A DNA stretch of 64,000 bases from Gemmobacter caeruleus (GTDB taxonomy: Bacteria; Pseudomonadota; Alphaproteobacteria; Rhodobacterales; Rhodobacteraceae), in contig NZ_VKKX01000033.1 of NCBI RefSeq assembly GCF_008271655.1, positions 186,001 through 250,000 on the forward strand, given 5' to 3'. The position numbers and the translations under genes were made by a program. Shown here piece after piece: positions 1 through 64,000 of this stretch. The notes below the pieces were generated by a model. The model worked only from the letters and a program-made list of their open reading frames with translations, made no database searches and was not told the DNA's origin. The stretch's first letter is position 1. Every line of letters begins with the position of its first letter.

Positions 1-505
1 GCAGCCCGACCTTCACACCCCTGGCCTTGCAGGCGCGCACCCCCGCCAGCGCGGCATCAAAGGCGCCGTCCACGCCGCGAAACCAGTCGTTCATCCCGCC
101 GATCCCGTCGAGCGAGATGCCGACATAATCAAAGCCCAGATCGGCGATGCGGTCGATATGATCGGCCACCTTGGTGCCGTTGGTAGACAGCGAGAGGTGG
201 CGGAAGCCCAGTTCGCGCGCCCGCGTCGCCAGATCGAAGAAATCGAACCGGCTCAGCGGTTCGCCCCCTGACAGGATCAGCGCGGGGATGCCGAAGGCGT
301 GCAGATCGTCCAGCACAGCCATGGCCTGTTCATGGCTCAGCTCACCCGGAAAGGCCACGTCGGCGCTGGTGGTATAGCAATGCCGGCAACGCAGGTTGCA
401 ACGCCGCGTCAGGTTCCAGATCACCACCGGCTTCACCGCGCCAGAGCGCCGGCGCACCGGGGTCGGCGCGACGAGTTCGCGCATGTATTGGGTCAGACGG
501 AACAT
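1..505 (-). CDS. nirJ: NirJ, radical SAM heme d1 biosynthesis protein (partial)
   Basis: The N-terminal 168 codons are present; the 3' end runs off the left edge of the window. The protein opens [14 protein letters not shown] and carries the radical SAM cluster motif CNLRCRHC at residues 36-43 (Cys36, Cys40, Cys43), followed by an SGGEPL-type SAM-binding segment. In the heme d1 pathway NirJ acts on 12,18-didecarboxysiroheme, replacing the two propionate side chains on the way to the keto groups. The gene starts 3 nt after the nirH stop, so it is the distal part of the nirS-led operon. A nirN gene often follows in Paracoccus but would lie outside the window. Identity is secure from motif and context. 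Confidence 0.93.
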
Positions 506-508
506 GGA

Positions 509-994
509 TCAGCCCCCGTCGGCAAGGCGCATCCCGGTCTTTTTCAGGATGCGCGTGGAATAAAGGATGTCACGGCCGCGACAGGCATCGCCCAGCAGAT
601 CGGCGATGCAGGCGCGCAGGGCCTCCACCTCGTTGCGGCTGGCGCCGTGGATCATGGCGAACAGGTTATAGGGCCAGTCGGGCAGGCTGCGCGGGCGCAG
701 GTAGCAATGGCTGACAAAGGGCAGCGCGCCGACCTGACGCCCCAGATCGGCGGCGCGGTCATCCATGACATCCCAGACGCTCATGCCATTCGCGACCATG
801 CCAAGCGCATAATGGTTGGGCGCCACGGCGACACGGCGGATCACCCCGCTGGCCTGCATCGCGCGCATCCGCTCCATCACCTCATCGGTGGTGAGGTTGA
901 GCCAGCGCGCCACCTCGGCATAGGGCGCCGCGGTCATCGGCAGGCCGCCGGCGGTGGCCTGAAGGATGCGGCGGTCTGTGGCGTCGATGGTCAT
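509..994 (-). CDS. nirH: NirH, siroheme decarboxylase subunit (Lrp/AsnC-like)
   Basis: This 161-aa protein has an N-terminal winged-helix region (MTIDATDRRILQATAGGLP) and a C-terminal AsnC/RAM-like domain ending in YSTRILKKTGMRL. This is the NirD/L/G/H architecture; members of the family decarboxylate siroheme to 12,18-didecarboxysiroheme rather than acting as DNA-binding regulators. I chose the ATG at 994 because it overlaps the upstream nirG stop (ATGA) and gives the family's usual length; the frame stays open further upstream without homologous sequence. It resembles the C-terminal half of NirDL (shared WPYNLFAMIH/WPYRLYCMIH segment), which supports assignment as NirH rather than NirG. Cytoplasmic. 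Confidence 0.9.
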   Translation of the reverse strand: MTIDATDRRILQATAGGLPMTAAPYAEVARWLNLTTDEVMERMRAMQASGVIRRVAVAPNHYALGMVANGMSVWDVMDDRAADLGRQVGALPFVSHCYLRPRSLPDWPYNLFAMIHGASRNEVEALRACIADLLGDACRGRDILYSTRILKKTGMRLADGG

Positions 995-1461
995 GCCTCT
1001 ACCCGGAAGCCGATGAAGAATTCCTGCAATTTCGGGAACAGATGCACCTTCAACCCGGTTTCCGCCCCGATCAGCCCCGCCACGCTTGCGATATCTTCCG
1101 GCCTTTCGCAGGCCAGCACGAACCACATGTTCAGGCGGTGCTGGCGTTCATAATTATGCGCCACCTCGGGATGGGCATTGACCAAAGTCATGACCTCGTC
1201 AAAGCGATCGTCGGGCACGGCCAGCGCGCAAAGGCAAAAGGCCCCGCCCATGGCCGCCGCGTCGATAAAGGGGCCAAAACGGGTGATCGCCCCGATCTCG
1301 CGCAGGCGGGTCAGGCGGGTCGCGATATCGACCTCCGGCAGGCCGGTTTCGGCGGCCAGCGCGGCAAAGGGTCGCTCGGTGATCGGCAGGCCATCTTGCA
1401 GGCGGTTGATCAGCAGACGATCCAGCGGATCAAGCGCGCCGTCGGACAAAATCTGTCGCAT
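991..1461 (-). CDS. nirG: NirG, siroheme decarboxylase subunit (Lrp/AsnC-like)
   Basis: This 156-aa protein has an Lrp-like winged helix (LDPLDRLLINRLQDGLPITE) followed by an AsnC-type ligand domain with the HNYERQHRLNMWFVLA segment typical of the NirD/NirG branch. With NirDL and NirH it forms the siroheme decarboxylase of heme d1 synthesis. The ATG at 1461 shares its A with the TGA stop of nirDL, so the two are translationally coupled, and it overlaps nirH by 4 nt at the other end. It matches the N-terminal half of NirDL (HSYLREDDWNLWFVA) more closely than the C-terminal half, hence NirG. Cytoplasmic; expressed with nirS. Confidence 0.9.
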   Translation of the reverse strand: MRQILSDGALDPLDRLLINRLQDGLPITERPFAALAAETGLPEVDIATRLTRLREIGAITRFGPFIDAAAMGGAFCLCALAVPDDRFDEVMTLVNAHPEVAHNYERQHRLNMWFVLACERPEDIASVAGLIGAETGLKVHLFPKLQEFFIGFRVEA

Positions 1462-2438
1462 CAGGCCACCTCCGCGATACGGGCGCCGGTCTGCTTGAAG
1501 CAGCGGGTCGAGAACAGCACGCGATGCCCGGTTTCCGCCAGCAGCGGCAGGGCGCGGGCACGATCCAGCACCGCCAGTGCCTCGGGGCGGCTGCGGGCAT
1601 GGATCATGCAATAGAGGCGATAGGGCCACAGCCCCGCGACGGGCCGGCGTTCATAGCACAGCGTCACCCCCGGCAGCGCCGCCAGCGCCTGCCCTGCCGC
1701 CGCCACGCGATCAGGCGGGCAATCCCAGACGACCATGGCATTCGCCGTCCAGCCAAGCGCGCGGTGGCGCACGATCACCCCCAGCCGGGTGATGATCCCG
1801 GCCGACAGCAACGCGGCGATGCGGGCACGCAGCCCGGCCTCGTCGCGCCCAAGCGTGGCGGCCAACGCGGCATAGGGCGCCGGCACCAGATCAAGCCCCG
1901 CGCTCAGCGCCTGCAACAGCGGGCGATCCTCGGGGCAAAGCGCGGCCAGATCGGGCGCCCGGCCGCCGGTCATCGCCGTGGCGGGGCCGGTCAGCCGGAA
2001 CCCGAGGTCGATGTTGAAGGGCCGCACCAGCCGCAGGTCGATCAGCGGCACGCCGCTTTGCGCCTCGATCCGCGCCAGCAGGCGGGCCAGACTGTCGGGC
2101 GTGGGCGCGGTGGCGACGAACCACAGGTTCCAGTCATCCTCGCGCAGGTAGGAATGATTGACCCCCGGCTCCGCGCCCACCAGCGCGGCCACTTCCTCCA
2201 GCCGGTCGTCGGGCACGCGCAGCGCGGCCAGGGTCGAGGCGCCGGCGGTATTGGGCCGCACCGTGGCGCCGACGCGGGTGATCCGCCCCTCGGCCCGCAT
2301 CCGCGCCAGCCGGGCCAACACCTCGGCTTCGCTCAGGCCCAGGGCCAGGCCCATCTCGGCAAAGGGACGGTGCCCCAGCGGCAGGTCACGCTGGAAATCG
2401 TCGAGCAGACGGATATCGCGCGGATCAAACCCCTCCAT
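1461..2438 (-). CDS. nirDL: NirDL, fused siroheme decarboxylase
   Basis: At 325 aa this is about twice the length of NirG or NirH and clearly contains two Lrp/AsnC-like units in tandem. Residues about 1-150 are NirD-like (LLDDFQRDLPLGHRPF, then HSYLREDDWNLWFVA). Residues about 160-325 are NirL-like (LCPEDRPLLQALSAGLDLVP, then YERRP and FSTRCFKQTG). The fused form is known in Paracoccus-type clusters, while Pseudomonas keeps nirD and nirL separate. It catalyses decarboxylation of the C12 and C18 acetate groups of siroheme. The start follows the nirF stop by 3 nt. Cytoplasmic. Confidence 0.92.
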   Translation of the reverse strand: MEGFDPRDIRLLDDFQRDLPLGHRPFAEMGLALGLSEAEVLARLARMRAEGRITRVGATVRPNTAGASTLAALRVPDDRLEEVAALVGAEPGVNHSYLREDDWNLWFVATAPTPDSLARLLARIEAQSGVPLIDLRLVRPFNIDLGFRLTGPATAMTGGRAPDLAALCPEDRPLLQALSAGLDLVPAPYAALAATLGRDEAGLRARIAALLSAGIITRLGVIVRHRALGWTANAMVVWDCPPDRVAAAGQALAALPGVTLCYERRPVAGLWPYRLYCMIHARSRPEALAVLDRARALPLLAETGHRVLFSTRCFKQTGARIAEVA

Positions 2439-2441
2439 GAC

Positions 2442-3581
2442 CTAAAGCCCCGGCTGATGCGCGCGCGCGGTGAAGAAGATGCCCGAGGGCGATTGCGCCG
2501 CGATCTCGGCCAGCTTTTCGCGGCTGCGGGTGTCGTAGATCAGCACCTTGTTGTCATCGCGGCTGGAGATCCAGACCTCGGCCCCGCGCGGGGCGAATTC
2601 CATGTGCAGGATCGCCTTGCCCGGGGTCAGGGTGGCGACGACGCTGTGGTCGCGGCTGTCAATCACCTGCACGGTATCATTCAGCGGCGTCGCGAAATTC
2701 ACCCAGACATAGGGCGAGGCGGGCTGCGCGATGATGAAGACCGGCTGGCCATGCACCGGCGTCGTGCCGCGTTCGGCATGGGTTTCGCTATCGACCCACA
2801 GCACCTCGTGCCGGCCCACGGCGGGCAGGGCGAACTGGCCCTCGGTAAAGGCCCAGCCTTGCAGATGCGGCATCTTGTAGACCGGCATATCCTCGCCGGT
2901 CTTGCCGTAATCGGTCAGGAATTTCTCGGGCTGCGGCGCGTCGGACCACAGATCAAAGGCCGTCACGCCCTTTTCGCCGAACAGACCGACCAGATAGGTA
3001 TGGGCATCGGCGGTCAGCACGGCGTCAAAGGGGTTCTTGCCGGCATTGCCGATCATGGTGACCTGCGGCGCGGGGGCCGAGAAATCGCCCACGAAAACCT
3101 CGCCCGTGTCCCAGACCGTCCAGGCAAAGCGGCGGCCCGGCAGATCGACCAGACCGATGGTCTTGCCCGCCGCCGGAATATCGGCCACTGGCGCCAGCGT
3201 TTCGGCATCGAACACCTTGACCCCGCCGGGTTCGTAATTCGACACCGCGACCAGACGCCCGTCATCGGAAATCGCGCCGCCAATGGAATTGCCGGCTTGC
3301 AGGGTGCGCGCCACGACCTTGCGGTCGATCAGATCGACCTTGCTCAGCCCGCCATCGCGGCCAAAGACATAGGCGAAACGCTCGTCGGGGCTATAGGTCA
3401 TCGAGGCATGGGACAGATCGCCCAGCCCCTCGATCCGGCCCAGCGCGGCGCGGTCGGATCGGTCGATCAGCAGCAGGCTGCCGGTCGCGCGTTCGATCAC
3501 CAGACCCAAATCGCCAGTGGCCTGACCCAGCGCGGGCAAAGGCAGCAGGGTCAGCAGAACAAAGGCAAGCGCGCGTTTCAT
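2442..3581 (-). CDS. nirF: NirF, heme d1 biosynthesis protein
   Basis: This 379-aa protein starts with a Sec signal peptide (MKRALAFVLLTLLPLPALG, cleavage near residue 20), so it is periplasmic. The rest is a cd1-like eight-bladed beta-propeller related to the d1 domain of NirS, with repeats such as SPDERFAYVFGRDGG. NirF acts late in heme d1 synthesis, as a dihydro-heme d1 dehydrogenase or d1 carrier. Its start overlaps the nirC stop (ATGA), and nirDL follows after 3 nt. No CxxCH motif is present, which separates it from NirN and NirS. Confidence 0.93.
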   Translation of the reverse strand: MKRALAFVLLTLLPLPALGQATGDLGLVIERATGSLLLIDRSDRAALGRIEGLGDLSHASMTYSPDERFAYVFGRDGGLSKVDLIDRKVVARTLQAGNSIGGAISDDGRLVAVSNYEPGGVKVFDAETLAPVADIPAAGKTIGLVDLPGRRFAWTVWDTGEVFVGDFSAPAPQVTMIGNAGKNPFDAVLTADAHTYLVGLFGEKGVTAFDLWSDAPQPEKFLTDYGKTGEDMPVYKMPHLQGWAFTEGQFALPAVGRHEVLWVDSETHAERGTTPVHGQPVFIIAQPASPYVWVNFATPLNDTVQVIDSRDHSVVATLTPGKAILHMEFAPRGAEVWISSRDDNKVLIYDTRSREKLAEIAAQSPSGIFFTARAHQPGL

Positions 3582-3886
3582 CTTGTGTCCTTCGTCGTCA
3601 GATAGTCGGCGATCCAGCGGGCTTCGTCTTCGGTCAGCAGCGGCCGCCAGGGCGGCATCGCGGTGCCCGGCACGCCGTCAAGGATGATCAGCGCCAGCCC
3701 CTCGGGCGTGCTGTTGGCCAGCGCCTCGCGCGTGAGGGGGCGGCCAAGCCCGCCCTTCAGCGTCAGCCCGTGGCATGACCCGCAATCCTGCGTGACCATA
3801 TGTTCCAGCGCGGCAGCCCGGTCGGGGGTCACCTCGGCCATGGCCGGGGCGGCGACCAGCGCCAGCGCGGCCGCAAGGCTACGCAT
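3578..3886 (-). CDS. nirC: NirC, periplasmic c-type cytochrome
   Basis: This is a 102-aa monoheme cytochrome with signal peptide MRSLAAALALVAAPAMA, heme-binding motif CGSCH at residues 35-39 and a probable axial Met in the GTAMPPW segment. I chose the ATG at 3886 because it begins the signal peptide; upstream in-frame codons are proline-rich and fall inside nirE. It overlaps the 3' end of nirE by 8 nt. In cd1 clusters NirC donates electrons to NirS and has been implicated in heme d1 maturation. Length and position between nirE and nirF match the Paracoccus order. Confidence 0.9.
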   Translation of the reverse strand: MRSLAAALALVAAPAMAEVTPDRAAALEHMVTQDCGSCHGLTLKGGLGRPLTREALANSTPEGLALIILDGVPGTAMPPWRPLLTEDEARWIADYLTTKDTR

Positions 3887-4694
3887 GGGCCACCTGCCCG
3901 GCGGCCTCGGCCGCAAGGGCGGCGGGGTCGGCCAGGGAAACGACATGCCCGATGATGAACAGGACCGGCGCCTGCATTCCGGCGCGGATCACATCGGCGG
4001 CAATGTGGCGCAGCCGGGCACGCAGACGGGTTTCACGCGGCGTGGTGGCATGGGCCACGGCCAGAACCGGCAGGTCGGCGGGCATGCCATGCGCCATCAG
4101 TTGCGCGGCGATCTCTGTCATATTGGCGACGCCCATATAGACGACCAGCGTCGTCTCGGCACTGGCAAGCGAGTGCCAATCCAGATCCAGCGCGGCATCC
4201 TTGGCGCGATGGCCGGTGACATAGCGCACCCCGGTCGCCAGGCCCCGATGGGTCAGCGGCACCCCGGTCGAGGCCGCGGCACCCTGGGCCGAGGTGATGC
4301 CGGGGGTATAGTCGCAGGGCACGCCGGCATCCCGGCAGGCCGCCGCCTCCTCGCTGCCGCGGCCAAAGATCAGCGGATCGCCGCCCTTGAGCCGCGCCAC
4401 GGTCAGCCCCTGCCGCGCCAGCCGCACCAGAAGCGCGTTGATCTCGTCCTGCGGCACCTTGTGATGTTGGGGCAGCTTGCCCACGTCGATACGCTGCATC
4501 GCGCCCGGCAGCAGCGCCAGAATTTCAGGGCTGACCAGACGGTCATAGACCACCACATCGGCGGCGCGCATCAGACGCAGCGCGCGCAGGGTCAGCAGAT
4601 CCGGGTCGCCCGGCCCGGCACCGATCAGGTGAACCCGGCCCAGGGTGCCCTCGGGCAGGCCGGACGGGGTGCGAAGCTGCGAAAGATCGTTCAT
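3879..4694 (-). CDS. nirE: NirE, uroporphyrinogen-III C-methyltransferase
   Basis: This 271-aa SAM-dependent methyltransferase converts uroporphyrinogen III to precorrin-2, the entry to heme d1 synthesis. It shows the SUMT signatures GAGPGDPDLLTL (about residues 25-36), RLKGGDPLIFGRG and TPGITSAQGAAA. It is the single-domain CobA type, without the CysG dehydrogenase/chelatase domain. It lies 95 nt downstream of nirS behind a strong hairpin (4734-4755), and I see no obvious Shine-Dalgarno, consistent with lower expression than nirS. Cytoplasmic. A general cobalamin SUMT is the alternative, but the location settles it. Confidence 0.92.
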   Translation of the reverse strand: MNDLSQLRTPSGLPEGTLGRVHLIGAGPGDPDLLTLRALRLMRAADVVVYDRLVSPEILALLPGAMQRIDVGKLPQHHKVPQDEINALLVRLARQGLTVARLKGGDPLIFGRGSEEAAACRDAGVPCDYTPGITSAQGAAASTGVPLTHRGLATGVRYVTGHRAKDAALDLDWHSLASAETTLVVYMGVANMTEIAAQLMAHGMPADLPVLAVAHATTPRETRLRARLRHIAADVIRAGMQAPVLFIIGHVVSLADPAALAAEAAGQVAHA

Positions 4695-4733
4695 GGCTGT
4701 CGGGTCCGACTGGCTGGGCGGGAAGGGAAAGAC

Positions 4734-4755
4734 CCCGGGCGGCGCACCGCCCGGG
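4734..4755 (-). terminator. Intercistronic hairpin between nirS and nirE
   Basis: A perfect 9-bp inverted repeat, CCCGGGCGG and CCGCCCGGG, encloses a 4-nt loop. On the transcribed strand it is followed by GTCTTTCC, only moderately T-rich. It sits just after the nirS stop. It probably acts as a partial terminator or as a 3' mRNA stabiliser, allowing much more NirS than heme d1 enzymes. The structure is read directly; the role is inferred. Confidence 0.6.
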
Positions 4756-4789
4756 CAGTTTTCAGGGACCGCCCCGAAGGGCGTGGGGA

Positions 4790-6629
<1,840 letters not shown>

Positions 6630-6684
6630 GGCTGGCAATCCGCCGCAGGGGCAGGGTCGGGCATCCTGAACGCGAGTGCCGAAG

Positions 6685-8694
6685 ATGCGCCTTTTCCCCG
6701 CGCTCTGCCTGATACTGACCCTGATCGCGCCGGTGGCGCGGGCCGGCGGCGATGCGGTCGCCGCGCCCGACCGGCATGACCCGACCCCGGCCGAGGCCGC
6801 CGCCCTTCTGGGCAGTGCCACCCTGCCCGCCCTGCGCCGCATCGACGACGGCCTGCCGGGATGGGAGGCGACGGCGGACGGGCGGGTGATCGGGCAGATC
6901 GGCTCCACCTGGGAAATCGCGGGGTCGGTGGGCTATTCCGGGCGACCGCTGGATGTGCTGGTGGCGCTGGCCCCCGATGCCCGCATCGCCGGCGCCCTGC
7001 TGGTGCAGCATAACGAACCCGTGCTGACGCTGGGCATTTCGGATGCTGATATCGCCGCCTATGTGGACGGGTTTCGCGGCTATGACCTGGCCGCGCCTGC
7101 CGCCAGCGCCGAGCCGGGCCTGCCCGATGTGATCAGCCGGGCCACGGTTTCGACCGGCGTGATCCGTGACGGCATCCTGCGCACGGCGCGCACGCTGGCC
7201 ATGGGGCGCGGGCTGATCGCGGGCGGGCGGGTCAACCGGCTTGACTATACCGCCGCCGGATGGGGGGATCTGATCGCCATGGGTGCCCTTGGCGAATCCG
7301 CGATTCCGATGACCGAGGCCGCCGCCGCGCTGTCCGGGGCCAAGGTGCCGCTGAGCCCCGGAAAGGGCGATTTCCTGCATCTCTGGGCCGGGATCATCGA
7401 CCCGCCCGCCATCGGCCAGAACCTGCTGGGTCAGGCCGAATTCACCCGCGCGACCGGCGCGCTTGGTGCGGGCGATGCCGCCCTGATCGTCATGTCCTCG
7501 GGGCTTTATTCGCATCGCGGCACCGACTGGACGCGCAGCGGCGTCTTTGACCGGCTGGTGATCCGGCAGGGCGATACGGTCTGGCAGCCGACCGCCGACC
7601 GCTACCGCATGGTCAAGCGGCTGGCGCTGAAGGATGCGCCGGCAATCAAGGAAATCAGCCTGTTCGCCCTGCCCGCCGCCATCGACCCGACCCGCCCGAT
7701 CCGGGTTGAGGTGACGGCGACCCGCGCGGCGGCCAGCGGCCCCGACCTGCATCTGACCCTGATGGCCGAGACCACCCTGCCCGTGCGCTTTCGCGCCGAT
7801 CCGGTGGCGGAGGTGCCGCTCTGGCAGCAGATCTGGCAGCAAAAGCGCCTGGCGGCGGCCGTCGTCATCGTCATGCTGACGGCGCTGACCGTGATCCTGT
7901 TCGCGCAGGACTGGATCACCCGGCGGCCCCGGCTGTGGCGGGCGGGGCGTCTGACCTTTCTTGCGACCAGTTTTATGGTGCTGGGCATGGGGCTGAACGG
8001 GCAATTGTCGGTGGTGCAGGTGGTGGCCTTCCTGCATTCGCTGCTGAACGGATTCCGCTGGGAAACCTTTCTGATCGAGCCGGTGATCTTTCTGCTTTGG
8101 GGCTTTGTCGCGCTTGGGCTGCTGTTCTGGGGGCGCGGTGTGTATTGCGGTTGGCTTTGCCCCTTTGGCGCCTTGCAGGAACTGACCAATGCCGCCGCGC
8201 AGCGGCTGGGCGTCCGGCAGATCGCCGTGCCGCAGGCGCTGCATGAACGGCTGTGGGCGATCAAATACACGCTGTTCGTGGGCATCGTCGCGCTGTCCTT
8301 CTATTCGATGCATGACGCGCTGCTGATGGCCGAGGTGGAGCCGTTCAAGACCGCGATCTCGTTGCGCTTCGTCCGGGCCTGGCCGTTCCTGCTGTTCGTC
8401 GCGGTGCTGCTGGGGGCGGGGCTGTTCATCGAGCGGTTCTATTGCCGCTATCTGTGCCCTCTGGGCGCCGGGCTGGCGATTCCGGCCAAGCTCAAGATCT
8501 TCGACTGGTTGAAGCGTCGCCCGCAATGCGGCCGCGAATGCCGGATGTGCGAGACGAAATGCACCGTCGGCGCGATTGATGCCATCGGCCGTATCAACCC
8601 CAATGAATGCGTCCTCTGCCTGCGCTGTCAGGTCATCATGAATGACGGCACGCAATGCCCGGTGCTGAAGCGGCGGGCGCGGGCGGGCGATTGA
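6685..8694 (+). CDS. nirI: NirI, membrane flavo-iron-sulfur protein of the nir system
   Basis: This NosR/NirI-family protein is about 669 aa. It has a signal peptide (MRLFPALCLILTLIAPVARA) and a periplasmic FMN-binding domain with a covalent-flavin-type motif near residues 150-162 (ISRATVSTGVIRD). Several membrane segments follow from about residue 390, with two CxxxCP motifs (CGWLCP and CRYLCP). The cytoplasmic tail has two ferredoxin-like clusters (CGRECRMCETKC and CVLCLRC). In Paracoccus NirI is needed for nirS expression/NirS activity and probably moves electrons across the membrane. The ATG at 6685 is preferred; a GTG at 6676 is possible. The stop codon lies inside the next Nnr box. NosR is the alternative name, but divergence from nirS identifies NirI. 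Confidence 0.9.
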   Translation: MRLFPALCLILTLIAPVARAGGDAVAAPDRHDPTPAEAAALLGSATLPALRRIDDGLPGWEATADGRVIGQIGSTWEIAGSVGYSGRPLDVLVALAPDARIAGALLVQHNEPVLTLGISDADIAAYVDGFRGYDLAAPAASAEPGLPDVISRATVSTGVIRDGILRTARTLAMGRGLIAGGRVNRLDYTAAGWGDLIAMGALGESAIPMTEAAAALSGAKVPLSPGKGDFLHLWAGIIDPPAIGQNLLGQAEFTRATGALGAGDAALIVMSSGLYSHRGTDWTRSGVFDRLVIRQGDTVWQPTADRYRMVKRLALKDAPAIKEISLFALPAAIDPTRPIRVEVTATRAAASGPDLHLTLMAETTLPVRFRADPVAEVPLWQQIWQQKRLAAAVVIVMLTALTVILFAQDWITRRPRLWRAGRLTFLATSFMVLGMGLNGQLSVVQVVAFLHSLLNGFRWETFLIEPVIFLLWGFVALGLLFWGRGVYCGWLCPFGALQELTNAAAQRLGVRQIAVPQALHERLWAIKYTLFVGIVALSFYSMHDALLMAEVEPFKTAISLRFVRAWPFLLFVAVLLGAGLFIERFYCRYLCPLGAGLAIPAKLKIFDWLKRRPQCGRECRMCETKCTVGAIDAIGRINPNECVLCLRCQVIMNDGTQCPVLKRRARAGD

Positions 8695-8704
8695 CTTTGC
8701 TCAA
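8691..8704. promoter_or_regulatory. Nnr/FNR-type box upstream of nnrS
   Basis: TTGACTTTGCTCAA is the third member of the set and differs from the other two only in the right half (CTCAA instead of GTTAA) and one spacer base. Its centre is about 64 nt upstream of the nnrS ATG. Positions 8692-8694 are at once the nirI TGA stop and part of the box, so nnrS can be transcribed separately from nirI. Confidence 0.7.
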
Positions 8705-8761
8705 GGCGGGCGGCGGGCGCCGCGCCGATCTTGATCCGAACCATCAACCTTGGGGGCCGCC

Positions 8762-9934
8762 ATGAATGCGCTGCGCATCCTGTTTTCCGAAGGGTTCCGG
8801 GCCTTTTTCTGGCTGGCCGGCGTCTTTGCCGTGCTGTCGGTCACGCTCTGGGACATGTGGCTGTCGGGCTGGATCGACCTGCCCGTGCCGGCGCCGCAGG
8901 ACTGGCACGCGCATGAGATGATCTTTGGCTATGGCGCGGCGGCCGTGGGCGGGTTCTTCCTGACCGCAGTGCCGAACTGGACCGGCGCCCAGGCGGCGCC
9001 CCATCGCTATGTCGCGGGGGTGGTCGGGCTTTGGGCGGCGGGGCGGATCGCGGTCTGGGCTCTGACCGGCTGGCCCGTGCTGGTCGCGGTGATCGACCTT
9101 GCCTTTCTGCCGGTGCTGTCGCTGCGAATCGTGGCGATGCTGCTCAAGCGGCCCAAGGCGCAACAGATGATCTTTCTGCTGGCGCTGGCGCTGCTGTGGC
9201 TGGCCGATCTGCTGGTGCATCTGGATTGGATGGGCCTGACCGACACCGCCCCCGCCGGGCTGCGCGGCGGGCTTCTGGTCTTGTGCGGGCTGATCATGGT
9301 ACTGGGTGGACGGGTCACGCCGGGCTTTACCCGCAACGCCATGGTGCAGGCCGGGCGTGAAGACCGGCTGCCGGTGAACCCCGCGCCGCTGGCCGCGCTG
9401 TCGATCACGGCGGCACTGGCGCTGCCGGTCGCCGTGCTGGCGGGGCTGCCCGCGCTGGTGCAGGCGCCGGTTGCGCTGATTGCCGGGGGCGCGGGTCTGG
9501 CGCGGGTGGCACTGTGGCGCGGGGCCTGGACGCGCAGCCGGCCGATCCTGTGGACCCTGCATCTGGGCTACGCGATGAACGCGCTTGGGCTGCTGGCCTA
9601 TGGGCTGGCGCAGGCGGGAATCGGATCCGAGATCGCGGCGCTGCATCTTCTGGGGATTGGCGGGGTGGGCGGCATGACCCTGGCGATCATGTCGCGCGCC
9701 AGTCTTGGCCATACCGGGCGGCCGCTGGTCGCGTCGGGGCCGGTCGTGCTGGCCTATGCGCTGATCCCGCTGGCGGCGGCGCTGCGCTTTGCCGCCTCGG
9801 CCCTGCCGGGCTGGCGCGATATCGCGATGCCGCTTTCGGCGCTCCTGTGGATCATGGCCTTCGGTCTGTTCCTGCTGGCCCTGTCGCCCGTGCTGTGGCG
9901 GCCACGTCTGCCGCGCGGGGGGGCGTCGGCATGA
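8762..9934 (+). CDS. nnrS: NnrS family membrane protein
   Basis: This 390-aa, very hydrophobic protein has roughly twelve predicted membrane segments. It contains the diagnostic NnrS block WHAHEMIFGYGAAAVGGF (about residues 48-65) with histidines proposed to bind heme, then TAVPNWTG. NnrS is a heme- and copper-containing inner-membrane protein linked to nitric oxide stress and found mainly in NO-metabolising bacteria; its reaction is not settled. I chose the ATG at 8762, preceded by a G-rich Shine-Dalgarno (ttgggggccgcc). It has its own Nnr-type box and its stop overlaps the nirX start (ATGA), so the two are coupled. Confidence 0.9.
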   Translation: MNALRILFSEGFRAFFWLAGVFAVLSVTLWDMWLSGWIDLPVPAPQDWHAHEMIFGYGAAAVGGFFLTAVPNWTGAQAAPHRYVAGVVGLWAAGRIAVWALTGWPVLVAVIDLAFLPVLSLRIVAMLLKRPKAQQMIFLLALALLWLADLLVHLDWMGLTDTAPAGLRGGLLVLCGLIMVLGGRVTPGFTRNAMVQAGREDRLPVNPAPLAALSITAALALPVAVLAGLPALVQAPVALIAGGAGLARVALWRGAWTRSRPILWTLHLGYAMNALGLLAYGLAQAGIGSEIAALHLLGIGGVGGMTLAIMSRASLGHTGRPLVASGPVVLAYALIPLAAALRFAASALPGWRDIAMPLSALLWIMAFGLFLLALSPVLWRPRLPRGGASA

Positions 9935-10806
9935 AGCGCCGGCGTTTTCTGACCATCGCCGCTGCCCTGCTGGCCTGCCCTGCCGGGGCGACAGAGGCGG
10001 ATTTCGTCTGGACCGGCACCGGCTTTGGCGGCGCCCTGTCGCTGCGCCTGTCGGGGCTGGCACCCGCGCAGGCGCCGCGCCTGACCCACCGCATCACGCA
10101 AGAGGTGGCGCGGCTGGAGGGGCTGTTCAGCCTGTTTCGCAATTCCGCACTGACCCGCCTGAACCGCGACGGCCATCTGGCCGGGCCACCGCCCGATCTG
10201 CTGGCGCTGCTGCGGCTGGCGCGGCAGGTGCATGAGGCAACCGACGGCGCCTTTGATCCCAGCGTGCAACCGCTCTGGCAGGCGATTGCCACGGGGGGCG
10301 ACAGCGCCGCCGCGCGGGGGCGGGTCGGGCTGTCGCAACTGCGGCTGTCGGATCGCGAAATCCGGCTGGGGCCCGGGCAGGCGCTGACGCTGAACGGCAT
10401 CGCGCAGGGCTGGGCCGCCGACCGTATCGCCGGGCTCTTGCGCGATGCGGGATTTGGCCCGGCGCTGATCGACATGGGCGAAATTGCCGCAGTCGGCCCC
10501 CGCCCCGACGGCACGCCCTGGCAAGTCGCGCTGGCAGGGCCCGAGGGGCAGGTGCTGGGCAGGGCGCGGCTGGAGGATCGGGCGCTGGCCACATCCGCGC
10601 CGCGCGGCACACTGATCGGGGCCGACCACCAGCCGCATATCCTTGGCCCGCAAGGGCAATCCCCGCTGTGGCGCACGGTTTCGGTCTCGGCCCCTTCGGC
10701 GGCGCTGGCCGATGCGCTTTCGACGGCGTTCTGCCTGATGCCGCGCGCGCGCATCGACCGCGCGCTGACGGCCTTTCCCGGCACGCGGCTGGAACTGCTG
10801 GCCTGA
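9931..10806 (+). CDS. nirX: NirX, ApbE-type FAD:protein FMN transferase
   Basis: This 291-aa ApbE-family protein begins MKRRRFLTIAAALLACPAGA, a twin-arginine-like signal peptide (RRRFL), so it is probably exported. The ApbE fold is visible in FDPSVQPLW (about residues 107-115), LTLNGIAQGWAADRI and LIDMGE. ApbE proteins attach FMN covalently to threonine in NosR/NirI/RnfG-type domains; the natural client here is NirI, two genes upstream. The start overlaps the nnrS stop by 4 nt. An ApbE next to nosR would be called NosX; next to nirI it is NirX. Confidence 0.88.
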   Translation: MKRRRFLTIAAALLACPAGATEADFVWTGTGFGGALSLRLSGLAPAQAPRLTHRITQEVARLEGLFSLFRNSALTRLNRDGHLAGPPPDLLALLRLARQVHEATDGAFDPSVQPLWQAIATGGDSAAARGRVGLSQLRLSDREIRLGPGQALTLNGIAQGWAADRIAGLLRDAGFGPALIDMGEIAAVGPRPDGTPWQVALAGPEGQVLGRARLEDRALATSAPRGTLIGADHQPHILGPQGQSPLWRTVSVSAPSAALADALSTAFCLMPRARIDRALTAFPGTRLELLA

Positions 10807-10820
10807 CAGCACCTGCGAGA

Positions 10821-10834
10821 TTGACTTTTGTTAA
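10821..10834. promoter_or_regulatory. Nnr/FNR-type box upstream of norC
   Basis: TTGACTTTTGTTAA is identical over all 14 nt to the box between nirS and nirI. Its centre is about 72 nt before the norC ATG. A -41.5 placement predicts a start site near 10869 and a leader of about 30 nt. It lies directly after the nirX stop and should drive norCBQDEF. Confidence 0.8.
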
Positions 10835-10899
10835 GGCCGGACTCGCGCCGCTCGTTCACAGAAGGGTGACTGCAACCGCTCAGGGAAGGACACCTCGCC

Positions 10900-11355
10900 A
10901 TGCGCGAAGTCATGACCAAGAGCATGGCCCGGAATATCTTTTACGGCGGGTCACTGTTCTTCATCGCCATCTTCGTGGGCCTGTCGGTCCACTCTCACAT
11001 CTACATCAACAATACCTCGACCGATCGCGCCACGCTGACCGACAGCGTCGCCGCGGGCAAGCATCTGTGGGAAAAACACGCCTGCATCAATTGCCACACC
11101 CTGCTGGGCGAAGGCGCCTATTTCGCGCCCGAACTGGCCAATGTGATGACCCGCTGGGGCATCGAACCGGGTGACAATGAGGGCGCCTTTACCGCGCTGA
11201 AGGGCTGGATGGATGCCATGCCCACCGGAATCGAAGGCCGCCGTCAGATGCCGCAGTTCAACCTGACGGATGACGAATATCGCGAGCTGGCCGATTTCCT
11301 GCTGTGGACGAACACGATCCGCGCGCAGGACTGGCCGCCGAATGACGCGGGCTGA
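10900..11355 (+). CDS. norC: NorC, nitric oxide reductase cytochrome c subunit
   Basis: This 151-aa membrane-anchored cytochrome has one N-terminal helix (about residues 13-31) and a periplasmic domain with CINCH at residues 62-66. A probable Met axial ligand lies in the RQMPQFNLT segment. It receives electrons from periplasmic cytochrome c/cytochrome bc1 and passes them to NorB. The ATG at 10900 has AAGGA about 10 nt upstream; an ATG four codons later (10912) is the alternative. First gene of norCBQDEF. Length fits the family (about 150 aa). Confidence 0.95.
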   Translation: MREVMTKSMARNIFYGGSLFFIAIFVGLSVHSHIYINNTSTDRATLTDSVAAGKHLWEKHACINCHTLLGEGAYFAPELANVMTRWGIEPGDNEGAFTALKGWMDAMPTGIEGRRQMPQFNLTDDEYRELADFLLWTNTIRAQDWPPNDAG

Positions 11356-11368
11356 GGGGGAAAGGATC

Positions 11369-12733
11369 ATGAAATACCAATCGCAAAAGATCGCGCGGGC
11401 CTATTTCGGGGTCGCCATGGCGCTGTTCGCGGTGCAGGTGACGCTGGGCCTCGTGCTGGGCTATATCTATATCCAGCCCAATTTCCTGTCAGAGCTGCTG
11501 CCCTTCAATGTCGGGCGGATGCTGCACACCAACAGCCTGATCGTGTGGCTGCTGCTCGGGTTTTTCGGAGCGGCCTATTATCTGGTCCCCGAGGAAGCCG
11601 AACGCGAGATCCATTCGCCCAAGCTTGCCTATCTGCAACTGCTGATCCTGGTGCTGGGCACTGCCGGCGTGGTGGTGACCTATCTGTTCAACCTCTTTGA
11701 CGGCAACTGGCTTCTGGGCAATGAGGGGCGCGAGTTCATCGAACAGCCCCGCTGGGTCAAGGTGGGCATCGTCGTCGCGGCGCTGATCTTCCTCTACAAC
11801 ATCTCGATGACGGTGCTGGCAGGCAAGAAGACCGCGATCACCAACATCCTGCTGCTGGGCCTCTGGGGGCTGGCGCTGCTGTTCCTGTTCGCCTTCTACA
11901 ACCCGTCGAACCTGGCGCTCGACAAGCAATACTGGTGGTTCATCGTCCATCTCTGGGTGGAGGGCACCTGGGAACTGGTGATGGCCTCGATCCTCGCCTT
12001 CCTCATGCTCAAGCTGACGGGGGTTGACCGCGAGGTGATCGAGAAATGGCTTTATGTCATCGTCGCCACCGCGCTGTTCTCGGGCATTCTGGGCACCGGG
12101 CACCATTACTACTGGATCGGCATGCCGGGCTACTGGCAGTGGATCGGCTCGATCTTCTCCAGCTTCGAGGTGGTGCCGTTCTTCGCGATGATGGCCTTTG
12201 CCTTTGTCATGGTCTGGAAGGGCCGGCGCGACCACCCGAACAAGGCGGCGCTGCTTTGGAGCCTTGGTTGCGCGACGCTCGCGTTCTTTGGTGCCGGGGT
12301 CTGGGGCTTCCTGCATACGCTGCACGGGGTGAACTACTATACCCATGGCACGCAGATCACGGCGGCGCATGGCCACCTGGCCTTCTATGGCGCCTATGTC
12401 TGCCTCAACCTCGCGATCATTTCCTATGCGATGCCGATCATGCGCGGGCGCGATCCCTATAATCAGGTGCTGAACATGGCCTCGTTCTGGCTGATGTCGA
12501 GCGGCGTGGTCTTCATGACCTTCACGCTGACCTTTGCCGGCACCGTGCAGACCCACCTGCAACGGGTGATGGGCGAAGGTTTCATGGATGTGCAGGATCA
12601 ACTCTGGATCTTCTACGCCATGCGCTTTGGCTCGGGCATCGCGGTGGTGCTGGGGGCGATCCTGTTCATCTATTCGGTCGCCGTGCCCCGCCGCGAGATG
12701 ATCGAACCCGGCCTGCAAAGCCCGGCGGAGTGA
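11369..12733 (+). CDS. norB: NorB, nitric oxide reductase catalytic subunit
   Basis: This 454-aa heme-copper-superfamily protein has about twelve membrane helices and reduces two NO to N2O at a heme b3/FeB centre. Conserved features visible are the heme ligand region [11 protein letters not shown], the glutamate in [13 protein letters not shown], the metal-binding [10 protein letters not shown] pair and [10 protein letters not shown]. It is the short cytochrome-c-dependent cNOR form, without the N-terminal extension of qNOR, which fits the adjacent norC. The ATG at 11369 follows GGGGGAAAGGATC, and norC ends 13 nt upstream. Confidence 0.97.
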
Positions 12734-12738
12734 CAACC

Positions 12739-13551
12739 ATGGATGGAACGCGCAACAACAACACGAAGGGGGGGGCCGAGGCCCCCTTCTACCTCGCGCA
12801 AGGCGATGAATGCGATGTCTTCGCGACCGCCGCCGCGCATCGCCTGCCGGTGCTGCTGAAAGGCCCCACCGGCTGCGGCAAGACCCGTTTCGTGGCGCAT
12901 ATGGCGGCGCGTCTGGGGCGGCCGCTTTACACTGTCGCCTGCCATGACGATCTGTCGGCGGCCGATCTGATCGGGCGCTATCTGCTCAAGGGCGGGGAAA
13001 CCGTCTGGGTGGACGGGCCGCTGACCCGCGCGGTGCGCGAAGGCGCGATCTGCTATCTGGACGAGGTGGTCGAGGCCCGCAAGGACGTGACCGTCGTCCT
13101 GCACCCGCTGACCGATGACCGCCGCATCCTGCCCATCGACCGCACCGGCGAGGAGCTGGTGGCGCATCCCGATTTCCTGCTGGTCGCCTCGTATAACCCC
13201 GGCTACCAGAACATCCTGAAGACCCTGAAACCCTCGACCCGGCAACGCTTCGTGTCGCTGGAATTTGCCTTCCCCCGGCCCGAACACGAAATCCCGGTCG
13301 TCGCCCGCGAAAGCGGTCTGTCCGAAGATCGCGTGCAACCGCTGGTCCGTCTCGCGAACAAGCTGCGCGCGATGAAGGGGCAGGATCTGGAGGAAGGGGT
13401 ATCAACCCGCCTTGTCGTCTATGCGGCCACGCTCATCGCCGGCGGTATGCCGGTAGAGCGGGCGATCCGCGCGGCCATGATCGAGCCGCTGACCGACGAT
13501 GCGGATGTGAAGGCCGGGCTCCGCGATCTTGTGACAGCCGTGTTCGGGTGA
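12739..13551 (+). CDS. norQ: NorQ, MoxR/CbbQ-type AAA+ ATPase
   Basis: This 270-aa AAA+ ATPase has Walker A GPTGCGKT at residues 42-49 and Walker B ICYLDEV, followed by a CbbQ/NorQ C-terminal domain. NorQ works with NorD as a chaperone pair that inserts the non-heme iron (FeB) or otherwise activates cNOR. The ATG at 12739 gives [10 protein letters not shown]; a GTG at 12730 overlapping the norB stop is possible. Cytoplasmic. It ends 8 nt before the norD ATG. Confidence 0.94.
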
Positions 13552-13559
13552 GGCCGGTC

Positions 13560-15518
13560 ATGTCACGGATCGAGTTCGAGCCATGGGAACCCGAAGAAAC
13601 CGTCGGGAAACTGTGGCACGCCTTTGCCAGCCGTCTGGACGCTGATCCCGTCCACGAAGGAGCCCGTGTCCCGCTGTCACAGGTGGGTGGACGGTTGGCA
13701 GTCCTTTTTCGCGGTCTGGGCGGCGATCCGGCGGTGGAAATCCGCGCGGTGGCCGAGGAAACCAGCCAGCACCGCCTGTCGCTGTTGCGGCGGCTGGGCA
13801 CCTGGGCCGAAAGCGCGCCGCGCGCCAGCTTTGACGGCGCGGCGTTGCGCCTGCCGGAAAGCCTGGCGGTATTTCCCGCGGCCGAGGCCAATGCCGCGCT
13901 TTATGTCTGGCTGGCCGCCGCTGCCGCCCATGCCGGCGCGGCGCCCGATGCGGGCGGCGATCCGCTCCATGCCGATCTGGCCCGCCTGGCCGCCGCGCAG
14001 GACATGGTCGCGGCGACGCTGGCCGATGCACCGGGCCTGCGCGCGCTCTATGCCGATCTGGCCGCCGCCACGCTGGCGCAGCGCAGCACCCCGCATCTGC
14101 CGCAGGCCGAAGCCATGGTCGAGGCGCTGATCCGGCATCTGCTGGGCGATCCGGCGCCACTGTCGGCCCGCGCCCGTGCCGCGCGCGCGCTGTTGCACAG
14201 CGGCGATATCGCCGCCCTGCCCCGTGCCCCGCGCGGCTATCGGCCGTTCCGGCCGGTCGCGCTCTGGCCCGATCTGCGGCTGCCTGAACGGTCAGAGGCG
14301 ACGGCGGTCGAAACCCGCGCCACCGAGGGCACCCCCGAGGAAGGCGAGGGCCGCAGCCACCGCGCGCGCCGCCGCAAGGCCGATCAGGCCGAACGCAATG
14401 ACAGTTTCATCCTGCACAAGTTCGAGGCGATCCTGAGCTGGGCCGAATTCGTGAACCTCAACCGCCGGGTCGAGGATGACGATCAGGACGACGCGAAAAA
14501 GGCCGCCGACGATCATGACGAGATCGGGCTGGGCCAGCTTTCCAAGGCCCCGGCCACGCGGCTGAAGCTGCATCTCGACCTTGCCCCCGAAGACGTGGAT
14601 CGCGAGGCCCTGTCAGGCGTTTCCACCTATCCCGAATGGGATATGCGCAGCCGCAGCTACCTGCCCGCCCATGCCCGCGTGCTGTCAAGCCGTGCAGAGG
14701 CGGGGCTTGAGACCCCGGCCTTTCGCAGCGATCCGCGCGCCGTCGCCCGCATCCGCGCCGTGCGCCGCCAGTTCGAGGCGCTGCGCCCCAGCCGGGTCTG
14801 GACGCCGGGCCACCCGGATGGCGACGATCTGGACATGGATCGTGCGGTGCGCGCGCAGGTCGAACTGCGGGCCAATGGCGAAGGGTCCGACCGGGTCTGG
14901 CGCCAAAGCCGGGCCGAAAAGCGCGATCTGGCGGTGTCGATCCTGCTCGATATCTCGCGTTCGACCGAAAGCGCGATTCCGGGCCACGGCCATGGGGGAC
15001 GTTCGGTGATCGAGGTGGAACGCGAGGCGCTGGCGGCGCTGTCCTGGGGGCTGGATGCCGTGGGCGACGATTTCGCGATCCATGCCTTTTCCTCGCTCAA
15101 GCGGCAGCGGGTCTTTGTGCAATGCGCCAAGGACTTCGGCGAGACCATGGGCCCAGAGGTCGAGGCCCGCATCGCCAACCTGCGCCCCGGGCATTACACC
15201 CGGCTGGGCGCGGCGATCCGACATGTGTCGCGCGGTCTGACCGATCAGGCACGGCGGCGGCGCCTGCTGCTGGTCATCACCGATGGCAAGCCCAATGACC
15301 TGGATCATTACGAGGGGCGCCACGGCATCGAAGACAGCATGATGGCGGTGCGCGAGGCACGTCGCGCCGGTCACGCGGTGTTCGGCGTCACCGTGGATCG
15401 CGACGGCAAAAGCTGGTTCCCGCGCATTTTCGGGCAGGGCGGCTTTGCGTTGATCCCCGATCCCGACCGGCTGACCCAGGCGCTGCCGGCGATCTATCGC
15501 CAATTGGTGACGGGATGA
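13560..15518 (+). CDS. norD: NorD, von Willebrand A-domain activator of NO reductase
   Basis: This 652-aa cytoplasmic protein carries a C-terminal vWA domain starting near residue 455, with the MIDAS motif DISRS (about residue 464) and later the conserved TDGKPND. The N-terminal two thirds is the alpha-helical NorD/CbbO-like region, with an acidic/basic low-complexity stretch near residues 250-320. It pairs with NorQ in metal-site maturation of NorBC. The ATG at 13560 is used; a GTG at 13548 overlapping norQ is the alternative. Its end overlaps norE by 4 nt. Confidence 0.93.
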   Translation: MSRIEFEPWEPEETVGKLWHAFASRLDADPVHEGARVPLSQVGGRLAVLFRGLGGDPAVEIRAVAEETSQHRLSLLRRLGTWAESAPRASFDGAALRLPESLAVFPAAEANAALYVWLAAAAAHAGAAPDAGGDPLHADLARLAAAQDMVAATLADAPGLRALYADLAAATLAQRSTPHLPQAEAMVEALIRHLLGDPAPLSARARAARALLHSGDIAALPRAPRGYRPFRPVALWPDLRLPERSEATAVETRATEGTPEEGEGRSHRARRRKADQAERNDSFILHKFEAILSWAEFVNLNRRVEDDDQDDAKKAADDHDEIGLGQLSKAPATRLKLHLDLAPEDVDREALSGVSTYPEWDMRSRSYLPAHARVLSSRAEAGLETPAFRSDPRAVARIRAVRRQFEALRPSRVWTPGHPDGDDLDMDRAVRAQVELRANGEGSDRVWRQSRAEKRDLAVSILLDISRSTESAIPGHGHGGRSVIEVEREALAALSWGLDAVGDDFAIHAFSSLKRQRVFVQCAKDFGETMGPEVEARIANLRPGHYTRLGAAIRHVSRGLTDQARRRRLLLVITDGKPNDLDHYEGRHGIEDSMMAVREARRAGHAVFGVTVDRDGKSWFPRIFGQGGFALIPDPDRLTQALPAIYRQLVTG

Positions 15519-16069
15519 GCGCCGCCGATCAGCGCGCCCTGATCGACGATCTGCCCGGCGATCTGATGATGTGGGTGCTGATCGTGTCGGAACTGCTGGT
15601 ATTCGGCGCCGGGATGCTGGCCTTTCTGGCGGTGCGGATCACCGACCCCGCCGGCTTTGCCGAGGCGCAATCGCATCTGCACCGCACCGCCGCGGGGATC
15701 AACACGCTGGTGCTGGTGACCTCGGGCTGGCTGGCGGCGCTGGCCGTGCGCGATGCCGAGGCGGGAGCCCTGGCCCGCCTGCGCTGGCGGCTGGTGCTGG
15801 CCGCCGGGCTGGGGGCGGTGTTTCTGTGGCTCAAGGCCGGGGAATATGCCGATCTGGCCCGCGAGGGCCTGAGCTTTGACAGTCACCCGTTCTTTACCTT
15901 CCATCTGCTGCTGACGGGCTTTCACGCGGCACATGTCGCGGCGGGGATGATCCTGCTGCTGATCGTGGCCCTGCCCGCCACCCCCCGCGCGACCGAGGCC
16001 GGCGCCGCCTTCTGGCATATGGTCGATCTGGTCTGGGTGCTGCTGTTTCCGGTGGTCTATCTGATATGA
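15515..16069 (+). CDS. norE: NorE, cytochrome oxidase subunit III-like protein
   Basis: This 184-aa protein has about five membrane helices and resembles heme-copper oxidase subunit III (LPGDLMMWVLIVSELLVFGA, FHAAHVAAGM, LVWVLLFPVVYL). In Paracoccus norE and norF mutants show reduced NO reductase activity or stability, but NorE is not part of purified NorBC. Starts in an ATGA overlap with norD and ends in another with norF. Confidence 0.9.
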   Translation: MSAADQRALIDDLPGDLMMWVLIVSELLVFGAGMLAFLAVRITDPAGFAEAQSHLHRTAAGINTLVLVTSGWLAALAVRDAEAGALARLRWRLVLAAGLGAVFLWLKAGEYADLAREGLSFDSHPFFTFHLLLTGFHAAHVAAGMILLLIVALPATPRATEAGAAFWHMVDLVWVLLFPVVYLI

Positions 16070-16311
16070 CGCTGACCCGGGCCTGGATATTGCTGATCGC
16101 GCTGTCGCTGGGTTCGACCCTGGTCGCGGCCAGCGGGCTGAGCGGGCGCTGGCTGGCGGTTCTGGTGCTGCCCTTGGCCTGGGCCAAGGCGCAGGTGATC
16201 CTCACGCGCTATCTGGGTCTGGCGCAGGCCCCGGCCATCGCGCGGGGCTTTGCGCTGGTGCTGGCGCTGTTCATGGCGGCATTGATCGGGCTGGCCGCCT
16301 GGCCGGCCTAG
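16066..16311 (+). CDS. norF: NorF, small membrane protein of the nor operon
   Basis: An 81-aa protein with two to three hydrophobic segments (ILLIALSLGSTLVAA, WLAVLVLPLAWA, LVLALFMAALIGLA), matching the cytochrome oxidase subunit IV-like NorF family (about 75-85 aa). It is required for full NO reductase activity in Paracoccus; the mechanism is unclear. Last gene of norCBQDEF. Its TAG stop overlaps the TAG stop of the convergent nnr within a CTAG palindrome. Confidence 0.85.
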   Translation: MTLTRAWILLIALSLGSTLVAASGLSGRWLAVLVLPLAWAKAQVILTRYLGLAQAPAIARGFALVLALFMAALIGLAAWPA

Positions 16312-17009
16312 CCGCGCGACCAGGCCAATGCGGGATCTTCCTCGACATAGTCGCGCAGCGCGGTGATATCGTCGATGATCGCGACGTTCTGGCGGATCTG
16401 CACGCCCTGATCCTTGAGCCTTGCAAAGGCGCGGCTCAGGCTTTCGGGCTTCATGCCCAGGCGGCCGGCGATCAGCACCTTGTCATAGGGCAGCGTCACC
16501 TGACAGGCGCCCTGGGTGCAGGGCGCCAGTTCCAGCAGGAATTCCGCCACGCGCTGCGCCCCGGTCTGCGCCTTGAGCTGTTCGACCTGCCCGACCAGAC
16601 TGTGCAGATGCGCGAAGGTGGCCGACAGGATCGCAATGGCGACCTCGGGGTTTTCGCGGATCTGGCGCAGGATCACATCGGCCTCGATGCGGATCAGCGT
16701 GCAATCGGTGACCGCCTCGGCCGCGACGGGATAGGTGTCGTGGCGAAAGGCCACGGCCTCGCCAAAGCTGGCGCCCTTGGTAAATACGCCCACCACGGCC
16801 TCGGCACCGCTGGGGGCAACGCGATACAGCTTCACCCAGCCATCCACCACGATATAGATCGCGCTGGCCCGCTCTCCCTGCAAAAAGATCGTGCCGCCGC
16901 GCGGAAATTCACGGGCGCGGGCGGTGGCCAGCACGGCCTCGGCCACGGCGGGCGGCGCGGATTCCAGCAGCAGCGAACGGCGCGCGAGGGCGATATGGTC
17001 GGGCTTCAT
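16308..17009 (-). CDS. nnr: Nnr/DNR-type Crp-Fnr regulator of denitrification
   Basis: This 233-aa protein has an N-terminal cyclic-nucleotide-fold sensor domain (about residues 15-130), a long dimerisation helix (HLHSLVGQVEQLKAQTG) and a Crp-type winged helix with recognition helix KPESLSRAFARL. It lacks the N-terminal cysteine cluster of FNR, as expected for NO-responsive Nnr/DNR proteins, which probably sense NO through heme. It is placed convergently to norF and should act at the three TTGAC-N4 boxes in this island. GAGGAGAC precedes the ATG, with a hairpin (17025-17041) just upstream. Confidence 0.88.
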   Translation of the reverse strand: MKPDHIALARRSLLLESAPPAVAEAVLATARAREFPRGGTIFLQGERASAIYIVVDGWVKLYRVAPSGAEAVVGVFTKGASFGEAVAFRHDTYPVAAEAVTDCTLIRIEADVILRQIRENPEVAIAILSATFAHLHSLVGQVEQLKAQTGAQRVAEFLLELAPCTQGACQVTLPYDKVLIAGRLGMKPESLSRAFARLKDQGVQIRQNVAIIDDITALRDYVEEDPALAWSRG

Positions 17010-17024
17010 GTCTCCTCGGATCTG

Positions 17025-17041
17025 CCCCGCCTGGTGCGGGG
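17025..17041 (-). other. Hairpin in the nnr leader
   Basis: CCCCGC and GCGGGG (6 bp) flank a 5-nt loop, 6-10 nt upstream of the Shine-Dalgarno of nnr. It may influence translation or be a remnant transcription stop for the upstream tau operon. Structure seen; role unknown. Confidence 0.35.
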
Positions 17042-17121
17042 TTCAGACGCGCGCATGGTGCAACGCCCCCGCCCCGGGTTCAATGCCAAAACGCCCGGAG
17101 CAAAAGCAGCCTGCCGGCAGG

Positions 17122-18132
17122 TCACCCCGCCGGCGCCGCGGCCATGGCCTGCATCGCGGTGACCGCGATCACCGCCAGCACCTCATCGGCGGTGCAGCCG
17201 CGCGACAGGTCATTGGCGGGTTTCGCCAGCCCCTGAAGCACCGGGCCAATCGCGGTCAGCCCGCCCAGCCGCTGCGCGATCTTGTAGCCGATATTGCCCG
17301 AGGCCAGATCGGGAAAGACAAAGACATTGGGGCGGCCGGTCAGGCGGCTGCCGGGTGCCTTGCGGGCGCGAATGGCATCGTCGAGTGCGGCATCGAACTG
17401 GATCTCGCCATCCACCTCCAGATCGGGATCGGTCGCGCGCAGTTGCGCCAGCCCGGTGCGAATGCGCCCCAGGCTTTCATGCTCTGCCGAGCCGGCGGTG
17501 GAAAAGGACAAAAGCGCGACGCGCGGCGCCTCATCCAGCAGCGCCCGGGCCGAGGCGGCCGAAGCGCGCGCGATATCGGCCAGTTCGGCCGCCGTCGGGG
17601 TGATGACCAGCCCGCAATCGGCAAAGATCATGCCGCCCTTGATCGGCGCATCCTTGGCGCAGGACAGCATGAGGAAAAAGCTGGAAACCGTGGTGATGCC
17701 CGGCGCGCGGCCGATGAATTGCAGGGCGGCGCGCACCGTATCGGCGGTGGTCGCCACGGCGCCGCCCACGGTGCCATCGGCCTGGCCCAGCCGCACCCGC
17801 AGCGCCGCCTGCACCAGCGGATCGCGCACCAGATCGCGGGCCTGTTCGATCGTCACGCCCTTGGCGGCCCGCAGGCGATGGCATTCCGCCGCCAGCAGAT
17901 CGAGGTCGGGCGCGTGGGCGGGGTCGATCAACGCCACCGCATCGGGCGCGGCCCCCAGGGCGGCCAGCGCCGGCCCGACCCGCGCGGGGTCGCCCAGCAG
18001 GGTGATGCGCGCCAGCCCGTCGGCCACAGCCCGCACGGCGGCGGCCTGAATGCGCGGGTCTTCGCCCTCGGGCAGCAGGATATGCCGGGGCGCGGCGCGG
18101 CAGGTTTCGAAAATCCGGTCCAGCGGTTTCAT
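17122..18132 (-). CDS. pta: Phosphate acetyltransferase (taurine pathway)
   Basis: This 336-aa protein is the short Pta form (single PTA_PTB domain) with FADCGLVITP, SFSTAGSA and FPDLASGNIGYK signatures. It converts the acetyl phosphate released by Xsc into acetyl-CoA. It starts 3 nt after the tauZ stop and is the last gene of the leftward tau operon; the product matches the Pta that accompanies xsc in Rhodobacter and Paracoccus. Cytoplasmic. A housekeeping Pta-Ack role is less likely, as no ackA is nearby. Confidence 0.92.
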   Translation of the reverse strand: MKPLDRIFETCRAAPRHILLPEGEDPRIQAAAVRAVADGLARITLLGDPARVGPALAALGAAPDAVALIDPAHAPDLDLLAAECHRLRAAKGVTIEQARDLVRDPLVQAALRVRLGQADGTVGGAVATTADTVRAALQFIGRAPGITTVSSFFLMLSCAKDAPIKGGMIFADCGLVITPTAAELADIARASAASARALLDEAPRVALLSFSTAGSAEHESLGRIRTGLAQLRATDPDLEVDGEIQFDAALDDAIRARKAPGSRLTGRPNVFVFPDLASGNIGYKIAQRLGGLTAIGPVLQGLAKPANDLSRGCTADEVLAVIAVTAMQAMAAAPAG

Positions 18133-18135
18133 CGC

Positions 18136-19149
18136 TTACTCCAGCACATGCAGGCCCATCAGCACGAAGGCGCCGATGAACGCGGTTTCGGTGACCAGCA
18201 GCGCAATGGCGAGCGGCCCCACCTCCAGCATCTTCGCAAGCGAAGTCTTGATCCCGACTGCCGCGATGGAAATCAGCAGCGCCCAGCGGGACAGGCCCGA
18301 GGCCGCCTCGGCCACCGCCGCCGGGATCAGCCCCAGCGAATTGAGCATGGCCAGCGCGACAAAGCCCAGCACGAAACCGGGCAAGAGCGGCGGGCGCTTG
18401 CCCTCGTCGCGGCCCAGCCCCTTGGCGCGGATCACCAGGGCCGAGGCCAGCACCACCGGCGCCAGCATCGACACGCGGATCAGCTTGACCAGCGTCGCGG
18501 TTTCGCCCGCCTCTTGCCCGACCGAGAACCCCGCGCCCACGACCTGCGCCACGTCGTGAATGGTGCCGCCCAGAAACACCCCGCTTTCCAGCGCGGAAAA
18601 GCCGAAGGCGGCGGAAATCATCGGATAGACCACCATCGCCACGGTCGAAAGCACGGTGACGGCCAGCACGGTGAAGACCAGATCGCGTTCCGATTTCTCG
18701 TGCCGCGGCAAGATGGCGGAAATCGCCATGGCGGCCGAGGCGCCGCAGATCGCGACCGACCCGCCGGTCAGCAGGCCAAAGCGCCAGTCGCGCCCGGTCA
18801 GCCGCGCCAGCAACAGACCGAACAGCACGGTCGCCACCACGCCCGCCACGGTCAGCGCGATCAGCCCGGGGCCAAGCGCCCCCAGCATATCGACCGAGAT
18901 GCGCACCCCCAGCAGCGCAACCCCCAGCCGCAGCACATTGCGCGCGGTAAAGGCGATGCCGGGCGCGGTCTTGGTGCCCTCCTCCGACAGAAAGTTCAGC
19001 GCAAGCCCCAGCAGCAGCGCCAGCAGCATGGCCGGGGCGCCGTAATGTTCCGACAGGAACTGCGCGGTGGCGGCGACAAGCGTCGCGGTGATGAAACCGG
19101 GAAACAGCAGCCGGATCTGCGAAGGTGCCTGGGCGACGGTGGCGAGCAT
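18136..19149 (-). CDS. tauZ: TauZ, YeiH/UPF0324 family putative sulfite/sulfate exporter
   Basis: This 337-aa integral membrane protein of the YeiH (UPF0324) family has about ten membrane segments; the family blocks FGLLTGGSVAICGASAAMAI and FLGGTIHDVAQVVGAG are clear. In xsc clusters this family is proposed to export the sulfite or sulfate produced from C2 sulfonates (TauZ in Rhodobacter sphaeroides); transport has been inferred from context. I prefer the ATG at 19149 because GGAGA lies 6 nt before it; the ATG at 19155 would have no spacing. It lies between xsc and pta. Confidence 0.85.
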   Translation of the reverse strand: MLATVAQAPSQIRLLFPGFITATLVAATAQFLSEHYGAPAMLLALLLGLALNFLSEEGTKTAPGIAFTARNVLRLGVALLGVRISVDMLGALGPGLIALTVAGVVATVLFGLLLARLTGRDWRFGLLTGGSVAICGASAAMAISAILPRHEKSERDLVFTVLAVTVLSTVAMVVYPMISAAFGFSALESGVFLGGTIHDVAQVVGAGFSVGQEAGETATLVKLIRVSMLAPVVLASALVIRAKGLGRDEGKRPPLLPGFVLGFVALAMLNSLGLIPAAVAEAASGLSRWALLISIAAVGIKTSLAKMLEVGPLAIALLVTETAFIGAFVLMGLHVLE

Positions 19150-19197
19150 GATCATTCTCCGATGGGCGTGGCCCGCGAAAGGGCCGCGCCGTTGGCG

Positions 19198-20979
19198 TTA
19201 GAGTGCGCCTTTTTGCGGGCGCATGTCATCGCGGCTGATGCCCGCAACGGGCACCGGCTTTTTCATCGCATCGCGGCGGAAGGGCTCGCCCAGTTCCTGA
19301 TTGAGCAGCACCTCGATGAAGGTGGTCTGGCGATCCTTCATCTGGCGATCGACTGCGCGGCGCAGCTCCTCGGTCAGCTCCTCGGTCGAACGCACCTGCA
19401 CGCCATGGGTACCGCAGGCCCGGGCAATGCCGGCATAGCTGGTGTCGCGGTCCAGTTCGGTGCCGACAAAGTTGTTGGCATACCACAGCGTCGTGTTGCG
19501 CTTTTCGGCGCCCCATTGGTAGTTGCGGAAGATGACCATGGTGATGGCCGGCCAGTCGTCGCGTCCGCAGGCCGTCATTTCATTCATCGAGATGCCAAAG
19601 GCACCGTCGCCGGCAAAGCCGATCACCGGGGTATCCGGGCAGCCGATCTTGGCGCCCAGAATGGCGGGGAAGCCATAGCCGCAGGGGCCGAACAGGCCGG
19701 GCGCCAGATATTTGCGGCCCGCCTCGAAGGCCGGATAGGCATTGCCGATGGCGCAGTTATTGCCGATGTCGGACGAAATGATCGCCCCATCCGGCATGGC
19801 GGCCTGAATGGCGCGCCAGGCCTGCCGCGGCGACATCAGGCCGGCATCGCGGGCGCGGGCCTCCTCGTTCCAGACGGTGCCGGGGTCGTCCTGTTCATGG
19901 TCCAGGCTGGACAGTTCCTGCGCCCAGCGGGATTTGGTCTGCGACACCAGGGCGCGGCGGTCGGCGCGGCCTTCGTCGCCGGCGGTGCCCGAAAGCTGCG
20001 CAAGGATGCCGCGCGCCACCTTGCCCGCATCGCCCTGAATGCCGACCGTCACTTTCTTGGTCAGCCCGATCCGGTCGGCATTGATATCGACCTGGATGAT
20101 TTTGGCCTCTTTCGGCCAGTAGTCGATGCCATAGCCCGGCAGGGTCGAGAACGGGTTGAGCCGCGTGCCAAGCGCCAGCACGACATCGGCCTTGGCGATG
20201 ATTTCCATCGCGGCTTTCGACCCGTTATACCCTAGCGGCCCCATGGCCAGAGGGTGCGAGCCGGGGAAGCTGTCATTGTGCTGGTAGTTGGAGCAGACCG
20301 GCGCATCCAGCCGTTCGGCCAGCGCGACCACATCGGCAATCGCGCCGCCCAGCACCACGCCCGCGCCCGACAGGATCACCGGGAACCGGGCCTCGGACAC
20401 CAGCCGCGCGGCCTCGGCCACGGCCTCTTCGCCGCCGGCGGGGCGTTCGAAATGCACCATCTGCGGCAGATCGACGTCGATCACCTGGGTCCACATGTCG
20501 CGCGGGATGTTGATCTGCGCCGGGGCGGAATTGCGCCAGGCCCGCAGGATCACGCGGTTCAGCACCTCGGGGATACGCGAGGCGTCGCGCACCTCCTCTT
20601 GGTAGCAGACGCTGTCGGCGAACAGACGCATCTGTTCCATTTCCTGAAAGCCGCCCTGGCCGATGGTCTTGTTCGCGGCCTGCGGCGTGACCAGCAGCAT
20701 GGGCGTATGGTTCCAGTAGGCTGTCTTGACGGCGGTCACAAATCCGGTGACGCCCGGCCCGTTCTGTGCAATCGCCATGGCCATCTTGCCGGTGGCGCGG
20801 ATGAAGCCGTCGCACATCAGCCCGCCATTGGTTTCATGCGCCACATCCCAGAAGGTGATGCCGGCCTGGGGGAACAGGTCCGAAACCGGCATCATGGCGG
20901 AACCGATGATGCCAAAGGCATGTTCGATCCCGTGCATCTGAAGCACTTTCACAAAGGCTTCTTCGGTGGTCATTTTCAT
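19198..20979 (-). CDS. xsc: Sulfoacetaldehyde acetyltransferase
   Basis: This 593-aa thiamine-diphosphate enzyme converts sulfoacetaldehyde plus phosphate into acetyl phosphate and sulfite. The ThDP-enzyme layout is clear: an N-terminal Pyr domain (GIEHAFGIIGSAMMPVSDLF), a central domain (FPVILSGAGVVLGG) and a C-terminal PP domain with the GDGAFGISMNE metal/ThDP motif (about residues 464-474). Xsc-typical segments such as RNYQWGAEKRN are present. It sits between tauY and tauZ. AAGGAGA precedes the ATG at 20979. Length matches known Xsc (about 590-600 aa). Cytoplasmic. Confidence 0.95.
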   Translation of the reverse strand: MKMTTEEAFVKVLQMHGIEHAFGIIGSAMMPVSDLFPQAGITFWDVAHETNGGLMCDGFIRATGKMAMAIAQNGPGVTGFVTAVKTAYWNHTPMLLVTPQAANKTIGQGGFQEMEQMRLFADSVCYQEEVRDASRIPEVLNRVILRAWRNSAPAQINIPRDMWTQVIDVDLPQMVHFERPAGGEEAVAEAARLVSEARFPVILSGAGVVLGGAIADVVALAERLDAPVCSNYQHNDSFPGSHPLAMGPLGYNGSKAAMEIIAKADVVLALGTRLNPFSTLPGYGIDYWPKEAKIIQVDINADRIGLTKKVTVGIQGDAGKVARGILAQLSGTAGDEGRADRRALVSQTKSRWAQELSSLDHEQDDPGTVWNEEARARDAGLMSPRQAWRAIQAAMPDGAIISSDIGNNCAIGNAYPAFEAGRKYLAPGLFGPCGYGFPAILGAKIGCPDTPVIGFAGDGAFGISMNEMTACGRDDWPAITMVIFRNYQWGAEKRNTTLWYANNFVGTELDRDTSYAGIARACGTHGVQVRSTEELTEELRRAVDRQMKDRQTTFIEVLLNQELGEPFRRDAMKKPVPVAGISRDDMRPQKGAL

Positions 20980-21006
20980 CGCGTGTCTCCTTGTTCTCGC
21001 GCGGGA

Positions 21007-22404
21007 TCAGCCGCGTTCGTCCCGATAGTGGTAAAGTTTGTAGAGGCCCCATTGGCCCAGCCGCCGGAACGGCGTCTTCCAGCCCTCATGCGGCAATTCC
21101 TGGTGAAAGATCGGCAGGCGCGGCACATCGGCGGCGCGGCCGGCGACCATCTGCGCCATGCGCCGCCCGGCCTGGGCGGAATACATGACGCCGTTGCCGC
21201 CATAGCCAAGCGCGTAATAGGCGTTCGGCAGGTCGGGCATGGCGGTGATGCGGGGCATCATGTCATGGCTGACATCGACCCAGCCCCACCAGCTGTAATC
21301 AAGGTCGATCCCGCGCAGCGCCGGAAACTTGCGTGCCAGTCCCTCGCGCAGGCCCGCCAGATGGGCGGGGTTGTCGGCATCCTGCCCGGTGATCGCGGCG
21401 CGGGATCCGATCTGCACCCGGCCATCGGGCAAAAAGCGGTAATAGTGACGCAGGGTGCGGGTGTCGGTCAGGGGCGAAAAGACCTGAAAGCCGCAGGCCT
21501 CGCGTTCCGCCGGGGTCAGTCTCCGCGTGACGATGGAATTCGACATGATCGGCATGATGCGGTCGCGCAGGCGCGGATGCAGGCCGCGCGGGGCATATCC
21601 CGCCGTCGCCACCGCCACCGCCCGCGCCCGCACCGTGCCGCCGGGGGTGCGCAGATGGTGGACGCCGTTCTTCGTCTCCCACCCTTCGACCGGGCTGTCG
21701 GTATGGATCTTCGCGCCCAGTTCGCGGGCCGCGCGCATATAGCCGAAGGCGAGCTTGGCCGCGTGAATGGCGGTGCCGTCGGGTTCCCACATGGCGCCAT
21801 GCGCCTCGTGGTCGCGCACGGCGGTTGCGTGCAGCTCGTCCCGGGTCAGCATCCGCGCGCCGTAGCCGAAGGTTTCCCGCAACAGCGCGGCCTCTTGCGC
21901 CAGTTTCGGCATCATCCAGCCCTTGTGGGCGATGTAGTAATGCCCGCCGTCCTGCGGTTCGCAGTTGATGGCGTGATCGGCGATCAGCCCGCGGAACAGG
22001 TCGAAGGCCTCGGTCACCTCGGCATGCAGACCCTTGGCGGTTTCCAGCCCCCAGCGTTCGATCCATTGCGACCGCTTGAGCCGGCCAGAGGAGATCTGCG
22101 CCTGGCCGCCATTGCGGGTGGAGCAGCCATAGGCCACGCCATTCGCCTCCAGCACATGCGCCTTGATGCCGAATTCCTTGGCCAGATGCAGCGCACAGGA
22201 CAGGCCCGTATAGCCCGAGCCGATGACGACGACATCCACATCCATGTCGCCCGTCACCGGGCCGTCATCCTGCGGCGGCGGGCCGGCGGTGCCGATCCAG
22301 TAGGTCGGGGCATAGTCGGAACCCGCGCCGATGGAACGATCGGTGATCGGGTCATATTTGGGGTTGTAGGCGGCGCGTGCGCGCATGGGTGTCGTGCCTG
22401 GCAT
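21007..22404 (-). CDS. tauY: TauY, taurine dehydrogenase large subunit (DAO-family flavoprotein)
   Basis: This 465-aa FAD-dependent oxidoreductase of the DAO/PuuB-like fold has the dinucleotide motif VVVIGSGYTGLSCALHL near residues 58-74 and a C-terminal FAD-closing segment YALGYGGNGVMYSAQ. It should oxidatively deaminate taurine to sulfoacetaldehyde and ammonia. I chose the ATG at 22404 (AGGA upstream); the open frame extends further but without homology. No heme-binding CxxCH is present, so a cytochrome c would have to be an external acceptor. It lies between tauX and xsc exactly as in the Rhodobacter sphaeroides cluster. A generic amine oxidase is the alternative if context is ignored. Confidence 0.85.
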   Translation of the reverse strand: MPGTTPMRARAAYNPKYDPITDRSIGAGSDYAPTYWIGTAGPPPQDDGPVTGDMDVDVVVIGSGYTGLSCALHLAKEFGIKAHVLEANGVAYGCSTRNGGQAQISSGRLKRSQWIERWGLETAKGLHAEVTEAFDLFRGLIADHAINCEPQDGGHYYIAHKGWMMPKLAQEAALLRETFGYGARMLTRDELHATAVRDHEAHGAMWEPDGTAIHAAKLAFGYMRAARELGAKIHTDSPVEGWETKNGVHHLRTPGGTVRARAVAVATAGYAPRGLHPRLRDRIMPIMSNSIVTRRLTPAEREACGFQVFSPLTDTRTLRHYYRFLPDGRVQIGSRAAITGQDADNPAHLAGLREGLARKFPALRGIDLDYSWWGWVDVSHDMMPRITAMPDLPNAYYALGYGGNGVMYSAQAGRRMAQMVAGRAADVPRLPIFHQELPHEGWKTPFRRLGQWGLYKLYHYRDERG

Positions 22405-22439
22405 CGACGTTATTCCTGCAATGAATTTCGGGGGTGGGA

Positions 22440-22829
22440 TCAGCGCGTTTCGATCACGGGACGCTGCTTTCGGAAGGCCTGTTTCATCACCAGCTTGCCG
22501 TCGCGCAGGGTGAACAGATCGACGCCCTGCGCCTCGGTCCGGCGGCCCTCGGCATCGGTGCCGCGAAAGGTCCATTCCGACACGGCGCGGTCACCGCAGA
22601 CGAAATGCCGGTGATCGGCCCATTCCGCATCGGGCATCGCGGTCCAGACGGCGGTGAAGGCGCGGGCGATGGCCTCGGCCCCGTCAATCCGGGTGCCAAA
22701 GACTTCGGGCCCGCCGACAGTGGTAAAGACGCAATCGGCCGCGAAATGGGTCATCACCGCGTCGATGTCATGCCGGTTGAAGGCGTCGAAGGTCGCCTTG
22801 AGGTCATCGGCGGTCAGGGTGCGGGTCAT
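22440..22829 (-). CDS. tauX: TauX, SnoaL-like small subunit of taurine dehydrogenase
   Basis: This 130-aa-class protein (129 residues plus stop) has a SnoaL/NTF2-like fold signature: LKATFDAFNRHDIDAVMTHF at the start, then DGAEAIARAFTAVWTAMPDA and a C-terminal QGVDLFTLRDGKLVMKQAF strand pair. The family usually forms alpha+beta cone dimers that bind small ligands. The position before tauY, size near 14-16 kDa and cluster order support the TauX name; the sequence itself shows no flavin or heme site. AAAGGACC lies just upstream of the ATG at 22829, 16 nt after the uspA stop. Confidence 0.7.
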   Translation of the reverse strand: MTRTLTADDLKATFDAFNRHDIDAVMTHFAADCVFTTVGGPEVFGTRIDGAEAIARAFTAVWTAMPDAEWADHRHFVCGDRAVSEWTFRGTDAEGRRTEAQGVDLFTLRDGKLVMKQAFRKQRPVIETR

Positions 22830-22845
22830 GGTCGGTCCTTTCAGA

Positions 22846-23337
22846 TCAGTCTTCGGCATAAGGGACGATCAGCGTGGGCACCCGCGCGCGGCGCAGCACC
22901 CGTTTCGCCACCGTCCCGAGGAAGGTGTGGGAAATGCCATGGGCATGGCTGCCCATGAGGATCATGTCGGCGGGCAGGCTTTGCGCCCGCTTCAGGATGG
23001 CTTCGGCGGCAAAGCCCTCGATCAGTTCGATGTCATCGACCAGATCGCGCAGGGCCTGTTCGTCCTGCGGCATGGCGGCCCAGAAGGCCTCTTGCCGTTC
23101 CAGCAGGATCTGCCGGGTCGTCTCGGCCCGGCGGGTCATCGCCAGGCGCCGGGCCTCGGGATCCTGCATGAAAAGCTGGATGGTCAGCCTGGCCTCGTCG
23201 CTCATCGGTTCGATGGCGTGCAGGACATGCAGCCGCGCGTTCAACGCCGCCGCCAAACCGACCGCATGGCGGAAGGCATAGGCGGAGGTATTGGACAGGT
23301 CCGTCGCGTAGAGGATGGTGCGGATGGGTTTCAGCAT
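22846..23337 (-). CDS. UspA-family universal stress protein
   Basis: This 163-aa single-domain Usp starts MLKPIRTILYATDLSNTS. The C-terminal ATP-binding signature of Usp proteins appears as MGSHAHGISHTFLGTVAKRVLRRA (GxHxxG... S-V/N-type), here around residues 127-150. It is coupled between tauM (1 nt away) and tauX (16 nt), so it is co-transcribed with taurine uptake. Usp genes often accompany TRAP transporters, where they may modulate the permease; its function here is unknown. Confidence 0.88.
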   Translation of the reverse strand: MLKPIRTILYATDLSNTSAYAFRHAVGLAAALNARLHVLHAIEPMSDEARLTIQLFMQDPEARRLAMTRRAETTRQILLERQEAFWAAMPQDEQALRDLVDDIELIEGFAAEAILKRAQSLPADMILMGSHAHGISHTFLGTVAKRVLRRARVPTLIVPYAED

Positions 23338-23338
23338 C

Positions 23339-24679
23339 TCAATACCCCATGATCCTGGGCAGCCAGAGCGCGATATCGGGGAAGGCCGCGATGACCGCGA
23401 TCATGGCCGTGCTGGCAAAGGCGAAGGGCAGGGCGCGCATCGAGATTTCCTCGATCGAGACATTGGAGATGCCCGAGGCGATGAACAGGTTTTCGCCCAG
23501 GGGCGGGGTCTGGAACCCGACCGACAGGGTGCAGATCATCACGATGCCGAAATGGATCGGGTCGATGCCCACCGAATAGGCGACAGGCAGCATGACCGGC
23601 ACCAGGATCATGATCGCGGCCAGCGTTTCCATGAACATGCCGACGAACAGCAGGAAGACGATGATCAGCGCCCAGATCACGGCGATATTCTGCGTGAAGG
23701 ACAGCATGGCCGAGGCGATATGCGCGGGGATCTGGTTTTCGACCAGAATGCGGCCAAAGATGGTCGCGGTGAACAGCACCAGCAGCACGCGCCCGGTCAG
23801 CCAGGTCGTTGCCTCCAATGCGCGCATCACCTCTTTCACGCGGATTTCGCGGTAGATGAAGATGCCCACGATCAGCGTGTAGAAGATCGCGACGATGGCC
23901 GCCTCGGTCGGGGTAAAGAACCCGGCATAGATGCCCCCCAGGATCACCACCGGCGCCATCAGCGACCAGAAACCCTTGTAGCAGGCCTCAAGGATATGGC
24001 GCAGCGACAGCGGCTCGCTTCCGCCGCGATAGCCGGCGGCGCGGCAGCGGATGTAGTTCATCACCAGCAGCCCCGACGCCATGAGGAAGCCCGGCAGGAA
24101 GCCCGCGATGAACAGTTTGGAAATCGACACGGTCTGAAAGGCGCCGAATTTCTCCACCGCTTCGGCCGGGGGCTGCATGCCCATGGCCGAGATGCCGAAG
24201 ATCACCATGGGGATCGAAGGCGGGATCACGATGCCCAGCCCGCCCGAGGCGGCGGTGACGGCGGCGCCATAGCCCCGCGCATACCCGGCCCGCGCCATCG
24301 CGGGGATCATCAGCATCCCGACCGCCGCCGTGGTGGCGGGGCCAGATCCCGAGATCGCGCCGAAGAAAAGGCAGGCCATGACCGTGGCGGCCGAGATGCC
24401 GCCGGTGAAGGGCCCGGCCAGGCTTTCCGCCACCGTGATCAGCCGGCGGGAAATGCCCGCCGCCTCCATCAAGGCGCCGGCCAGGATGAAGGCAGGCAGC
24501 GCCATCAGCGGGAAGGCCCCGACCGACGAAAAGGCGATCTGCACCATCTTGATCGGGTTGTCGCCCAGATACCACATGGCCGCCAGCGCCGAGACGCCCA
24601 GCCCGACCGAGATCGGCGCGCCCAAGAGCAGCAGGAAAAAGAAGGTGCCGAACAGCACGAGAATGATCTGGCTATCCAT
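23339..24679 (-). CDS. tauM: TauM, TRAP transporter large permease subunit
   Basis: This 446-aa DctM-family protein has about twelve membrane helices, and the typical start (IILVLFGTFFFLLLLGAPISV), FFGAISGSGPATTAAVG and GIVIPPSIPMVIFG motifs. With TauK and TauL it imports taurine using the Na+/H+ gradient. The ATG at 24679 shares its A with the tauL TGA stop; a GTG at 24682 is also possible. Substrate assignment rests on the operon. Confidence 0.9.
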   Translation of the reverse strand: MDSQIILVLFGTFFFLLLLGAPISVGLGVSALAAMWYLGDNPIKMVQIAFSSVGAFPLMALPAFILAGALMEAAGISRRLITVAESLAGPFTGGISAATVMACLFFGAISGSGPATTAAVGMLMIPAMARAGYARGYGAAVTAASGGLGIVIPPSIPMVIFGISAMGMQPPAEAVEKFGAFQTVSISKLFIAGFLPGFLMASGLLVMNYIRCRAAGYRGGSEPLSLRHILEACYKGFWSLMAPVVILGGIYAGFFTPTEAAIVAIFYTLIVGIFIYREIRVKEVMRALEATTWLTGRVLLVLFTATIFGRILVENQIPAHIASAMLSFTQNIAVIWALIIVFLLFVGMFMETLAAIMILVPVMLPVAYSVGIDPIHFGIVMICTLSVGFQTPPLGENLFIASGISNVSIEEISMRALPFAFASTAMIAVIAAFPDIALWLPRIMGY

Positions 24680-25218
24680 CACGCCGCCCCCGCCTTGGCC
24701 GCATCGGCGGCGATGGCGTCAAGATCGACCTGATCGGGGTCGCGCGGGTCGATGCCCAGCACGAGCTTCATGTAATTCACCTGAAGGATGCGCAGCGTCA
24801 TCAGGCCAAAGGCGATCGGCAGCACCAGCATGACATAGCGCATCGGCCAGCCCAGGGTCTGCGCCCGCACAAAGGGTTTCAGCAGGCCCAGATATTCGAT
24901 GGCATACCAGACGAAGACCAGGTTGAAGCCGACCCAGAACAGGTCGCCCGCGGCCTCGACCCAGCGGGCCACGCGGCGGGGCAGGCGGTTCACATGGAAG
25001 GACACGCGGTTATGCGCATACATCCGCGCGGCATAGCTGGCGCCGAAATAGGCGAACCAGACGAACATGAAGACCGACAGTTCCTCGATCCAGGTGATCG
25101 AATTGCCAAAGACCGAGCGGGACACGATCTGGATGAACAGAAGGCAGACGAAGGCAGCCAGCAGAACCTGGCAGATATAGCTTTCCAGCTTGTCGAGATG
25201 TCGCCAGAAGGGGTGCAT
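24679..25218 (-). CDS. tauL: TauL, TRAP transporter small permease subunit
   Basis: This 179-aa DctQ-family protein has four membrane helices. The family hallmark is visible as ITWIEELSVFMFVWFAYFGA (about residues 38-57). It partners TauM. AGGAATGCCCC precedes the ATG. The gene follows tauK after a 63-nt gap that contains a strong hairpin. Confidence 0.9.
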   Translation of the reverse strand: MHPFWRHLDKLESYICQVLLAAFVCLLFIQIVSRSVFGNSITWIEELSVFMFVWFAYFGASYAARMYAHNRVSFHVNRLPRRVARWVEAAGDLFWVGFNLVFVWYAIEYLGLLKPFVRAQTLGWPMRYVMLVLPIAFGLMTLRILQVNYMKLVLGIDPRDPDQVDLDAIAADAAKAGAA

Positions 25219-25250
25219 GGGGCATTCCTGTGGGCTGAGGGCGGACAGGA

Positions 25251-25273
25251 CCGGGGCCGACGGGCGGCCCCGG
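25251..25273 (-). terminator. Intercistronic hairpin between tauK and tauL
   Basis: CCGGGGCC and GGCCCCGG form a perfect 8-bp stem with a 7-nt loop, right after the binding-protein gene and before the permease genes. No T-run follows. Such elements usually protect the upstream mRNA and let the binding protein be made in excess. Role inferred. Confidence 0.55.
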
Positions 25274-25281
25274 CGCGGGCA

Positions 25282-26292
25282 TCATTCGACCGTGGGCCGG
25301 CCCAGCGATTGCAGCACCCCGTTCAGCACCTCTTTTCCGCCGATGCTGTCATAGAATTTCGGCCAGACCGTCGTGGTGGCGAGGTCGATGAATTCCTTTT
25401 CGCCATCGGCGGGATCGGCGATTTCCATGCCCTTGGCGGCCAGTTTTTCCTTGATCGACGCCTCTTGCGCGCGCAGGAATTGCCCCGAGGCAAGCGTCGC
25501 ATCGCGACCGGCCTCCAGCACCGCCGCCTGTTCCTCGGCCGAGAGCGACTGGAACATCTGTTCCGACACGATCAGCGGTTCGATGGAAAAGATGTAGCGG
25601 ATGTTGGTGACGTATTTCTGCACCTCGTCGAACTTCATCGCGAAGACGGTCATGTAGGGGTTGTCCTGCCCGTCCACGACCTTTTGTTGCAGCGCGGCAA
25701 AGGTTTCCGACCAGGCCATCGGCGTGGGGTTGATGCCCCAGGACTTGTAGGTCTCGATCATGATCTCGTTCTTGGGAACGCGGATCACGAGATCCTTGAG
25801 ATCGGCGACCGTGGTGACGGGATGTTTGGAATTGGTCAGCACACGGAAGCCCGAATAGGCCCAGCCGATGATGCGCACGCCGGCATCCTCGACCGTGCGG
25901 TCCACCATCTGCTGACCGATCTCGCCCTGGGTGATCTTTTCCGCATCCTCAAGCGACAGGATGACATAGGGCAGGGTCAGCGTGCCGACCGAGGGCGAAA
26001 ACGGCGTGATGTTGTTGATCGCCAGGATCGAGAAATCCAGCGTGCCGGTGGCGGCGGCAGTGACGGTATCCTGTTCATCGCCCAGCTGACCGTTCAGGAA
26101 CAGCTTGGCCGTATGCGCACCGGCCGATTTCGCCTCCAGCGCCTTGACGAAGGCGAGGCCAAGCGCCTCTTGCGTGCCACCGGCGCCATCGCCCACGGCG
26201 ATGCGAAATTCCCGCGCGGCGGCGGGCATGGCGCTGGCCAGCAGCATGGCAAGGACGGTCGCGCGCCGCAGCGCCCGGAAAGAATGGAACAT
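25282..26292 (-). CDS. tauK: TauK, TRAP transporter solute-binding protein
   Basis: This 336-aa DctP-family periplasmic receptor has a signal peptide ending SAMPAAA (about residue 26). It carries the conserved block RVPKNEIMIETYKSWGINP (about residues 164-182), with the Arg that normally pairs with the ligand carboxylate, followed by PMAWSETFAALQQKVVDGQDNP. A sulfonate ligand would use the same Arg. First gene of the leftward tau operon, divergent from tauR across a 106-bp region. Confidence 0.9.
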   Translation of the reverse strand: MFHSFRALRRATVLAMLLASAMPAAAREFRIAVGDGAGGTQEALGLAFVKALEAKSAGAHTAKLFLNGQLGDEQDTVTAAATGTLDFSILAINNITPFSPSVGTLTLPYVILSLEDAEKITQGEIGQQMVDRTVEDAGVRIIGWAYSGFRVLTNSKHPVTTVADLKDLVIRVPKNEIMIETYKSWGINPTPMAWSETFAALQQKVVDGQDNPYMTVFAMKFDEVQKYVTNIRYIFSIEPLIVSEQMFQSLSAEEQAAVLEAGRDATLASGQFLRAQEASIKEKLAAKGMEIADPADGEKEFIDLATTTVWPKFYDSIGGKEVLNGVLQSLGRPTVE

Positions 26293-26365
26293 TGTAAACT
26301 CCCTGATTTCCCGACTCTGACGGCCGGACTGCGGCAGGTTGTCACGTTGCGCGGGTCATGGTTAT

Positions 26366-26393
26366 ATCCAGTTGAAAACAAGAATAGGTCCAG
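26366..26393. promoter_or_regulatory. Candidate TauR direct repeats
   Basis: On the minus strand CTGGAC (26393-26388) and CTGGAT (26371-26366) form a direct repeat 22 bp apart, about two helical turns. The repeat lies between divergent tauK and tauR, ending 5 nt before the tauR ATG. MocR-type regulators, including TauR, bind direct repeats of this sort; the binding is inferred. Confidence 0.45.
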
Positions 26394-26398
26394 ATTCG

Positions 26399-27880
26399 AT
26401 GAGCCTGACCGGACAGATCTCGGCCGAAATGTTCTTTGTGGACCGGCTGCGCCCCGAGCCGTTGCAAATGCAGCTGGCGGCCTCGATCATCTCGGCGATC
26501 CTTGACACGCGGGCGCAGCCGGGCACGCGGATGCCCTCGACCCGGGCGCTGGCGGCGCATCTGGGCATTTCGCGCCTGACCGTCACGCTGGTCTATCAGG
26601 AGCTGGCCGCGCAGGGCTATCTGACCAGTCTGCCGCGATCGGGCTTTGCGATTTCGGAAAAGGTGCCGCATCGCCGGCTGGATCAGGCCGATCCCGCCCC
26701 GGCAGTGCAGGTGGACTGGGCCGCGCGTCTGCCCGACCTGACCAGCCGCCGGCAGATCCACAAACCGCTCGACTGGCGCAGCTATCCCTATCCGTTCATC
26801 TATGGTCAGGCCGATCCGCGCTTGTTCAACCATGTCGCCTGGCGCGATTGCGCGCGCCGGGCCCTGGGCGCGCGCGAATTTGCCGAACTGGCGGATGACC
26901 GGCTGACGCAGGATGACCCGGTGCTGGTGGATTACATCTGCCGCAACACCCTGCCGCGCCGGGGCATCCGCGCCCGGCCCGAAGAAGTGCTGATCACGCT
27001 GGGTGCGCAGAACGCGCTGTGGATCGCCATTCGTCTGCTGGCGCGGCAAGACCGGATGGCGGTGATGGAAGACCCCGGCTTCCCCGATTTCGCCGAGACG
27101 CTGCGCCTGCATGGCATGCCGATTCATTATGGCCGCAGCGACGCCGAGGGGCTTGAGCCCGCGGACCTGCCGGCGACCACCGGGCTGGTGCTGGTGACCC
27201 CCAGCCACAGCATTCCCGCCGGGTTGACCATGACGCTGGAGCGGCGCAACGCCTTGCTGGCGGCGGCGCAGGCGGGGGATTTCATCGTGATCGAGGACGA
27301 TTACGATTTCGAGATGAGCTTTCTGGAACCGCCCTCGCCCTCGCTCAAGTCGCTCGACCGGGCGGGGCGGGTGATCTATGTCGGCAGCTTTTCCAAATCG
27401 CTGTTTCCGGGCCTGCGCATCGGGTATCTGGTCGGGCCGGAGCCGTTCATCCGGCAGGCGCGCGCCTTGCGGGCCATGATGTTGCGCCACGCGCCCGCGC
27501 ATATGCAGCGCGTCACCGGCTATTTCCTCGCGCTTGGGCATTACGACGCGCATATGGTGCGGCGGCGCGAGGTCTTTCGCAAAAGGCGTGAGACGATGGT
27601 GGCTGCGCTGGCCGAAACGCCGGTGCAGATCGTCGGCGCCGCGAAACATGGCGGATCGAGTCTGTGGGTCGCCGCCCCCGAAGGGGTGGATAGCGGCGCC
27701 CTGGCGCGGGCGCTGCGTGATCAGGGCGTGCTGATCGAGCCGGGCCATCCGTTCTATCGCAGCCCGCCGGCGGTGTGCCAGACGTTCCGCCTGGGTTATG
27801 CGTCGATTGCCGACGGCGCCATCGCCGAGGGCATCGCCCGGATCGGCCGCATGGCGGCGCAGCTTGCCCGCGAAAGTTGA
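26399..27880 (+). CDS. tauR: TauR, GntR/MocR-type regulator of taurine genes
   Basis: This 493-aa protein has an N-terminal GntR winged helix (about residues 18-85; STRALAAHLGISRLTVTLVY) and a C-terminal aminotransferase class I-like domain (about 120-485). The PLP-binding lysine is in YVGSFSKSLFPGLRIGY, near residue 332. TauR proteins activate taurine genes in a taurine- and PLP-dependent way. I chose the ATG at 26399 because the upstream in-frame part is short and not GntR-like. Divergent from tauK; possible autoregulation through the CTGGA repeats. Confidence 0.88.
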   Translation: MSLTGQISAEMFFVDRLRPEPLQMQLAASIISAILDTRAQPGTRMPSTRALAAHLGISRLTVTLVYQELAAQGYLTSLPRSGFAISEKVPHRRLDQADPAPAVQVDWAARLPDLTSRRQIHKPLDWRSYPYPFIYGQADPRLFNHVAWRDCARRALGAREFAELADDRLTQDDPVLVDYICRNTLPRRGIRARPEEVLITLGAQNALWIAIRLLARQDRMAVMEDPGFPDFAETLRLHGMPIHYGRSDAEGLEPADLPATTGLVLVTPSHSIPAGLTMTLERRNALLAAAQAGDFIVIEDDYDFEMSFLEPPSPSLKSLDRAGRVIYVGSFSKSLFPGLRIGYLVGPEPFIRQARALRAMMLRHAPAHMQRVTGYFLALGHYDAHMVRRREVFRKRRETMVAALAETPVQIVGAAKHGGSSLWVAAPEGVDSGALARALRDQGVLIEPGHPFYRSPPAVCQTFRLGYASIADGAIAEGIARIGRMAAQLARES

Positions 27881-27958
27881 ACGCCGCCGGCCCCGCTGGC
27901 CCTTGGCGCGCCCGCGAAAATCGGACAGGGTGCAAGGGTCGCGCCATGGGGGTTTGCC

Positions 27959-29080
27959 TTGCGTCATCTGGTCCGTTTCGTTCTTGTCCTGGCCGTGCTG
28001 ACCGGCTGCGCCCAGCGCGGCACCGTCACGCTGGATCCCGACGCCGCGAAGGTCGGCGCGGTGCAGCAGATCTATGTCGGCACCACCCGCGAGATCGACC
28101 CGGCCACCGGGCGCTTTGGCAATGGCCGTTCCGAGGCCGAACAGTTCGCGCGCTTTGCCGTTTCGGTTCCGCCGGAACGGCAGCTGGGCAGCATCGTCTT
28201 TCCGCGCCGCCATGGCAGGCCCGATCCGCGCCGCGATTTTCTGACGACCGAGGCGGTGATGCAGCCCGGTCCCGCCGCCTTTCGCGCCGATCTGGCCGCC
28301 GGCCTGCGCCGGTTGCCCAAGGGCAAGCGCGACGCGGTGATCTATGTTCACGGCTTCAACAACACCTTTGCCGAAGGGCTGTATCGCATCGCGCAACTGT
28401 CGCATGACCTGGAAATGCCGGGCGTGACGCTGCATTACAGCTGGCCCTCGGCGGGCAATCCGCTGGGCTATGTGGCGGATCGGGACAGTTCGATGTTTGC
28501 CCGCGACGGGCTAGAGACGCTGATCCGCGAGACCGCTGCGGCGGGGGCGGAACAGATCGTGCTGGTCGCGCATTCGATGGGTTCGGCCCTGACGATGGAA
28601 ACGCTGCGCCAGATCGCCATCCGGGGCGACACAAGGCTGAAAAGCCGGATTGCCGGGGTCATGCTGATCTCGCCCGATATCGACGTGGATCTGTTCCGCA
28701 TGCAGGCCCGCGCCTATGGGCCGCTGCCGCAGCCGTTTCTCATCTTCGGATCGGATCGCGATTCCCTGCTGAACCTTTCGGCACGGCTGACCGGGCAGCC
28801 GGAGCGGCTGGGCAATCTGGGCGATCTGAGCCGGGTGGCCGACCTGAAGGTGACCTTTGTCGATACCAAGGCCTTCAGCGCCGGCACCGGGCATTTCAAT
28901 CTGGGCGACAACCCCGCGCTGCTGCAACTGATGGGCCGCGTGCAAGAGGTGAACGCCGCGTTTGGCGCCGATCAGCGCGGCCGGGTCGGGCTGCTGCCGG
29001 GGGTCGTGCTGACGGTGCAGAACGCCACGCAGATCGTGCTGGCCCCGGTGGGCGCCGTGGCGCAGGAGCTGACGCGCTAA
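27959..29080 (+). CDS. DUF900-type alpha/beta-hydrolase lipoprotein
   Basis: This 373-aa protein begins with a lipoprotein signal (VLAVLTGCAQ, lipobox LTGC with Cys17), so it is probably membrane-anchored at the periplasmic face. The rest is an alpha/beta-hydrolase of the DUF900 group: VIYVHGFNNTFAEG holds the oxyanion turn, and LVAHSMGS the serine nucleophile elbow. A later GTGHF could hold the catalytic histidine. The start is a TTG preceded by GGGGG; no in-frame ATG fits the signal peptide. Substrate unknown. It overlaps the convergent Smr gene by 4 nt. Confidence 0.75.
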   Translation: MRHLVRFVLVLAVLTGCAQRGTVTLDPDAAKVGAVQQIYVGTTREIDPATGRFGNGRSEAEQFARFAVSVPPERQLGSIVFPRRHGRPDPRRDFLTTEAVMQPGPAAFRADLAAGLRRLPKGKRDAVIYVHGFNNTFAEGLYRIAQLSHDLEMPGVTLHYSWPSAGNPLGYVADRDSSMFARDGLETLIRETAAAGAEQIVLVAHSMGSALTMETLRQIAIRGDTRLKSRIAGVMLISPDIDVDLFRMQARAYGPLPQPFLIFGSDRDSLLNLSARLTGQPERLGNLGDLSRVADLKVTFVDTKAFSAGTGHFNLGDNPALLQLMGRVQEVNAAFGADQRGRVGLLPGVVLTVQNATQIVLAPVGAVAQELTR

Positions 29081-29682
29081 CCGCGCCGACGCAGATAGAC
29101 GTAATAGGCGCCGGCGCCGCCATGGCGCAGATGCGCCTCGGTGACCTGCAACACGCAAGGCCCCAAGGGCGGCAGGCGCAGCCAATGCGGCACCTGATGT
29201 TTCAGCACGCCATAGCGCATGGGGATCGGGCCGTGATCCGGCCCCTGCTTGCCCTTGCCGGTGATCACCAGCACCAGCCGCAACCCGCGCGACCAGGCGT
29301 TGAGGATGAAATGGATCAGTTCGGGATGTGCCTCGGACAGGGTCATGCCGTGCAGGTCGATCCGCGCCTCGGGGGCCAGCTTGCCGCGGATCATCCGGGC
29401 GTGGTTCTTGCTGTCCATCAGGACCGGCGCGGCGGTCAGACGTTCGGTCAGGCCGGGCTGGGTCTCGACCCCCGATTTCGGGGTGCTGCGTTCGCCCACG
29501 CGAAAGCGGTTCAGCTTGGGTTCCGGCGGGGCGGGGGTGACCTCGGGCTTGTGAAAGCTGGCGGGGGTTTCCGGCTCTGGTGCTTGCGGGGCGGGATGCG
29601 CGCCATGCATCGGCCGCAGCGTGCGCGCCACGGCCTGCCAAAGCTCTGCCTCCTCGGGCCGCAGGGATCGCCGGCGCGCCAT
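29077..29682 (-). CDS. Smr-domain protein
   Basis: This 201-aa protein has a proline-rich, probably disordered region (about residues 25-90) and a C-terminal Smr domain with DLHGMTLSEAH (about residues 108-118) and the VITGKG loop. Stand-alone Smr proteins of this YdaL/SmrA-like kind are DNA or RNA nicking endonucleases in some bacteria. It forms a leftward operon with the Tim44-like gene and mltA, an arrangement conserved near the alphaproteobacterial origin. Cytoplasmic. Confidence 0.85.
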   Translation of the reverse strand: MARRRSLRPEEAELWQAVARTLRPMHGAHPAPQAPEPETPASFHKPEVTPAPPEPKLNRFRVGERSTPKSGVETQPGLTERLTAAPVLMDSKNHARMIRGKLAPEARIDLHGMTLSEAHPELIHFILNAWSRGLRLVLVITGKGKQGPDHGPIPMRYGVLKHQVPHWLRLPPLGPCVLQVTEAHLRHGGAGAYYVYLRRRG

Positions 29683-29685
29683 GGC

Positions 29686-30705
29686 CTAGCCGTCCGGGTT
29701 CATCGCATAGGCGAGGTCGATCGGAAGCAGCACCAGCATCCGCCCGCCATCCTTGACCGTGCCCGCATCCTCGCCGGCATCAGCGCCAGTGCCGAAAAAG
29801 ATGTCGGCGCGTTGCGCGCCCTTGATCGCGCCGCCGGTATCCTGCGCGACCATCAATTGCCGCAAGGGGCGGCGGCCGTCCTTTTCGATCCAGATCGGGG
29901 CGCCCAGCGGATTGTAGCGCGGATCGACGGCCAGCGACCGCATGCCGGTGATCGACCGGCCCATGGCACCGATTGGCCCCTTGTCCTGCGCCAGATCGGG
30001 CAGGCGGCGGAAAAACACATAAGAGGGGTTGTGATCCAGCACGGCATGGCCCGGCCCCGGATTGGCCCGCACCCAGGACCGGATCGACTGCGCCGAGACC
30101 TGATCGGGCGTATGGGTGCCACGACGCACCATTTCCTGCCCGACAGAGCGGTAGGCATGGCCGTTCTTGCCGGCATAGCCCACACGCATCATGCGGCCAT
30201 CGGGCAGGCGAATGCGCCCCGAACCCTGCACATGCAGGAAGAACACCTCGACCGGATCGTCGAGCCAGGCAAGTTCCAGACCGCGCCCGGAAATCGCGCC
30301 GCCTTCGATCTGGGCGCGGGAATAATAGACCATCCCCTCTTTCAGCTCGGGCGGGCGGGCATAGATCGGATAGCGAAAGCGCGCGGTGCGATAGGGCGAT
30401 CCGTCCAGCACGGGTTCGTAATAACCGGTGAACAGCGCCGGCGGATTGCCGATCAGCACCGGGCGATAGAACATCTCGAAATAGGCGCGGGCGCTTTCGG
30501 GGCTGTCGCCGGCATCGCGGGCCAGCGCGCAAAGCGGCGCCCAGGCCGGATCCTTGAGCAAGTCGCAGGTGACCAGAAAGGCCCTGAGCGCGGGGCGCGG
30601 GTCATCCTCATTCCAGGCGTCCAGTTCCTCGAAGGTCATGACCTGCGCCCGAACGGGTTCGGGCGCGGTCATGAACAGGGCCAGAAGCGCGAGGACCAGC
30701 CGCAT
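29686..30705 (-). CDS. mltA: MltA, membrane-bound lytic murein transglycosylase A
   Basis: This 339-aa protein has signal peptide MRLVLALLALFMTAPEPVRA, the MltA barrel domain (FTGYYEPVLDGSPYRT) and the C-terminal 3D domain with catalytic Asp (MVAQDTGGAIKGAQRADIFFG). It cleaves peptidoglycan to 1,6-anhydro muropeptides. The signal lacks a lipobox cysteine, so unlike E. coli MltA it is probably soluble in the periplasm. I chose the ATG at 30705 (GAGG 6 nt upstream, 7 nt after the Tim44-like stop). Confidence 0.9.
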   Translation of the reverse strand: MRLVLALLALFMTAPEPVRAQVMTFEELDAWNEDDPRPALRAFLVTCDLLKDPAWAPLCALARDAGDSPESARAYFEMFYRPVLIGNPPALFTGYYEPVLDGSPYRTARFRYPIYARPPELKEGMVYYSRAQIEGGAISGRGLELAWLDDPVEVFFLHVQGSGRIRLPDGRMMRVGYAGKNGHAYRSVGQEMVRRGTHTPDQVSAQSIRSWVRANPGPGHAVLDHNPSYVFFRRLPDLAQDKGPIGAMGRSITGMRSLAVDPRYNPLGAPIWIEKDGRRPLRQLMVAQDTGGAIKGAQRADIFFGTGADAGEDAGTVKDGGRMLVLLPIDLAYAMNPDG

Positions 30706-30712
30706 CGGCGCC

Positions 30713-31366
30713 TCATTCCCCGGTGGCCACAAGCTGCCAGTTGGGGTCGCTGCTGCCCATCACGCGGCCAAAGGTCCAGATATCGCGCTGGCGCTTGACC
30801 TCGGTCGCGGAGCCTTCGATGACCTCGCCGGACTTGTCGCGCACGATGCTGGTCAATTCGCCCCCGAAACGGATCGTCACCTCGGCCTCGCGCGTGGCGG
30901 GGTCGAAGCTGGCCGATTGCAGGGTCAGTTCGCGCAGGCCCACGAAATTCGCCTCGACCGTCAGGCCCTGCGCCTCGCGCGCGGCGATGGCGGCGGCAAA
31001 GCTTTCATGCACTTCGGGCGCGAGGAAGGGGCGCACCGCCGCAAGGTCACCGCGTTCGAACGCCATGAGGATCATCTCATAGGCGCCACGCGCCCCTTGC
31101 AGGAAGGTGTTGACGGAAAAGCCCGGCTCGACCTGCTTCATCGCGGCCAGGGCGCGGGCCGTATCGGAACCTTCGGCGGCGTGGTCGGTGATGTCGAGAT
31201 CAGGGCCACCCTCGATCACCTCGAACTGGCGGGTGACGGGTTTCGGCTCGGTCGGTTGCGGCGGTTTCTCGAACCCCTCGCGGCTGCCCAGCACCGAACG
31301 CAGCTTGAGGATGAGGAAGACCGCGATCCCCGCAAGCACAAGAAGTTGGATCAGGGCGTCGTTCAT
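30713..31366 (-). CDS. Tim44/TimA-domain membrane protein
   Basis: This 217-aa protein has one N-terminal membrane helix (LIQLLVLAGIAVFLILKL) followed by a charged linker and a Tim44-like domain (about residues 70-215; FLQGARGAYEMILMAFERGD, and WTFGRVMGSSDPNWQLVATGE at the end). Alphaproteobacterial TimA proteins are relatives of mitochondrial Tim44; their exact role is unsettled. First gene of the leftward operon with mltA and the Smr gene. Confidence 0.85.
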   Translation of the reverse strand: MNDALIQLLVLAGIAVFLILKLRSVLGSREGFEKPPQPTEPKPVTRQFEVIEGGPDLDITDHAAEGSDTARALAAMKQVEPGFSVNTFLQGARGAYEMILMAFERGDLAAVRPFLAPEVHESFAAAIAAREAQGLTVEANFVGLRELTLQSASFDPATREAEVTIRFGGELTSIVRDKSGEVIEGSATEVKRQRDIWTFGRVMGSSDPNWQLVATGE

Positions 31367-31476
31367 GCGGACCTCGGGCAGAGACAGGGAGGAGGGAGTG
31401 GTAAGAAGGGCCTTGAGCCCCTATGTAGGCAAGGGGTGTGGACAAGTCCACCTTGGGAAACGCGGAGAAAGCGAAG

Positions 31477-31932
31477 ATGCGGCTGTTTGGCCCGATGATC
31501 GTGCTGATGCTGGTCGAAATTGCCCTTTTCATCACCGTGGGCGGCAAGATCGGGCTGCTGGCCTCGCTGGCGGTGATCGGTGGCACGGCCTTGCTGGGCG
31601 GCGTGGTGCTGCGCAGGTCGGGCGAGCGGATCGCGCTGGATCTGCGATCGGCCATGAGCGGAGCGCAGGTGGCGGCGGCGGGTGGGCATGGGCTGACCAT
31701 GCTGGCCGGTGTGCTGCTGATCCTGCCGGGTTTTCTGGGCGATCTGCTGGGGCTGATCCTGCTGTTGCCGCCGGTGCGACATCTGATCGCGCGCCAGGTG
31801 GCGCGGCGGGTGCAGGTGCGGACAGGCTTTGGTATGGACCGGCAACAGGATGTGGTGATCGACGGCGAATTCATCGAACTGGACCCCGAGAATGTGCCAC
31901 CGCGCGGCCCCTCGGGCTGGACGCGGCATTGA
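31477..31932 (+). CDS. fxsA: FxsA family membrane protein
   Basis: This 151-aa protein has the FxsA pattern: two N-terminal helices (MIVLMLVEIALFITVG, LLASLAVIGGTALLGG), a short loop (ALDLRSAMSG) and two further hydrophobic segments (LAGVLLILPGFLGDLLGLIL). In E. coli FxsA blocks F exclusion of phage T7; its normal role is unknown. I chose the ATG at 31477 (GGAGAAAG upstream). Divergent from the Tim44-like gene and 60 nt ahead of secB. Confidence 0.85.
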   Translation: MRLFGPMIVLMLVEIALFITVGGKIGLLASLAVIGGTALLGGVVLRRSGERIALDLRSAMSGAQVAAAGGHGLTMLAGVLLILPGFLGDLLGLILLLPPVRHLIARQVARRVQVRTGFGMDRQQDVVIDGEFIELDPENVPPRGPSGWTRH

Positions 31933-31992
31933 GGCCGCGCGCCCCGGCTGCTAGACAAGGCCCAGATTGGGCCGATTGGCGGGAGTAAAGAG

Positions 31993-32484
31993 ATGGCAGA
32001 AGAAAACGGTGCGGCCGCGCCGCAGGTGAAGATGAGCGTGCTGGCGCAGTTCGTGCGCGACATGTCGTTTGAAAATGTGGTGGCGCAAAAGGGCCTGAAC
32101 GGCGCCGATGTGCAGCCCGATGTGCAGGTCGCGGTCAGCCTGGATGCGCGCAAGCGCGCCGTGGAAAACCAGTATGAGGTGCTGAACAAGTTCCGCATCA
32201 CCTCCAAGAACAAAGGAAATGGCGATACGCTGTTCCTGCTGGAGCTGGAATATGGCGGCATCTTCCATGTCGAGGGCGTGCCGGACGAACAGCTGCATCC
32301 GTTCCTGCTGATCGAATGCCCGCGTCTGCTGTTCCCGTTCATCCGTCGCATCATCTCGGACGTGACGCGCGATGGCGGCTTCCCGCCGCTGAACATCGAC
32401 ACGGTGGATTATCTGGCGCTTTATCGGCAGGAGCTGGCGCGTCGCGCGCAGGCCCAGCAGGCCGAGGCGCAGCCGGTGCAATAA
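31993..32484 (+). CDS. secB: SecB, protein-export chaperone
   Basis: This 163-aa protein matches SecB: RDMSFENV near the start, EYGGIFHVEGV in the middle and CPRLLFPFIRRIISDVTRDGGFPPLNIDTVDYLALY-type conserved core (about residues 110-148). It keeps preproteins unfolded and hands them to SecA. GGGAG lies 8 nt upstream of the ATG. Convergent with dnaQ (7-nt gap). Confidence 0.95.
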   Translation: MAEENGAAAPQVKMSVLAQFVRDMSFENVVAQKGLNGADVQPDVQVAVSLDARKRAVENQYEVLNKFRITSKNKGNGDTLFLLELEYGGIFHVEGVPDEQLHPFLLIECPRLLFPFIRRIISDVTRDGGFPPLNIDTVDYLALYRQELARRAQAQQAEAQPVQ

Positions 32485-32491
32485 GCCCGGC

Positions 32492-33190
32492 CTACTGGCG
32501 TTTCAACCAGATTGCGCCGTCGCCCAGCTTGGCCACAAAGGCCTCATGGGCGGCGGCTTCCTCGGCCGTAAGCCGGCTGGGAAGGGGCGCGGGGCGCGGC
32601 ATGGGCCGCCAGGTTGCATCGGCCTGCGCCTGATTGCGCTGTGGCGTGGCCTGAGCCGCGGACAGGACCAGACCGGGCTGCCGCCCACCGATCAGTTCCA
32701 GATAGACCTCTGCCAGAATCTCGCTATCGAGCAGCGCGCCATGCTTTTCGCGCATCGAATTGTCGATGCCAAAGCGGCGGCACAACGCATCGAGCGAGGC
32801 CGGAGAGCCGGGAAACTTGCTGCGCGCGATCATCAACGTGTCAATCGCGCGGTCATTCGGGATCTGCGGAAAGCCATGCACGCGCAATTCCCAGTTCAGG
32901 AATTTCATGTCGAAGCTGGCATTGTGGATGACCAGCTTTGCCTCGCCGATGAAATCGAGGAAATTCTGCGCCTCATGCTTGAATAGCGGCTTGTCGCGCA
33001 GGAAATCGTCGCCCAGGCCATGCACCTCGAACGCCTCTTTCGGCATGGCGCGTTCGGGGTTGAGATAGACGTGAAAGGTCTGGCCGGTGGGCATGTGGTT
33101 GAACAGCTCCACCGCGCCGATTTCGACGATGCGGTGCCCTTCGGAAGGTTCAAAGCCGGTGGTTTCGGTATCCAGCACGATTTCACGCAT
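32492..33190 (-). CDS. dnaQ: DNA polymerase III epsilon subunit
   Basis: This 232-aa DEDDh-family 3'-5' exonuclease has Exo [10 protein letters not shown] (D7, E9), Exo [12 protein letters not shown], and Exo III with [14 protein letters not shown]. It provides proofreading in the replicative polymerase. The proline-rich tail before residues 205-232 is the expected binding region for the alpha subunit. It overlaps coaE by 8 nt in the maf-aroE-coaE-dnaQ operon, an order conserved next to the Caulobacter origin. Confidence 0.95.
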
Positions 33191-33776
33191 GGCGGCCCTC
33201 GCGGATATAGGCGATCAGCGCGGCCACGGCGGCCTCGACCGCGGGCAGGCTGAGCGTTTCGATGATATGGGTGGCGCGGGCGCGTTTGTCGCGGTCGGGC
33301 ATCTGGCGCGACAGGATCAGCGCCAATTGCGCCTCGGTCATGCCGGGGCGGGCCAGCACGCGGCGGCGTTGCAGATCGGCGGGCGCGGTGACCAGAAGGG
33401 TCGCGTCCATCTCGGCCTCGGTGCCTTTTTCAAACAGCAGCGGAATGTCGAAAACCGCAATGTCAGAGACGGTTTCGGCCAGAAATTGCGCCCGATCGGC
33501 AGCAACCAGCGGATGCACGATCCGTTCCAGCACCGCAAATTGCGCCGGATCTTGCGCGAGCAGGGCGCGCAGCGCAGTGCGCGACACGGCGTCCCCCTCG
33601 ATCACGCCGGGAAGGGCCTGCGACATCGGCCTGACCGCCGCGCCCCCGGCGGCATAGAGCCGATGCACCGCGGCATCGGCATCCCAGACCGGAATGCCGG
33701 CAGCCTGAAAGAAGCCCGCCGTGGTGGATTTGCCCATGCCGATGGAACCGGTCAGGCCAAGGCGAAAGGCGGTCAT
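33183..33776 (-). CDS. coaE: Dephospho-CoA kinase
   Basis: This 197-aa P-loop kinase has Walker [13 protein letters not shown] (residues 7-18), [10 protein letters not shown] and FDIPLLFE, the CoaE signatures. It catalyses the last step of coenzyme A synthesis. It overlaps aroE (ATGA) and dnaQ (8 nt). Length is as in the family. Confidence 0.95.
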
Positions 33777-34612
33777 GCCGACAGAACCACGCGGCGGGTT
33801 TCGTCATCCACCACGGGCTTGTGGCCGAACCAGCGTTCAAAGCCGGGCACAGCCTGATGCAGCAACATGCCCAGACCATCGACGACGCGGGCGCCGCGTT
33901 CCTCGGCCTCGATCAGGAACTGGGTTTTCAGCGGTGTATAGACGATATCGGTGGCCAGCGCCCCACGCTGGAGCGCATCAAGCGGCACGGTGAAATCGGC
34001 CTTGCCGGTCATGCCAAGCGAGGTGGTGTTGATCACCGTTGCCGCGCCTTCCAGCATGGCGCCGGCCTGTGTCCAGTCATGCACGACGACGCGGGCGCCG
34101 AAATCCTTACGAAATGCCTCGGCCCGCAGACGGGTGCGGTTGGCGATCCGCACCTCGGGCACGCCGACCTCCAGCAGGGCGGCGACGACTGCCCGCGCGG
34201 CCCCGCCGGCCCCCAGCACGGCGGCCGGCCCTTCGGCAGGGCGCCAGTCAGGCGCGTTCTGGCGCAGGTTGGCGATGAAGCCCAGGCCGTCGGTATTATC
34301 GGCGTGGATCTTGCCATCCTTGCGGAAAATCACCGTATTCGCCGCCCCGATCAGCGCTGCGCGATCTGTCACGATATCGGCGATACGCAGCAGGTTTTCC
34401 TTGTGCGGCAGGGTGACATTGACCCCGACAAAGCCCATCCGGGGCAACATGCGCAGCGCGGATTCAAAATCGGCGGGCGCAATGTCGAGCGGCACATAAT
34501 GACCCTTCAACCCATAGCGCCGCAGCCAGAACCCGTGCAGCGCCGGCGAGCGGCTATGCGCGACAGGGTGCCCGATCACACCAGCCAGCGGAATGCGCGG
34601 AAGATCGGTCAT
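33773..34612 (-). CDS. aroE: Shikimate dehydrogenase
   Basis: This 279-aa protein has the shikimate-binding [16 protein letters not shown] (Ser residues, about 15-30), the catalytic [11 protein letters not shown] (Lys/Asp pair with NTDG), and the NADP-binding [13 protein letters not shown]. It reduces 3-dehydroshikimate to shikimate. Overlaps maf and coaE by 4 nt each. Confidence 0.95.
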
Positions 34613-35208
34613 GTCTCGATGAACCCCCTCTGTTCCAGATAGGCCAGCAGCGGCAGGAGCGGCAGGCCCAGAACGGTAAAGTAGTCGCCTTCGACCGAGG
34701 AGAAAAGGCGGATGCCTTCCTCCTCCAGCTTGTAGCCCCCGGCGGAGTGGCGCAGGCTGTCCCAGTTGCGCGTCAGATAGCCATCGAGCCAGATTTCGGA
34801 AAAGCGGCGCATGGTCAGATCGACGCGGCCGACATGGCGCCAGATCGGTTCACCCTTGTCATAAAGAACCACGGCAGAGAGCAGGCGGTGGGTCTGCCCG
34901 CGCAGGAGAAGCAGCTGGTCGCGGGCCTCGGCCGGCGAGGCAGGCTTGCCAAAGGCGCGGCGGTCGAATTCCAGCACCTGATCGCAGCCCAGAACCAGGG
35001 CCTCCGGGTGCTTGTCGGCCAGCTTGCGGGCCTTCATCTCGGCCAGGGCATCGGCGATATCACGGGGATGGGCGCCCTCTGCCTCCAGCGCGGCGCGGAT
35101 GGATTCCTCATCAATGCGGGCGGGCAGGGCCGTGACGGTCAGCCCGGCATTGCGCAACAGGGAAAGGCGCGTCTCGGACGCGGAGGCGAGCAAAAGGGGG
35201 CGCGACAT
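34609..35208 (-). CDS. maf: Maf-family nucleotide pyrophosphatase
   Basis: This 199-aa protein begins [20 protein letters not shown] with the Maf S-x-R signature, then [10 protein letters not shown] with the catalytic Asp. It is of the Maf/YceF type that hydrolyses modified or canonical non-cognate nucleotides; septum-inhibition names are historical. I chose the ATG at 35208 (start of homology); the frame continues upstream into the probable origin region. First gene of the leftward maf-aroE-coaE-dnaQ operon. Confidence 0.92.
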
Positions 35209-35619
35209 CTGAGGGTGCTTCTGTGGAAAATCCTGCTTTGTTCCGTTGGCCGGAAATCTGGGTAACCCGGCCCACAGCCCGGGATGGCGGGATGGGGGCC
35301 GAGTTGTCAAGACAAGCGCGGAAGATGTCCACCTGTGGGCGGCCTGTCAGGGCGGATGGGGAGGAGCGGTTGGCCCACAGGGGCAGGAAAAACGGCCCGG
35401 GACAGAATTGCTGACCAAACTGAGTCCATGATGTTGAATTTTATGAAATATTTGTGATGCCCGCGCTTTGGGCCTGACGATCATCCGACAGTTATCCCCG
35501 GAATCTGGACTGTGGAGAACTCTGGGGGCCGGGCGGGATATCCGGTTATCCCCATGCCCTATCACATCATTTTCTTTCTTCTTTCTTTTATTCATAAGAG
35601 GGGAAGAACAAGGAAGGCG
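35209..35619. other. Candidate chromosome replication origin (oriC)
   Basis: This 411-bp gap holds no convincing gene. It contains DnaA-box-like 9-mers: TGTGGAAAA at 35222-35230 (complement TTTTCCACA, fits TTWTNCACA), TTATCCCCG at 35492, TGTGGAGAA at 35511 (complement TTCTCCACA) and TTATCCCCA at 35546. An AT-rich stretch lies at about 35430-35459, and a pyrimidine tract at about 35568-35592. Genes diverge from it on both sides. Flanks are maf-aroE-coaE-dnaQ-secB on one side and hemJ-rho-mnmEG-rsmG-parAB on the other, which bracket the origin in Caulobacter-type chromosomes. The hemJ promoter must also lie here. Confidence 0.6.
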
Positions 35620-36078
35620 ATGGAACCGATGGGCGATTTTCTGGCAAGCGTTTACCCTTGGGTGAAGTTCCTGCATGTGATCTCGGTCATCAGCTGGATG
35701 GCGGGGCTGTTCTACCTGCCCCGGCTGTTTGTCTATCATGCAGAACAGGTCGGGCAGGGGAATGCGACCGATACGCTGTTTCAGACGATGGAGCGGCGGT
35801 TGCTGAAGGCGATCATGAACCCGGCGATGATCGCGAGCTGGATCTTTGGCCTGGCGCTGGTGCTGACACCGGGGATCGTGGACTGGACGATGGTCTGGCC
35901 CTGGACCAAGGCGGCAAGCGTGCTGGGGATGACCTGGTTTCACATGTGGCTGGCGGCACGGCGCAAGGATTTCGCCGGGGGGACCAATCTGCGCAGCGGC
36001 CGGACCTACCGGATGATGAACGAGGTGCCGACGATCCTGATGATCGTGATCGTGGCGTCGGTCATCGTGAAGTTCTGA
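35620..36078 (+). CDS. hemJ: HemJ, protoporphyrinogen IX oxidase
   Basis: This 152-aa protein has four membrane helices and the HemJ block VKFLHVISVISWMAGLFYLPRLFVYH with conserved His. It oxidises protoporphyrinogen IX to protoporphyrin IX in heme synthesis, replacing HemG/HemY. The ATG at 35620 follows AAGGAAGG; an ATG three codons later is possible. Sits next to rho as in many Alphaproteobacteria; provides heme also needed for the cytochromes encoded elsewhere in the window. Confidence 0.92.
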   Translation: MEPMGDFLASVYPWVKFLHVISVISWMAGLFYLPRLFVYHAEQVGQGNATDTLFQTMERRLLKAIMNPAMIASWIFGLALVLTPGIVDWTMVWPWTKAASVLGMTWFHMWLAARRKDFAGGTNLRSGRTYRMMNEVPTILMIVIVASVIVKF

Positions 36079-36083
36079 TTTTG

Positions 36084-36111
36084 TTGACTCGGGGCGGTGG
36101 CGCGCTTATGT
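36084..36111 (+). promoter_or_regulatory. Candidate sigma70-type promoter for rho
   Basis: TTGACT at 36084-36089 and TTATGT at 36106-36111 are separated by 16 bp, just after the hemJ stop. It would give a leader of about 85-90 nt before rho. Prediction by eye only. Confidence 0.4.
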
Positions 36112-36168
36112 GGGCGATTGAGCAGGGCCGTCCGGCCTGATGCCTTTCCCGATGACAGAATGATCCGG

Positions 36169-36186
36169 GCCCCCTGACGGGGCTTT
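36169..36186 (+). terminator. Hairpin with short T-run in the rho leader
   Basis: GCCCC, a 5-nt loop and GGGGC are followed by TTT. It is about 20 nt upstream of the preferred rho ATG and could be an attenuator or a weak hemJ terminator. The stem is only 5 bp. Confidence 0.35.
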
Positions 36187-36206
36187 CGTGGATGGACGAT
36201 TTTCCC

Positions 36207-37478
36207 ATGACCCTTGAGCGGCTGAACCTTTCCGATCTGAAAGCCAAGACCCCGGCGGAACTGCTGGCCATGGCCGAGGAGTGGGAGATCGAGAACGCGC
36301 CTTCCATGCGCAAGGGCGAGATGATGTTCTCGATCCTGAAAGAGCATGCCGAGGAAGGTTGGGAAATCGGCGGCGATGGCGTGCTGGAGGTGTTGCAGGA
36401 CGGTTTCGGTTTTCTGCGCAGCCCCGAGGCGAACTATCTGCCCGGCCCGGATGATATCTATGTCAGCCCGGACATGATCCGCACCTTCAGCCTGCGCACC
36501 GGCGACACGATTGAAGGCGTGATCCAGGGCCCGCGGGACAATGAGCGTTATTTCAGCCTGGTGAAGGCGGAGCGGATCAATTTCGACGATCCCGAGAAGG
36601 CGCGTCACAAGGTGCATTTCGACAACCTCACGCCGCTTTACCCGAATGAGCGGCTGAAGATGGAAATCGACGATCCGACCATCAAGGATCGTTCGGCCCG
36701 GATCATTGATCTGGTGGCGCCGATCGGCAAGGGCCAGCGCGCGCTGATCGTCGCGCCGCCGCGCACCGGGAAAACGGTGCTGTTGCAGAACATCGCGCAT
36801 TCGATCGAGGTCAATCACCCGGAATGCTATCTGATCGTGCTGCTGATCGACGAACGGCCCGAGGAAGTGACCGACATGCAGCGCAGCGTGAAGGGTGAGG
36901 TTGTGTCCTCGACCTTTGACGAACCGGCGACGCGGCACGTTGCGGTGGCGGAGATGGTGATCGAAAAGGCCAAGCGGCTGGTCGAGCACAAGCGCGATGT
37001 GGTGATCCTGCTGGATTCCATCACGCGACTGGGGCGCGCCTTCAACACCGTGGTGCCGTCGAGCGGCAAGGTGCTGACCGGCGGTGTGGATGCCAACGCG
37101 CTGCAACGTCCGAAGCGGTTCTTTGGTGCGGCCCGGAACATCGAGGAAGGTGGTTCGCTGACCATCATCGCGACGGCGCTGATCGACACCGGCAGCCGGA
37201 TGGATGAGGTGATCTTTGAGGAGTTCAAGGGCACCGGCAACAGCGAGATCGTGCTGGACCGCAAGGTCGCCGACAAGCGGGTCTTCCCGGCGATGGACAT
37301 CCTCAAATCCGGGACGCGGAAAGAGGATCTGCTGGTCGAGAAATCCGACCTGCAAAAGACCTATGTGCTGCGCCGCATCCTGAACCCGATGGGGACCACG
37401 GATGCGATCGAGTTCCTGATCGGGAAGTTGAAGCAGACCAAGACCAACGGCGAATTCTTCGATTCGATGAACAGCTGA
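36207..37478 (+). CDS. rho: Transcription termination factor Rho
   Basis: This 423-aa protein has the N-terminal helix bundle ([20 protein letters not shown]), the RNA-binding cold-shock-like domain with [18 protein letters not shown], and the ATPase core with Walker A PPRTGKT and the DSITRLGRA segment. It is a hexameric RNA helicase that ends transcription. The ATG at 36207 gives the usual Rhodobacterales start (MTLERLNL); the ATG at 36192 adds five residues. Upstream leader contains a hairpin that may take part in autoregulation. Confidence 0.95.
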
Positions 37479-37497
37479 CAAGTTTCGGGGGCGGGAC

Positions 37498-38790
37498 ATG
37501 GACACCATCTTTGCCCTGGCGACGGCCCGGGGCCGGGCGGGCGTTTCTGTCATCCGGCTCTCGGGGCCCTTGGCGCATCAGACGGCGCAGCGGCTGACCG
37601 GGCGGGACTTGCCCGGCCCTCGTCAGGCGGCGTTGCGCCGGTTTTCCTGGCAGGGCGAGGTGCTGGACGAGGGGCTTTTGCTGATCTTCGGCGCGGGTGA
37701 GAGCTTTACCGGCGAGGAGGTCGCGGAGTTTCAGCTGCATGGCTCGATGGCAATCGTGGCGGCTCTGCTGCGGCTTTTGTCTGGCATGCCGGGCTTGCGG
37801 CTGGCGGAGGCGGGCGAGTTTACGCGCCGCGCTATGGAGAATGGCCGGCTGGATCTGTCGCAGGTCGAGGGTCTGGCCGATCTGATCGACGCAGAGACCG
37901 AGGCCCAGCGGCGGCAGGCGATGCGGGTATTTTCCGGCGCGATCGGGCAGCGGATCGAGCTATGGCGGCCCAAGCTCTTGCGGGCGGCCGCGCTGCTGGA
38001 GGCGGTGATTGACTTCGTCGAGGAAGACGTTCCGGTCGATGTGACGCCCGAGGTGCGCGACCTGGTGCGCGATCTTCTGACGGATTTGCGCCGCGAAGTG
38101 GCGGGAGCGCCCATGGCCGAGCGGATCCGTGAAGGATTCGAGGTGGCGATCCTTGGGGCGCCAAATGTCGGAAAATCTAGTCTTTTGAATATGTTGTCCG
38201 GCCGTGACGTGGCTATCACCTCTGAAATTGCGGGCACGACGCGGGATGTGATCGAGGTTCGGATGGATCTTGCCGGGCTGCCGGTGACCCTTTTGGATAC
38301 CGCGGGTGTGCGCGACACCGAGGACCGGATCGAGGCGATTGGCGTGGAGCGGGCACTGGCGCGGGGACGCGTTGCCGATTTGCGGATCATCCTGCTGGAC
38401 AATCCCGCGGATCCGTTGCCGGTCGAGCCGGGCGAGGATGATCTTGTCATGATCGGTAAGGCGGACCTGCGGCGGTTTGAGAATTGCCGCATGATCTCGG
38501 CCCGGACGGGCGAGGGGATCGAGGCGCTGATCGGTGAAGTTGGCGCCGTTCTGGCGCGGCGAAGCCTGGGTTCGGGTAGTCTGGTGCGGGAGCGGCATCG
38601 CCTGGCGGCAATTCAGGCGATTCAGGCTTTGGAATCGGCGCAGGATGAGCTAGACGGCGGGGCAGAGAGACTCGAGCTGGCGGCCGAGGAACTGCGCCGT
38701 GCGATTCGGGCGCTGGATTCTCTGGTTGGCCGGATTGGTGTCGAGGATGTGCTGGGCGAGATCTTCGCCTCGTTCTGCATCGGCAAGTAG
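37498..38790 (+). CDS. mnmE: MnmE, tRNA modification GTPase
   Basis: This 430-aa protein has the N-terminal THF-binding domain ([23 protein letters not shown]), helical domain, inserted G domain (GAPNVGKSS, then EIAGTTRD and DTAG), and the conserved C-terminal FCIGK with catalytic Cys. With MnmG it makes 5-carboxymethylaminomethyluridine or related wobble-base modifications. Its TAG stop is part of the mnmG Shine-Dalgarno region, 3 nt before a parS site. Confidence 0.95.
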
Positions 38791-38793
38791 GAG

Positions 38794-38809
38794 CGTTTCA
38801 CGTGAAACA
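38794..38809. repeat. parS site 1 (mnmG start)
   Basis: CGTTTCACGTGAAACA has the 14-bp palindromic ParB-binding core GTTTCACGTGAAAC. The GTG of mnmG (38802) lies in the centre of the palindrome. Confidence 0.92.
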
Positions 38810-40670
38810 TTTCGATGTCATCGTCATCGGCGGCGGGCATGCCGGATGTGAGGCAGCGGCGGCGGCGGCGCGGATGGGTGTGCAGACCGCGCTGATTACC
38901 CTGCGGCGTGAAGATCTGGGGACGATGTCCTGCAATCCCGCGATTGGCGGGTTGGGCAAGGGACATCTGGTGCGCGAGATTGACGCATTGGACGGTGTCA
39001 TGGGTCTGGTCGCGGATCAGGCGGGGATACAATTCCGGCTGTTGAACCGGCGGAAAGGGCCGGCGGTGCAGGGGCCGCGCGCGCAGGCAGATCGCAAGCT
39101 TTACCGGGCCGCCATGACGGCGGCACTGGATGCCGAGCCGAGATTGACGGTGCTGGAGGCCGAGGTTGCCGATCTGCTGCTGGATGGGGACCAGGTGCGT
39201 GGCGTGCGGCTGGCCGATGGGGCGGAGGTCTTGGCGCAGGCGGTGATCCTGACGGCGGGCACCTTCCTGAACGGGATCATCCATATCGGGGATGTGCGAC
39301 ATTCGGCCGGGCGGATGGGGGACAGGCCCTCGATCTCGCTCGCGCAGCGTCTGGCGGAGATGGGCTTGCCGCGCGGGCGCCTGAAGACGGGAACGCCGCC
39401 GCGGCTGGATGGGCGAACGATCCGCTGGGAGGGGCTGGAGAGGCAGGACGGGGATGAGACGCCGACCATGTTCTCATTCCTCAATCGTGGCGGGCCGGTG
39501 GCGCGCCAGATCAGCTGCGGCATCACGCATACGAATACCCGCACGCATGAGATCATTCGCGAGAACCTGTCGCGTTCCGCCATGTATGGCGGGCATATCG
39601 AAGGGGTCGGGCCGCGCTATTGCCCGTCGATCGAAGACAAGGTCGTGCGCTTTGCCGAGAAGGAAAGCCATCAGGTATTCTTGGAGCCCGAGGGGCTTGA
39701 TGACCACACTGTCTATCCCAACGGGATTTCGAGTTCGTTGCCGGTAGAGGTGCAGGAAGCTTATGTCCGGTCGATCGAGGGGCTGGAGGCGGTGACGATC
39801 CTGCAGCCGGCCTATGCGATCGAGTATGATTATTTTGACCCCCGCGGGCTGACGGAGACGCTGGAAAGCAAACGTTTCAAGGGGCTGTATCTCGCCGGGC
39901 AGATCAATGGCACGACGGGGTATGAAGAGGCAGCGGCGCAGGGCTTGGTGGCAGCGTTGAATGCCGCGTCTGGTGTCCTCGGGCGCGATCGGATCGTATT
40001 CAGCCGCACCGACAGCTACATCGGGGTGATGATCGACGATCTGATCACCTTTGGTGTGTCGGAGCCCTATCGAATGTTCACCTCGCGTGCGGAATATCGT
40101 CTGACGATTCGCGCAGATAATGCCGATCAGCGGCTGACACCTTTTGGTGTGGCGCGGGGATGTGTGCGGGAGGGGCGCCGCCAAGCCTTTGACGCGAAGA
40201 TGGAGGCGCTGTCGCGTGGGCGTGATGCGCTTGCTGCGATTTCGTTTACCCCGAAACAGGCGCGGGAACTGGGCATCGAGGTCAGCCAGGACGGCGGGCG
40301 GCGCAGTGCGCTTGATCTGCTGACCTTTCCGGATGCGAGCGTGGATATGTTCGATACCCATGCTGCCGAATTCACCGCGCTTTCCCCGCTGATGCGGGAG
40401 CAAGTCCGTAATGATGCGCTTTATGCGCGGTTTGCTGAGCGGCAATCGGTGGATATCGCCGCGTTGCGCAAGGATGAGGCGACCCTCATTCCGGCGGATT
40501 TCGACTATGCTGCGCTTTCGGGTTTGTCCGGGGAGTTGACGCAAAAGCTCGTGCGGCAGCGACCTACGACTTTGGCGCAGGCGGGCCGGATCGAAGGGAT
40601 GACGCCGGCGGCGCTAGTGCTGATCCTGGCGCATATTCGTCGCGGTCAAAGGAGTGTGGCCGCAGGATGA
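38802..40670 (+). CDS. mnmG: MnmG, tRNA uridine-5-carboxymethylaminomethyl modification enzyme
   Basis: This 622-aa FAD protein starts [19 protein letters not shown], with the FAD motif GGGHAGCE at about residues 10-17, and contains the GidA signatures [11 protein letters not shown] and [13 protein letters not shown]. It partners MnmE. The start is a GTG inside parS site 1; GTG-AAA-CAT encodes the first three residues, and AGTAGGAG upstream supplies the ribosome binding site. The stop overlaps the rsmG ATG. Full length for the family. Confidence 0.95.
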
Positions 40671-41275
40671 CGACTAAAGGCATCAATGTTTCACGTGAAA
40701 CACAGGAGAAGCTGGCGCTCTATGTTGATCTGCTGACCAAGTGGACCGCCCGTATCAATCTGATTTCCAAATCCACGATCCCGCATATCTGGGAGCGGCA
40801 TATAGAGGACTCGCTGCAACTTGCGCGCTTTCTGGCGCCTGAACAGCGGGTCTGGGCGGATATCGGCTCTGGTGGCGGTCTCCCGGGGCTGGTTCTGGCG
40901 ATTGCTGCGCTGGAACTGGCGCCCGATCTGTCATTTGATATGGTCGAGGTGGATCAGCGCAAGGCGACATTCCTGCGTGAGGTTGCGCGTCAGGTTGGGC
41001 TGCCGGTCCGGGTGCATGCCTGCAAGATCGAGCAACTTGCGCCGCTTCAGGCTGATGTTCTGTCGGCGCGGGCCCTTGCGCCTTTGGCCGAGCTTTGCGG
41101 ACATGCCGCCCGTCATCTTGCGCCGCATGGAATGGCGATTTTTCCGAAAGGCGGAAACTACCTGAGTGAAATTGAACAGGCGCGGCAAAATTGGGATTTC
41201 CATATCCAGCAGCAGCCAAGTACAACCCTGTCCGAAGCCCGTATTCTGGTTCTGAGCAATATCCATCATGTCTGA
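40667..41275 (+). CDS. rsmG: RsmG, 16S rRNA (G527-N7) methyltransferase
   Basis: This 202-aa methyltransferase has the SAM motif [16 protein letters not shown] (about residues 64-79) and the N-terminal [13 protein letters not shown] region. It methylates G527 of 16S rRNA. Residues 8-12 (VSRET) are encoded by a perfect parS site, a feature seen in RsmG of many bacteria with parAB downstream. Overlaps mnmG by 4 nt and parA by 8 nt. Confidence 0.95.
40687..40702. repeat. parS site 2 (inside rsmG)
   Basis: TGTTTCACGTGAAACA, a perfect 16-bp palindrome, lies near the 5' end of rsmG and is read as Val-Ser-Arg-Glu-Thr. Confidence 0.95.
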
Positions 41276-42092
41276 TCCCTCGCGCCCGCCGCTGCCCAAG
41301 ATCATCGCCATCACCAATCAGAAGGGCGGCGTCGGCAAGACCACCACCGCGATCAATTTGGCGGCGGGTTTTGCCGAGCTTGGCGCGCGGGTCCTGATCG
41401 TCGATCTGGATCCGCAGGGGAATGCCTCTACGGGCCTGGGCGTGGAGCCGGCATCGCGTCAAGTGACCAGCTACGACGTTTTGCTCGAGGATCTGCCGAT
41501 CGACGAGGCGGTCCAGCCGACGGTCATCCCCAATCTCTGGGTTTGCCCGGCCAATGCCGATCTGGCCTCTGCCGATATCGAGCTTGTCGCGAATGAAAAG
41601 CGGAGCTTTTTGCTGCATGACGCCCTGCGCGATGTGAAGATTGATGCGCTCGGGCTGGACTATGTGCTGCTGGACTGTCCTCCCTCGCTCAGCCTTCTGA
41701 CGGTGAACGCGCTTTGCGCGGCGCATTCCGTGCTGATCCCGCTTCAGGCTGAATTCTTTGCGCTAGAGGGACTATCGCAGCTCATGCTCACCATTCGCAC
41801 GGTGCGGGAGAGCGCAAATCCCGGTCTTCGGATTGAGGGTGTAGTGCTGACCATGTATGATGGGCGCAATAACCTGTCGCAACAGGTGGAGCGGGATGTG
41901 CGCCAGACGCTCGGGTCGCTGGTTTTTGATACGATCATCCCGCGCAACGTTCGCGTCAGCGAGGCGCCGTCCTTTGCGCTGCCGGTGCTGTCTTACGATG
42001 CGGCCTCGAAAGGGAGCGAGGCCTATCGCGGCCTTGCATTGGAAATTGCCACGCGCAATGGTTTCCGCGCGAGTTCGGCTGAAAGGAAATGA
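41268..42092 (+). CDS. parA: ParA, chromosome partitioning ATPase
   Basis: This 274-aa protein has the deviant Walker [10 protein letters not shown] (about residues 19-27), Walker A' [12 protein letters not shown] and Walker [14 protein letters not shown]. It forms gradients on the nucleoid that move ParB-parS complexes. It lacks an N-terminal DNA-binding extension, so it is the chromosomal (Soj) type rather than a plasmid ParA of type Ia. Coupled to rsmG and parB. Confidence 0.95.
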
Positions 42093-43021
42093 GCATGGAG
42101 CGCAAGTCGGATCGGCGGGGCTTGGGGCGCGGGCTTTCCGCGCTGATGGCGGATATCAATCTCGACAGCGCCCCCGTTGACACCGGAGCGGCCGCTGCCG
42201 GGCGACCCAAACGCGACATGATGCCGGTCGAAAAGCTGGAGGCCAATCCAGCGCAGCCTCGACGGCGTTTCTCTGACGATGATCTGCGCGACCTTGCCGA
42301 TTCCATCCGCCTGAAGGGTGTCTTGCAGCCGCTGATCGTGCGGCCGATGGCCGGGCGTGATGGTATTTTTGAGATCGTGGCGGGCGAACGCCGTTGGCGG
42401 GCCGCGCAGATCGCACAAGTGCACGAAGTGCCGGTCGTCGTGCGTGATTTCGACGATGGCGAAGTGCTTGAGGTAGCGATCATCGAGAATATTCAGCGCG
42501 CCGATCTGGACCCGATCGAGGAGGCGCTGGCGTTTCGTCAGCTGATGGATCGTTTCGGCCATACGCAGGAAAAGCTGGCCGAGGCCCTTTCCAAGAGCCG
42601 GAGCTATATCGCGAACCTGTTGCGTTTGCTCGCTCTTCCCGATGAAGTGCGCGAGATGGTGTCGGATGGCCGCCTGTCTGCCGGCCACGCGCGGGCGTTG
42701 ATCACTGTGCAGGATCCGGTCGAAATGGCGCGCCGCGTCGTTGAGAAGGGGCTTTCGGTGCGTGAGACTGAGGCGATGGTGCGGGCTCTGTCGGATCGAC
42801 CTGAGCCAGTGAAGCGCGCGCGTAGCGCTGTTGCAAATCAGGAAGTTGATGCCGATACCCGTGCGCTCCAGCATGATCTGTCTGCCAACCTGAACATGTC
42901 GGTCACCATCCGGCATGAACCGGGTGGTGAGGTAGGGATCCTCAGCATCCGCTATAATACGCTTGAGGATCTGGATTTCCTGTGCCAGGCGCTGTCTGTT
43001 GCCAAGCGTGACATGTTCTAG
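42089..43021 (+). CDS. parB: ParB, chromosome partitioning CTPase/DNA-binding protein
   Basis: This 310-aa protein has the N-terminal [14 protein letters not shown] motif for ParA contact, a ParB/Srx CTP-binding domain (LRPLIVRP-like segment, then GERRWRAAQ at about residues 97-105), an HTH ([20 protein letters not shown]) and a C-terminal dimerisation domain. It loads at parS and spreads. Four parS sites lie within 4.3 kb of it on either side. Overlaps parA by 4 nt; convergent with hemW, 2 nt apart. Confidence 0.95.
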
Positions 43022-43023
43022 GG

Positions 43024-44211
43024 CTACAGGGCCTCGACGAGCTTCAACAAAACAGCATTGAGCAGCGGACGGCCCTTCGGGGTTGTGCGCAGCCGATCTT
43101 CGGTATGTTCCAGCATGCCGAGTGTGGTCAGCTCCGCGACGATATCAGAGCTCGTGGTCAGGCCGGTCAGTCGTTGCAGCCGATCCAGTGCAACACCCTC
43201 CCTGAGCCGCAGACCCATGAGCAGAAATTCCGTGCCGATATCCTGTGCTGAGAGCGTGTGATCCAGATCTTCCAAGCGACCCGCGCTGGCCGCAGACAGC
43301 CACCCGGCTGGATCGCGCGCGGCAGCAGTCGCGATTCGCGCGTCTTTCAGCGTCACTCTCCCATGTGCGCCCGGGCCGATACCGATGAAATCGCCGGATT
43401 TCCAATAGATCTGGTTGTGCCGCGATTCCGCCCCCTCGCGTGCATGGTTGGAGATTTCATAGGCCGGCATGCCGGCGGCCTCACAAAGTTTCTGGGTCAG
43501 ATCGTGGAAATCTGCCCCAAGGTCTTCGCTCGGCAGGCCCGGCAACAATCCACGCCGAAAGCGTTCGTTGAAGACGGTCCCTTCCTCAATTGTCAGTTGA
43601 TAGAGTGACAGGTGATTGCTACCAAAGCTCAGAGCACGGGTGAGTTCGGCCTCCCAAGCCGCAAGTGTCTGGTTCTGGCGGGCATAGATCAGGTCAAAGG
43701 AGTAGCGATCAAACAGGTTCGCAGTCGTCTCCAATGCAAGCAGGGCTTCGGTGCTGCTATGGGTGCGACCGAGTCGGCGAAGATCTTCGTCATTCAGGGC
43801 CTGAACGCCGAGCGAGATTCTGTTCACGCCTGCATGTCGATAGGCGGCGAGACGCGCGGCCTCGACCGAGGTCGGGTTGGCCTCAAGCGTGATCTCGATA
43901 TCATTCGCAAACCGCCATTCGCGCGCGGCCGTTTCCAGCAGCCGCTCCACCAACTTTGGCTCCATCAGTGAAGGCGTGCCGCCGCCAAAATAGATCGAAT
44001 TGAGCGTTCGCTCTGGTGTCAATCGGGCATTACGGGCGATTTCCTTCACATAGGCATCGGCCCAGGCATTCTGGTCGATCTGCGCAGCGACATGGCTATT
44101 GAAGTCGCAATAGGGGCATTTCGAAAGGCAGAAAGGCCAATGAACGTAGAGCCCAAAGCCGCCTTGTCGCCAGTCGTCCTGCGTCGCAGCCGAGTGTTTC
44201 ACGTGAAACAT
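43024..44211 (-). CDS. hemW: HemW, heme chaperone-type radical SAM protein
   Basis: This 395-aa protein has the radical SAM motif CLSKCPYCDF (CxxxCxxC) and the FGGGTPSLM segment; it is the HemW (formerly HemN-like) group, which lacks the extra residues of true coproporphyrinogen III dehydrogenase and binds or transfers heme. I chose the ATG at 44211, giving MFHVKH, which is encoded by parS site 3; this start is supported because the site is conserved in shape and the preceding gene ends within it. The homologous core begins about residue 18 (FGLYVHWPF). Confidence 0.88.
   Translation of the reverse strand: MFHVKHSAATQDDWRQGGFGLYVHWPFCLSKCPYCDFNSHVAAQIDQNAWADAYVKEIARNARLTPERTLNSIYFGGGTPSLMEPKLVERLLETAAREWRFANDIEITLEANPTSVEAARLAAYRHAGVNRISLGVQALNDEDLRRLGRTHSSTEALLALETTANLFDRYSFDLIYARQNQTLAAWEAELTRALSFGSNHLSLYQLTIEEGTVFNERFRRGLLPGLPSEDLGADFHDLTQKLCEAAGMPAYEISNHAREGAESRHNQIYWKSGDFIGIGPGAHGRVTLKDARIATAAARDPAGWLSAASAGRLEDLDHTLSAQDIGTEFLLMGLRLREGVALDRLQRLTGLTTSSDIVAELTTLGMLEHTEDRLRTTPKGRPLLNAVLLKLVEAL
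44195..44210. repeat. parS site 3 (rdgB stop / hemW start)
   Basis: TGTTTCACGTGAAACA, a perfect 16-bp palindrome. On the minus strand it carries the last codons and TGA of rdgB (TGT-TTC-ACG-TGA) and, in another frame, the start of hemW (ATG-TTT-CAC-GTG-AAA). Confidence 0.95.
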
Positions 44212-44807
44212 CCCGCCAGCAGCTTGCGGAAGGCATCGGCGCGGTGGCTGATCCGGTTCTTCAGTGCCCAATCCATTTCGCCAAAGGTGATGTCGTGGCC
44301 ATCTGGGCGAAAGATCGGGTCATATCCATGCCCGGCCTCGCCGCGCATCGGCCAGACGATCTCTCCTTCAACAACACCCTCAAAGACCTCATCATGGCCA
44401 TCTGGCCAGGCCATGACCAAGGTGCAGTGAAAGGCGGCGCGATATGGCGCTGACGTGCCGCTTGCCTGAAGCTCCGCCCAGACCCGCGCCATGGCAATAT
44501 CAAACTGGCGGCCACTTGGCGTTTCCGCCCAATCTGCGGTGTAAACGCCGGGCGCGCCGCCCAAAGCCGCAACACATAGACCGGAATCGTCTGCCAGCGA
44601 CGGCAATCCGGTTGCCGAGGCTGCCGCATGCGCCTTGATCCGGGCATTGCCGACGAAGCTGTTCTCGGTTTCAGCCGGCTCAGCCAGCCCCAACTCGCCA
44701 GCCGAAACCACCTCGATCTGCATGGGAGCGAGGAGGAGACGGATCTCCTCCAGCTTTCCCTTGTTGTGGGTCGCAAGAACCAGCTTCGATCCGGCGAGAT
44801 TTCTCAT
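44199..44807 (-). CDS. rdgB: RdgB, dITP/XTP pyrophosphatase
   Basis: This 202-aa Ham1/RdgB protein has [14 protein letters not shown] (substrate-binding Asn/Lys, about residues 9-22), [10 protein letters not shown] with catalytic Asp, and a C-terminal [13 protein letters not shown] and SHRADAF. It hydrolyses deaminated purine nucleoside triphosphates. Its last three codons and stop lie within parS site 3, so the protein ends Cys-Phe-Thr. Overlaps rph by 4 nt and hemW by 13 nt. Confidence 0.94.
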
Positions 44808-45520
44808 CCCGCAATCGCCCGCGCCTGTGCGGCGAACAGCAAAGCGGCGCCGTGTTCGGCCAGATCCAGCAGTTGATCCATCTCTGCACGGCTGAAAGTG
44901 GCCCCTTCAGCCGACATCTGAACCTCGATCAGACGGTTATTGCCGGTCAGGATGAAGTTGCCATCGGTGCCTGCGGCGGAATCTTCAGCATAGTCGAGAT
45001 CCAGCACGGGCTGACCGGCATAGATCCCGCAGGACACAGCGGCGACATGGTCGATGATCGGGTCCGAACTGATCACGCCAGCTTTCAGCAGACGATTGAC
45101 GGCCAGGCGCAGGGCCACCCAACCGCCGGTGATCGAGGCGCAGCGCGTGCCACCATCGGCCTGGATAACATCGCAATCCACCACTATCTGCCGCTCTCCC
45201 AGGCCCGACCGATCAACGCCGGCGCGCAGCGAACGCCCGATCAGGCGCTGAATTTCCTGCGTGCGGCCGCTTTGCTTGCCGGCTGCGGCCTCGCGGCGGG
45301 TGCGGCTATGGGTTGCGCGCGGCAGCATGCCGTATTCCGCGGTCACCCAGCCCAACCCGGTATTCTTGAGAAAGGGCGGCGCCTTCTCCTCCAGCGTCGC
45401 GGTGCAGAGGACATGCGTATCCCCCATGCGGATCAGGCAGGATCCTTCGGCATGTTTCGTGACGCCGGTTTCAATGCTGACATCACGCAGTTGATCGAGG
45501 GCTCGTCCGGAGGGGCGCAT
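44804..45520 (-). CDS. rph: RNase PH
   Basis: This 238-aa phosphorolytic exoribonuclease starts [15 protein letters not shown] and contains [26 protein letters not shown] and the phosphate/active-site region [18 protein letters not shown]. It trims tRNA 3' ends. I chose the ATG at 45520 (AAGGACAGAAC upstream). Divergent from hrcA; heads rph-rdgB-hemW. Confidence 0.95.
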
Positions 45521-45583
45521 GTTCTGTCCTTGTGTATAACTTTTCACCAGATATCCGCGCGGCGCAAACAAGTGCAACCGTTA

Positions 45584-45612
45584 TTGACGTTGGCACCCGG
45601 CGCCTCCAAATT
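45584..45612 (+). promoter_or_regulatory. Candidate promoter for hrcA-grpE
   Basis: TTGACG (45584-45589) and CAAATT (45607-45612) are 17 bp apart, about 25 nt upstream of the hrcA ATG. I see no CIRCE inverted repeat here. Predicted by eye. Confidence 0.3.
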
Positions 45613-45636
45613 CGGAACAGGCCTTGGAATGGACGG

Positions 45637-46710
45637 ATGATGGAGCGTTCACAACTGCTCTCGGAAATGAACGCGCGCTCGCGTGAGGTGTTTCGCCGGG
45701 TGGTTGAGGGTTATCTCGCCTCCGGCGATCCCGTTGGCTCGCGCACTTTGACGCGCGATTTTTCAGAGCGCATTTCGGCGGCGACCATCCGTAACGTGAT
45801 GCAGGATCTTGAATATCTCGGCCTGCTGGGCAGTCCGCATGTCTCGGCGGGGCGGATTCCGACGCAGCTCGGCTTGCGGCTTTTTGTCGATGGATTGCTC
45901 GAGGTTGGCTCGGTCACCCATGCGGATCGTGAAATGATCGACGCGCATATGGGCGATGAGGCGGGCGATGTGGCGGCCCTGCTGGAGCGGGTCGGCACGA
46001 CACTGTCTGGCGTGACGCGCAGCGCCTCGGTCGTGCTGGCGCCAAAGCATCAAGAGGCGGTGATCCGCCATATCGAATTCATTCACCTTGGCGCCGATCG
46101 CACGCTTGTCGTGCTGGTCTTCGCTGATGGCCATGTGGAGAACCGGATCTTCACACCGCCTGTCGGCCTGACCCCTTCGGCGATGCGCGAGGCGGCGAAT
46201 TTTCTGAATGCGTTACTCGAGGGCAAGACCCTGTCCGATCTGCGCGGCTCCATCCGCAAGGACATCGCGGCGCGGCGGCAGGAAATTGATTCGCTTGCCG
46301 GTGCTCTGGTCGAAAGCGGCATCGCCCTATGGGAGAATGCGGGCGAGGCAGGTGAGCGGCTGATTGTCCGTGGTCGCGCTAATCTGTTGGATGGAACGCC
46401 CGTCGCTGACGATCTGACCCGGATTCGCAGCCTGTTCGACGACCTGGAGCGGGTGCGCGACATCTCCGACATGCTTGATCTGACCGAGCAGGGCGATGGC
46501 GTGCGCATTTTTATCGGGTCGGAGAACAAACTCTTTTCACTTTCCGGTTCCTCTTTGGTGGTCTCTCCCTATATGAACGCGGATCGAAAGATCATCGGCG
46601 CCGTCGGCGTGATCGGCCCGACGCGGCTCAATTACGGGCGCATCGTGCCGATCGTGGATTATACGGCGCAACTGGTCGGTCGGATGATCTCCGATCGCAG
46701 CCAGGGGTGA
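45637..46710 (+). CDS. hrcA: HrcA, heat-shock repressor
   Basis: This 357-aa protein has an N-terminal winged helix (EVFRRVVEGYLASGDPVGSRTLTRDF, ISAATIRNVMQDLEYLGLL) and the HrcA core with GAVGVIGPTRLNYGRIVPIVDYTA at the C-terminus. It normally represses groESL and dnaK-type operons through CIRCE. Two adjacent ATGs (45637 and 45640) are possible. Followed by grpE after 20 nt. Confidence 0.93.
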   Translation: MMERSQLLSEMNARSREVFRRVVEGYLASGDPVGSRTLTRDFSERISAATIRNVMQDLEYLGLLGSPHVSAGRIPTQLGLRLFVDGLLEVGSVTHADREMIDAHMGDEAGDVAALLERVGTTLSGVTRSASVVLAPKHQEAVIRHIEFIHLGADRTLVVLVFADGHVENRIFTPPVGLTPSAMREAANFLNALLEGKTLSDLRGSIRKDIAARRQEIDSLAGALVESGIALWENAGEAGERLIVRGRANLLDGTPVADDLTRIRSLFDDLERVRDISDMLDLTEQGDGVRIFIGSENKLFSLSGSSLVVSPYMNADRKIIGAVGVIGPTRLNYGRIVPIVDYTAQLVGRMISDRSQG

Positions 46711-46730
46711 ATGCGGAGAGAGGATGAAAG

Positions 46731-47264
46731 ATGGCACAGGATCAGGCAGGGCCCAACGAGCTGAACCTGGAAGAATTCGAAGAGTTCATCGAGGCAGATG
46801 AACTGGCCGCCTTGCGCGCGGAACGCGACGAGTTGCGTGACAAATTCATGCGCGCGCTGGCCGATGCGGAAAACTCCCGCAAGCGGAGCGAGCGCGACCG
46901 GCGCGAGGCCGAACAATATGGTGGCTCGCGGCTCGCACGCGACATGCTGCCGGTCTATGACAATCTGCGCCGCGCGCTGGATTCGGTGAATGACGAGGCC
47001 CGTAGCCAGGCCGCCGCCGTGATCGAGGGCGTCGAGCTGACCCTGCGCGAGCTGACCTCGGTGCTGGGCAAGCATGGTGTCACCACCATCGCCCCCGCCA
47101 TCGGCGATACCTTCGATCCGCAGATGCACCAGGCCATGTTCGAGGCGCCGGTGCCGGGCACCAAGGCCGGCCAGATTATCCAGGTGATGACCGAAGGCTT
47201 TGTGCTGCATGACCGCCTGCTTCGCCCCGCGCAGGTCGGTGTCAGTTCCAACACCGCCGGCTAA
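46731..47264 (+). CDS. grpE: GrpE, nucleotide exchange factor for DnaK
   Basis: This 177-aa protein has a charged N-terminal helix (ALRAERDELRDKFMRALADAENSRKR, coiled coil about residues 22-60) and the GrpE beta-domain signature (HQAMFEAPVPGTKAGQIIQVMTEGFVLHDRLLRPAQV, residues about 130-170). It releases ADP from DnaK. GAGAGGATGAAAG precedes the ATG. A parS site and a hairpin terminator follow the stop. Confidence 0.95.
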   Translation: MAQDQAGPNELNLEEFEEFIEADELAALRAERDELRDKFMRALADAENSRKRSERDRREAEQYGGSRLARDMLPVYDNLRRALDSVNDEARSQAAAVIEGVELTLRELTSVLGKHGVTTIAPAIGDTFDPQMHQAMFEAPVPGTKAGQIIQVMTEGFVLHDRLLRPAQVGVSSNTAG

Positions 47265-47268
47265 AGGG

Positions 47269-47284
47269 TGTTTCACGTGAAACG
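47269..47284. repeat. parS site 4 (downstream of grpE)
   Basis: TGTTTCACGTGAAACG retains the full 14-bp core GTTTCACGTGAAAC, with only the last flanking base different. It is the one site outside coding sequence, 4 nt after the grpE stop. Confidence 0.9.
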
Positions 47285-47287
47285 CGG

Positions 47288-47317
47288 GCGGGCGCTGATC
47301 CTCAGGTCAGCGCCCGC
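47288..47317. terminator. Hairpin terminator between grpE and mutS
   Basis: GCGGGCGCTGA and TCAGCGCCCGC form a perfect 11-bp stem with an 8-nt loop; TTCAATTCGT follows in the grpE direction. The right arm encodes the last residues of MutS, and the mutS TGA stop lies at the stem-loop edge. It could end both convergent transcripts. Confidence 0.6.
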
Positions 47318-49956
47318 TTCAATTCGTACACCAGCTGCAAGGCCGCCATCGGCGTCAATTCATCAGGGTTCAACGCCGCCAGCCGCTGCTCCACCTCCGA
47401 GGCTTTGGGGGCCGGCGTGCTGACCGGGGCAGGGGGGGCGGCCCGGAACAGCGGCAGGTCGTCGATCAGCGCCTTCTGACGCTGACCGCCGGCCCGCTCT
47501 CCGGCCTCGAGCGCTTCCAGCACCACCTTGGCCCGGTCGATCACGGCCTTGGGCAGGCCCGCCAGCCGCGCAACTTGCACCCCATAGGACCGATCCGCGG
47601 CGCCCCGCTGCACCTCGTGCAGAAAGATCACCTCGCCTTCCCATTCCTTCACCGTCACGGTCGCGTTTTCCACGCCGGGCAACTTGCCCTTCAGCGCGGT
47701 CATTTCGTGGTAATGCGTCGCGAACAGCGCGCGGCAGCGGTTCACGTCATGCAGATGTTCCAGCGTCGCCCAGGCGATGCTCAACCCGTCATAGGTCGCG
47801 GTGCCGCGCCCGATCTCATCCAGAATTACCAGCGCGCGATCATCGGCCTGGTTCAGAATCGCGGCCGTCTCCACCATCTCCACCATGAAGGTGGACCGGC
47901 CCCGCGCCAGATCGTCCGAGGCGCCGACCCGGCTGAACAACTGGCTGACCAGCCCGATATGTGCCGCCCGCGCCGGCACGTAAGACCCCGCCTGCGCCAG
48001 CAGCGCGATCAAGGCGTTCTGCCGCAGGAAGGTCGATTTACCCGCCATGTTCGGCCCGGTCAGAAGCCAGATCGCCGGCGTGTCGCCTTCGGTCAAGGCG
48101 CAGTCATTGGCGATGAAGGGGGCGCCCTGCCGGCGCAATGCGGCCTCTACCACCGGATGCCGGCCGCCCTCGATTTGAAAGGCATGCGAGGCATCGACCC
48201 TCGGGCGGACCCAGTCCTCGCTCAGTGCCAGATCGGCAAGGGCGGCAATCACGTCCAGCTCTGCCAGCCCGCTCGCCGCCTGACCGATGGCGCCGGCTTG
48301 CGCCAGAACCTGCGCCCGCAGATCGGCGAAATGTCCCTTTTCCAGATCCAGCGCATGATTGCCGGCGTTCAGGATTCGCGTCTCCAGCGCGCTCAACTCC
48401 ACCGTGGTAAAGCGCACCTGATTCGCCGTGGTCTGCCGATGGATGAAGGTCGCGTTCAGCGGCGGCGCCATCATCCGGTCAGCATGGGTTGTGGTGACTT
48501 CGATGAAGTAACCCAGCACATTATTATGTTTGATCTTCAGGCTCTGAATGCCCGTTTGTGTCACGAAATCGGACTGGAGCCCGGCGATCACACCACGGCC
48601 TTCGTCGCGCAGGCGCCGTGTGGCGTCCAGATCGCTGTCAAATCCGGTCGCGATAAAGCCGCCATCGCGGGCAAGCAGCGGGGGCTCATCCACAAGCGAT
48701 TGATTTAACAGGTTTATTATATCTTCATTGCCGACAAGCTGCCGCGCGGCCGAAGCCAGAACCGGGTCTTCGCTGCCTGTCAGCTGATTGGCAATCAATG
48801 CCGCCTGCGACAGCCCGTTTCGGATCGCGGCAAGGTCGCGCGGCCCGCCCCGGTCAAGCGCCAGCCGCGACAGCGCGCGATCCATGTCCGGCACCCGGCG
48901 CAGCGAGTCGCGCAGCGTGTCGCGCAGGCGTGCAGCCTCCAGCAAGTTATCCACCGCATCATGCCGCGCCGCGATCAGCCCCACGTCGCAAGAGGGCGAT
49001 GACAGACGCCGTTCCAGCAGCCGCGCGCCGCCCGCGGTCACCGTGCGATCCACCGCATCCAGCAGCGACCCGGCGCGCCCGCCCGACAGCGCGCCGGTGA
49101 TCTCCAGATTGCGGCGGGTCGCGGCGTCGATCTGCATCGCACCGCACTGCATCTCGCGCTGCGGCGCGCGCAGCAGCGGCAGCTTGCCGCGTTGTGTCAG
49201 ATCCAGATAATCGACCAGCGCGCCCATGGCGGCCAGTTCCGGCCGGGCGAAATTGCCAAAGGCCTCCAGCGTGCCCAATTGCCACAGCGCGCAAAGCCGC
49301 CGCTCGGCCCCGGCGGAATCGAAGGATCCGCGCGACAGCACGGTGACCGCGGCGCCCAGATCCTCGATCACCGGGCGCAAATCCGTGTCCATCGCCTCGC
49401 TGACCAGCACCTCGCGCGGGGCTAGGCGCGCCAGTTCGGGCGACAGGCGGTTGCGCGTGCAGGGCATGACCCGCAACTCGCCGGTAGAGATATCGGTCCA
49501 GGCCAGCGCCGCCTCGTCGCGCACCTCGGCATAGGCACAGAGGTAATTGTGGCGCCGCGCCTCCAGCAGCGTGTCTTCCGTCAGCGTGCCGGGGGTGACC
49601 AGGCGCACCACATCGCGCCGCACCACCGATTTCGACCCGCGCTTCTTGGCTTCGGCCGGGTCTTCCATCTGTTCGGCAATGGCCACGCGAAACCCCTTGC
49701 GGATCAGCGTCAGCAGATAGCCCTCGGCGGCATGCACCGGCACGCCGCACATCGGGATCGGCTCGCCCAGATGAAAGCCCCGCTTGGTCAGCGCGATGTC
49801 CAGCGCGGCGGCAGCGGCCACCGCGTCGTCAAAGAACATCTCGTAGAAATCGCCCATCCGGTAGAACAGGATCGCATCGGCATATTGCGCCTTGATCTCC
49901 AGATATTGCGCCATCATCGGCGTCACGGCGTCATCGGTCACGCGGAATTCCTCCAT
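47302..49956 (-). CDS. mutS: MutS, DNA mismatch repair ATPase
   Basis: This 884-aa protein begins with the mismatch-binding domain ([20 protein letters not shown], the Phe-x-Glu motif) and ends with the ABC-type ATPase: Walker [11 protein letters not shown] (about residue 650), then [14 protein letters not shown]. It recognises mismatches and recruits MutL. I chose the ATG at 49956; the frame is open upstream into the maeB leader without homology. Full length for MutS1. Divergent from maeB over 112 nt. Confidence 0.96.
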
Positions 49957-50068
49957 CAGCGTGACGACCCTACAAAAGCGCTTTCGCCGGGAAAAGCGGC
50001 AAACCGCAATTGGCAGGGGGCTGGCGGGGCGGTATGACGGCAGGGAACCCCAACAGGATGGCCCCCTG

Positions 50069-52324
50069 ATGACCAAGACCAAGATCACCCCGGAAGAGGC
50101 GCTCGCCTATCACCTCGAACCCCGCCCGGGCAAATACGATATCGTCGCCTCTACTCCCATGGCCACGCAGCGCGATCTGTCGCTGGCCTACAGCCCCGGC
50201 GTCGCCGTCCCGGTCGAGGCGATCGCCGCGCGGCCCGAGACGGCCTATGACTATACGGTCAAGGGCAATATGGTTGCGGTGATCTCCAACGGCACGGCGA
50301 TCCTGGGCCTGGGCAATCTGGGCGCGCTGGCCTCCAAGCCGGTGATGGAGGGCAAGGCGGTGCTGTTCAAGCGCTTTGCCGATGTGAACGCCATCGACAT
50401 CGAGCTGGATACCGAAGACCCCGGGGAAATCATCAAGGCGGTCAGCCTGATGGGCCCCACCTTCGGCGGCATCAACCTTGAGGATATCAAGGCGCCGGAA
50501 TGTTTCATCATCGAACAGCGCCTGAAAGAGATGATGGATATCCCGGTCTTTCACGACGACCAGCACGGCACCGCCGTGATCTGTGCCGCCGGGTTGATCA
50601 ACGCGCTGACCCTGTCGGGCAAAAAGATCGAGGATGTGAAGATCGTCCTCAACGGCGCGGGGGCTGCGGGCATCGCCTGTCTGGAACTGCTCAAGGCCAT
50701 GGGCGCGCGGCATGACAATTGCATCATGTGCGATACCAAGGGCGTGATCTATCAGGGCCGCACCGAGGGCATGAACCAGTGGAAGTCGGCCCATGCCGCC
50801 CGCACCGATGCCCGCACGCTGGAAGAGGCGATGGCGGGTGCCGATGTGTTCCTTGGTGTGTCGGCCAAGGGCGCCGTGACGCCTGAAATGGTGGCCTCCA
50901 TGGCCGAAAACCCGGTGATCTTCGCCATGGCGAACCCCGATCCGGAAATCACCCCCGAAGAGGCGCATGCCGTGCGTGCCGATGCCATCGTGGCGACGGG
51001 CCGGTCGGATTACCCCAATCAGGTGAACAACGTCCTGGGCTTTCCCTATCTGTTCCGCGGCGCGCTGGATATCCATGCCCGCGCCATCAATGACGAGATG
51101 AAGATCGCCTGCGCCAAGGCGCTGGCCGAACTCGCGCGTGAGGATGTGCCCGATGAGGTCGCGATGGCCTATGGCCGCAAGCTCAGCTTCGGGCGCGATT
51201 ACATCATTCCCACGCCTTTCGACCCCCGGCTGATCCATGTGATCCCGCCCGCCGTGGCCAAGGCGGGTATGGATACCGGTGTGGCGCGGCGGCCGATCGT
51301 CGATCTGAAGGGCTATGAGGCCAGCCTCAAGGCCCGGATGGACCCGACCGCCTCGATCCTGCAAGGGGTACATGCCCGGGCGCGCGCCGCGCAGGCACGG
51401 ATGATCTTTGCCGAGGGCGACGACCCCCGCGTGCTGCGGGCGGCCGTGGCCTATCAGCGCGCCGGACTGGGCAAGGCGCTGGTCGTCGGCCGCGATAGCG
51501 ATGTGCGCGAAAAGCTGGAGGCCGCAGGTCTTCAGGATGCCGTGCGCGAGCTGGAGGTGGTGAATGCCGGCAATTCCCGGCATCTCGACCAGTATCGCGA
51601 TTTCCTCTACCAGCGTCTGCAACGTCAGGGCTTTGACGATCACGACATCCGCCGCCTTGCGACCCGCGACCGGCATGTGTTTTCGGCGCTGATGCTGGCC
51701 CATGGCCATGGCGACGGGCTGATCACCGGCGCCACCCGCAAATCCGCGCATGTGCTGAGCCTGATCAACCATGTCTTTGACGCCAAGGCGGCGGATGGGG
51801 CGGTGGGCGTCACGGCGCTCTTGCACAAGGGGCGGATCATCCTGATCTCTGACACGCTGGTCCATGAATGGCCCGAGGCCGAGGATCTGGCGCAGATCGC
51901 CATCCGTTCGGCCAGCGTGGCGCGCGGGCTGGGGCTGGAGCCGCGCGTGGCCTTCGTCAGCTTCTCCACCTTTGGCTATCCGGTGTCGGAGCGCGCGACC
52001 AAGATGCACGCCGCGCCCAAGGTGCTGGACCGGATGAAGGTCGATTTTGAATATGACGGCGAAATGGCGGTGGATGTGGCGCTGAACCCGCAGGCCCTGG
52101 CGCAGTATCCGTTCTGCCGCCTCTCTGGCCCGGCGAATATCCTTGTCGTTCCCGCGCGGCATTCGGCCTCGATTTCGGTCAAGCTGATGCAGGAAATGGC
52201 CGGGGCGACGGTGATCGGGCCGATCCTGACCGGGGTCAAGAAGCCGATCCAGATTTGTTCGACCAATTCGACGGTGAACGATATTCTCAACATGGCGGCG
52301 TTGGCCGCCTGCAAGATCGGCTGA
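50069..52324 (+). CDS. maeB: NADP-type malic enzyme with C-terminal PTA-like domain
   Basis: This 751-aa protein has an N-terminal malic enzyme part (about residues 1-400; [50 protein letters not shown] for the nucleotide) and a C-terminal phosphotransacetylase-like domain (about 420-751), which is regulatory in MaeB. It decarboxylates malate to pyruvate. The ATG at 50069 follows AGGATGGCCCCCTG. Adjacent to a transporter module that may bring in C4-type acids, but no direct link is shown. Confidence 0.93.
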
Positions 52325-52338
52325 AAACGGGGGGCGGC

Positions 52339-53205
52339 ATGACGGTTTACAATCTGGGTTCGATCAATATCGACCATGTCTACCGCGTGCCGCATCTGCC
52401 CGCGCCGGGGGAAACCCTTTCGGCGCTGGCCTATACGCAGGGTCTGGGCGGCAAGGGCGCGAACCAGTCGGTCGCCGCTGCGCGGGCCGGGGCGCGGACG
52501 GTGCATATTGGTGCGATCGGGCCGAATAGTGACTGGGTGCGCGATGCGATGCGCGGTTACGGGGTCGATCTGGCCGGGGTTTCGCTGCTGGAGGAACCGA
52601 CCGGCCACGCCATCATCAATGTCGATCCGGGCGCCGAGAATGCGATCGTGATCTATCCCGGCGCCAATCGGGCGGTGACCCCGGCAATGGTCGAAGCCGC
52701 GCTGGCCGAGGCCGGGCCGGTCGATACGCTGCTGATCCAGAACGAAACCTCGGCCCAGGCCGAGGCGGCGGCGGCCGCGCGGGCGCGTGGGCTCCGTGTG
52801 GTCTATTCTGCGGCGCCTTTCGACATCGACGCGGTCAAGGCCGCGCTGCCCCATGCCAGCCTGCTGGTGATGAACGAGATCGAGGCGGATCAGACCCGCG
52901 CCGCCCTTGGTGCGCTGCCGCCGCTTGATTGTCTGATCACCCGGGGCGCCAAGGGGGCAGAGTGGATTTCCGCCCGTGCAGAGCCGCTTTTCATGACGGC
53001 CTTCCGCGTGACGCCGGTCGATACCACAGGCGCGGGCGATACGTTCATCGGCACGCTGGCTGCGGGGCTCGATCTCGGGCTGGACCGCGCGGCGGCAATG
53101 CGGCTGGCCATGGCGGCGGCGGCGATCCAGGTCACGCGGGCGGGCGCGGCGCAGGCCATTCCTGACCGTGCCGAGGTCGATACCTTTCTGCGCGCCCAGG
53201 GCTGA
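52339..53205 (+). CDS. PfkB-family carbohydrate kinase (ribokinase-like)
   Basis: This 288-aa kinase has both PfkB signatures: GGKGANQSVAAARAGA near residues 35-50 and DTTGAGDTFIGTLAAGLD near residues 229-246, with the catalytic Asp in GAGD. It is closest to ribokinase in layout, but the substrate cannot be read. It starts 14 nt after the maeB stop with GGGGGGCGGC upstream, so it is co-transcribed with maeB. Cytoplasmic. Confidence 0.85.
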   Translation: MTVYNLGSINIDHVYRVPHLPAPGETLSALAYTQGLGGKGANQSVAAARAGARTVHIGAIGPNSDWVRDAMRGYGVDLAGVSLLEEPTGHAIINVDPGAENAIVIYPGANRAVTPAMVEAALAEAGPVDTLLIQNETSAQAEAAAAARARGLRVVYSAAPFDIDAVKAALPHASLLVMNEIEADQTRAALGALPPLDCLITRGAKGAEWISARAEPLFMTAFRVTPVDTTGAGDTFIGTLAAGLDLGLDRAAAMRLAMAAAAIQVTRAGAAQAIPDRAEVDTFLRAQG

Positions 53206-53360
53206 CCCGCGCCCGGGCAGAAACCTGCCACGGCACGGGCGGCCCCTTGCCCGGAAAGCGCTGGTTACGGGGCGGCTTGGGGTTGCCCCACGTGGCGGGC
53301 TTGCCCATGCTTGCCCCAGGCCTGCGAGGAGGCAGGCTTTGCAGATCAATGGGAGGAACC

Positions 53361-54308
53361 ATGTCCAACCGCACCCGCTTTGCGGCAGCTTTCGCCTGCG
53401 CGCTTGCCGTCTATGCCCCTGCCGCCCAGGCAGAGGAATTCATCAACGTCCTGACTGGGGGCACCTCGGGCGTCTATTACCCGCTCGGCGTCGCGCTGTC
53501 TGACATCTATGCCAAGGGGATCGAGGGCGCGCGCACCCAGGTTCAGGCGACCAAGGCCTCGGTCGAGAACCTGAACCTCTTGCAGCAAGGCAAGGGCGAA
53601 CTGGGCTTTGCGCTTGGCGATTCCGTCAAATATGCTTGGGAAGGCAATGCCGATGCCGGGTTCAAGCAGCCGCTGGACAAGCTGCGCGTCATCGCGGCGA
53701 TCTATCCGAATTACGTCCAGATCGCCGCGCTGCAAGAGGCCGGCATCACCACGGTCGCCGATCTGAAGGGCAAGACCCTCTCGGTCGGTGCCGCGAAATC
53801 CGGGACCGAGCTGAATGCTCGCGCGATCCTGGCCGCGACCGGGCTGAGCTATGACGATCTGGGCAAGGTCGAATATCTGCCCTTCGCGGAATCGGTGGAA
53901 CTGATGAAGAACCGTCAGCTGGAGGCGACGCTGCAATCCTCGGGGCTCGGCAATGCCGCGATCAAGGATCTGGCCTCGTCGCAGGCAATCACGATCGTCT
54001 CTATTCCTGCTGAAACGGTGGCGGCGATCGGCGCGCCCTATGTCGCAGCGACCATTCCCGCCGGCACCTATCAGGGGCAAGAGGCCGATGTGCCGACGGC
54101 GGCGGTGATCAATTATCTGGTCACCCATGCCGATGTCTCGGACGAAACCGCCTATCAGATGACCAAGCTGATCTTCGACAATCTCGACACGCTGAAGGCC
54201 GCCCATAGCGCCGCCGCCGGCATCAGCCTGGAAAGCGCCGCCAAGGATGCGCCGGTGCCGCTGCATCCGGGGGCCGAGCGGTTCTACAAGGAAAAAGGCC
54301 TGTTCTGA
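53361..54308 (+). CDS. TAXI-type TRAP transporter solute receptor
   Basis: This 315-aa periplasmic binding protein has a signal peptide (residues 1-24, ending APAAQAEE) and the TAXI family start FINVLTGGTSGVYYPLGVALSDIY; it continues with QGKGELGFALGDSVKYAWEG. TAXI receptors work with fused 4TM-12TM permeases, as here. Known or suspected ligands are glutamate, glutamine and 2-oxo acids; the ligand here is unknown. GGGAGGAACC precedes the ATG at 53361. The 155-nt region before it shows no clear sigma54 promoter. Confidence 0.92.
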   Translation: MSNRTRFAAAFACALAVYAPAAQAEEFINVLTGGTSGVYYPLGVALSDIYAKGIEGARTQVQATKASVENLNLLQQGKGELGFALGDSVKYAWEGNADAGFKQPLDKLRVIAAIYPNYVQIAALQEAGITTVADLKGKTLSVGAAKSGTELNARAILAATGLSYDDLGKVEYLPFAESVELMKNRQLEATLQSSGLGNAAIKDLASSQAITIVSIPAETVAAIGAPYVAATIPAGTYQGQEADVPTAAVINYLVTHADVSDETAYQMTKLIFDNLDTLKAAHSAAAGISLESAAKDAPVPLHPGAERFYKEKGLF

Positions 54309-54316
54309 GCCTTGTC

Positions 54317-54338
54317 GGGCGGCCCCAGGGGGGCGCCC
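54317..54338 (+). terminator. Imperfect hairpin between TAXI receptor and permease
   Basis: GGGCGGCCCC and GGGGGCGCCC can pair imperfectly around a short loop. It lies 9 nt after the receptor stop, without a T-run. Position parallels the tauK-tauL hairpin. Confidence 0.45.
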
Positions 54339-54367
54339 ACGCATATCCATTTGGGAGGATGGATGGA

Positions 54368-56455
54368 ATGACCCAACCCGATTCGACGGGCCAGGCCGCG
54401 CTGGTGCATGACCATGATCCGCTGGGGGCCGGATTTCCGCCCGGCGCGTTCGGGCGGGCGCTGTTCTGGCTGGCCGTGGTGTTTTCGGCCTTTCAGATCG
54501 CCATCGCGGCGCATCTGATCGACATGCCCAGCCAGGTTGCCCGGGCGCTGCATGTCGGTTTCCTCATGGCGCTGGCCTTTCCGCTTTTGGCGATTGCCAA
54601 GCGGATGGGGCCGGTTTCCCGGGCCGTCACCTATGCGCTTGCCGCGGCCGGCATCGCCGTCGCCGCCTATCAGGCGGTGGAATATACCGAATTGCTGCTG
54701 CGCGCGGGCGATCCGCTGCCGCGTGATCTCTGGGTCGGGGTTCTGGCGCTGATCGCGGTCTTTGCGGCGGCCTGGATGATGATGGGCCCGGCGCTGCCGA
54801 TCATTTCGGGGCTGTTTCTGGCCTATGCGCTGTTTGGCGAATATCTGCCCGCGCCGCTCAATCATCGGGGTTACGATTTCGCGCAGGTGGTCGAACATCT
54901 GTCTTACGGGACCGAGGGCATCTACGGCATTCCGACCTATGTTTCCTCGACCTATATCTTTCTGTTCATCCTGTTCGGCGCCTTTCTGGAAAAGGCCGGG
55001 ATGATCCGGCTGTTCACCGATGTTTCGCTGGGGCTGGTCGGGCACCGCACGGGCGGCGCTGCCAAGGTGGCGGTGCTGTCATCGGGACTGATGGGCACGA
55101 TTTCCGGGTCGGGCGTGGCCAATGTGGTGACGACGGGGCAGTTCACCATCCCGCTGATGAAGCGTTTCGGCTACCGGCCCGCCTTCGCCGGCGGGGTGGA
55201 GGCGACGGCCTCGATGGGCGGGCAGATCATGCCGCCGGTCATGGGCGCCGTGGCCTTCATCATGGCAGAGACGTTGGGCGTGGAATATGTCGAAATCGTC
55301 AAGGCCGCGCTGATCCCGGCGATCCTCTATTTCGTCGGCGTGTTCTGGATGGTGCATCTGGAGGCCGGCAAACGCGGCCTGCGCGGCCTGTCGCGGGCCG
55401 AGTTGCCCTCGCCGCGCAAGGCGCTGCGCGAGGGGTGGTTCCTGCTCTTGCCGCTTGCGGTGCTGGTCTGGCTGCTGTTTTCCGGCTACACGCCGCTGTT
55501 TGCCGGCACGGTGGGGCTGGTGCTGACGGCGCTGCTGATCCTGGGCGGTTCGGTGGTGCTGGGCCTGCCCGAAGGCACGATCCGGGTGATCTTCTGGATC
55601 GGGCTGGGGCTGGTCGCCGCGGCGTTCTTCAAGCTGGGGATTGCGGTCGTGCTGGCCGCATTGGTGACGCTGATCGCGGTTTGCGCCTTCAGCGCAGGCG
55701 GGCGGGCGACACTGGCCCTGTGCCGCGACAGCCTGGCCGAGGGCGCGCGCACCGCCTTGCCGGTGGGCATCGCCTGCGCGCTGGTGGGGGTCATCATCGG
55801 GGTGATGACGCTGACAGGGGCCGCCAATACCTTTGGCCAGTTCATCGTGGGCGTCGGCAAAAGCTCGTTGTTCCTGTCGCTGATCCTGACGATGATCACC
55901 TGCATCATCCTGGGCATGGGCATTCCAACCATCCCGAATTACATCATCACTTCCTCCATCGCGGGGCCTGCCCTGCTGGAGCTGGGCGTGCCGCTGATCG
56001 TCAGCCATATGTTCGTGTTCTATTTCGGCATCTTGGCCGATCTGACACCGCCGGTTGCGCTGGCCTGCTTTGCTGCGGCACCGATTGCCAAGGAATCCGG
56101 GCTGCGGATCAGTCTGGAGGCGGTCAAGATCGCGGCGGCGGGTTTTGTCGTGCCCTTCATGGCGGTCTATACGCCGGCGCTGATGTTGCAGGATGGCGGG
56201 CCGATGGCGCAGGCGATCGGTTATTGGCCGGCCGTGGCCTATATCGTGCTGAAATCGCTGGTCGCACTGGCGCTTTGGGGTGTGGCCGTCATCGGCTGGC
56301 TGGGTCGGCCGCTGGGCGTGGCCGAGCGGGCTCTGGCCATGGTGGCGGCCTTCACGCTGGTCGCGGCGCTGCCCCTGACCGACGAGATCGGCTTTGCGCT
56401 GTTTGCCGTCTTTGCGCTGTGGCTCTGGCTTGGCCGGCGGCGGAGCCTGGCATGA
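54368..56455 (+). CDS. TRAP transporter fused permease (4TM-12TM)
   Basis: This 695-aa membrane protein has small-subunit (DctQ-like, first about 150 residues) and large-subunit (DctM-like) parts joined in one chain. It includes the TRAP block SSGLMGTISGSGVANVVTTGQFTIPLMKRFGY and ATASMGGQIMPPVMGAVAFIMAE. The ATG at 54368 has GGGAGG 9 nt upstream; the ATG at 54359 has no spacing. It is the transport partner of the TAXI receptor. Overlaps the DUF1850 gene (ATGA). Confidence 0.92.
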   Translation: MTQPDSTGQAALVHDHDPLGAGFPPGAFGRALFWLAVVFSAFQIAIAAHLIDMPSQVARALHVGFLMALAFPLLAIAKRMGPVSRAVTYALAAAGIAVAAYQAVEYTELLLRAGDPLPRDLWVGVLALIAVFAAAWMMMGPALPIISGLFLAYALFGEYLPAPLNHRGYDFAQVVEHLSYGTEGIYGIPTYVSSTYIFLFILFGAFLEKAGMIRLFTDVSLGLVGHRTGGAAKVAVLSSGLMGTISGSGVANVVTTGQFTIPLMKRFGYRPAFAGGVEATASMGGQIMPPVMGAVAFIMAETLGVEYVEIVKAALIPAILYFVGVFWMVHLEAGKRGLRGLSRAELPSPRKALREGWFLLLPLAVLVWLLFSGYTPLFAGTVGLVLTALLILGGSVVLGLPEGTIRVIFWIGLGLVAAAFFKLGIAVVLAALVTLIAVCAFSAGGRATLALCRDSLAEGARTALPVGIACALVGVIIGVMTLTGAANTFGQFIVGVGKSSLFLSLILTMITCIILGMGIPTIPNYIITSSIAGPALLELGVPLIVSHMFVFYFGILADLTPPVALACFAAAPIAKESGLRISLEAVKIAAAGFVVPFMAVYTPALMLQDGGPMAQAIGYWPAVAYIVLKSLVALALWGVAVIGWLGRPLGVAERALAMVAAFTLVAALPLTDEIGFALFAVFALWLWLGRRRSLA

Positions 56456-56817
56456 GCGGCTGCCTGCTGGCCGGGGCGCTGCTGGTCGCGCTTGGCCCCG
56501 GCGGGGATTTCACGCTGGAATGGGCGCATTCGGTGGAAAAGACCCGCTGGCGGGAAAGCTGGCAGGTCACGCCCACCGGGCTGCGCCTGACCGAGGCGGC
56601 GGTGCAAGGGGCCGGCGCGGGGATGGAGCAGGGCGCGAATGGCCACGCCGAAGGTGGCTGGTGGGTGTGGCAACCCGATTTGCCGGCGGTGCCGCAGCTT
56701 GCGCTGGCGGCCTCGGGAATGACAGGGTCGGGCTGGCGGCTTTGCGGGGAACAGTGCCAGATGCTTGGCGCTGATGCCGCGGCGCCGCTGATCCTGCGCC
56801 CCTGTCCCAAGGATTGA
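56452..56817 (+). CDS. DUF1850 domain protein
   Basis: This 121-aa protein has the DUF1850 pattern FTLEWAHSVEKTRWRESW (about residues 19-36), with a hydrophobic start that may be a signal or anchor. DUF1850 genes commonly accompany TAXI-TRAP permeases, but their role is unknown. Cysteines near the C-terminus (LCGEQC) could pair in the periplasm. ATGA overlap with the permease gene; the kinase gene starts 2 nt after it. Confidence 0.75.
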   Translation: MSGCLLAGALLVALGPGGDFTLEWAHSVEKTRWRESWQVTPTGLRLTEAAVQGAGAGMEQGANGHAEGGWWVWQPDLPAVPQLALAASGMTGSGWRLCGEQCQMLGADAAAPLILRPCPKD

Positions 56818-56819
56818 TC

Positions 56820-58577
56820 GTGACCCCGCCCCGCCGCCTTTCCCCGTCCGTCATGCTGCTGCTGGTCGGGCTTTGCGCCCTCAGCGCGGGGTGGGCGGCC
56901 TGGCTCTTGTCGCAGCGCGACATGGCGGCGCGGCTGGATCAGAGCCTGATCCTGACCCGCCGCGCGCTGGAGACGGAGATCGAGCGTTTCCGCTATCTGC
57001 CCCGGGTCGCGGGCGAGGATGCGCGCATCCGCGACGTGCTGGCCCGGCCCGACGATCCGGCCCGGGTGCAGGCGGCGAACCTCTATCTTGAAAGCGTCGT
57101 GCGGCATTCCGGGGCCAGCCATCTTTATCTGCTCGATGCGCACGGGCTGACGCTGGCCGCGTCGAACTGGAATATGGCCGAGACCTTTGTCGGGTCGAAT
57201 TACAGCTTTCGCCCGTATTTTCGCGATGCAATGGCCCGGGGACAGGGTGATTTCTACGCGATCGGCGTGACGACGCTGACGCCCGGCTATTTCCTGTCGG
57301 CGCGGGTCGATCTGTCGGGCGGCGGGGTGGGGGTGCTGGTCGTCAAGGTCGATCTGGGGCCGTTGCAGGCCACCTGGAACGCCGCCGAACAGGATACCGC
57401 CGTGGTCGATGCCGACGGGGTGGTGTTCCTCGCCTCGGATCCGGCCTGGCTTTACCATCCGCTCAGCGCGCTTTCGGCCGAAGCTGTCGCGCGGTTGCAG
57501 GCCGAACAGACCTATTTCGGCACACAGGTCGAAACGGCAGCGCCCTTGCTGCGCCGGCCCGGGGGCTGGATCTCGGGCGGTGACGGGCAGAGCATGGCGA
57601 TCCGCCGCGCCGATTTCGGCCCGGGCTGGCAGGTTGTCGCGGCGCTGCCGGTGCGCCCGGCGCTGCTGGCCGCGCTGCTTTGGGCCGCGCTGTCGGCGCT
57701 GCTGGCCGCGACCCTGCTGGGCTGGCTGAAGATTCAGCGCCAGCGCCGGGCGTTGATCGCGTTGCGGCTGCATCAGTCAACCATGCTGGAGCGCCGCGTC
57801 GCCGAGCGGACCGAGGCGCTTGCGCATGAGATCGAGGCGCGGCGCAAGACCGAGGCCGATCTGCGCGCTACGCAGGAAACCCTGATCCATGCCGAAAAGA
57901 TGGCCGCGCTGGGCCGGATGTCGGCCGCCATCGTGCATGAGATCAGCCAGCCGCTTTCGGCCATGGAGGCAACGCTGGTCACCGCCGCGATGCTGGCCGA
58001 AACCCTCGCGCCAGAAGCCGCCAAGCGGATCGAGACTGCCCGCAACCTGATTCGCCGGATGCAGCGCACGACGCGGCGACTCAAGGGGTTTTCCCGCAAG
58101 GAAAGCGGGCAGCTTGAGGTGATCGACCTGCAACCCGTCATCGAAAGCGCGCTGGAACTGGTGCAGCCGCGGGCGCGTGCCGTCGGGGTCACCCCGGTCT
58201 TGCAGCCGATGGCGGCGCCCTGCCGGCTGCGCGTGGGCCGGGTGCGGCTGGAACAGGTTCTGGTGAACCTGCTGCTCAATGCACTGGACGCGGTCGAGGG
58301 GCGCGGTGGTCAGGTTCGGGTCGAGGTGTCGCAGACCCCGGCCCATGTCTGCATCGCGGTGCGCGACGACGGGCCCGGCATCGCACCCGATGATCTGGCC
58401 CGCGTGGCCGAGCCGTTCTTTACCACCAAGGCCAGCGGCGAAGGGCTGGGACTGGGCCTTGCCATCTCGCAGGAAATCCTGTCGGAATTTGGCGGAAGCC
58501 TGCATATCGCGGTGCCCGAAGGGGGCGGCGTGGTTGCGACGGCTTGTCTGCCCCGCATCCCGCCGGAGGAGCCGTGA
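56820..58577 (+). CDS. DctB-like sensor histidine kinase
   Basis: This 585-aa kinase has a first membrane helix (about residues 12-30), a periplasmic Cache-type sensor domain (about 35-275; YLLDAHGLTLAASNWN), a second helix (about 280-300), then a coiled coil. The HisKA box AAIVHEISQPLSAMEA has phospho-His near residue 373, and the ATPase domain has NALDAVEG and the GEGLGLGLAI loop. DctB kinases sense C4-dicarboxylates in rhizobia. The GTG at 56820 follows AAGGA; a TTG at 56814 is possible. Probably reads the ligand of the TAXI transporter, by position. Confidence 0.85.
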   Translation: MTPPRRLSPSVMLLLVGLCALSAGWAAWLLSQRDMAARLDQSLILTRRALETEIERFRYLPRVAGEDARIRDVLARPDDPARVQAANLYLESVVRHSGASHLYLLDAHGLTLAASNWNMAETFVGSNYSFRPYFRDAMARGQGDFYAIGVTTLTPGYFLSARVDLSGGGVGVLVVKVDLGPLQATWNAAEQDTAVVDADGVVFLASDPAWLYHPLSALSAEAVARLQAEQTYFGTQVETAAPLLRRPGGWISGGDGQSMAIRRADFGPGWQVVAALPVRPALLAALLWAALSALLAATLLGWLKIQRQRRALIALRLHQSTMLERRVAERTEALAHEIEARRKTEADLRATQETLIHAEKMAALGRMSAAIVHEISQPLSAMEATLVTAAMLAETLAPEAAKRIETARNLIRRMQRTTRRLKGFSRKESGQLEVIDLQPVIESALELVQPRARAVGVTPVLQPMAAPCRLRVGRVRLEQVLVNLLLNALDAVEGRGGQVRVEVSQTPAHVCIAVRDDGPGIAPDDLARVAEPFFTTKASGEGLGLGLAISQEILSEFGGSLHIAVPEGGGVVATACLPRIPPEEP

Positions 58578-59899
58578 CCGCGCTGATCCATGTCGTTGAC
58601 GATGATGCCGACCATCTGGCGGCGCTGTGCGATCTGTTGCAGGCGCGCGGGCATCGGACGGCGGGCTTTGCCTCGGCCGAGGCGGCGCTGGCGGCGGGGG
58701 ATCTGCCTGACCTCGTGCTGTCGGATCTGCGGATGCCCGGCCTTGACGGTTTCGCCTTGCTGGAGGCCCTGCGCGCCCGCCACCCCGATCTGGCGGTGAT
58801 CCTGCTGACCGGGCATGGCGACGTGCCCCATGCCGTGCGGGCGATGCGCATTGGCGCCGAGGATTTCATCGAAAAACCCTATGACGGCGCGCATCTCATG
58901 GCTGTGGTGGACCGGGCCTTGCGCGGGGCGGCGCTGCGGGCCGAATTGGGCCGCCTGCGCGACGCTCTGGCAGATCGTGAACAGCGGGTCTTGCTGGGGC
59001 AATCTGCGGCAATACAGTCTCTGCGCGGCCGAATCGACGCGCTGGCGCCGCTGGATCTCGATCTGGTCGTGTCGGGTGAAACCGGCACGGGAAAGGAGCT
59101 GGTCGCGCGGGCGCTGCATGCCGGCAGTTCACGCCGCAATGGGCCACTGCTGGCGGTCAACTGTGCCGCCCTGCCCGAAAGCCTGTTCGAGCTGGAGATG
59201 TTCGGCCATGTCGCCGGCGCCTTTCCCGGCGCGACCGACAAACCCGGCAAGCTGGAGGCGGCGGCCGGCGGGACGCTGGTGCTGGACGAGATCGAGGCGA
59301 TGCCGCTGGCGGTTCAGCCCAAGTTGCTGCGCGCGCTGGAGGATCGGCAGGTGGTGCGGCTGGGCGAGAACCGCCCGCGACCGCTGGATTTGCGTCTGGT
59401 CGCGCTGTCAAAGGCCGATCTGCGCAAGATGACGCTGGATGGCAGCTTTCGCGCCGATCTGTTCTTTCGTCTTTGCGGGGCCGAACTGGAATTGCCGCCA
59501 CTGCGCGTGCTTGGCGCGGATATCGGTCTGCTGTTCACGCATTTCGTGGATCAGGTCGCACAGCGGTCGGGGCGGCCGGCGCCAGAGGTGGATTATGCCC
59601 TGTGTCAGCGGCTTTCGCGCTTGCCATGGCCGGGCAATGTGCGCGAATTGCGCGCCGCCGCCGAACGCTTTGCCCTGGGGGTGACGATGCCCGAGCTTGC
59701 CGCCGTGCCCCGCGTCGCACCGCAGAGCCTGGCGGAAAAGGTAGCCGAATATGAGGCGCGCGAGATCCGCGCCGTGCTGGAACGCTGTCACGGCAATACC
59801 GAACGCGCGGCGCAGGTTCTGGGCGTGGCGCGGCGCACGCTGAATGACAAGATCAGCCGTTATGGCATCCGTCTGGGCTCAGGTCACGGGCATCAATAG
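58574..59899 (+). CDS. DctD-like sigma54-type response regulator
   Basis: This 441-aa protein has a receiver domain (phospho-Asp in DLVLSDLRMPG, D51), an NtrC-type AAA+ domain with GETGTGKE and GTLVLDEIEAMP, and a Fis-type HTH (RAAQVLGVARRTLNDKI). The sigma54 contact loop reads GAFPGA near residues 214-219 rather than the usual GAFTGA. The start is a GTG at 58574 overlapping the kinase stop, with GGAGGA upstream. Likely target is the TAXI operon just upstream. Tail overlaps addA by 21 nt. Confidence 0.85.
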   Translation: MTALIHVVDDDADHLAALCDLLQARGHRTAGFASAEAALAAGDLPDLVLSDLRMPGLDGFALLEALRARHPDLAVILLTGHGDVPHAVRAMRIGAEDFIEKPYDGAHLMAVVDRALRGAALRAELGRLRDALADREQRVLLGQSAAIQSLRGRIDALAPLDLDLVVSGETGTGKELVARALHAGSSRRNGPLLAVNCAALPESLFELEMFGHVAGAFPGATDKPGKLEAAAGGTLVLDEIEAMPLAVQPKLLRALEDRQVVRLGENRPRPLDLRLVALSKADLRKMTLDGSFRADLFFRLCGAELELPPLRVLGADIGLLFTHFVDQVAQRSGRPAPEVDYALCQRLSRLPWPGNVRELRAAAERFALGVTMPELAAVPRVAPQSLAEKVAEYEAREIRAVLERCHGNTERAAQVLGVARRTLNDKISRYGIRLGSGHGHQ

Positions 59900-62800
59900 G
59901 CCGGTCCGCGTCCAGAGGATCGCTGTCTCGATCCGCCGGTCGGGATAGATCTGGGCCATGGCGGCGCGATAGGCCCGCATCTGCGCCAGGATCCCTTCGG
60001 GCACCTCGGCCACATCGCGCGGCACGATCTGGTTCGATTTATAGTCGATGACGCGGATCAGATCAGGCGTGACGATCAGCCGGTCAATGGTGCCCAGCAG
60101 GCGCTTTCCCTCATATTCCGCGGTTACAGAGACTTCTGTCAGCGCATCGGGTGCAAAGATCGCGGCCAGATGCGGCGCAGTCAGCAGGGCCGACGCCTCG
60201 GCCAGAAGTGCGGCGCAGAGCGGCGGATCCTCGATCAGGCTGGCGGCCGCGCGCGGCCAATCGGCCTGTGGCAGTTCGGGCAGCGTCTCCAGCAGCAGGT
60301 GAAGCGCGGTGCCACGGTGCCGCGCGGCCTCGCCATCCTCGGGGCTACCCTCGCCGAACAGCACCTTGGCGCCGCCCAGCATTGACGGGCGCAGCAGCGC
60401 CTCTACCGCCTGGGGTGCGGGGGCCGGACGGCGCAGCCAGTCGGGCGGGGCGATATTGGGGGCATTTTCAGCGGTATCAGTGACGTTTTCGACCAAAGGC
60501 CAGGTGCCGAACTGATAGGTCAGCGCGCCATCCGGTGCGACGGTTGCGCCCAGTTGCGTTGCCCCGGCATGGATCAGATCATACCAGGCCGGCACTTTGC
60601 CACCCTCGCCCTTTTGCGAGGCAAGCTGCCCGGCGGCGCCCACGATCAACCAGCTTTGCGCCCGTGTCAGCGCGACATAGAGCAGGCGCAGCGATTCCGC
60701 CTGTGCGCGTTCGGCCCGGTCTTGCCGCAGGGCGGCGATCCGGTCGGGGCTGTCGGCCGAGGCGGGGCGCCAGACGGCAGTATCGTCCAGCCGATAGATC
60801 TCGTCCCGGTCATTGGCGCGCAGATCGGCGGTATCGGGCAGGATGACGATCGGCGCCTCCAGCCCCTTGGCGCCATGCACGGTCATCACGCGGATCTTGC
60901 GGCCGCCGCTTTCCATCTGACGCTTGACCTGCACATCCTCGCCCTGAAGCCAGGTCAGAAAGCCGGTCAGGCTGGGCACGTCATTGCGTTCATAGGCCAG
61001 CGCCTGATTGAGCAATTCGTCAATGCCATCTTCGGCCTCGGCACCCAAGCGTGCCAGAAAACGCCGCCGCCCGTCATGCCGGGTCAGCGCGCGTTCGATC
61101 AGGTCGAAGGGGCGCAGGAAATCGGCGTTATCACGCAAATCCTGCAATACAGAGACTGTTTCGGCGTGGCACGGGTCATTGCGCAGCGCCTCCCACAGAA
61201 AGCCCTTGCGCGGTTGCGCCAGCGCGTAAAGCGCGGCTTCCGACAGGTTGAACAGCGGCGAGCGCAGGCATTCCGCCAGCGCGAGATCGTCTTCGGGCAA
61301 GGCCAGAAAGGCCAGAAGGGCGGTGATGTCCTTCACCGCCATCTCGGCGCCCAGATGCAGGCGATCGGCGCCGGCAATTGGCAGGCCGGCGGCCTTGCAG
61401 GCGCGGATCACCTCGGCAAACAGCGGCGAGCGGCGCCGGACCAGGATCAGGATATCGCCGGCATGAACCGGCCGCATCTCCTTGCCCTCGGGGATCAGGG
61501 TGCCGGCGCGCAGGATCTGCGCGATGCGGTCGGCGACGCGCCGCCCCATCACGGCGGTATGATGTTCGCCGCTGATCAGATCGACGGGATCGGCCCAATC
61601 CTCTTCCTCCGGGGTTTCAGAGGGGGCGATGGGCGGCCAGATCTCGATCCTGCCCGGCATGGTTTCGTTGAAGGCGATGTGCCGCGACGGGCCGCCAAGC
61701 GCGGGGTGCAGCGGTTCGGGAAAGGTGCGGTCCACCAGATCCAGAATGGCGGGGGACGAGCGGAAGGAATGCAGCAGGTCAAGCGCCTGAAACGGTGCCT
61801 CAATGGCGGCAAGCCCGGTCTGGAACCGTTCGCGCATCCGGGCAAAGGCCGAAACATCGGCGCCCTGAAAGGAATAGATCGACTGTTTCTGGTCACCCAC
61901 CACAAAGATCGTGCGGTCAATGTCGCGCGCGCCCTGGCCCGAGGTGAATTCCTGCGCCAGCAGTTCGATCACGCGCCATTGGTCGGGCGAGGTGTCCTGC
62001 GCCTCGTCCACCAGAATGTGATCCACGCCGCCATCCAGCCGGAACAGCACCCATTGCGCAACCGCCGGGTCGGTCAAAAGGCCGATGGCGCGGGCGATCA
62101 GATCGTCGAAATCCAGCGCGCCGCGCAGCAGCTTGCGCCGGGCATAGCGCGGCAGAAAGGCCCCGGCAAAGCGGTGCAGAACGGCGGTGCGTTCGGCGGC
62201 CAGCAGCGCCAGCCGCAACGGGCGCGCGGCCTCTACCCGCCGCATCAGCGCATCCAGCCGGTCTTGCAGGGGCGCAAGCTTTGGCTGCGTCGCCTTGGTG
62301 GCGATGGCTTCCAGCCTGGCGGTATAGCTTTTGCCCGGCACCTTCGATTCGCCATGCAGCAGCACGCCTTCCAACGCGGCGAGCGTTGCCAGATCGGGCG
62401 CATCAAGCGCTATCGCGGCCAGCTTGCCCGCCGCGCGCTGATCATTGACCGACCCGGTTTGCAGGATCAGCGCGGCGTCGCGCAGCAGTTCCGCCTCGCC
62501 GCCCCGCAGCACATCGGCGATCAGGCGGGGGGCGTCAGTGCCCGGCGGCAGATCGAACAGCGCGCCGGCGATGGCGCCGGCCTCGCCCCGGGGAAAGGCG
62601 GCAGCGTGGCGGGCGATCTCGGCTGTCAGTTGGGCGAAATCCTCGCCGGTGAAATGGGCGGCCAGATCGCGCACCACGTCCAGCCCCGGCCCGTCGGCCA
62701 GCTCCTCGATCACCGCATCGCGCATCAGCCGCGCGGCGCGGTCATCCAGTTCGGTGAATTGCGGGGATACGCCCGCCTCCAGCGGAAACCGGCGCAAAAG

Positions 62801-63184
62801 CGTGGCGCAAAAGCTGTGGATGGTCTGGATACGCAGACCCCCCGGGGTTTCGATGGCGCGGGCGAACAGGCGCCGCGCCTCGGCCAGCAGGGCGTCGGGC
62901 ACGGCACCGGTGCCCAGATCCAGCAGCGCCTGCCGCAGCTCGGCCTCGGGCTTCATCGCCCAGGCACCGAGCCGCGCGAACAGGCGGTTCTGCATCTCCG
63001 AGGCCGCGGCCTTGGTATAGGTCAGGCACAGGATGCGCGCCGGATCGACCCCCGAAAGCAGCAGACGCGCCACGCGGTCGGTCAGCACGCGGGTCTTGCC
63101 CGATCCGGCATTGGCCGACAGCCAGGTTGACCATTCCGGCCGAGCGGCATCCTGCTGGCGGGCCGAGGCATCGTTCAGCGTCAT
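59879..63184 (-). CDS. addA: AddA, helicase-nuclease of double-strand break repair
   Basis: This 1101-aa protein has a UvrD-type helicase core: Walker A NAGSGKT (about residues 23-29), CLTYTKAAASEM (motif Ia), DEAQDTS (motif II) and VTVHGAKGLEA-type motif V. It ends in a PD-(D/E)xK nuclease domain (GTIDRLIV then VIDYKSNQ). AddAB resects broken ends for RecA, replacing RecBCD. The ATG at 63184 overlaps the addB stop. Size fits alphaproteobacterial AddA (about 1,100-1,200 aa). Confidence 0.94.
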   Translation of the reverse strand: MTLNDASARQQDAARPEWSTWLSANAGSGKTRVLTDRVARLLLSGVDPARILCLTYTKAAASEMQNRLFARLGAWAMKPEAELRQALLDLGTGAVPDALLAEARRLFARAIETPGGLRIQTIHSFCATLLRRFPLEAGVSPQFTELDDRAARLMRDAVIEELADGPGLDVVRDLAAHFTGEDFAQLTAEIARHAAAFPRGEAGAIAGALFDLPPGTDAPRLIADVLRGGEAELLRDAALILQTGSVNDQRAAGKLAAIALDAPDLATLAALEGVLLHGESKVPGKSYTARLEAIATKATQPKLAPLQDRLDALMRRVEAARPLRLALLAAERTAVLHRFAGAFLPRYARRKLLRGALDFDDLIARAIGLLTDPAVAQWVLFRLDGGVDHILVDEAQDTSPDQWRVIELLAQEFTSGQGARDIDRTIFVVGDQKQSIYSFQGADVSAFARMRERFQTGLAAIEAPFQALDLLHSFRSSPAILDLVDRTFPEPLHPALGGPSRHIAFNETMPGRIEIWPPIAPSETPEEEDWADPVDLISGEHHTAVMGRRVADRIAQILRAGTLIPEGKEMRPVHAGDILILVRRRSPLFAEVIRACKAAGLPIAGADRLHLGAEMAVKDITALLAFLALPEDDLALAECLRSPLFNLSEAALYALAQPRKGFLWEALRNDPCHAETVSVLQDLRDNADFLRPFDLIERALTRHDGRRRFLARLGAEAEDGIDELLNQALAYERNDVPSLTGFLTWLQGEDVQVKRQMESGGRKIRVMTVHGAKGLEAPIVILPDTADLRANDRDEIYRLDDTAVWRPASADSPDRIAALRQDRAERAQAESLRLLYVALTRAQSWLIVGAAGQLASQKGEGGKVPAWYDLIHAGATQLGATVAPDGALTYQFGTWPLVENVTDTAENAPNIAPPDWLRRPAPAPQAVEALLRPSMLGGAKVLFGEGSPEDGEAARHRGTALHLLLETLPELPQADWPRAAASLIEDPPLCAALLAEASALLTAPHLAAIFAPDALTEVSVTAEYEGKRLLGTIDRLIVTPDLIRVIDYKSNQIVPRDVAEVPEGILAQMRAYRAAMAQIYPDRRIETAILWTRTGLLMPVT

Positions 63185-64000
63185 GGCGCCTCTCCGCTCT
63201 GGTCGCCCACATCCGCGGCGGTGGCGGGGCTGGTCATATCCCATTCGCCGAAGCGCGACAGATGGTCGTAATCGCCGGGGAAATTCGTCTCGAACATGGC
63301 CCGGCGGGCGGTATAGCCCTTGGACCGCTGCATGTATTGCCCGATCAGGCGATGCAGCGATTCCCAGGTTTCACCGATGATCTGCGGCGTGATCTCGGTG
63401 CTGACCAGCTTGGGCGTGCTGCCCAGGCCCAGATAGCTGATCCGCGCCACCTCGGCGGGGCCAAGCTGGCGGAAACCGCCCTGTTCGGCCATGCAGGCCG
63501 CCAGCAGCAGTTGCTTGTCAAAGGCGCGTTGCTGGGCCTCGGTCGGTGGGGTGCCGGTCTTGTAGTCGATGATATGCAGTCGCCCGTCGGGCAGGGCGTC
63601 GATCCGGTCAGGCGTGCCCGACAGCGCGAAATCAAGGCCGGTCAGCGGCACACGGCCCTTTTCCTCCAGCATGACGGGCTTGCCGCCCTCCATGCCGTCA
63701 TGCGCCAGAAAGAACCCGGCCGCTCGTTCCAGCCGCGCCAGCCAGAGCGCGCGGGCGGCGGGCCAGGGCACCTCGTCGGCCAGCACGCCCTCGGCCACGG
63801 CCAGAAGCTGCGCCCGCGCGGCGGCGGGGTCGGCGGGGCGGGGCATGCGCACATAGGTTTCCAGCACGCGATGCAGGATCGACCCGCGCAAGCGGGCATC
63901 GGGGCTGCGATGCAGCGGATCGAGCCGCGACAGCCGCAGCACATAGCGCGCATAGATGTCATAGGGGTTGCGGATCAGCGTCGCGATCCGGGTCAGCGCC
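63181..64000 (-). CDS. addB: AddB, double-strand break repair protein (partial)
   Basis: Only the C-terminal 273 or so codons are in the window; the gene continues past the right edge. The visible part opens LTRIATLIRNPYDIYARY and holds the AddB nuclease domain: FALSGTPDRIDALP followed by LHIIDYKTGTPP (catalytic Asp and Lys), ending with a conserved cysteine-poor tail. It partners AddA. Overlaps addA by 4 nt. Confidence 0.9.
   Translation of the reverse strand, partial: ALTRIATLIRNPYDIYARYVLRLSRLDPLHRSPDARLRGSILHRVLETYVRMPRPADPAAARAQLLAVAEGVLADEVPWPAARALWLARLERAAGFFLAHDGMEGGKPVMLEEKGRVPLTGLDFALSGTPDRIDALPDGRLHIIDYKTGTPPTEAQQRAFDKQLLLAACMAEQGGFRQLGPAEVARISYLGLGSTPKLVSTEITPQIIGETWESLHRLIGQYMQRSKGYTARRAMFETNFPGDYDHLSRFGEWDMTSPATAADVGDQSGEAP

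Follow-up and report, generated by a model that had tools for sequence, protein, structure and literature searches.

The question raised by this locus is whether the short gap between a presumed maf gene and hemJ, which are transcribed away from each other, is the place at which replication of the host chromosome begins. The window analysed, by which the whole 64-kb stretch of DNA is meant, comprises positions 186001-250000 of contig C23 in a 3.99-Mb assembly of 55 contigs. Judging from Maf matches, the host is a Gemmobacter-like Rhodobacteraceae bacterium, the closest named matches among those listed being from Gemmobacter, with G. lutimaris showing 83% identity. From the features described below, the chromosomal origin (oriC) of this bacterium can be assigned with high probability to the gap between maf and hemJ, which occupies the place of Cori in Caulobacter.

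The position of the origin is already known for the family, and as a kind the element is known. On the basis of DoriC, a report on Ketogulonicigenium vulgare Hbe602 describes an oriC beside maf as a conserved trait of Rhodobacteraceae (PMC4793288). The origins of 101 Rhodobacteraceae have been placed by means of Ori-Finder, skew, and parAB (PMC6699656), and the origin regions of R. sphaeroides have been located by skew (PMC6315104). In the DoriC/Ori-Finder predictions the origin lies directly beside maf, as it does here, and nothing essential differs from the origin as the accessible text of that source presents it, the other neighbour and the inner layout being what is described here (PMC4793288). 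No publication on the hemJ side or on neighbour turnover in Rhodobacteraceae was recognised by title, which is no proof of absence. The gap and its principal neighbours are the following.

35209..35628: predicted oriC region, the maf-hemJ gap (the earlier 35209-35619, lengthened to the hemJ start that the alignment of relatives indicates)
34612..35208, minus strand: left flank, an ORF taken to be maf
35629..36078, plus strand: right flank, hemJ (PF03653 match)
36192..37478, plus strand: presumably rho, in the right-hand gene block
41268..42092, plus strand: presumably parA
42089..43021, plus strand: presumably parB

The ATG codon of hemJ is at either 35620 or 35629, and the start aligned within the genus favours the latter. 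To the right of hemJ, the plus-strand genes are taken to be, in this order, rho, mnmE, mnmG (the ORF starting at 38802), rsmG (40667-41275), parA, and parB, and the minus-strand genes to the left of the gap are presumed to include aroE, coaE, and dnaQ; the left genes (maf, aroE, coaE, dnaQ) and the right genes (hemJ to parB) are both directed away from the gap. The preliminary description of this DNA had reported divergent flanks with maf abutting the gap, and this arrangement was recovered, maf lying on the minus strand at 34612-35208, hemJ lying on the plus strand, and the gap starting at 35209, that is, at the maf start codon, in the manner of the maf-adjacent oriC of Rhodobacteraceae. The absence of hemE and of a small regulator gene from the gap edges had also been pointed out. 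Both hemE and ppsR are indeed missing there, with hemE sitting on another contig (C12:478 kb) and ppsR (PF03618, COG1806/DUF299) not found in the 55-contig assembly, but such absence is the norm among the sampled genomes of the family rather than a peculiarity. The dnaA gene is located at C23:370 kb, 149 kb from the gap.

Within the gap, a series of DnaA-box-like and other conserved elements can be distinguished, the mismatches of the boxes being counted against TTATCCACA.

35222..35230, minus strand: DnaA box TTTTCCACA, 1 mismatch; TGTGGAAAA in 10/10 same-genus sequences
35304..35311, plus strand: TTGTCAAG element, in 10/10 same-genus sequences
35326..35339: TGTCCACCTGTGGG, two weak DnaA-box-like halves head-to-head; TCCACYTGTG (35328) in 10/10 same-genus sequences
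35374..35380, plus strand: CCCACAG, weak box-like element, conserved in part
35492..35500, plus strand: DnaA box TTATCCCCG, 2 mismatches; TTRTCC in 10/10 same-genus sequences
35511..35519, minus strand: DnaA box TTCTCCACA, 1 mismatch; TGTGG in 10/10 same-genus sequences
35546..35554, plus strand: DnaA box TTATCCCCA, 1 mismatch, facing the unwinding tract; TTWTCC in 10/10 same-genus sequences

All four of the 9-mers originally proposed, at 35222, 35492, 35511, and 35546, are present, and the one at 35222 is, as had been stated, the sole match to the strict consensus TTWTNCACA; no exact DnaA box occurs in the gap. Three one-mismatch boxes are found there against 0.06 expected, a number reached in 0/300 dinucleotide shuffles, and six boxes with at most two mismatches against 0.96 expected (again 0/300 shuffles), which constitutes the above-chance box cluster of an oriC. 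When 400 kb of the contig were divided into 7992 overlapping windows of 411 bp, six boxes were reached in just one of them, the next best having five, and the gap is therefore the densest 411-bp cluster of those 400 kb, the regions scanned in all covering about 15% of the genome. The whole window of 64 kb contains 12 boxes with one mismatch against 3.4 expected, and three of these 12 fall within the gap. The box at 35222 stands 13 bp ahead of the maf start codon (35206-35230), and in 61 of 128 gaps, 77 of which come from the best 80 of 441 confirmed places, TGTGGANAA is found no more than 40 bp from where maf starts; DnaA may regulate maf as well.

The conservation of these elements was examined at the level of the genus and of the family. 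An alignment of 10 same-genus sequences (the window and nine others) has all four boxes (35222, 35492, 35511, and 35546) in register in every member, although the gap varies in its middle part, and a CATCAT word precedes the T-rich tract in nine of them. Two wider sets, which share genomes, were also compiled: one of 51 gaps (the window, the nine same-genus sequences, and 41 family genomes), which is biased to hemJ-adjacent genomes because the latter were hand-picked with maf and hemJ on one contig, and a named set consisting of the best 80 of 441 confirmed places. From the named set 77 gaps were used in the statistics, and three loci (L188, L201, and L235), which have no hemJ across the gap, were left out and examined separately. 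One-mismatch boxes average 3.22 per gap in the set of 51, against 0.10 after shuffling, with at least two in 47 gaps and none in two; in the 77 named gaps (from the best 80 of 441) the average is 2.40 against 0.09, with at least two in 56 and none in two. The core measures 351-478 bp across 128 gaps (77 of these from the best 80 of 441). At its right end, the consensus is CCCTACaaCATCATCATC followed by T-rich DNA, both in the 51 sequences and in the 128 gaps (77 from the best 80 of 441), for which the hemJ-side gap ends are off by some bases.

A DNA search of 61 genomes with the gap returned six matches including this genome, all from the same genus, of which 11 members had been drawn; beyond the genus, the gap thus cannot be aligned by this means. 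The pattern CCTACNNNATCATCATC gave 22 matches in 21 of 149 family genomes, 14 of them in the origin gap and eight elsewhere or unplaced, as read off the coordinates; reversed, it gave two matches, and 128 of the 149 genomes, including this one, carry no exact match to the forward pattern. A stricter pattern was dropped after it matched one of 61 sequences. A class-wide pattern, which had two matches in 385 genomes, is uninformative because it misses this genome and all four of the other family members drawn.

An AT-rich stretch at 35430-35459 had been singled out in the preliminary description; it is real and belongs to the 40-bp place that ranks second in instability within the window, but a likelier unwinding site was found near the right end of the gap. 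According to nearest-neighbour energies for 40-bp places over the 64 kb, stability is lowest at the place starting at 35559, which falls in the T-rich tract ahead of hemJ, beside the box at 35546, and second lowest at that starting at 35418; with 30-bp windows, 48699 is least stable, 35569 second, and 35428 third (in the stability figures, too, the hemJ-side gap end is off by some bases). The boxes are thereby adjoined by the easily melted AT-rich element expected of an oriC.

35418..35459: central AT-rich block, varying in sequence within the genus
35559..35600: probable DNA unwinding element, with a pyrimidine-rich plus strand; includes the 40-bp place of lowest stability in the 64 kb, which starts at 35559
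35566..35583: six DnaA-trio-like triplets, plus strand ATC ATT TTC TTT CTT CTT, 11 bp past the box at 35546

In the basal unwinding system, the published rule requires a box with at most two mismatches, a spacer of 0-16 bp, and at least three triplets of the form 3'-NAN-5', and a simplified copy of this rule, as given in the available text, was used for scanning (PMC8287927). The arrangement at the right end of the gap, namely the box at 35546, an 11-bp spacer, and six triplets, conforms to it. The likeness to the system of Bacillus subtilis and others extends to the box, the spacer (the published peak being 10-13 bp), the six mid-adenine triplets, and the unstable DNA, whereas the first triplets are 3'-TAG-5' and 3'-TAA-5' here and 3'-GAT-5' is the commonest in the part of the source consulted (PMC8287927). 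With at least three triplets required on the hemJ-facing strand, the pattern occurs in 37 of the 51 gaps (shuffle mean 7.1; other strand 17) and in 57 of the 77 named gaps from the best 80 of 441 (shuffle mean 8.9; other strand 25). With at least six triplets, it is found on the hemJ-facing strand in 10/51 gaps (shuffle mean 0.17) and in 10/77 named gaps from the best 80 of 441 (shuffle mean 0.40), and on the other strand in none of either set. At three triplets the rule is only mildly specific; it is not followed by some members of the Rhodobacteraceae, and what is described here is a pattern in the sequence. Among 10 gaps bordered by ppsR or hemE, two conform to it, and in one of the two the pattern lies well away from the right end. 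The strand counts therefore support the direction of the element, but the pattern is no universal mark.

The genes that border the gap vary considerably within the family. In a sample of 149 family genomes, drawn evenly from a larger group, ppsR (PF03618) is present in seven and adjoins maf in all seven, and hemE adjoins the locus in eight, as seen by eye from the coordinates (G004, G017, G054, G083, G093, G101, G122, and G146). A PF03653 match exists somewhere in 136 of the 149. Spacing between maf and hemJ was counted in the 134 genomes with a listed maf orthologue: hemJ lies within 3 kb of maf in 105, divergently in every case and at a distance of 330-560 bp in 95; it is found only elsewhere in 25, and no hemJ match was obtained in four. 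In two of these 25, G083 and G146, hemJ adjoins hemE on a different contig from maf. In 23 of the 134 genomes (e.g., G052, G070, and G020), the non-adjacent hemJ has a much weaker best PF03653 match (E 8.9e-25 to 5.4e-19), and, judging from these matches, it looks as if hemJ had been swapped for a distant homologue.

In the named set, hemJ stands across the gap in 77 of the 80 loci (the best 80 of 441), and it does so in 51/51 of the other set. In L188, L201, and L235, there is no hemJ opposite maf; the ORFs show rho as the next gene in two of them, and in the third the sequence runs into what resembles the start of rho. These loci retain one, four, and three one-mismatch boxes, respectively, together with the T-rich right-end tract, and the CATCA word is present in L188 and L201 and absent from L235. 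The 10 gaps bordered by ppsR or hemE each contain one to three one-mismatch boxes, against zero or one in the rest of these loci, the limits of some of the gaps being off by some bases, the L105 stretch entering hemJ, and the left limit of the L112 gap being the end of the fetched stretch. In L110, L111, and L112, boxes and a T-rich tract precede hemE in a weaker form. The neighbour pairs observed around the gap are thus ppsR and hemE, ppsR and hemJ, maf and hemE, maf and hemJ, and maf and rho, and L104 and L106 have the order maf, ppsR, gap, hemE, hemJ. Since the boxes and the tract are kept beside differing genes, the DNA core is independent of the adjoining gene.

Comparison with Cori of Caulobacter crescentus reveals both likeness and difference. 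An AT-rich stretch, several DnaA boxes, and a nearby parS are common to both, as far as the available portions of the sources describe Cori (PMC1914354, PMC6399470). Cori is situated between hemE and COG1806 and contains five CtrA sites and an IHF site according to the accessible text (PMC1914354), whereas the window gap lacks hemE and ppsR as direct flanks and holds no consensus match to either kind of site. Neither the strict nor the loose form of the CtrA motif (TTAA-N7-TTAA) occurs in the window gap, and no match was found there to one written IHF consensus, IHF sites being degenerate. A CtrA or IHF site within the central AT block was considered and dropped, no consensus match being found in the window. 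With hemJ-side gap ends off by some bases, the strict CtrA site occurs in 4/51 gaps and in 3/77 named gaps (best 80 of 441), and the IHF consensus, for sites that are degenerate, is matched in 1/51 and 4/77 (best 80 of 441). The loose form TTWW-N7-TTWW was seen in 30/51 gaps and 51/77 named gaps (best 80 of 441), and TTAA half-sites, none of which lies in the window gap, in 44/51 and 61/77 (best 80 of 441), both counts being without a shuffle control. Two GANTC sites are present in the window gap, at 35422 and 35501.

Strand asymmetry changes around the locus, and its location is only rough. GC skew is +0.003 over 200 kb to the left (C23:21001-221208) and +0.056 over 199 kb to the right. Breakpoints fit best 4-14 kb to the left of the gap, with none of 200 permutations of 10-kb blocks giving as good a fit, and placing the breakpoint at the gap itself costs 2.0-3.7 log-likelihood units relative to the best fit. 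The cumulative-skew minimum of the 400 kb read lies at contig position 129216, 92 kb to the left of the gap, because the left side is flat. The octamer GGGNAGGG has a plus:minus ratio of 24:39 on the left and 32:16 on the right, with the minimum of its walk 38 kb to the left. In G151, a same-genus genome from which 20 stretches, each of 20 kb, were sampled along a 3.38-Mb contig, skew is positive in 10/10 stretches on the right and negative in 8/10 on the left, the nearest and the farthest left stretches being positive, and the octamer counts are 42:6 on the right and 14:39 on the left. In G123, whose record carries hemJ on the left, skew is negative in 10/10 stretches on the hemJ side and positive in 6/10 on the maf side, the nearest maf-side stretch being slightly negative, with octamer counts of 1:22 and 18:9, respectively. 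The skew switch of an oriC thus appears here as a step from about zero to +0.056, as a sign change in G151, and in noisier form in G123. A rearrangement of the left arm is perhaps behind its flatness, the left side of G151 being mostly negative.

The preliminary description had held that a skew minimum beside dnaA or hemE would speak against an origin in the gap, and both places were inspected. No skew switch exists at dnaA (+0.037 on the left and +0.090 on the right over 40 kb); at hemE, the skew is near zero and the strand of GGGNAGGG is unchanged over 200 kb. In that hemE region (C12:379001-579000), the octamer occurs eight times on the plus and 55 times on the minus strand despite the near-zero GC skew, and for this genome it may be a better indicator of replichore direction than GC skew.

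The genes and sites for segregation lie to the right of the gap. According to the available text of one survey, parAB is near the ori in almost all genomes (PMC8116508), and the distance between parS and Cori in Caulobacter is given as about 8 kb (PMC6399470). A scan tolerating up to three mismatches yielded four parS-like palindromes with zero or one mismatch against 0.04 expected, with four in 0/100 shuffles, at distances of 3.2-11.7 kb from the gap.

38794..38809, plus strand: parS-like site, 1 mismatch, spanning the start of the ORF at 38802
40687..40702, plus strand: exact parS-like site, close to where the ORF 40667-41275 begins
44195..44210, plus strand: exact parS-like site, where two minus-strand ORFs, 43024-44271 and 44199-44807, overlap
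47269..47284, plus strand: parS-like site, 1 mismatch

At least three of these four sites lie across or inside long ORFs.

The original proposal of a probable chromosome origin is therefore supported by the boxes, their conservation, the duplex instability, the parAB genes and parS-like sites, the shared gene order, and the skew. The gap could alternatively be a mere divergent promoter or leader of maf and hemJ, in which the box-like words are regulatory or due to chance. It is true that divergent genes require promoters, that the T-rich tract stands immediately ahead of hemJ, and that the skew curve of this assembly covers part of the genome. However, the boxes and the tract are found ahead of rho in the hemJ-less loci L188, L201, and L235 and, more weakly, ahead of hemE in L110, L111, and L112, the box excess is far over shuffles in both the 51 and the 77 gaps (the latter from the best 80 of 441), and skew changes around the locus in G151 and G123, and we consider a purely regulatory gap very improbable. 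It is still harder to believe that the active origin lies elsewhere, whether by dnaA, by hemE, or in another cluster, and that the gap is a relic of an ancestral origin. The absence of a skew switch at dnaA and hemE, the lack of any two-mismatch box in the roughly 530 bp ahead of hemE, the presence of just three such boxes in the 3 kb around the dnaA start, and the skew switch around the locus in the same-genus chromosome of G151 all speak against it, and boxes aligned in 10/10 same-genus sequences would hardly be expected of a relic. Its support comes from the weakness of the boxes, the left side nearly without skew, a box-cluster scan limited to about 15% of the genome, and two rival 411-bp windows with five two-mismatch boxes each, at C23:179.8 kb and at C12:490.6-490.8 kb, the latter 12 kb from hemE.

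Another alternative concerns the inner layout of an origin in this place, in which unwinding would begin at the central AT block (35418-35459) and the right tract would mainly be the leader of hemJ. Among the 40-bp places of the window the block ranks second in instability, and the mean of 128 gaps (77 from the best 80 of 441; hemJ-side ends off by some bases) shows an AT peak at the same distance, reaching 0.73 in one 20-bp bin when counted from maf and 0.71 when counted from hemJ. Nevertheless, the sequence and length of the block vary within the genus whereas the right tract aligns, the right tract is less stable and adjoins a conserved box that faces it, and T-rich DNA persists in the three hemJ-less loci; this layout is accordingly judged unlikely, although it deserves more credence than the two preceding alternatives.

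For an origin that opens at its right-hand tract, the following course of events is likely. DnaA would bind the scattered, mostly weak boxes over about 330 bp, with those at 35511 (minus strand) and 35546 (plus strand) serving as a platform. From the box at 35546, a DnaA filament would cross the spacer onto the triplets at 35566-35583 and open the DNA at 35559-35600. Helicases would then be loaded, and forks would depart in both directions, leftward through maf, aroE, coaE, and dnaQ and rightward from hemJ to parB. ParB acting on the parS sites 3.2-11.7 kb to the right would separate the new origins.

For the family as a whole, the chances appear about even that Rhodobacteraceae share a compact, self-contained origin core, with an unwinding word of its own (CCCTACaaCATCATCATC and the T-rich tract, with a 3'-TAG-5' variant of the DnaA-trio) and a central AT block kept in position, and that this core stayed in place while ppsR, hemE, and hemJ each disappeared from its edges by loss or relocation. 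The conservation of a core with a trio-like word amid exchanging neighbours is perhaps what is new. In practical terms, the probable origin of this genome is narrowed to about 420 bp, and hemE or ppsR is of no use for locating origins in most of the sampled family, for which maf and the right-end tract are usable. Furthermore, nature provides in these loci a set of origins whose neighbours have been exchanged, with which the role of the neighbouring genes in initiation can be tested.
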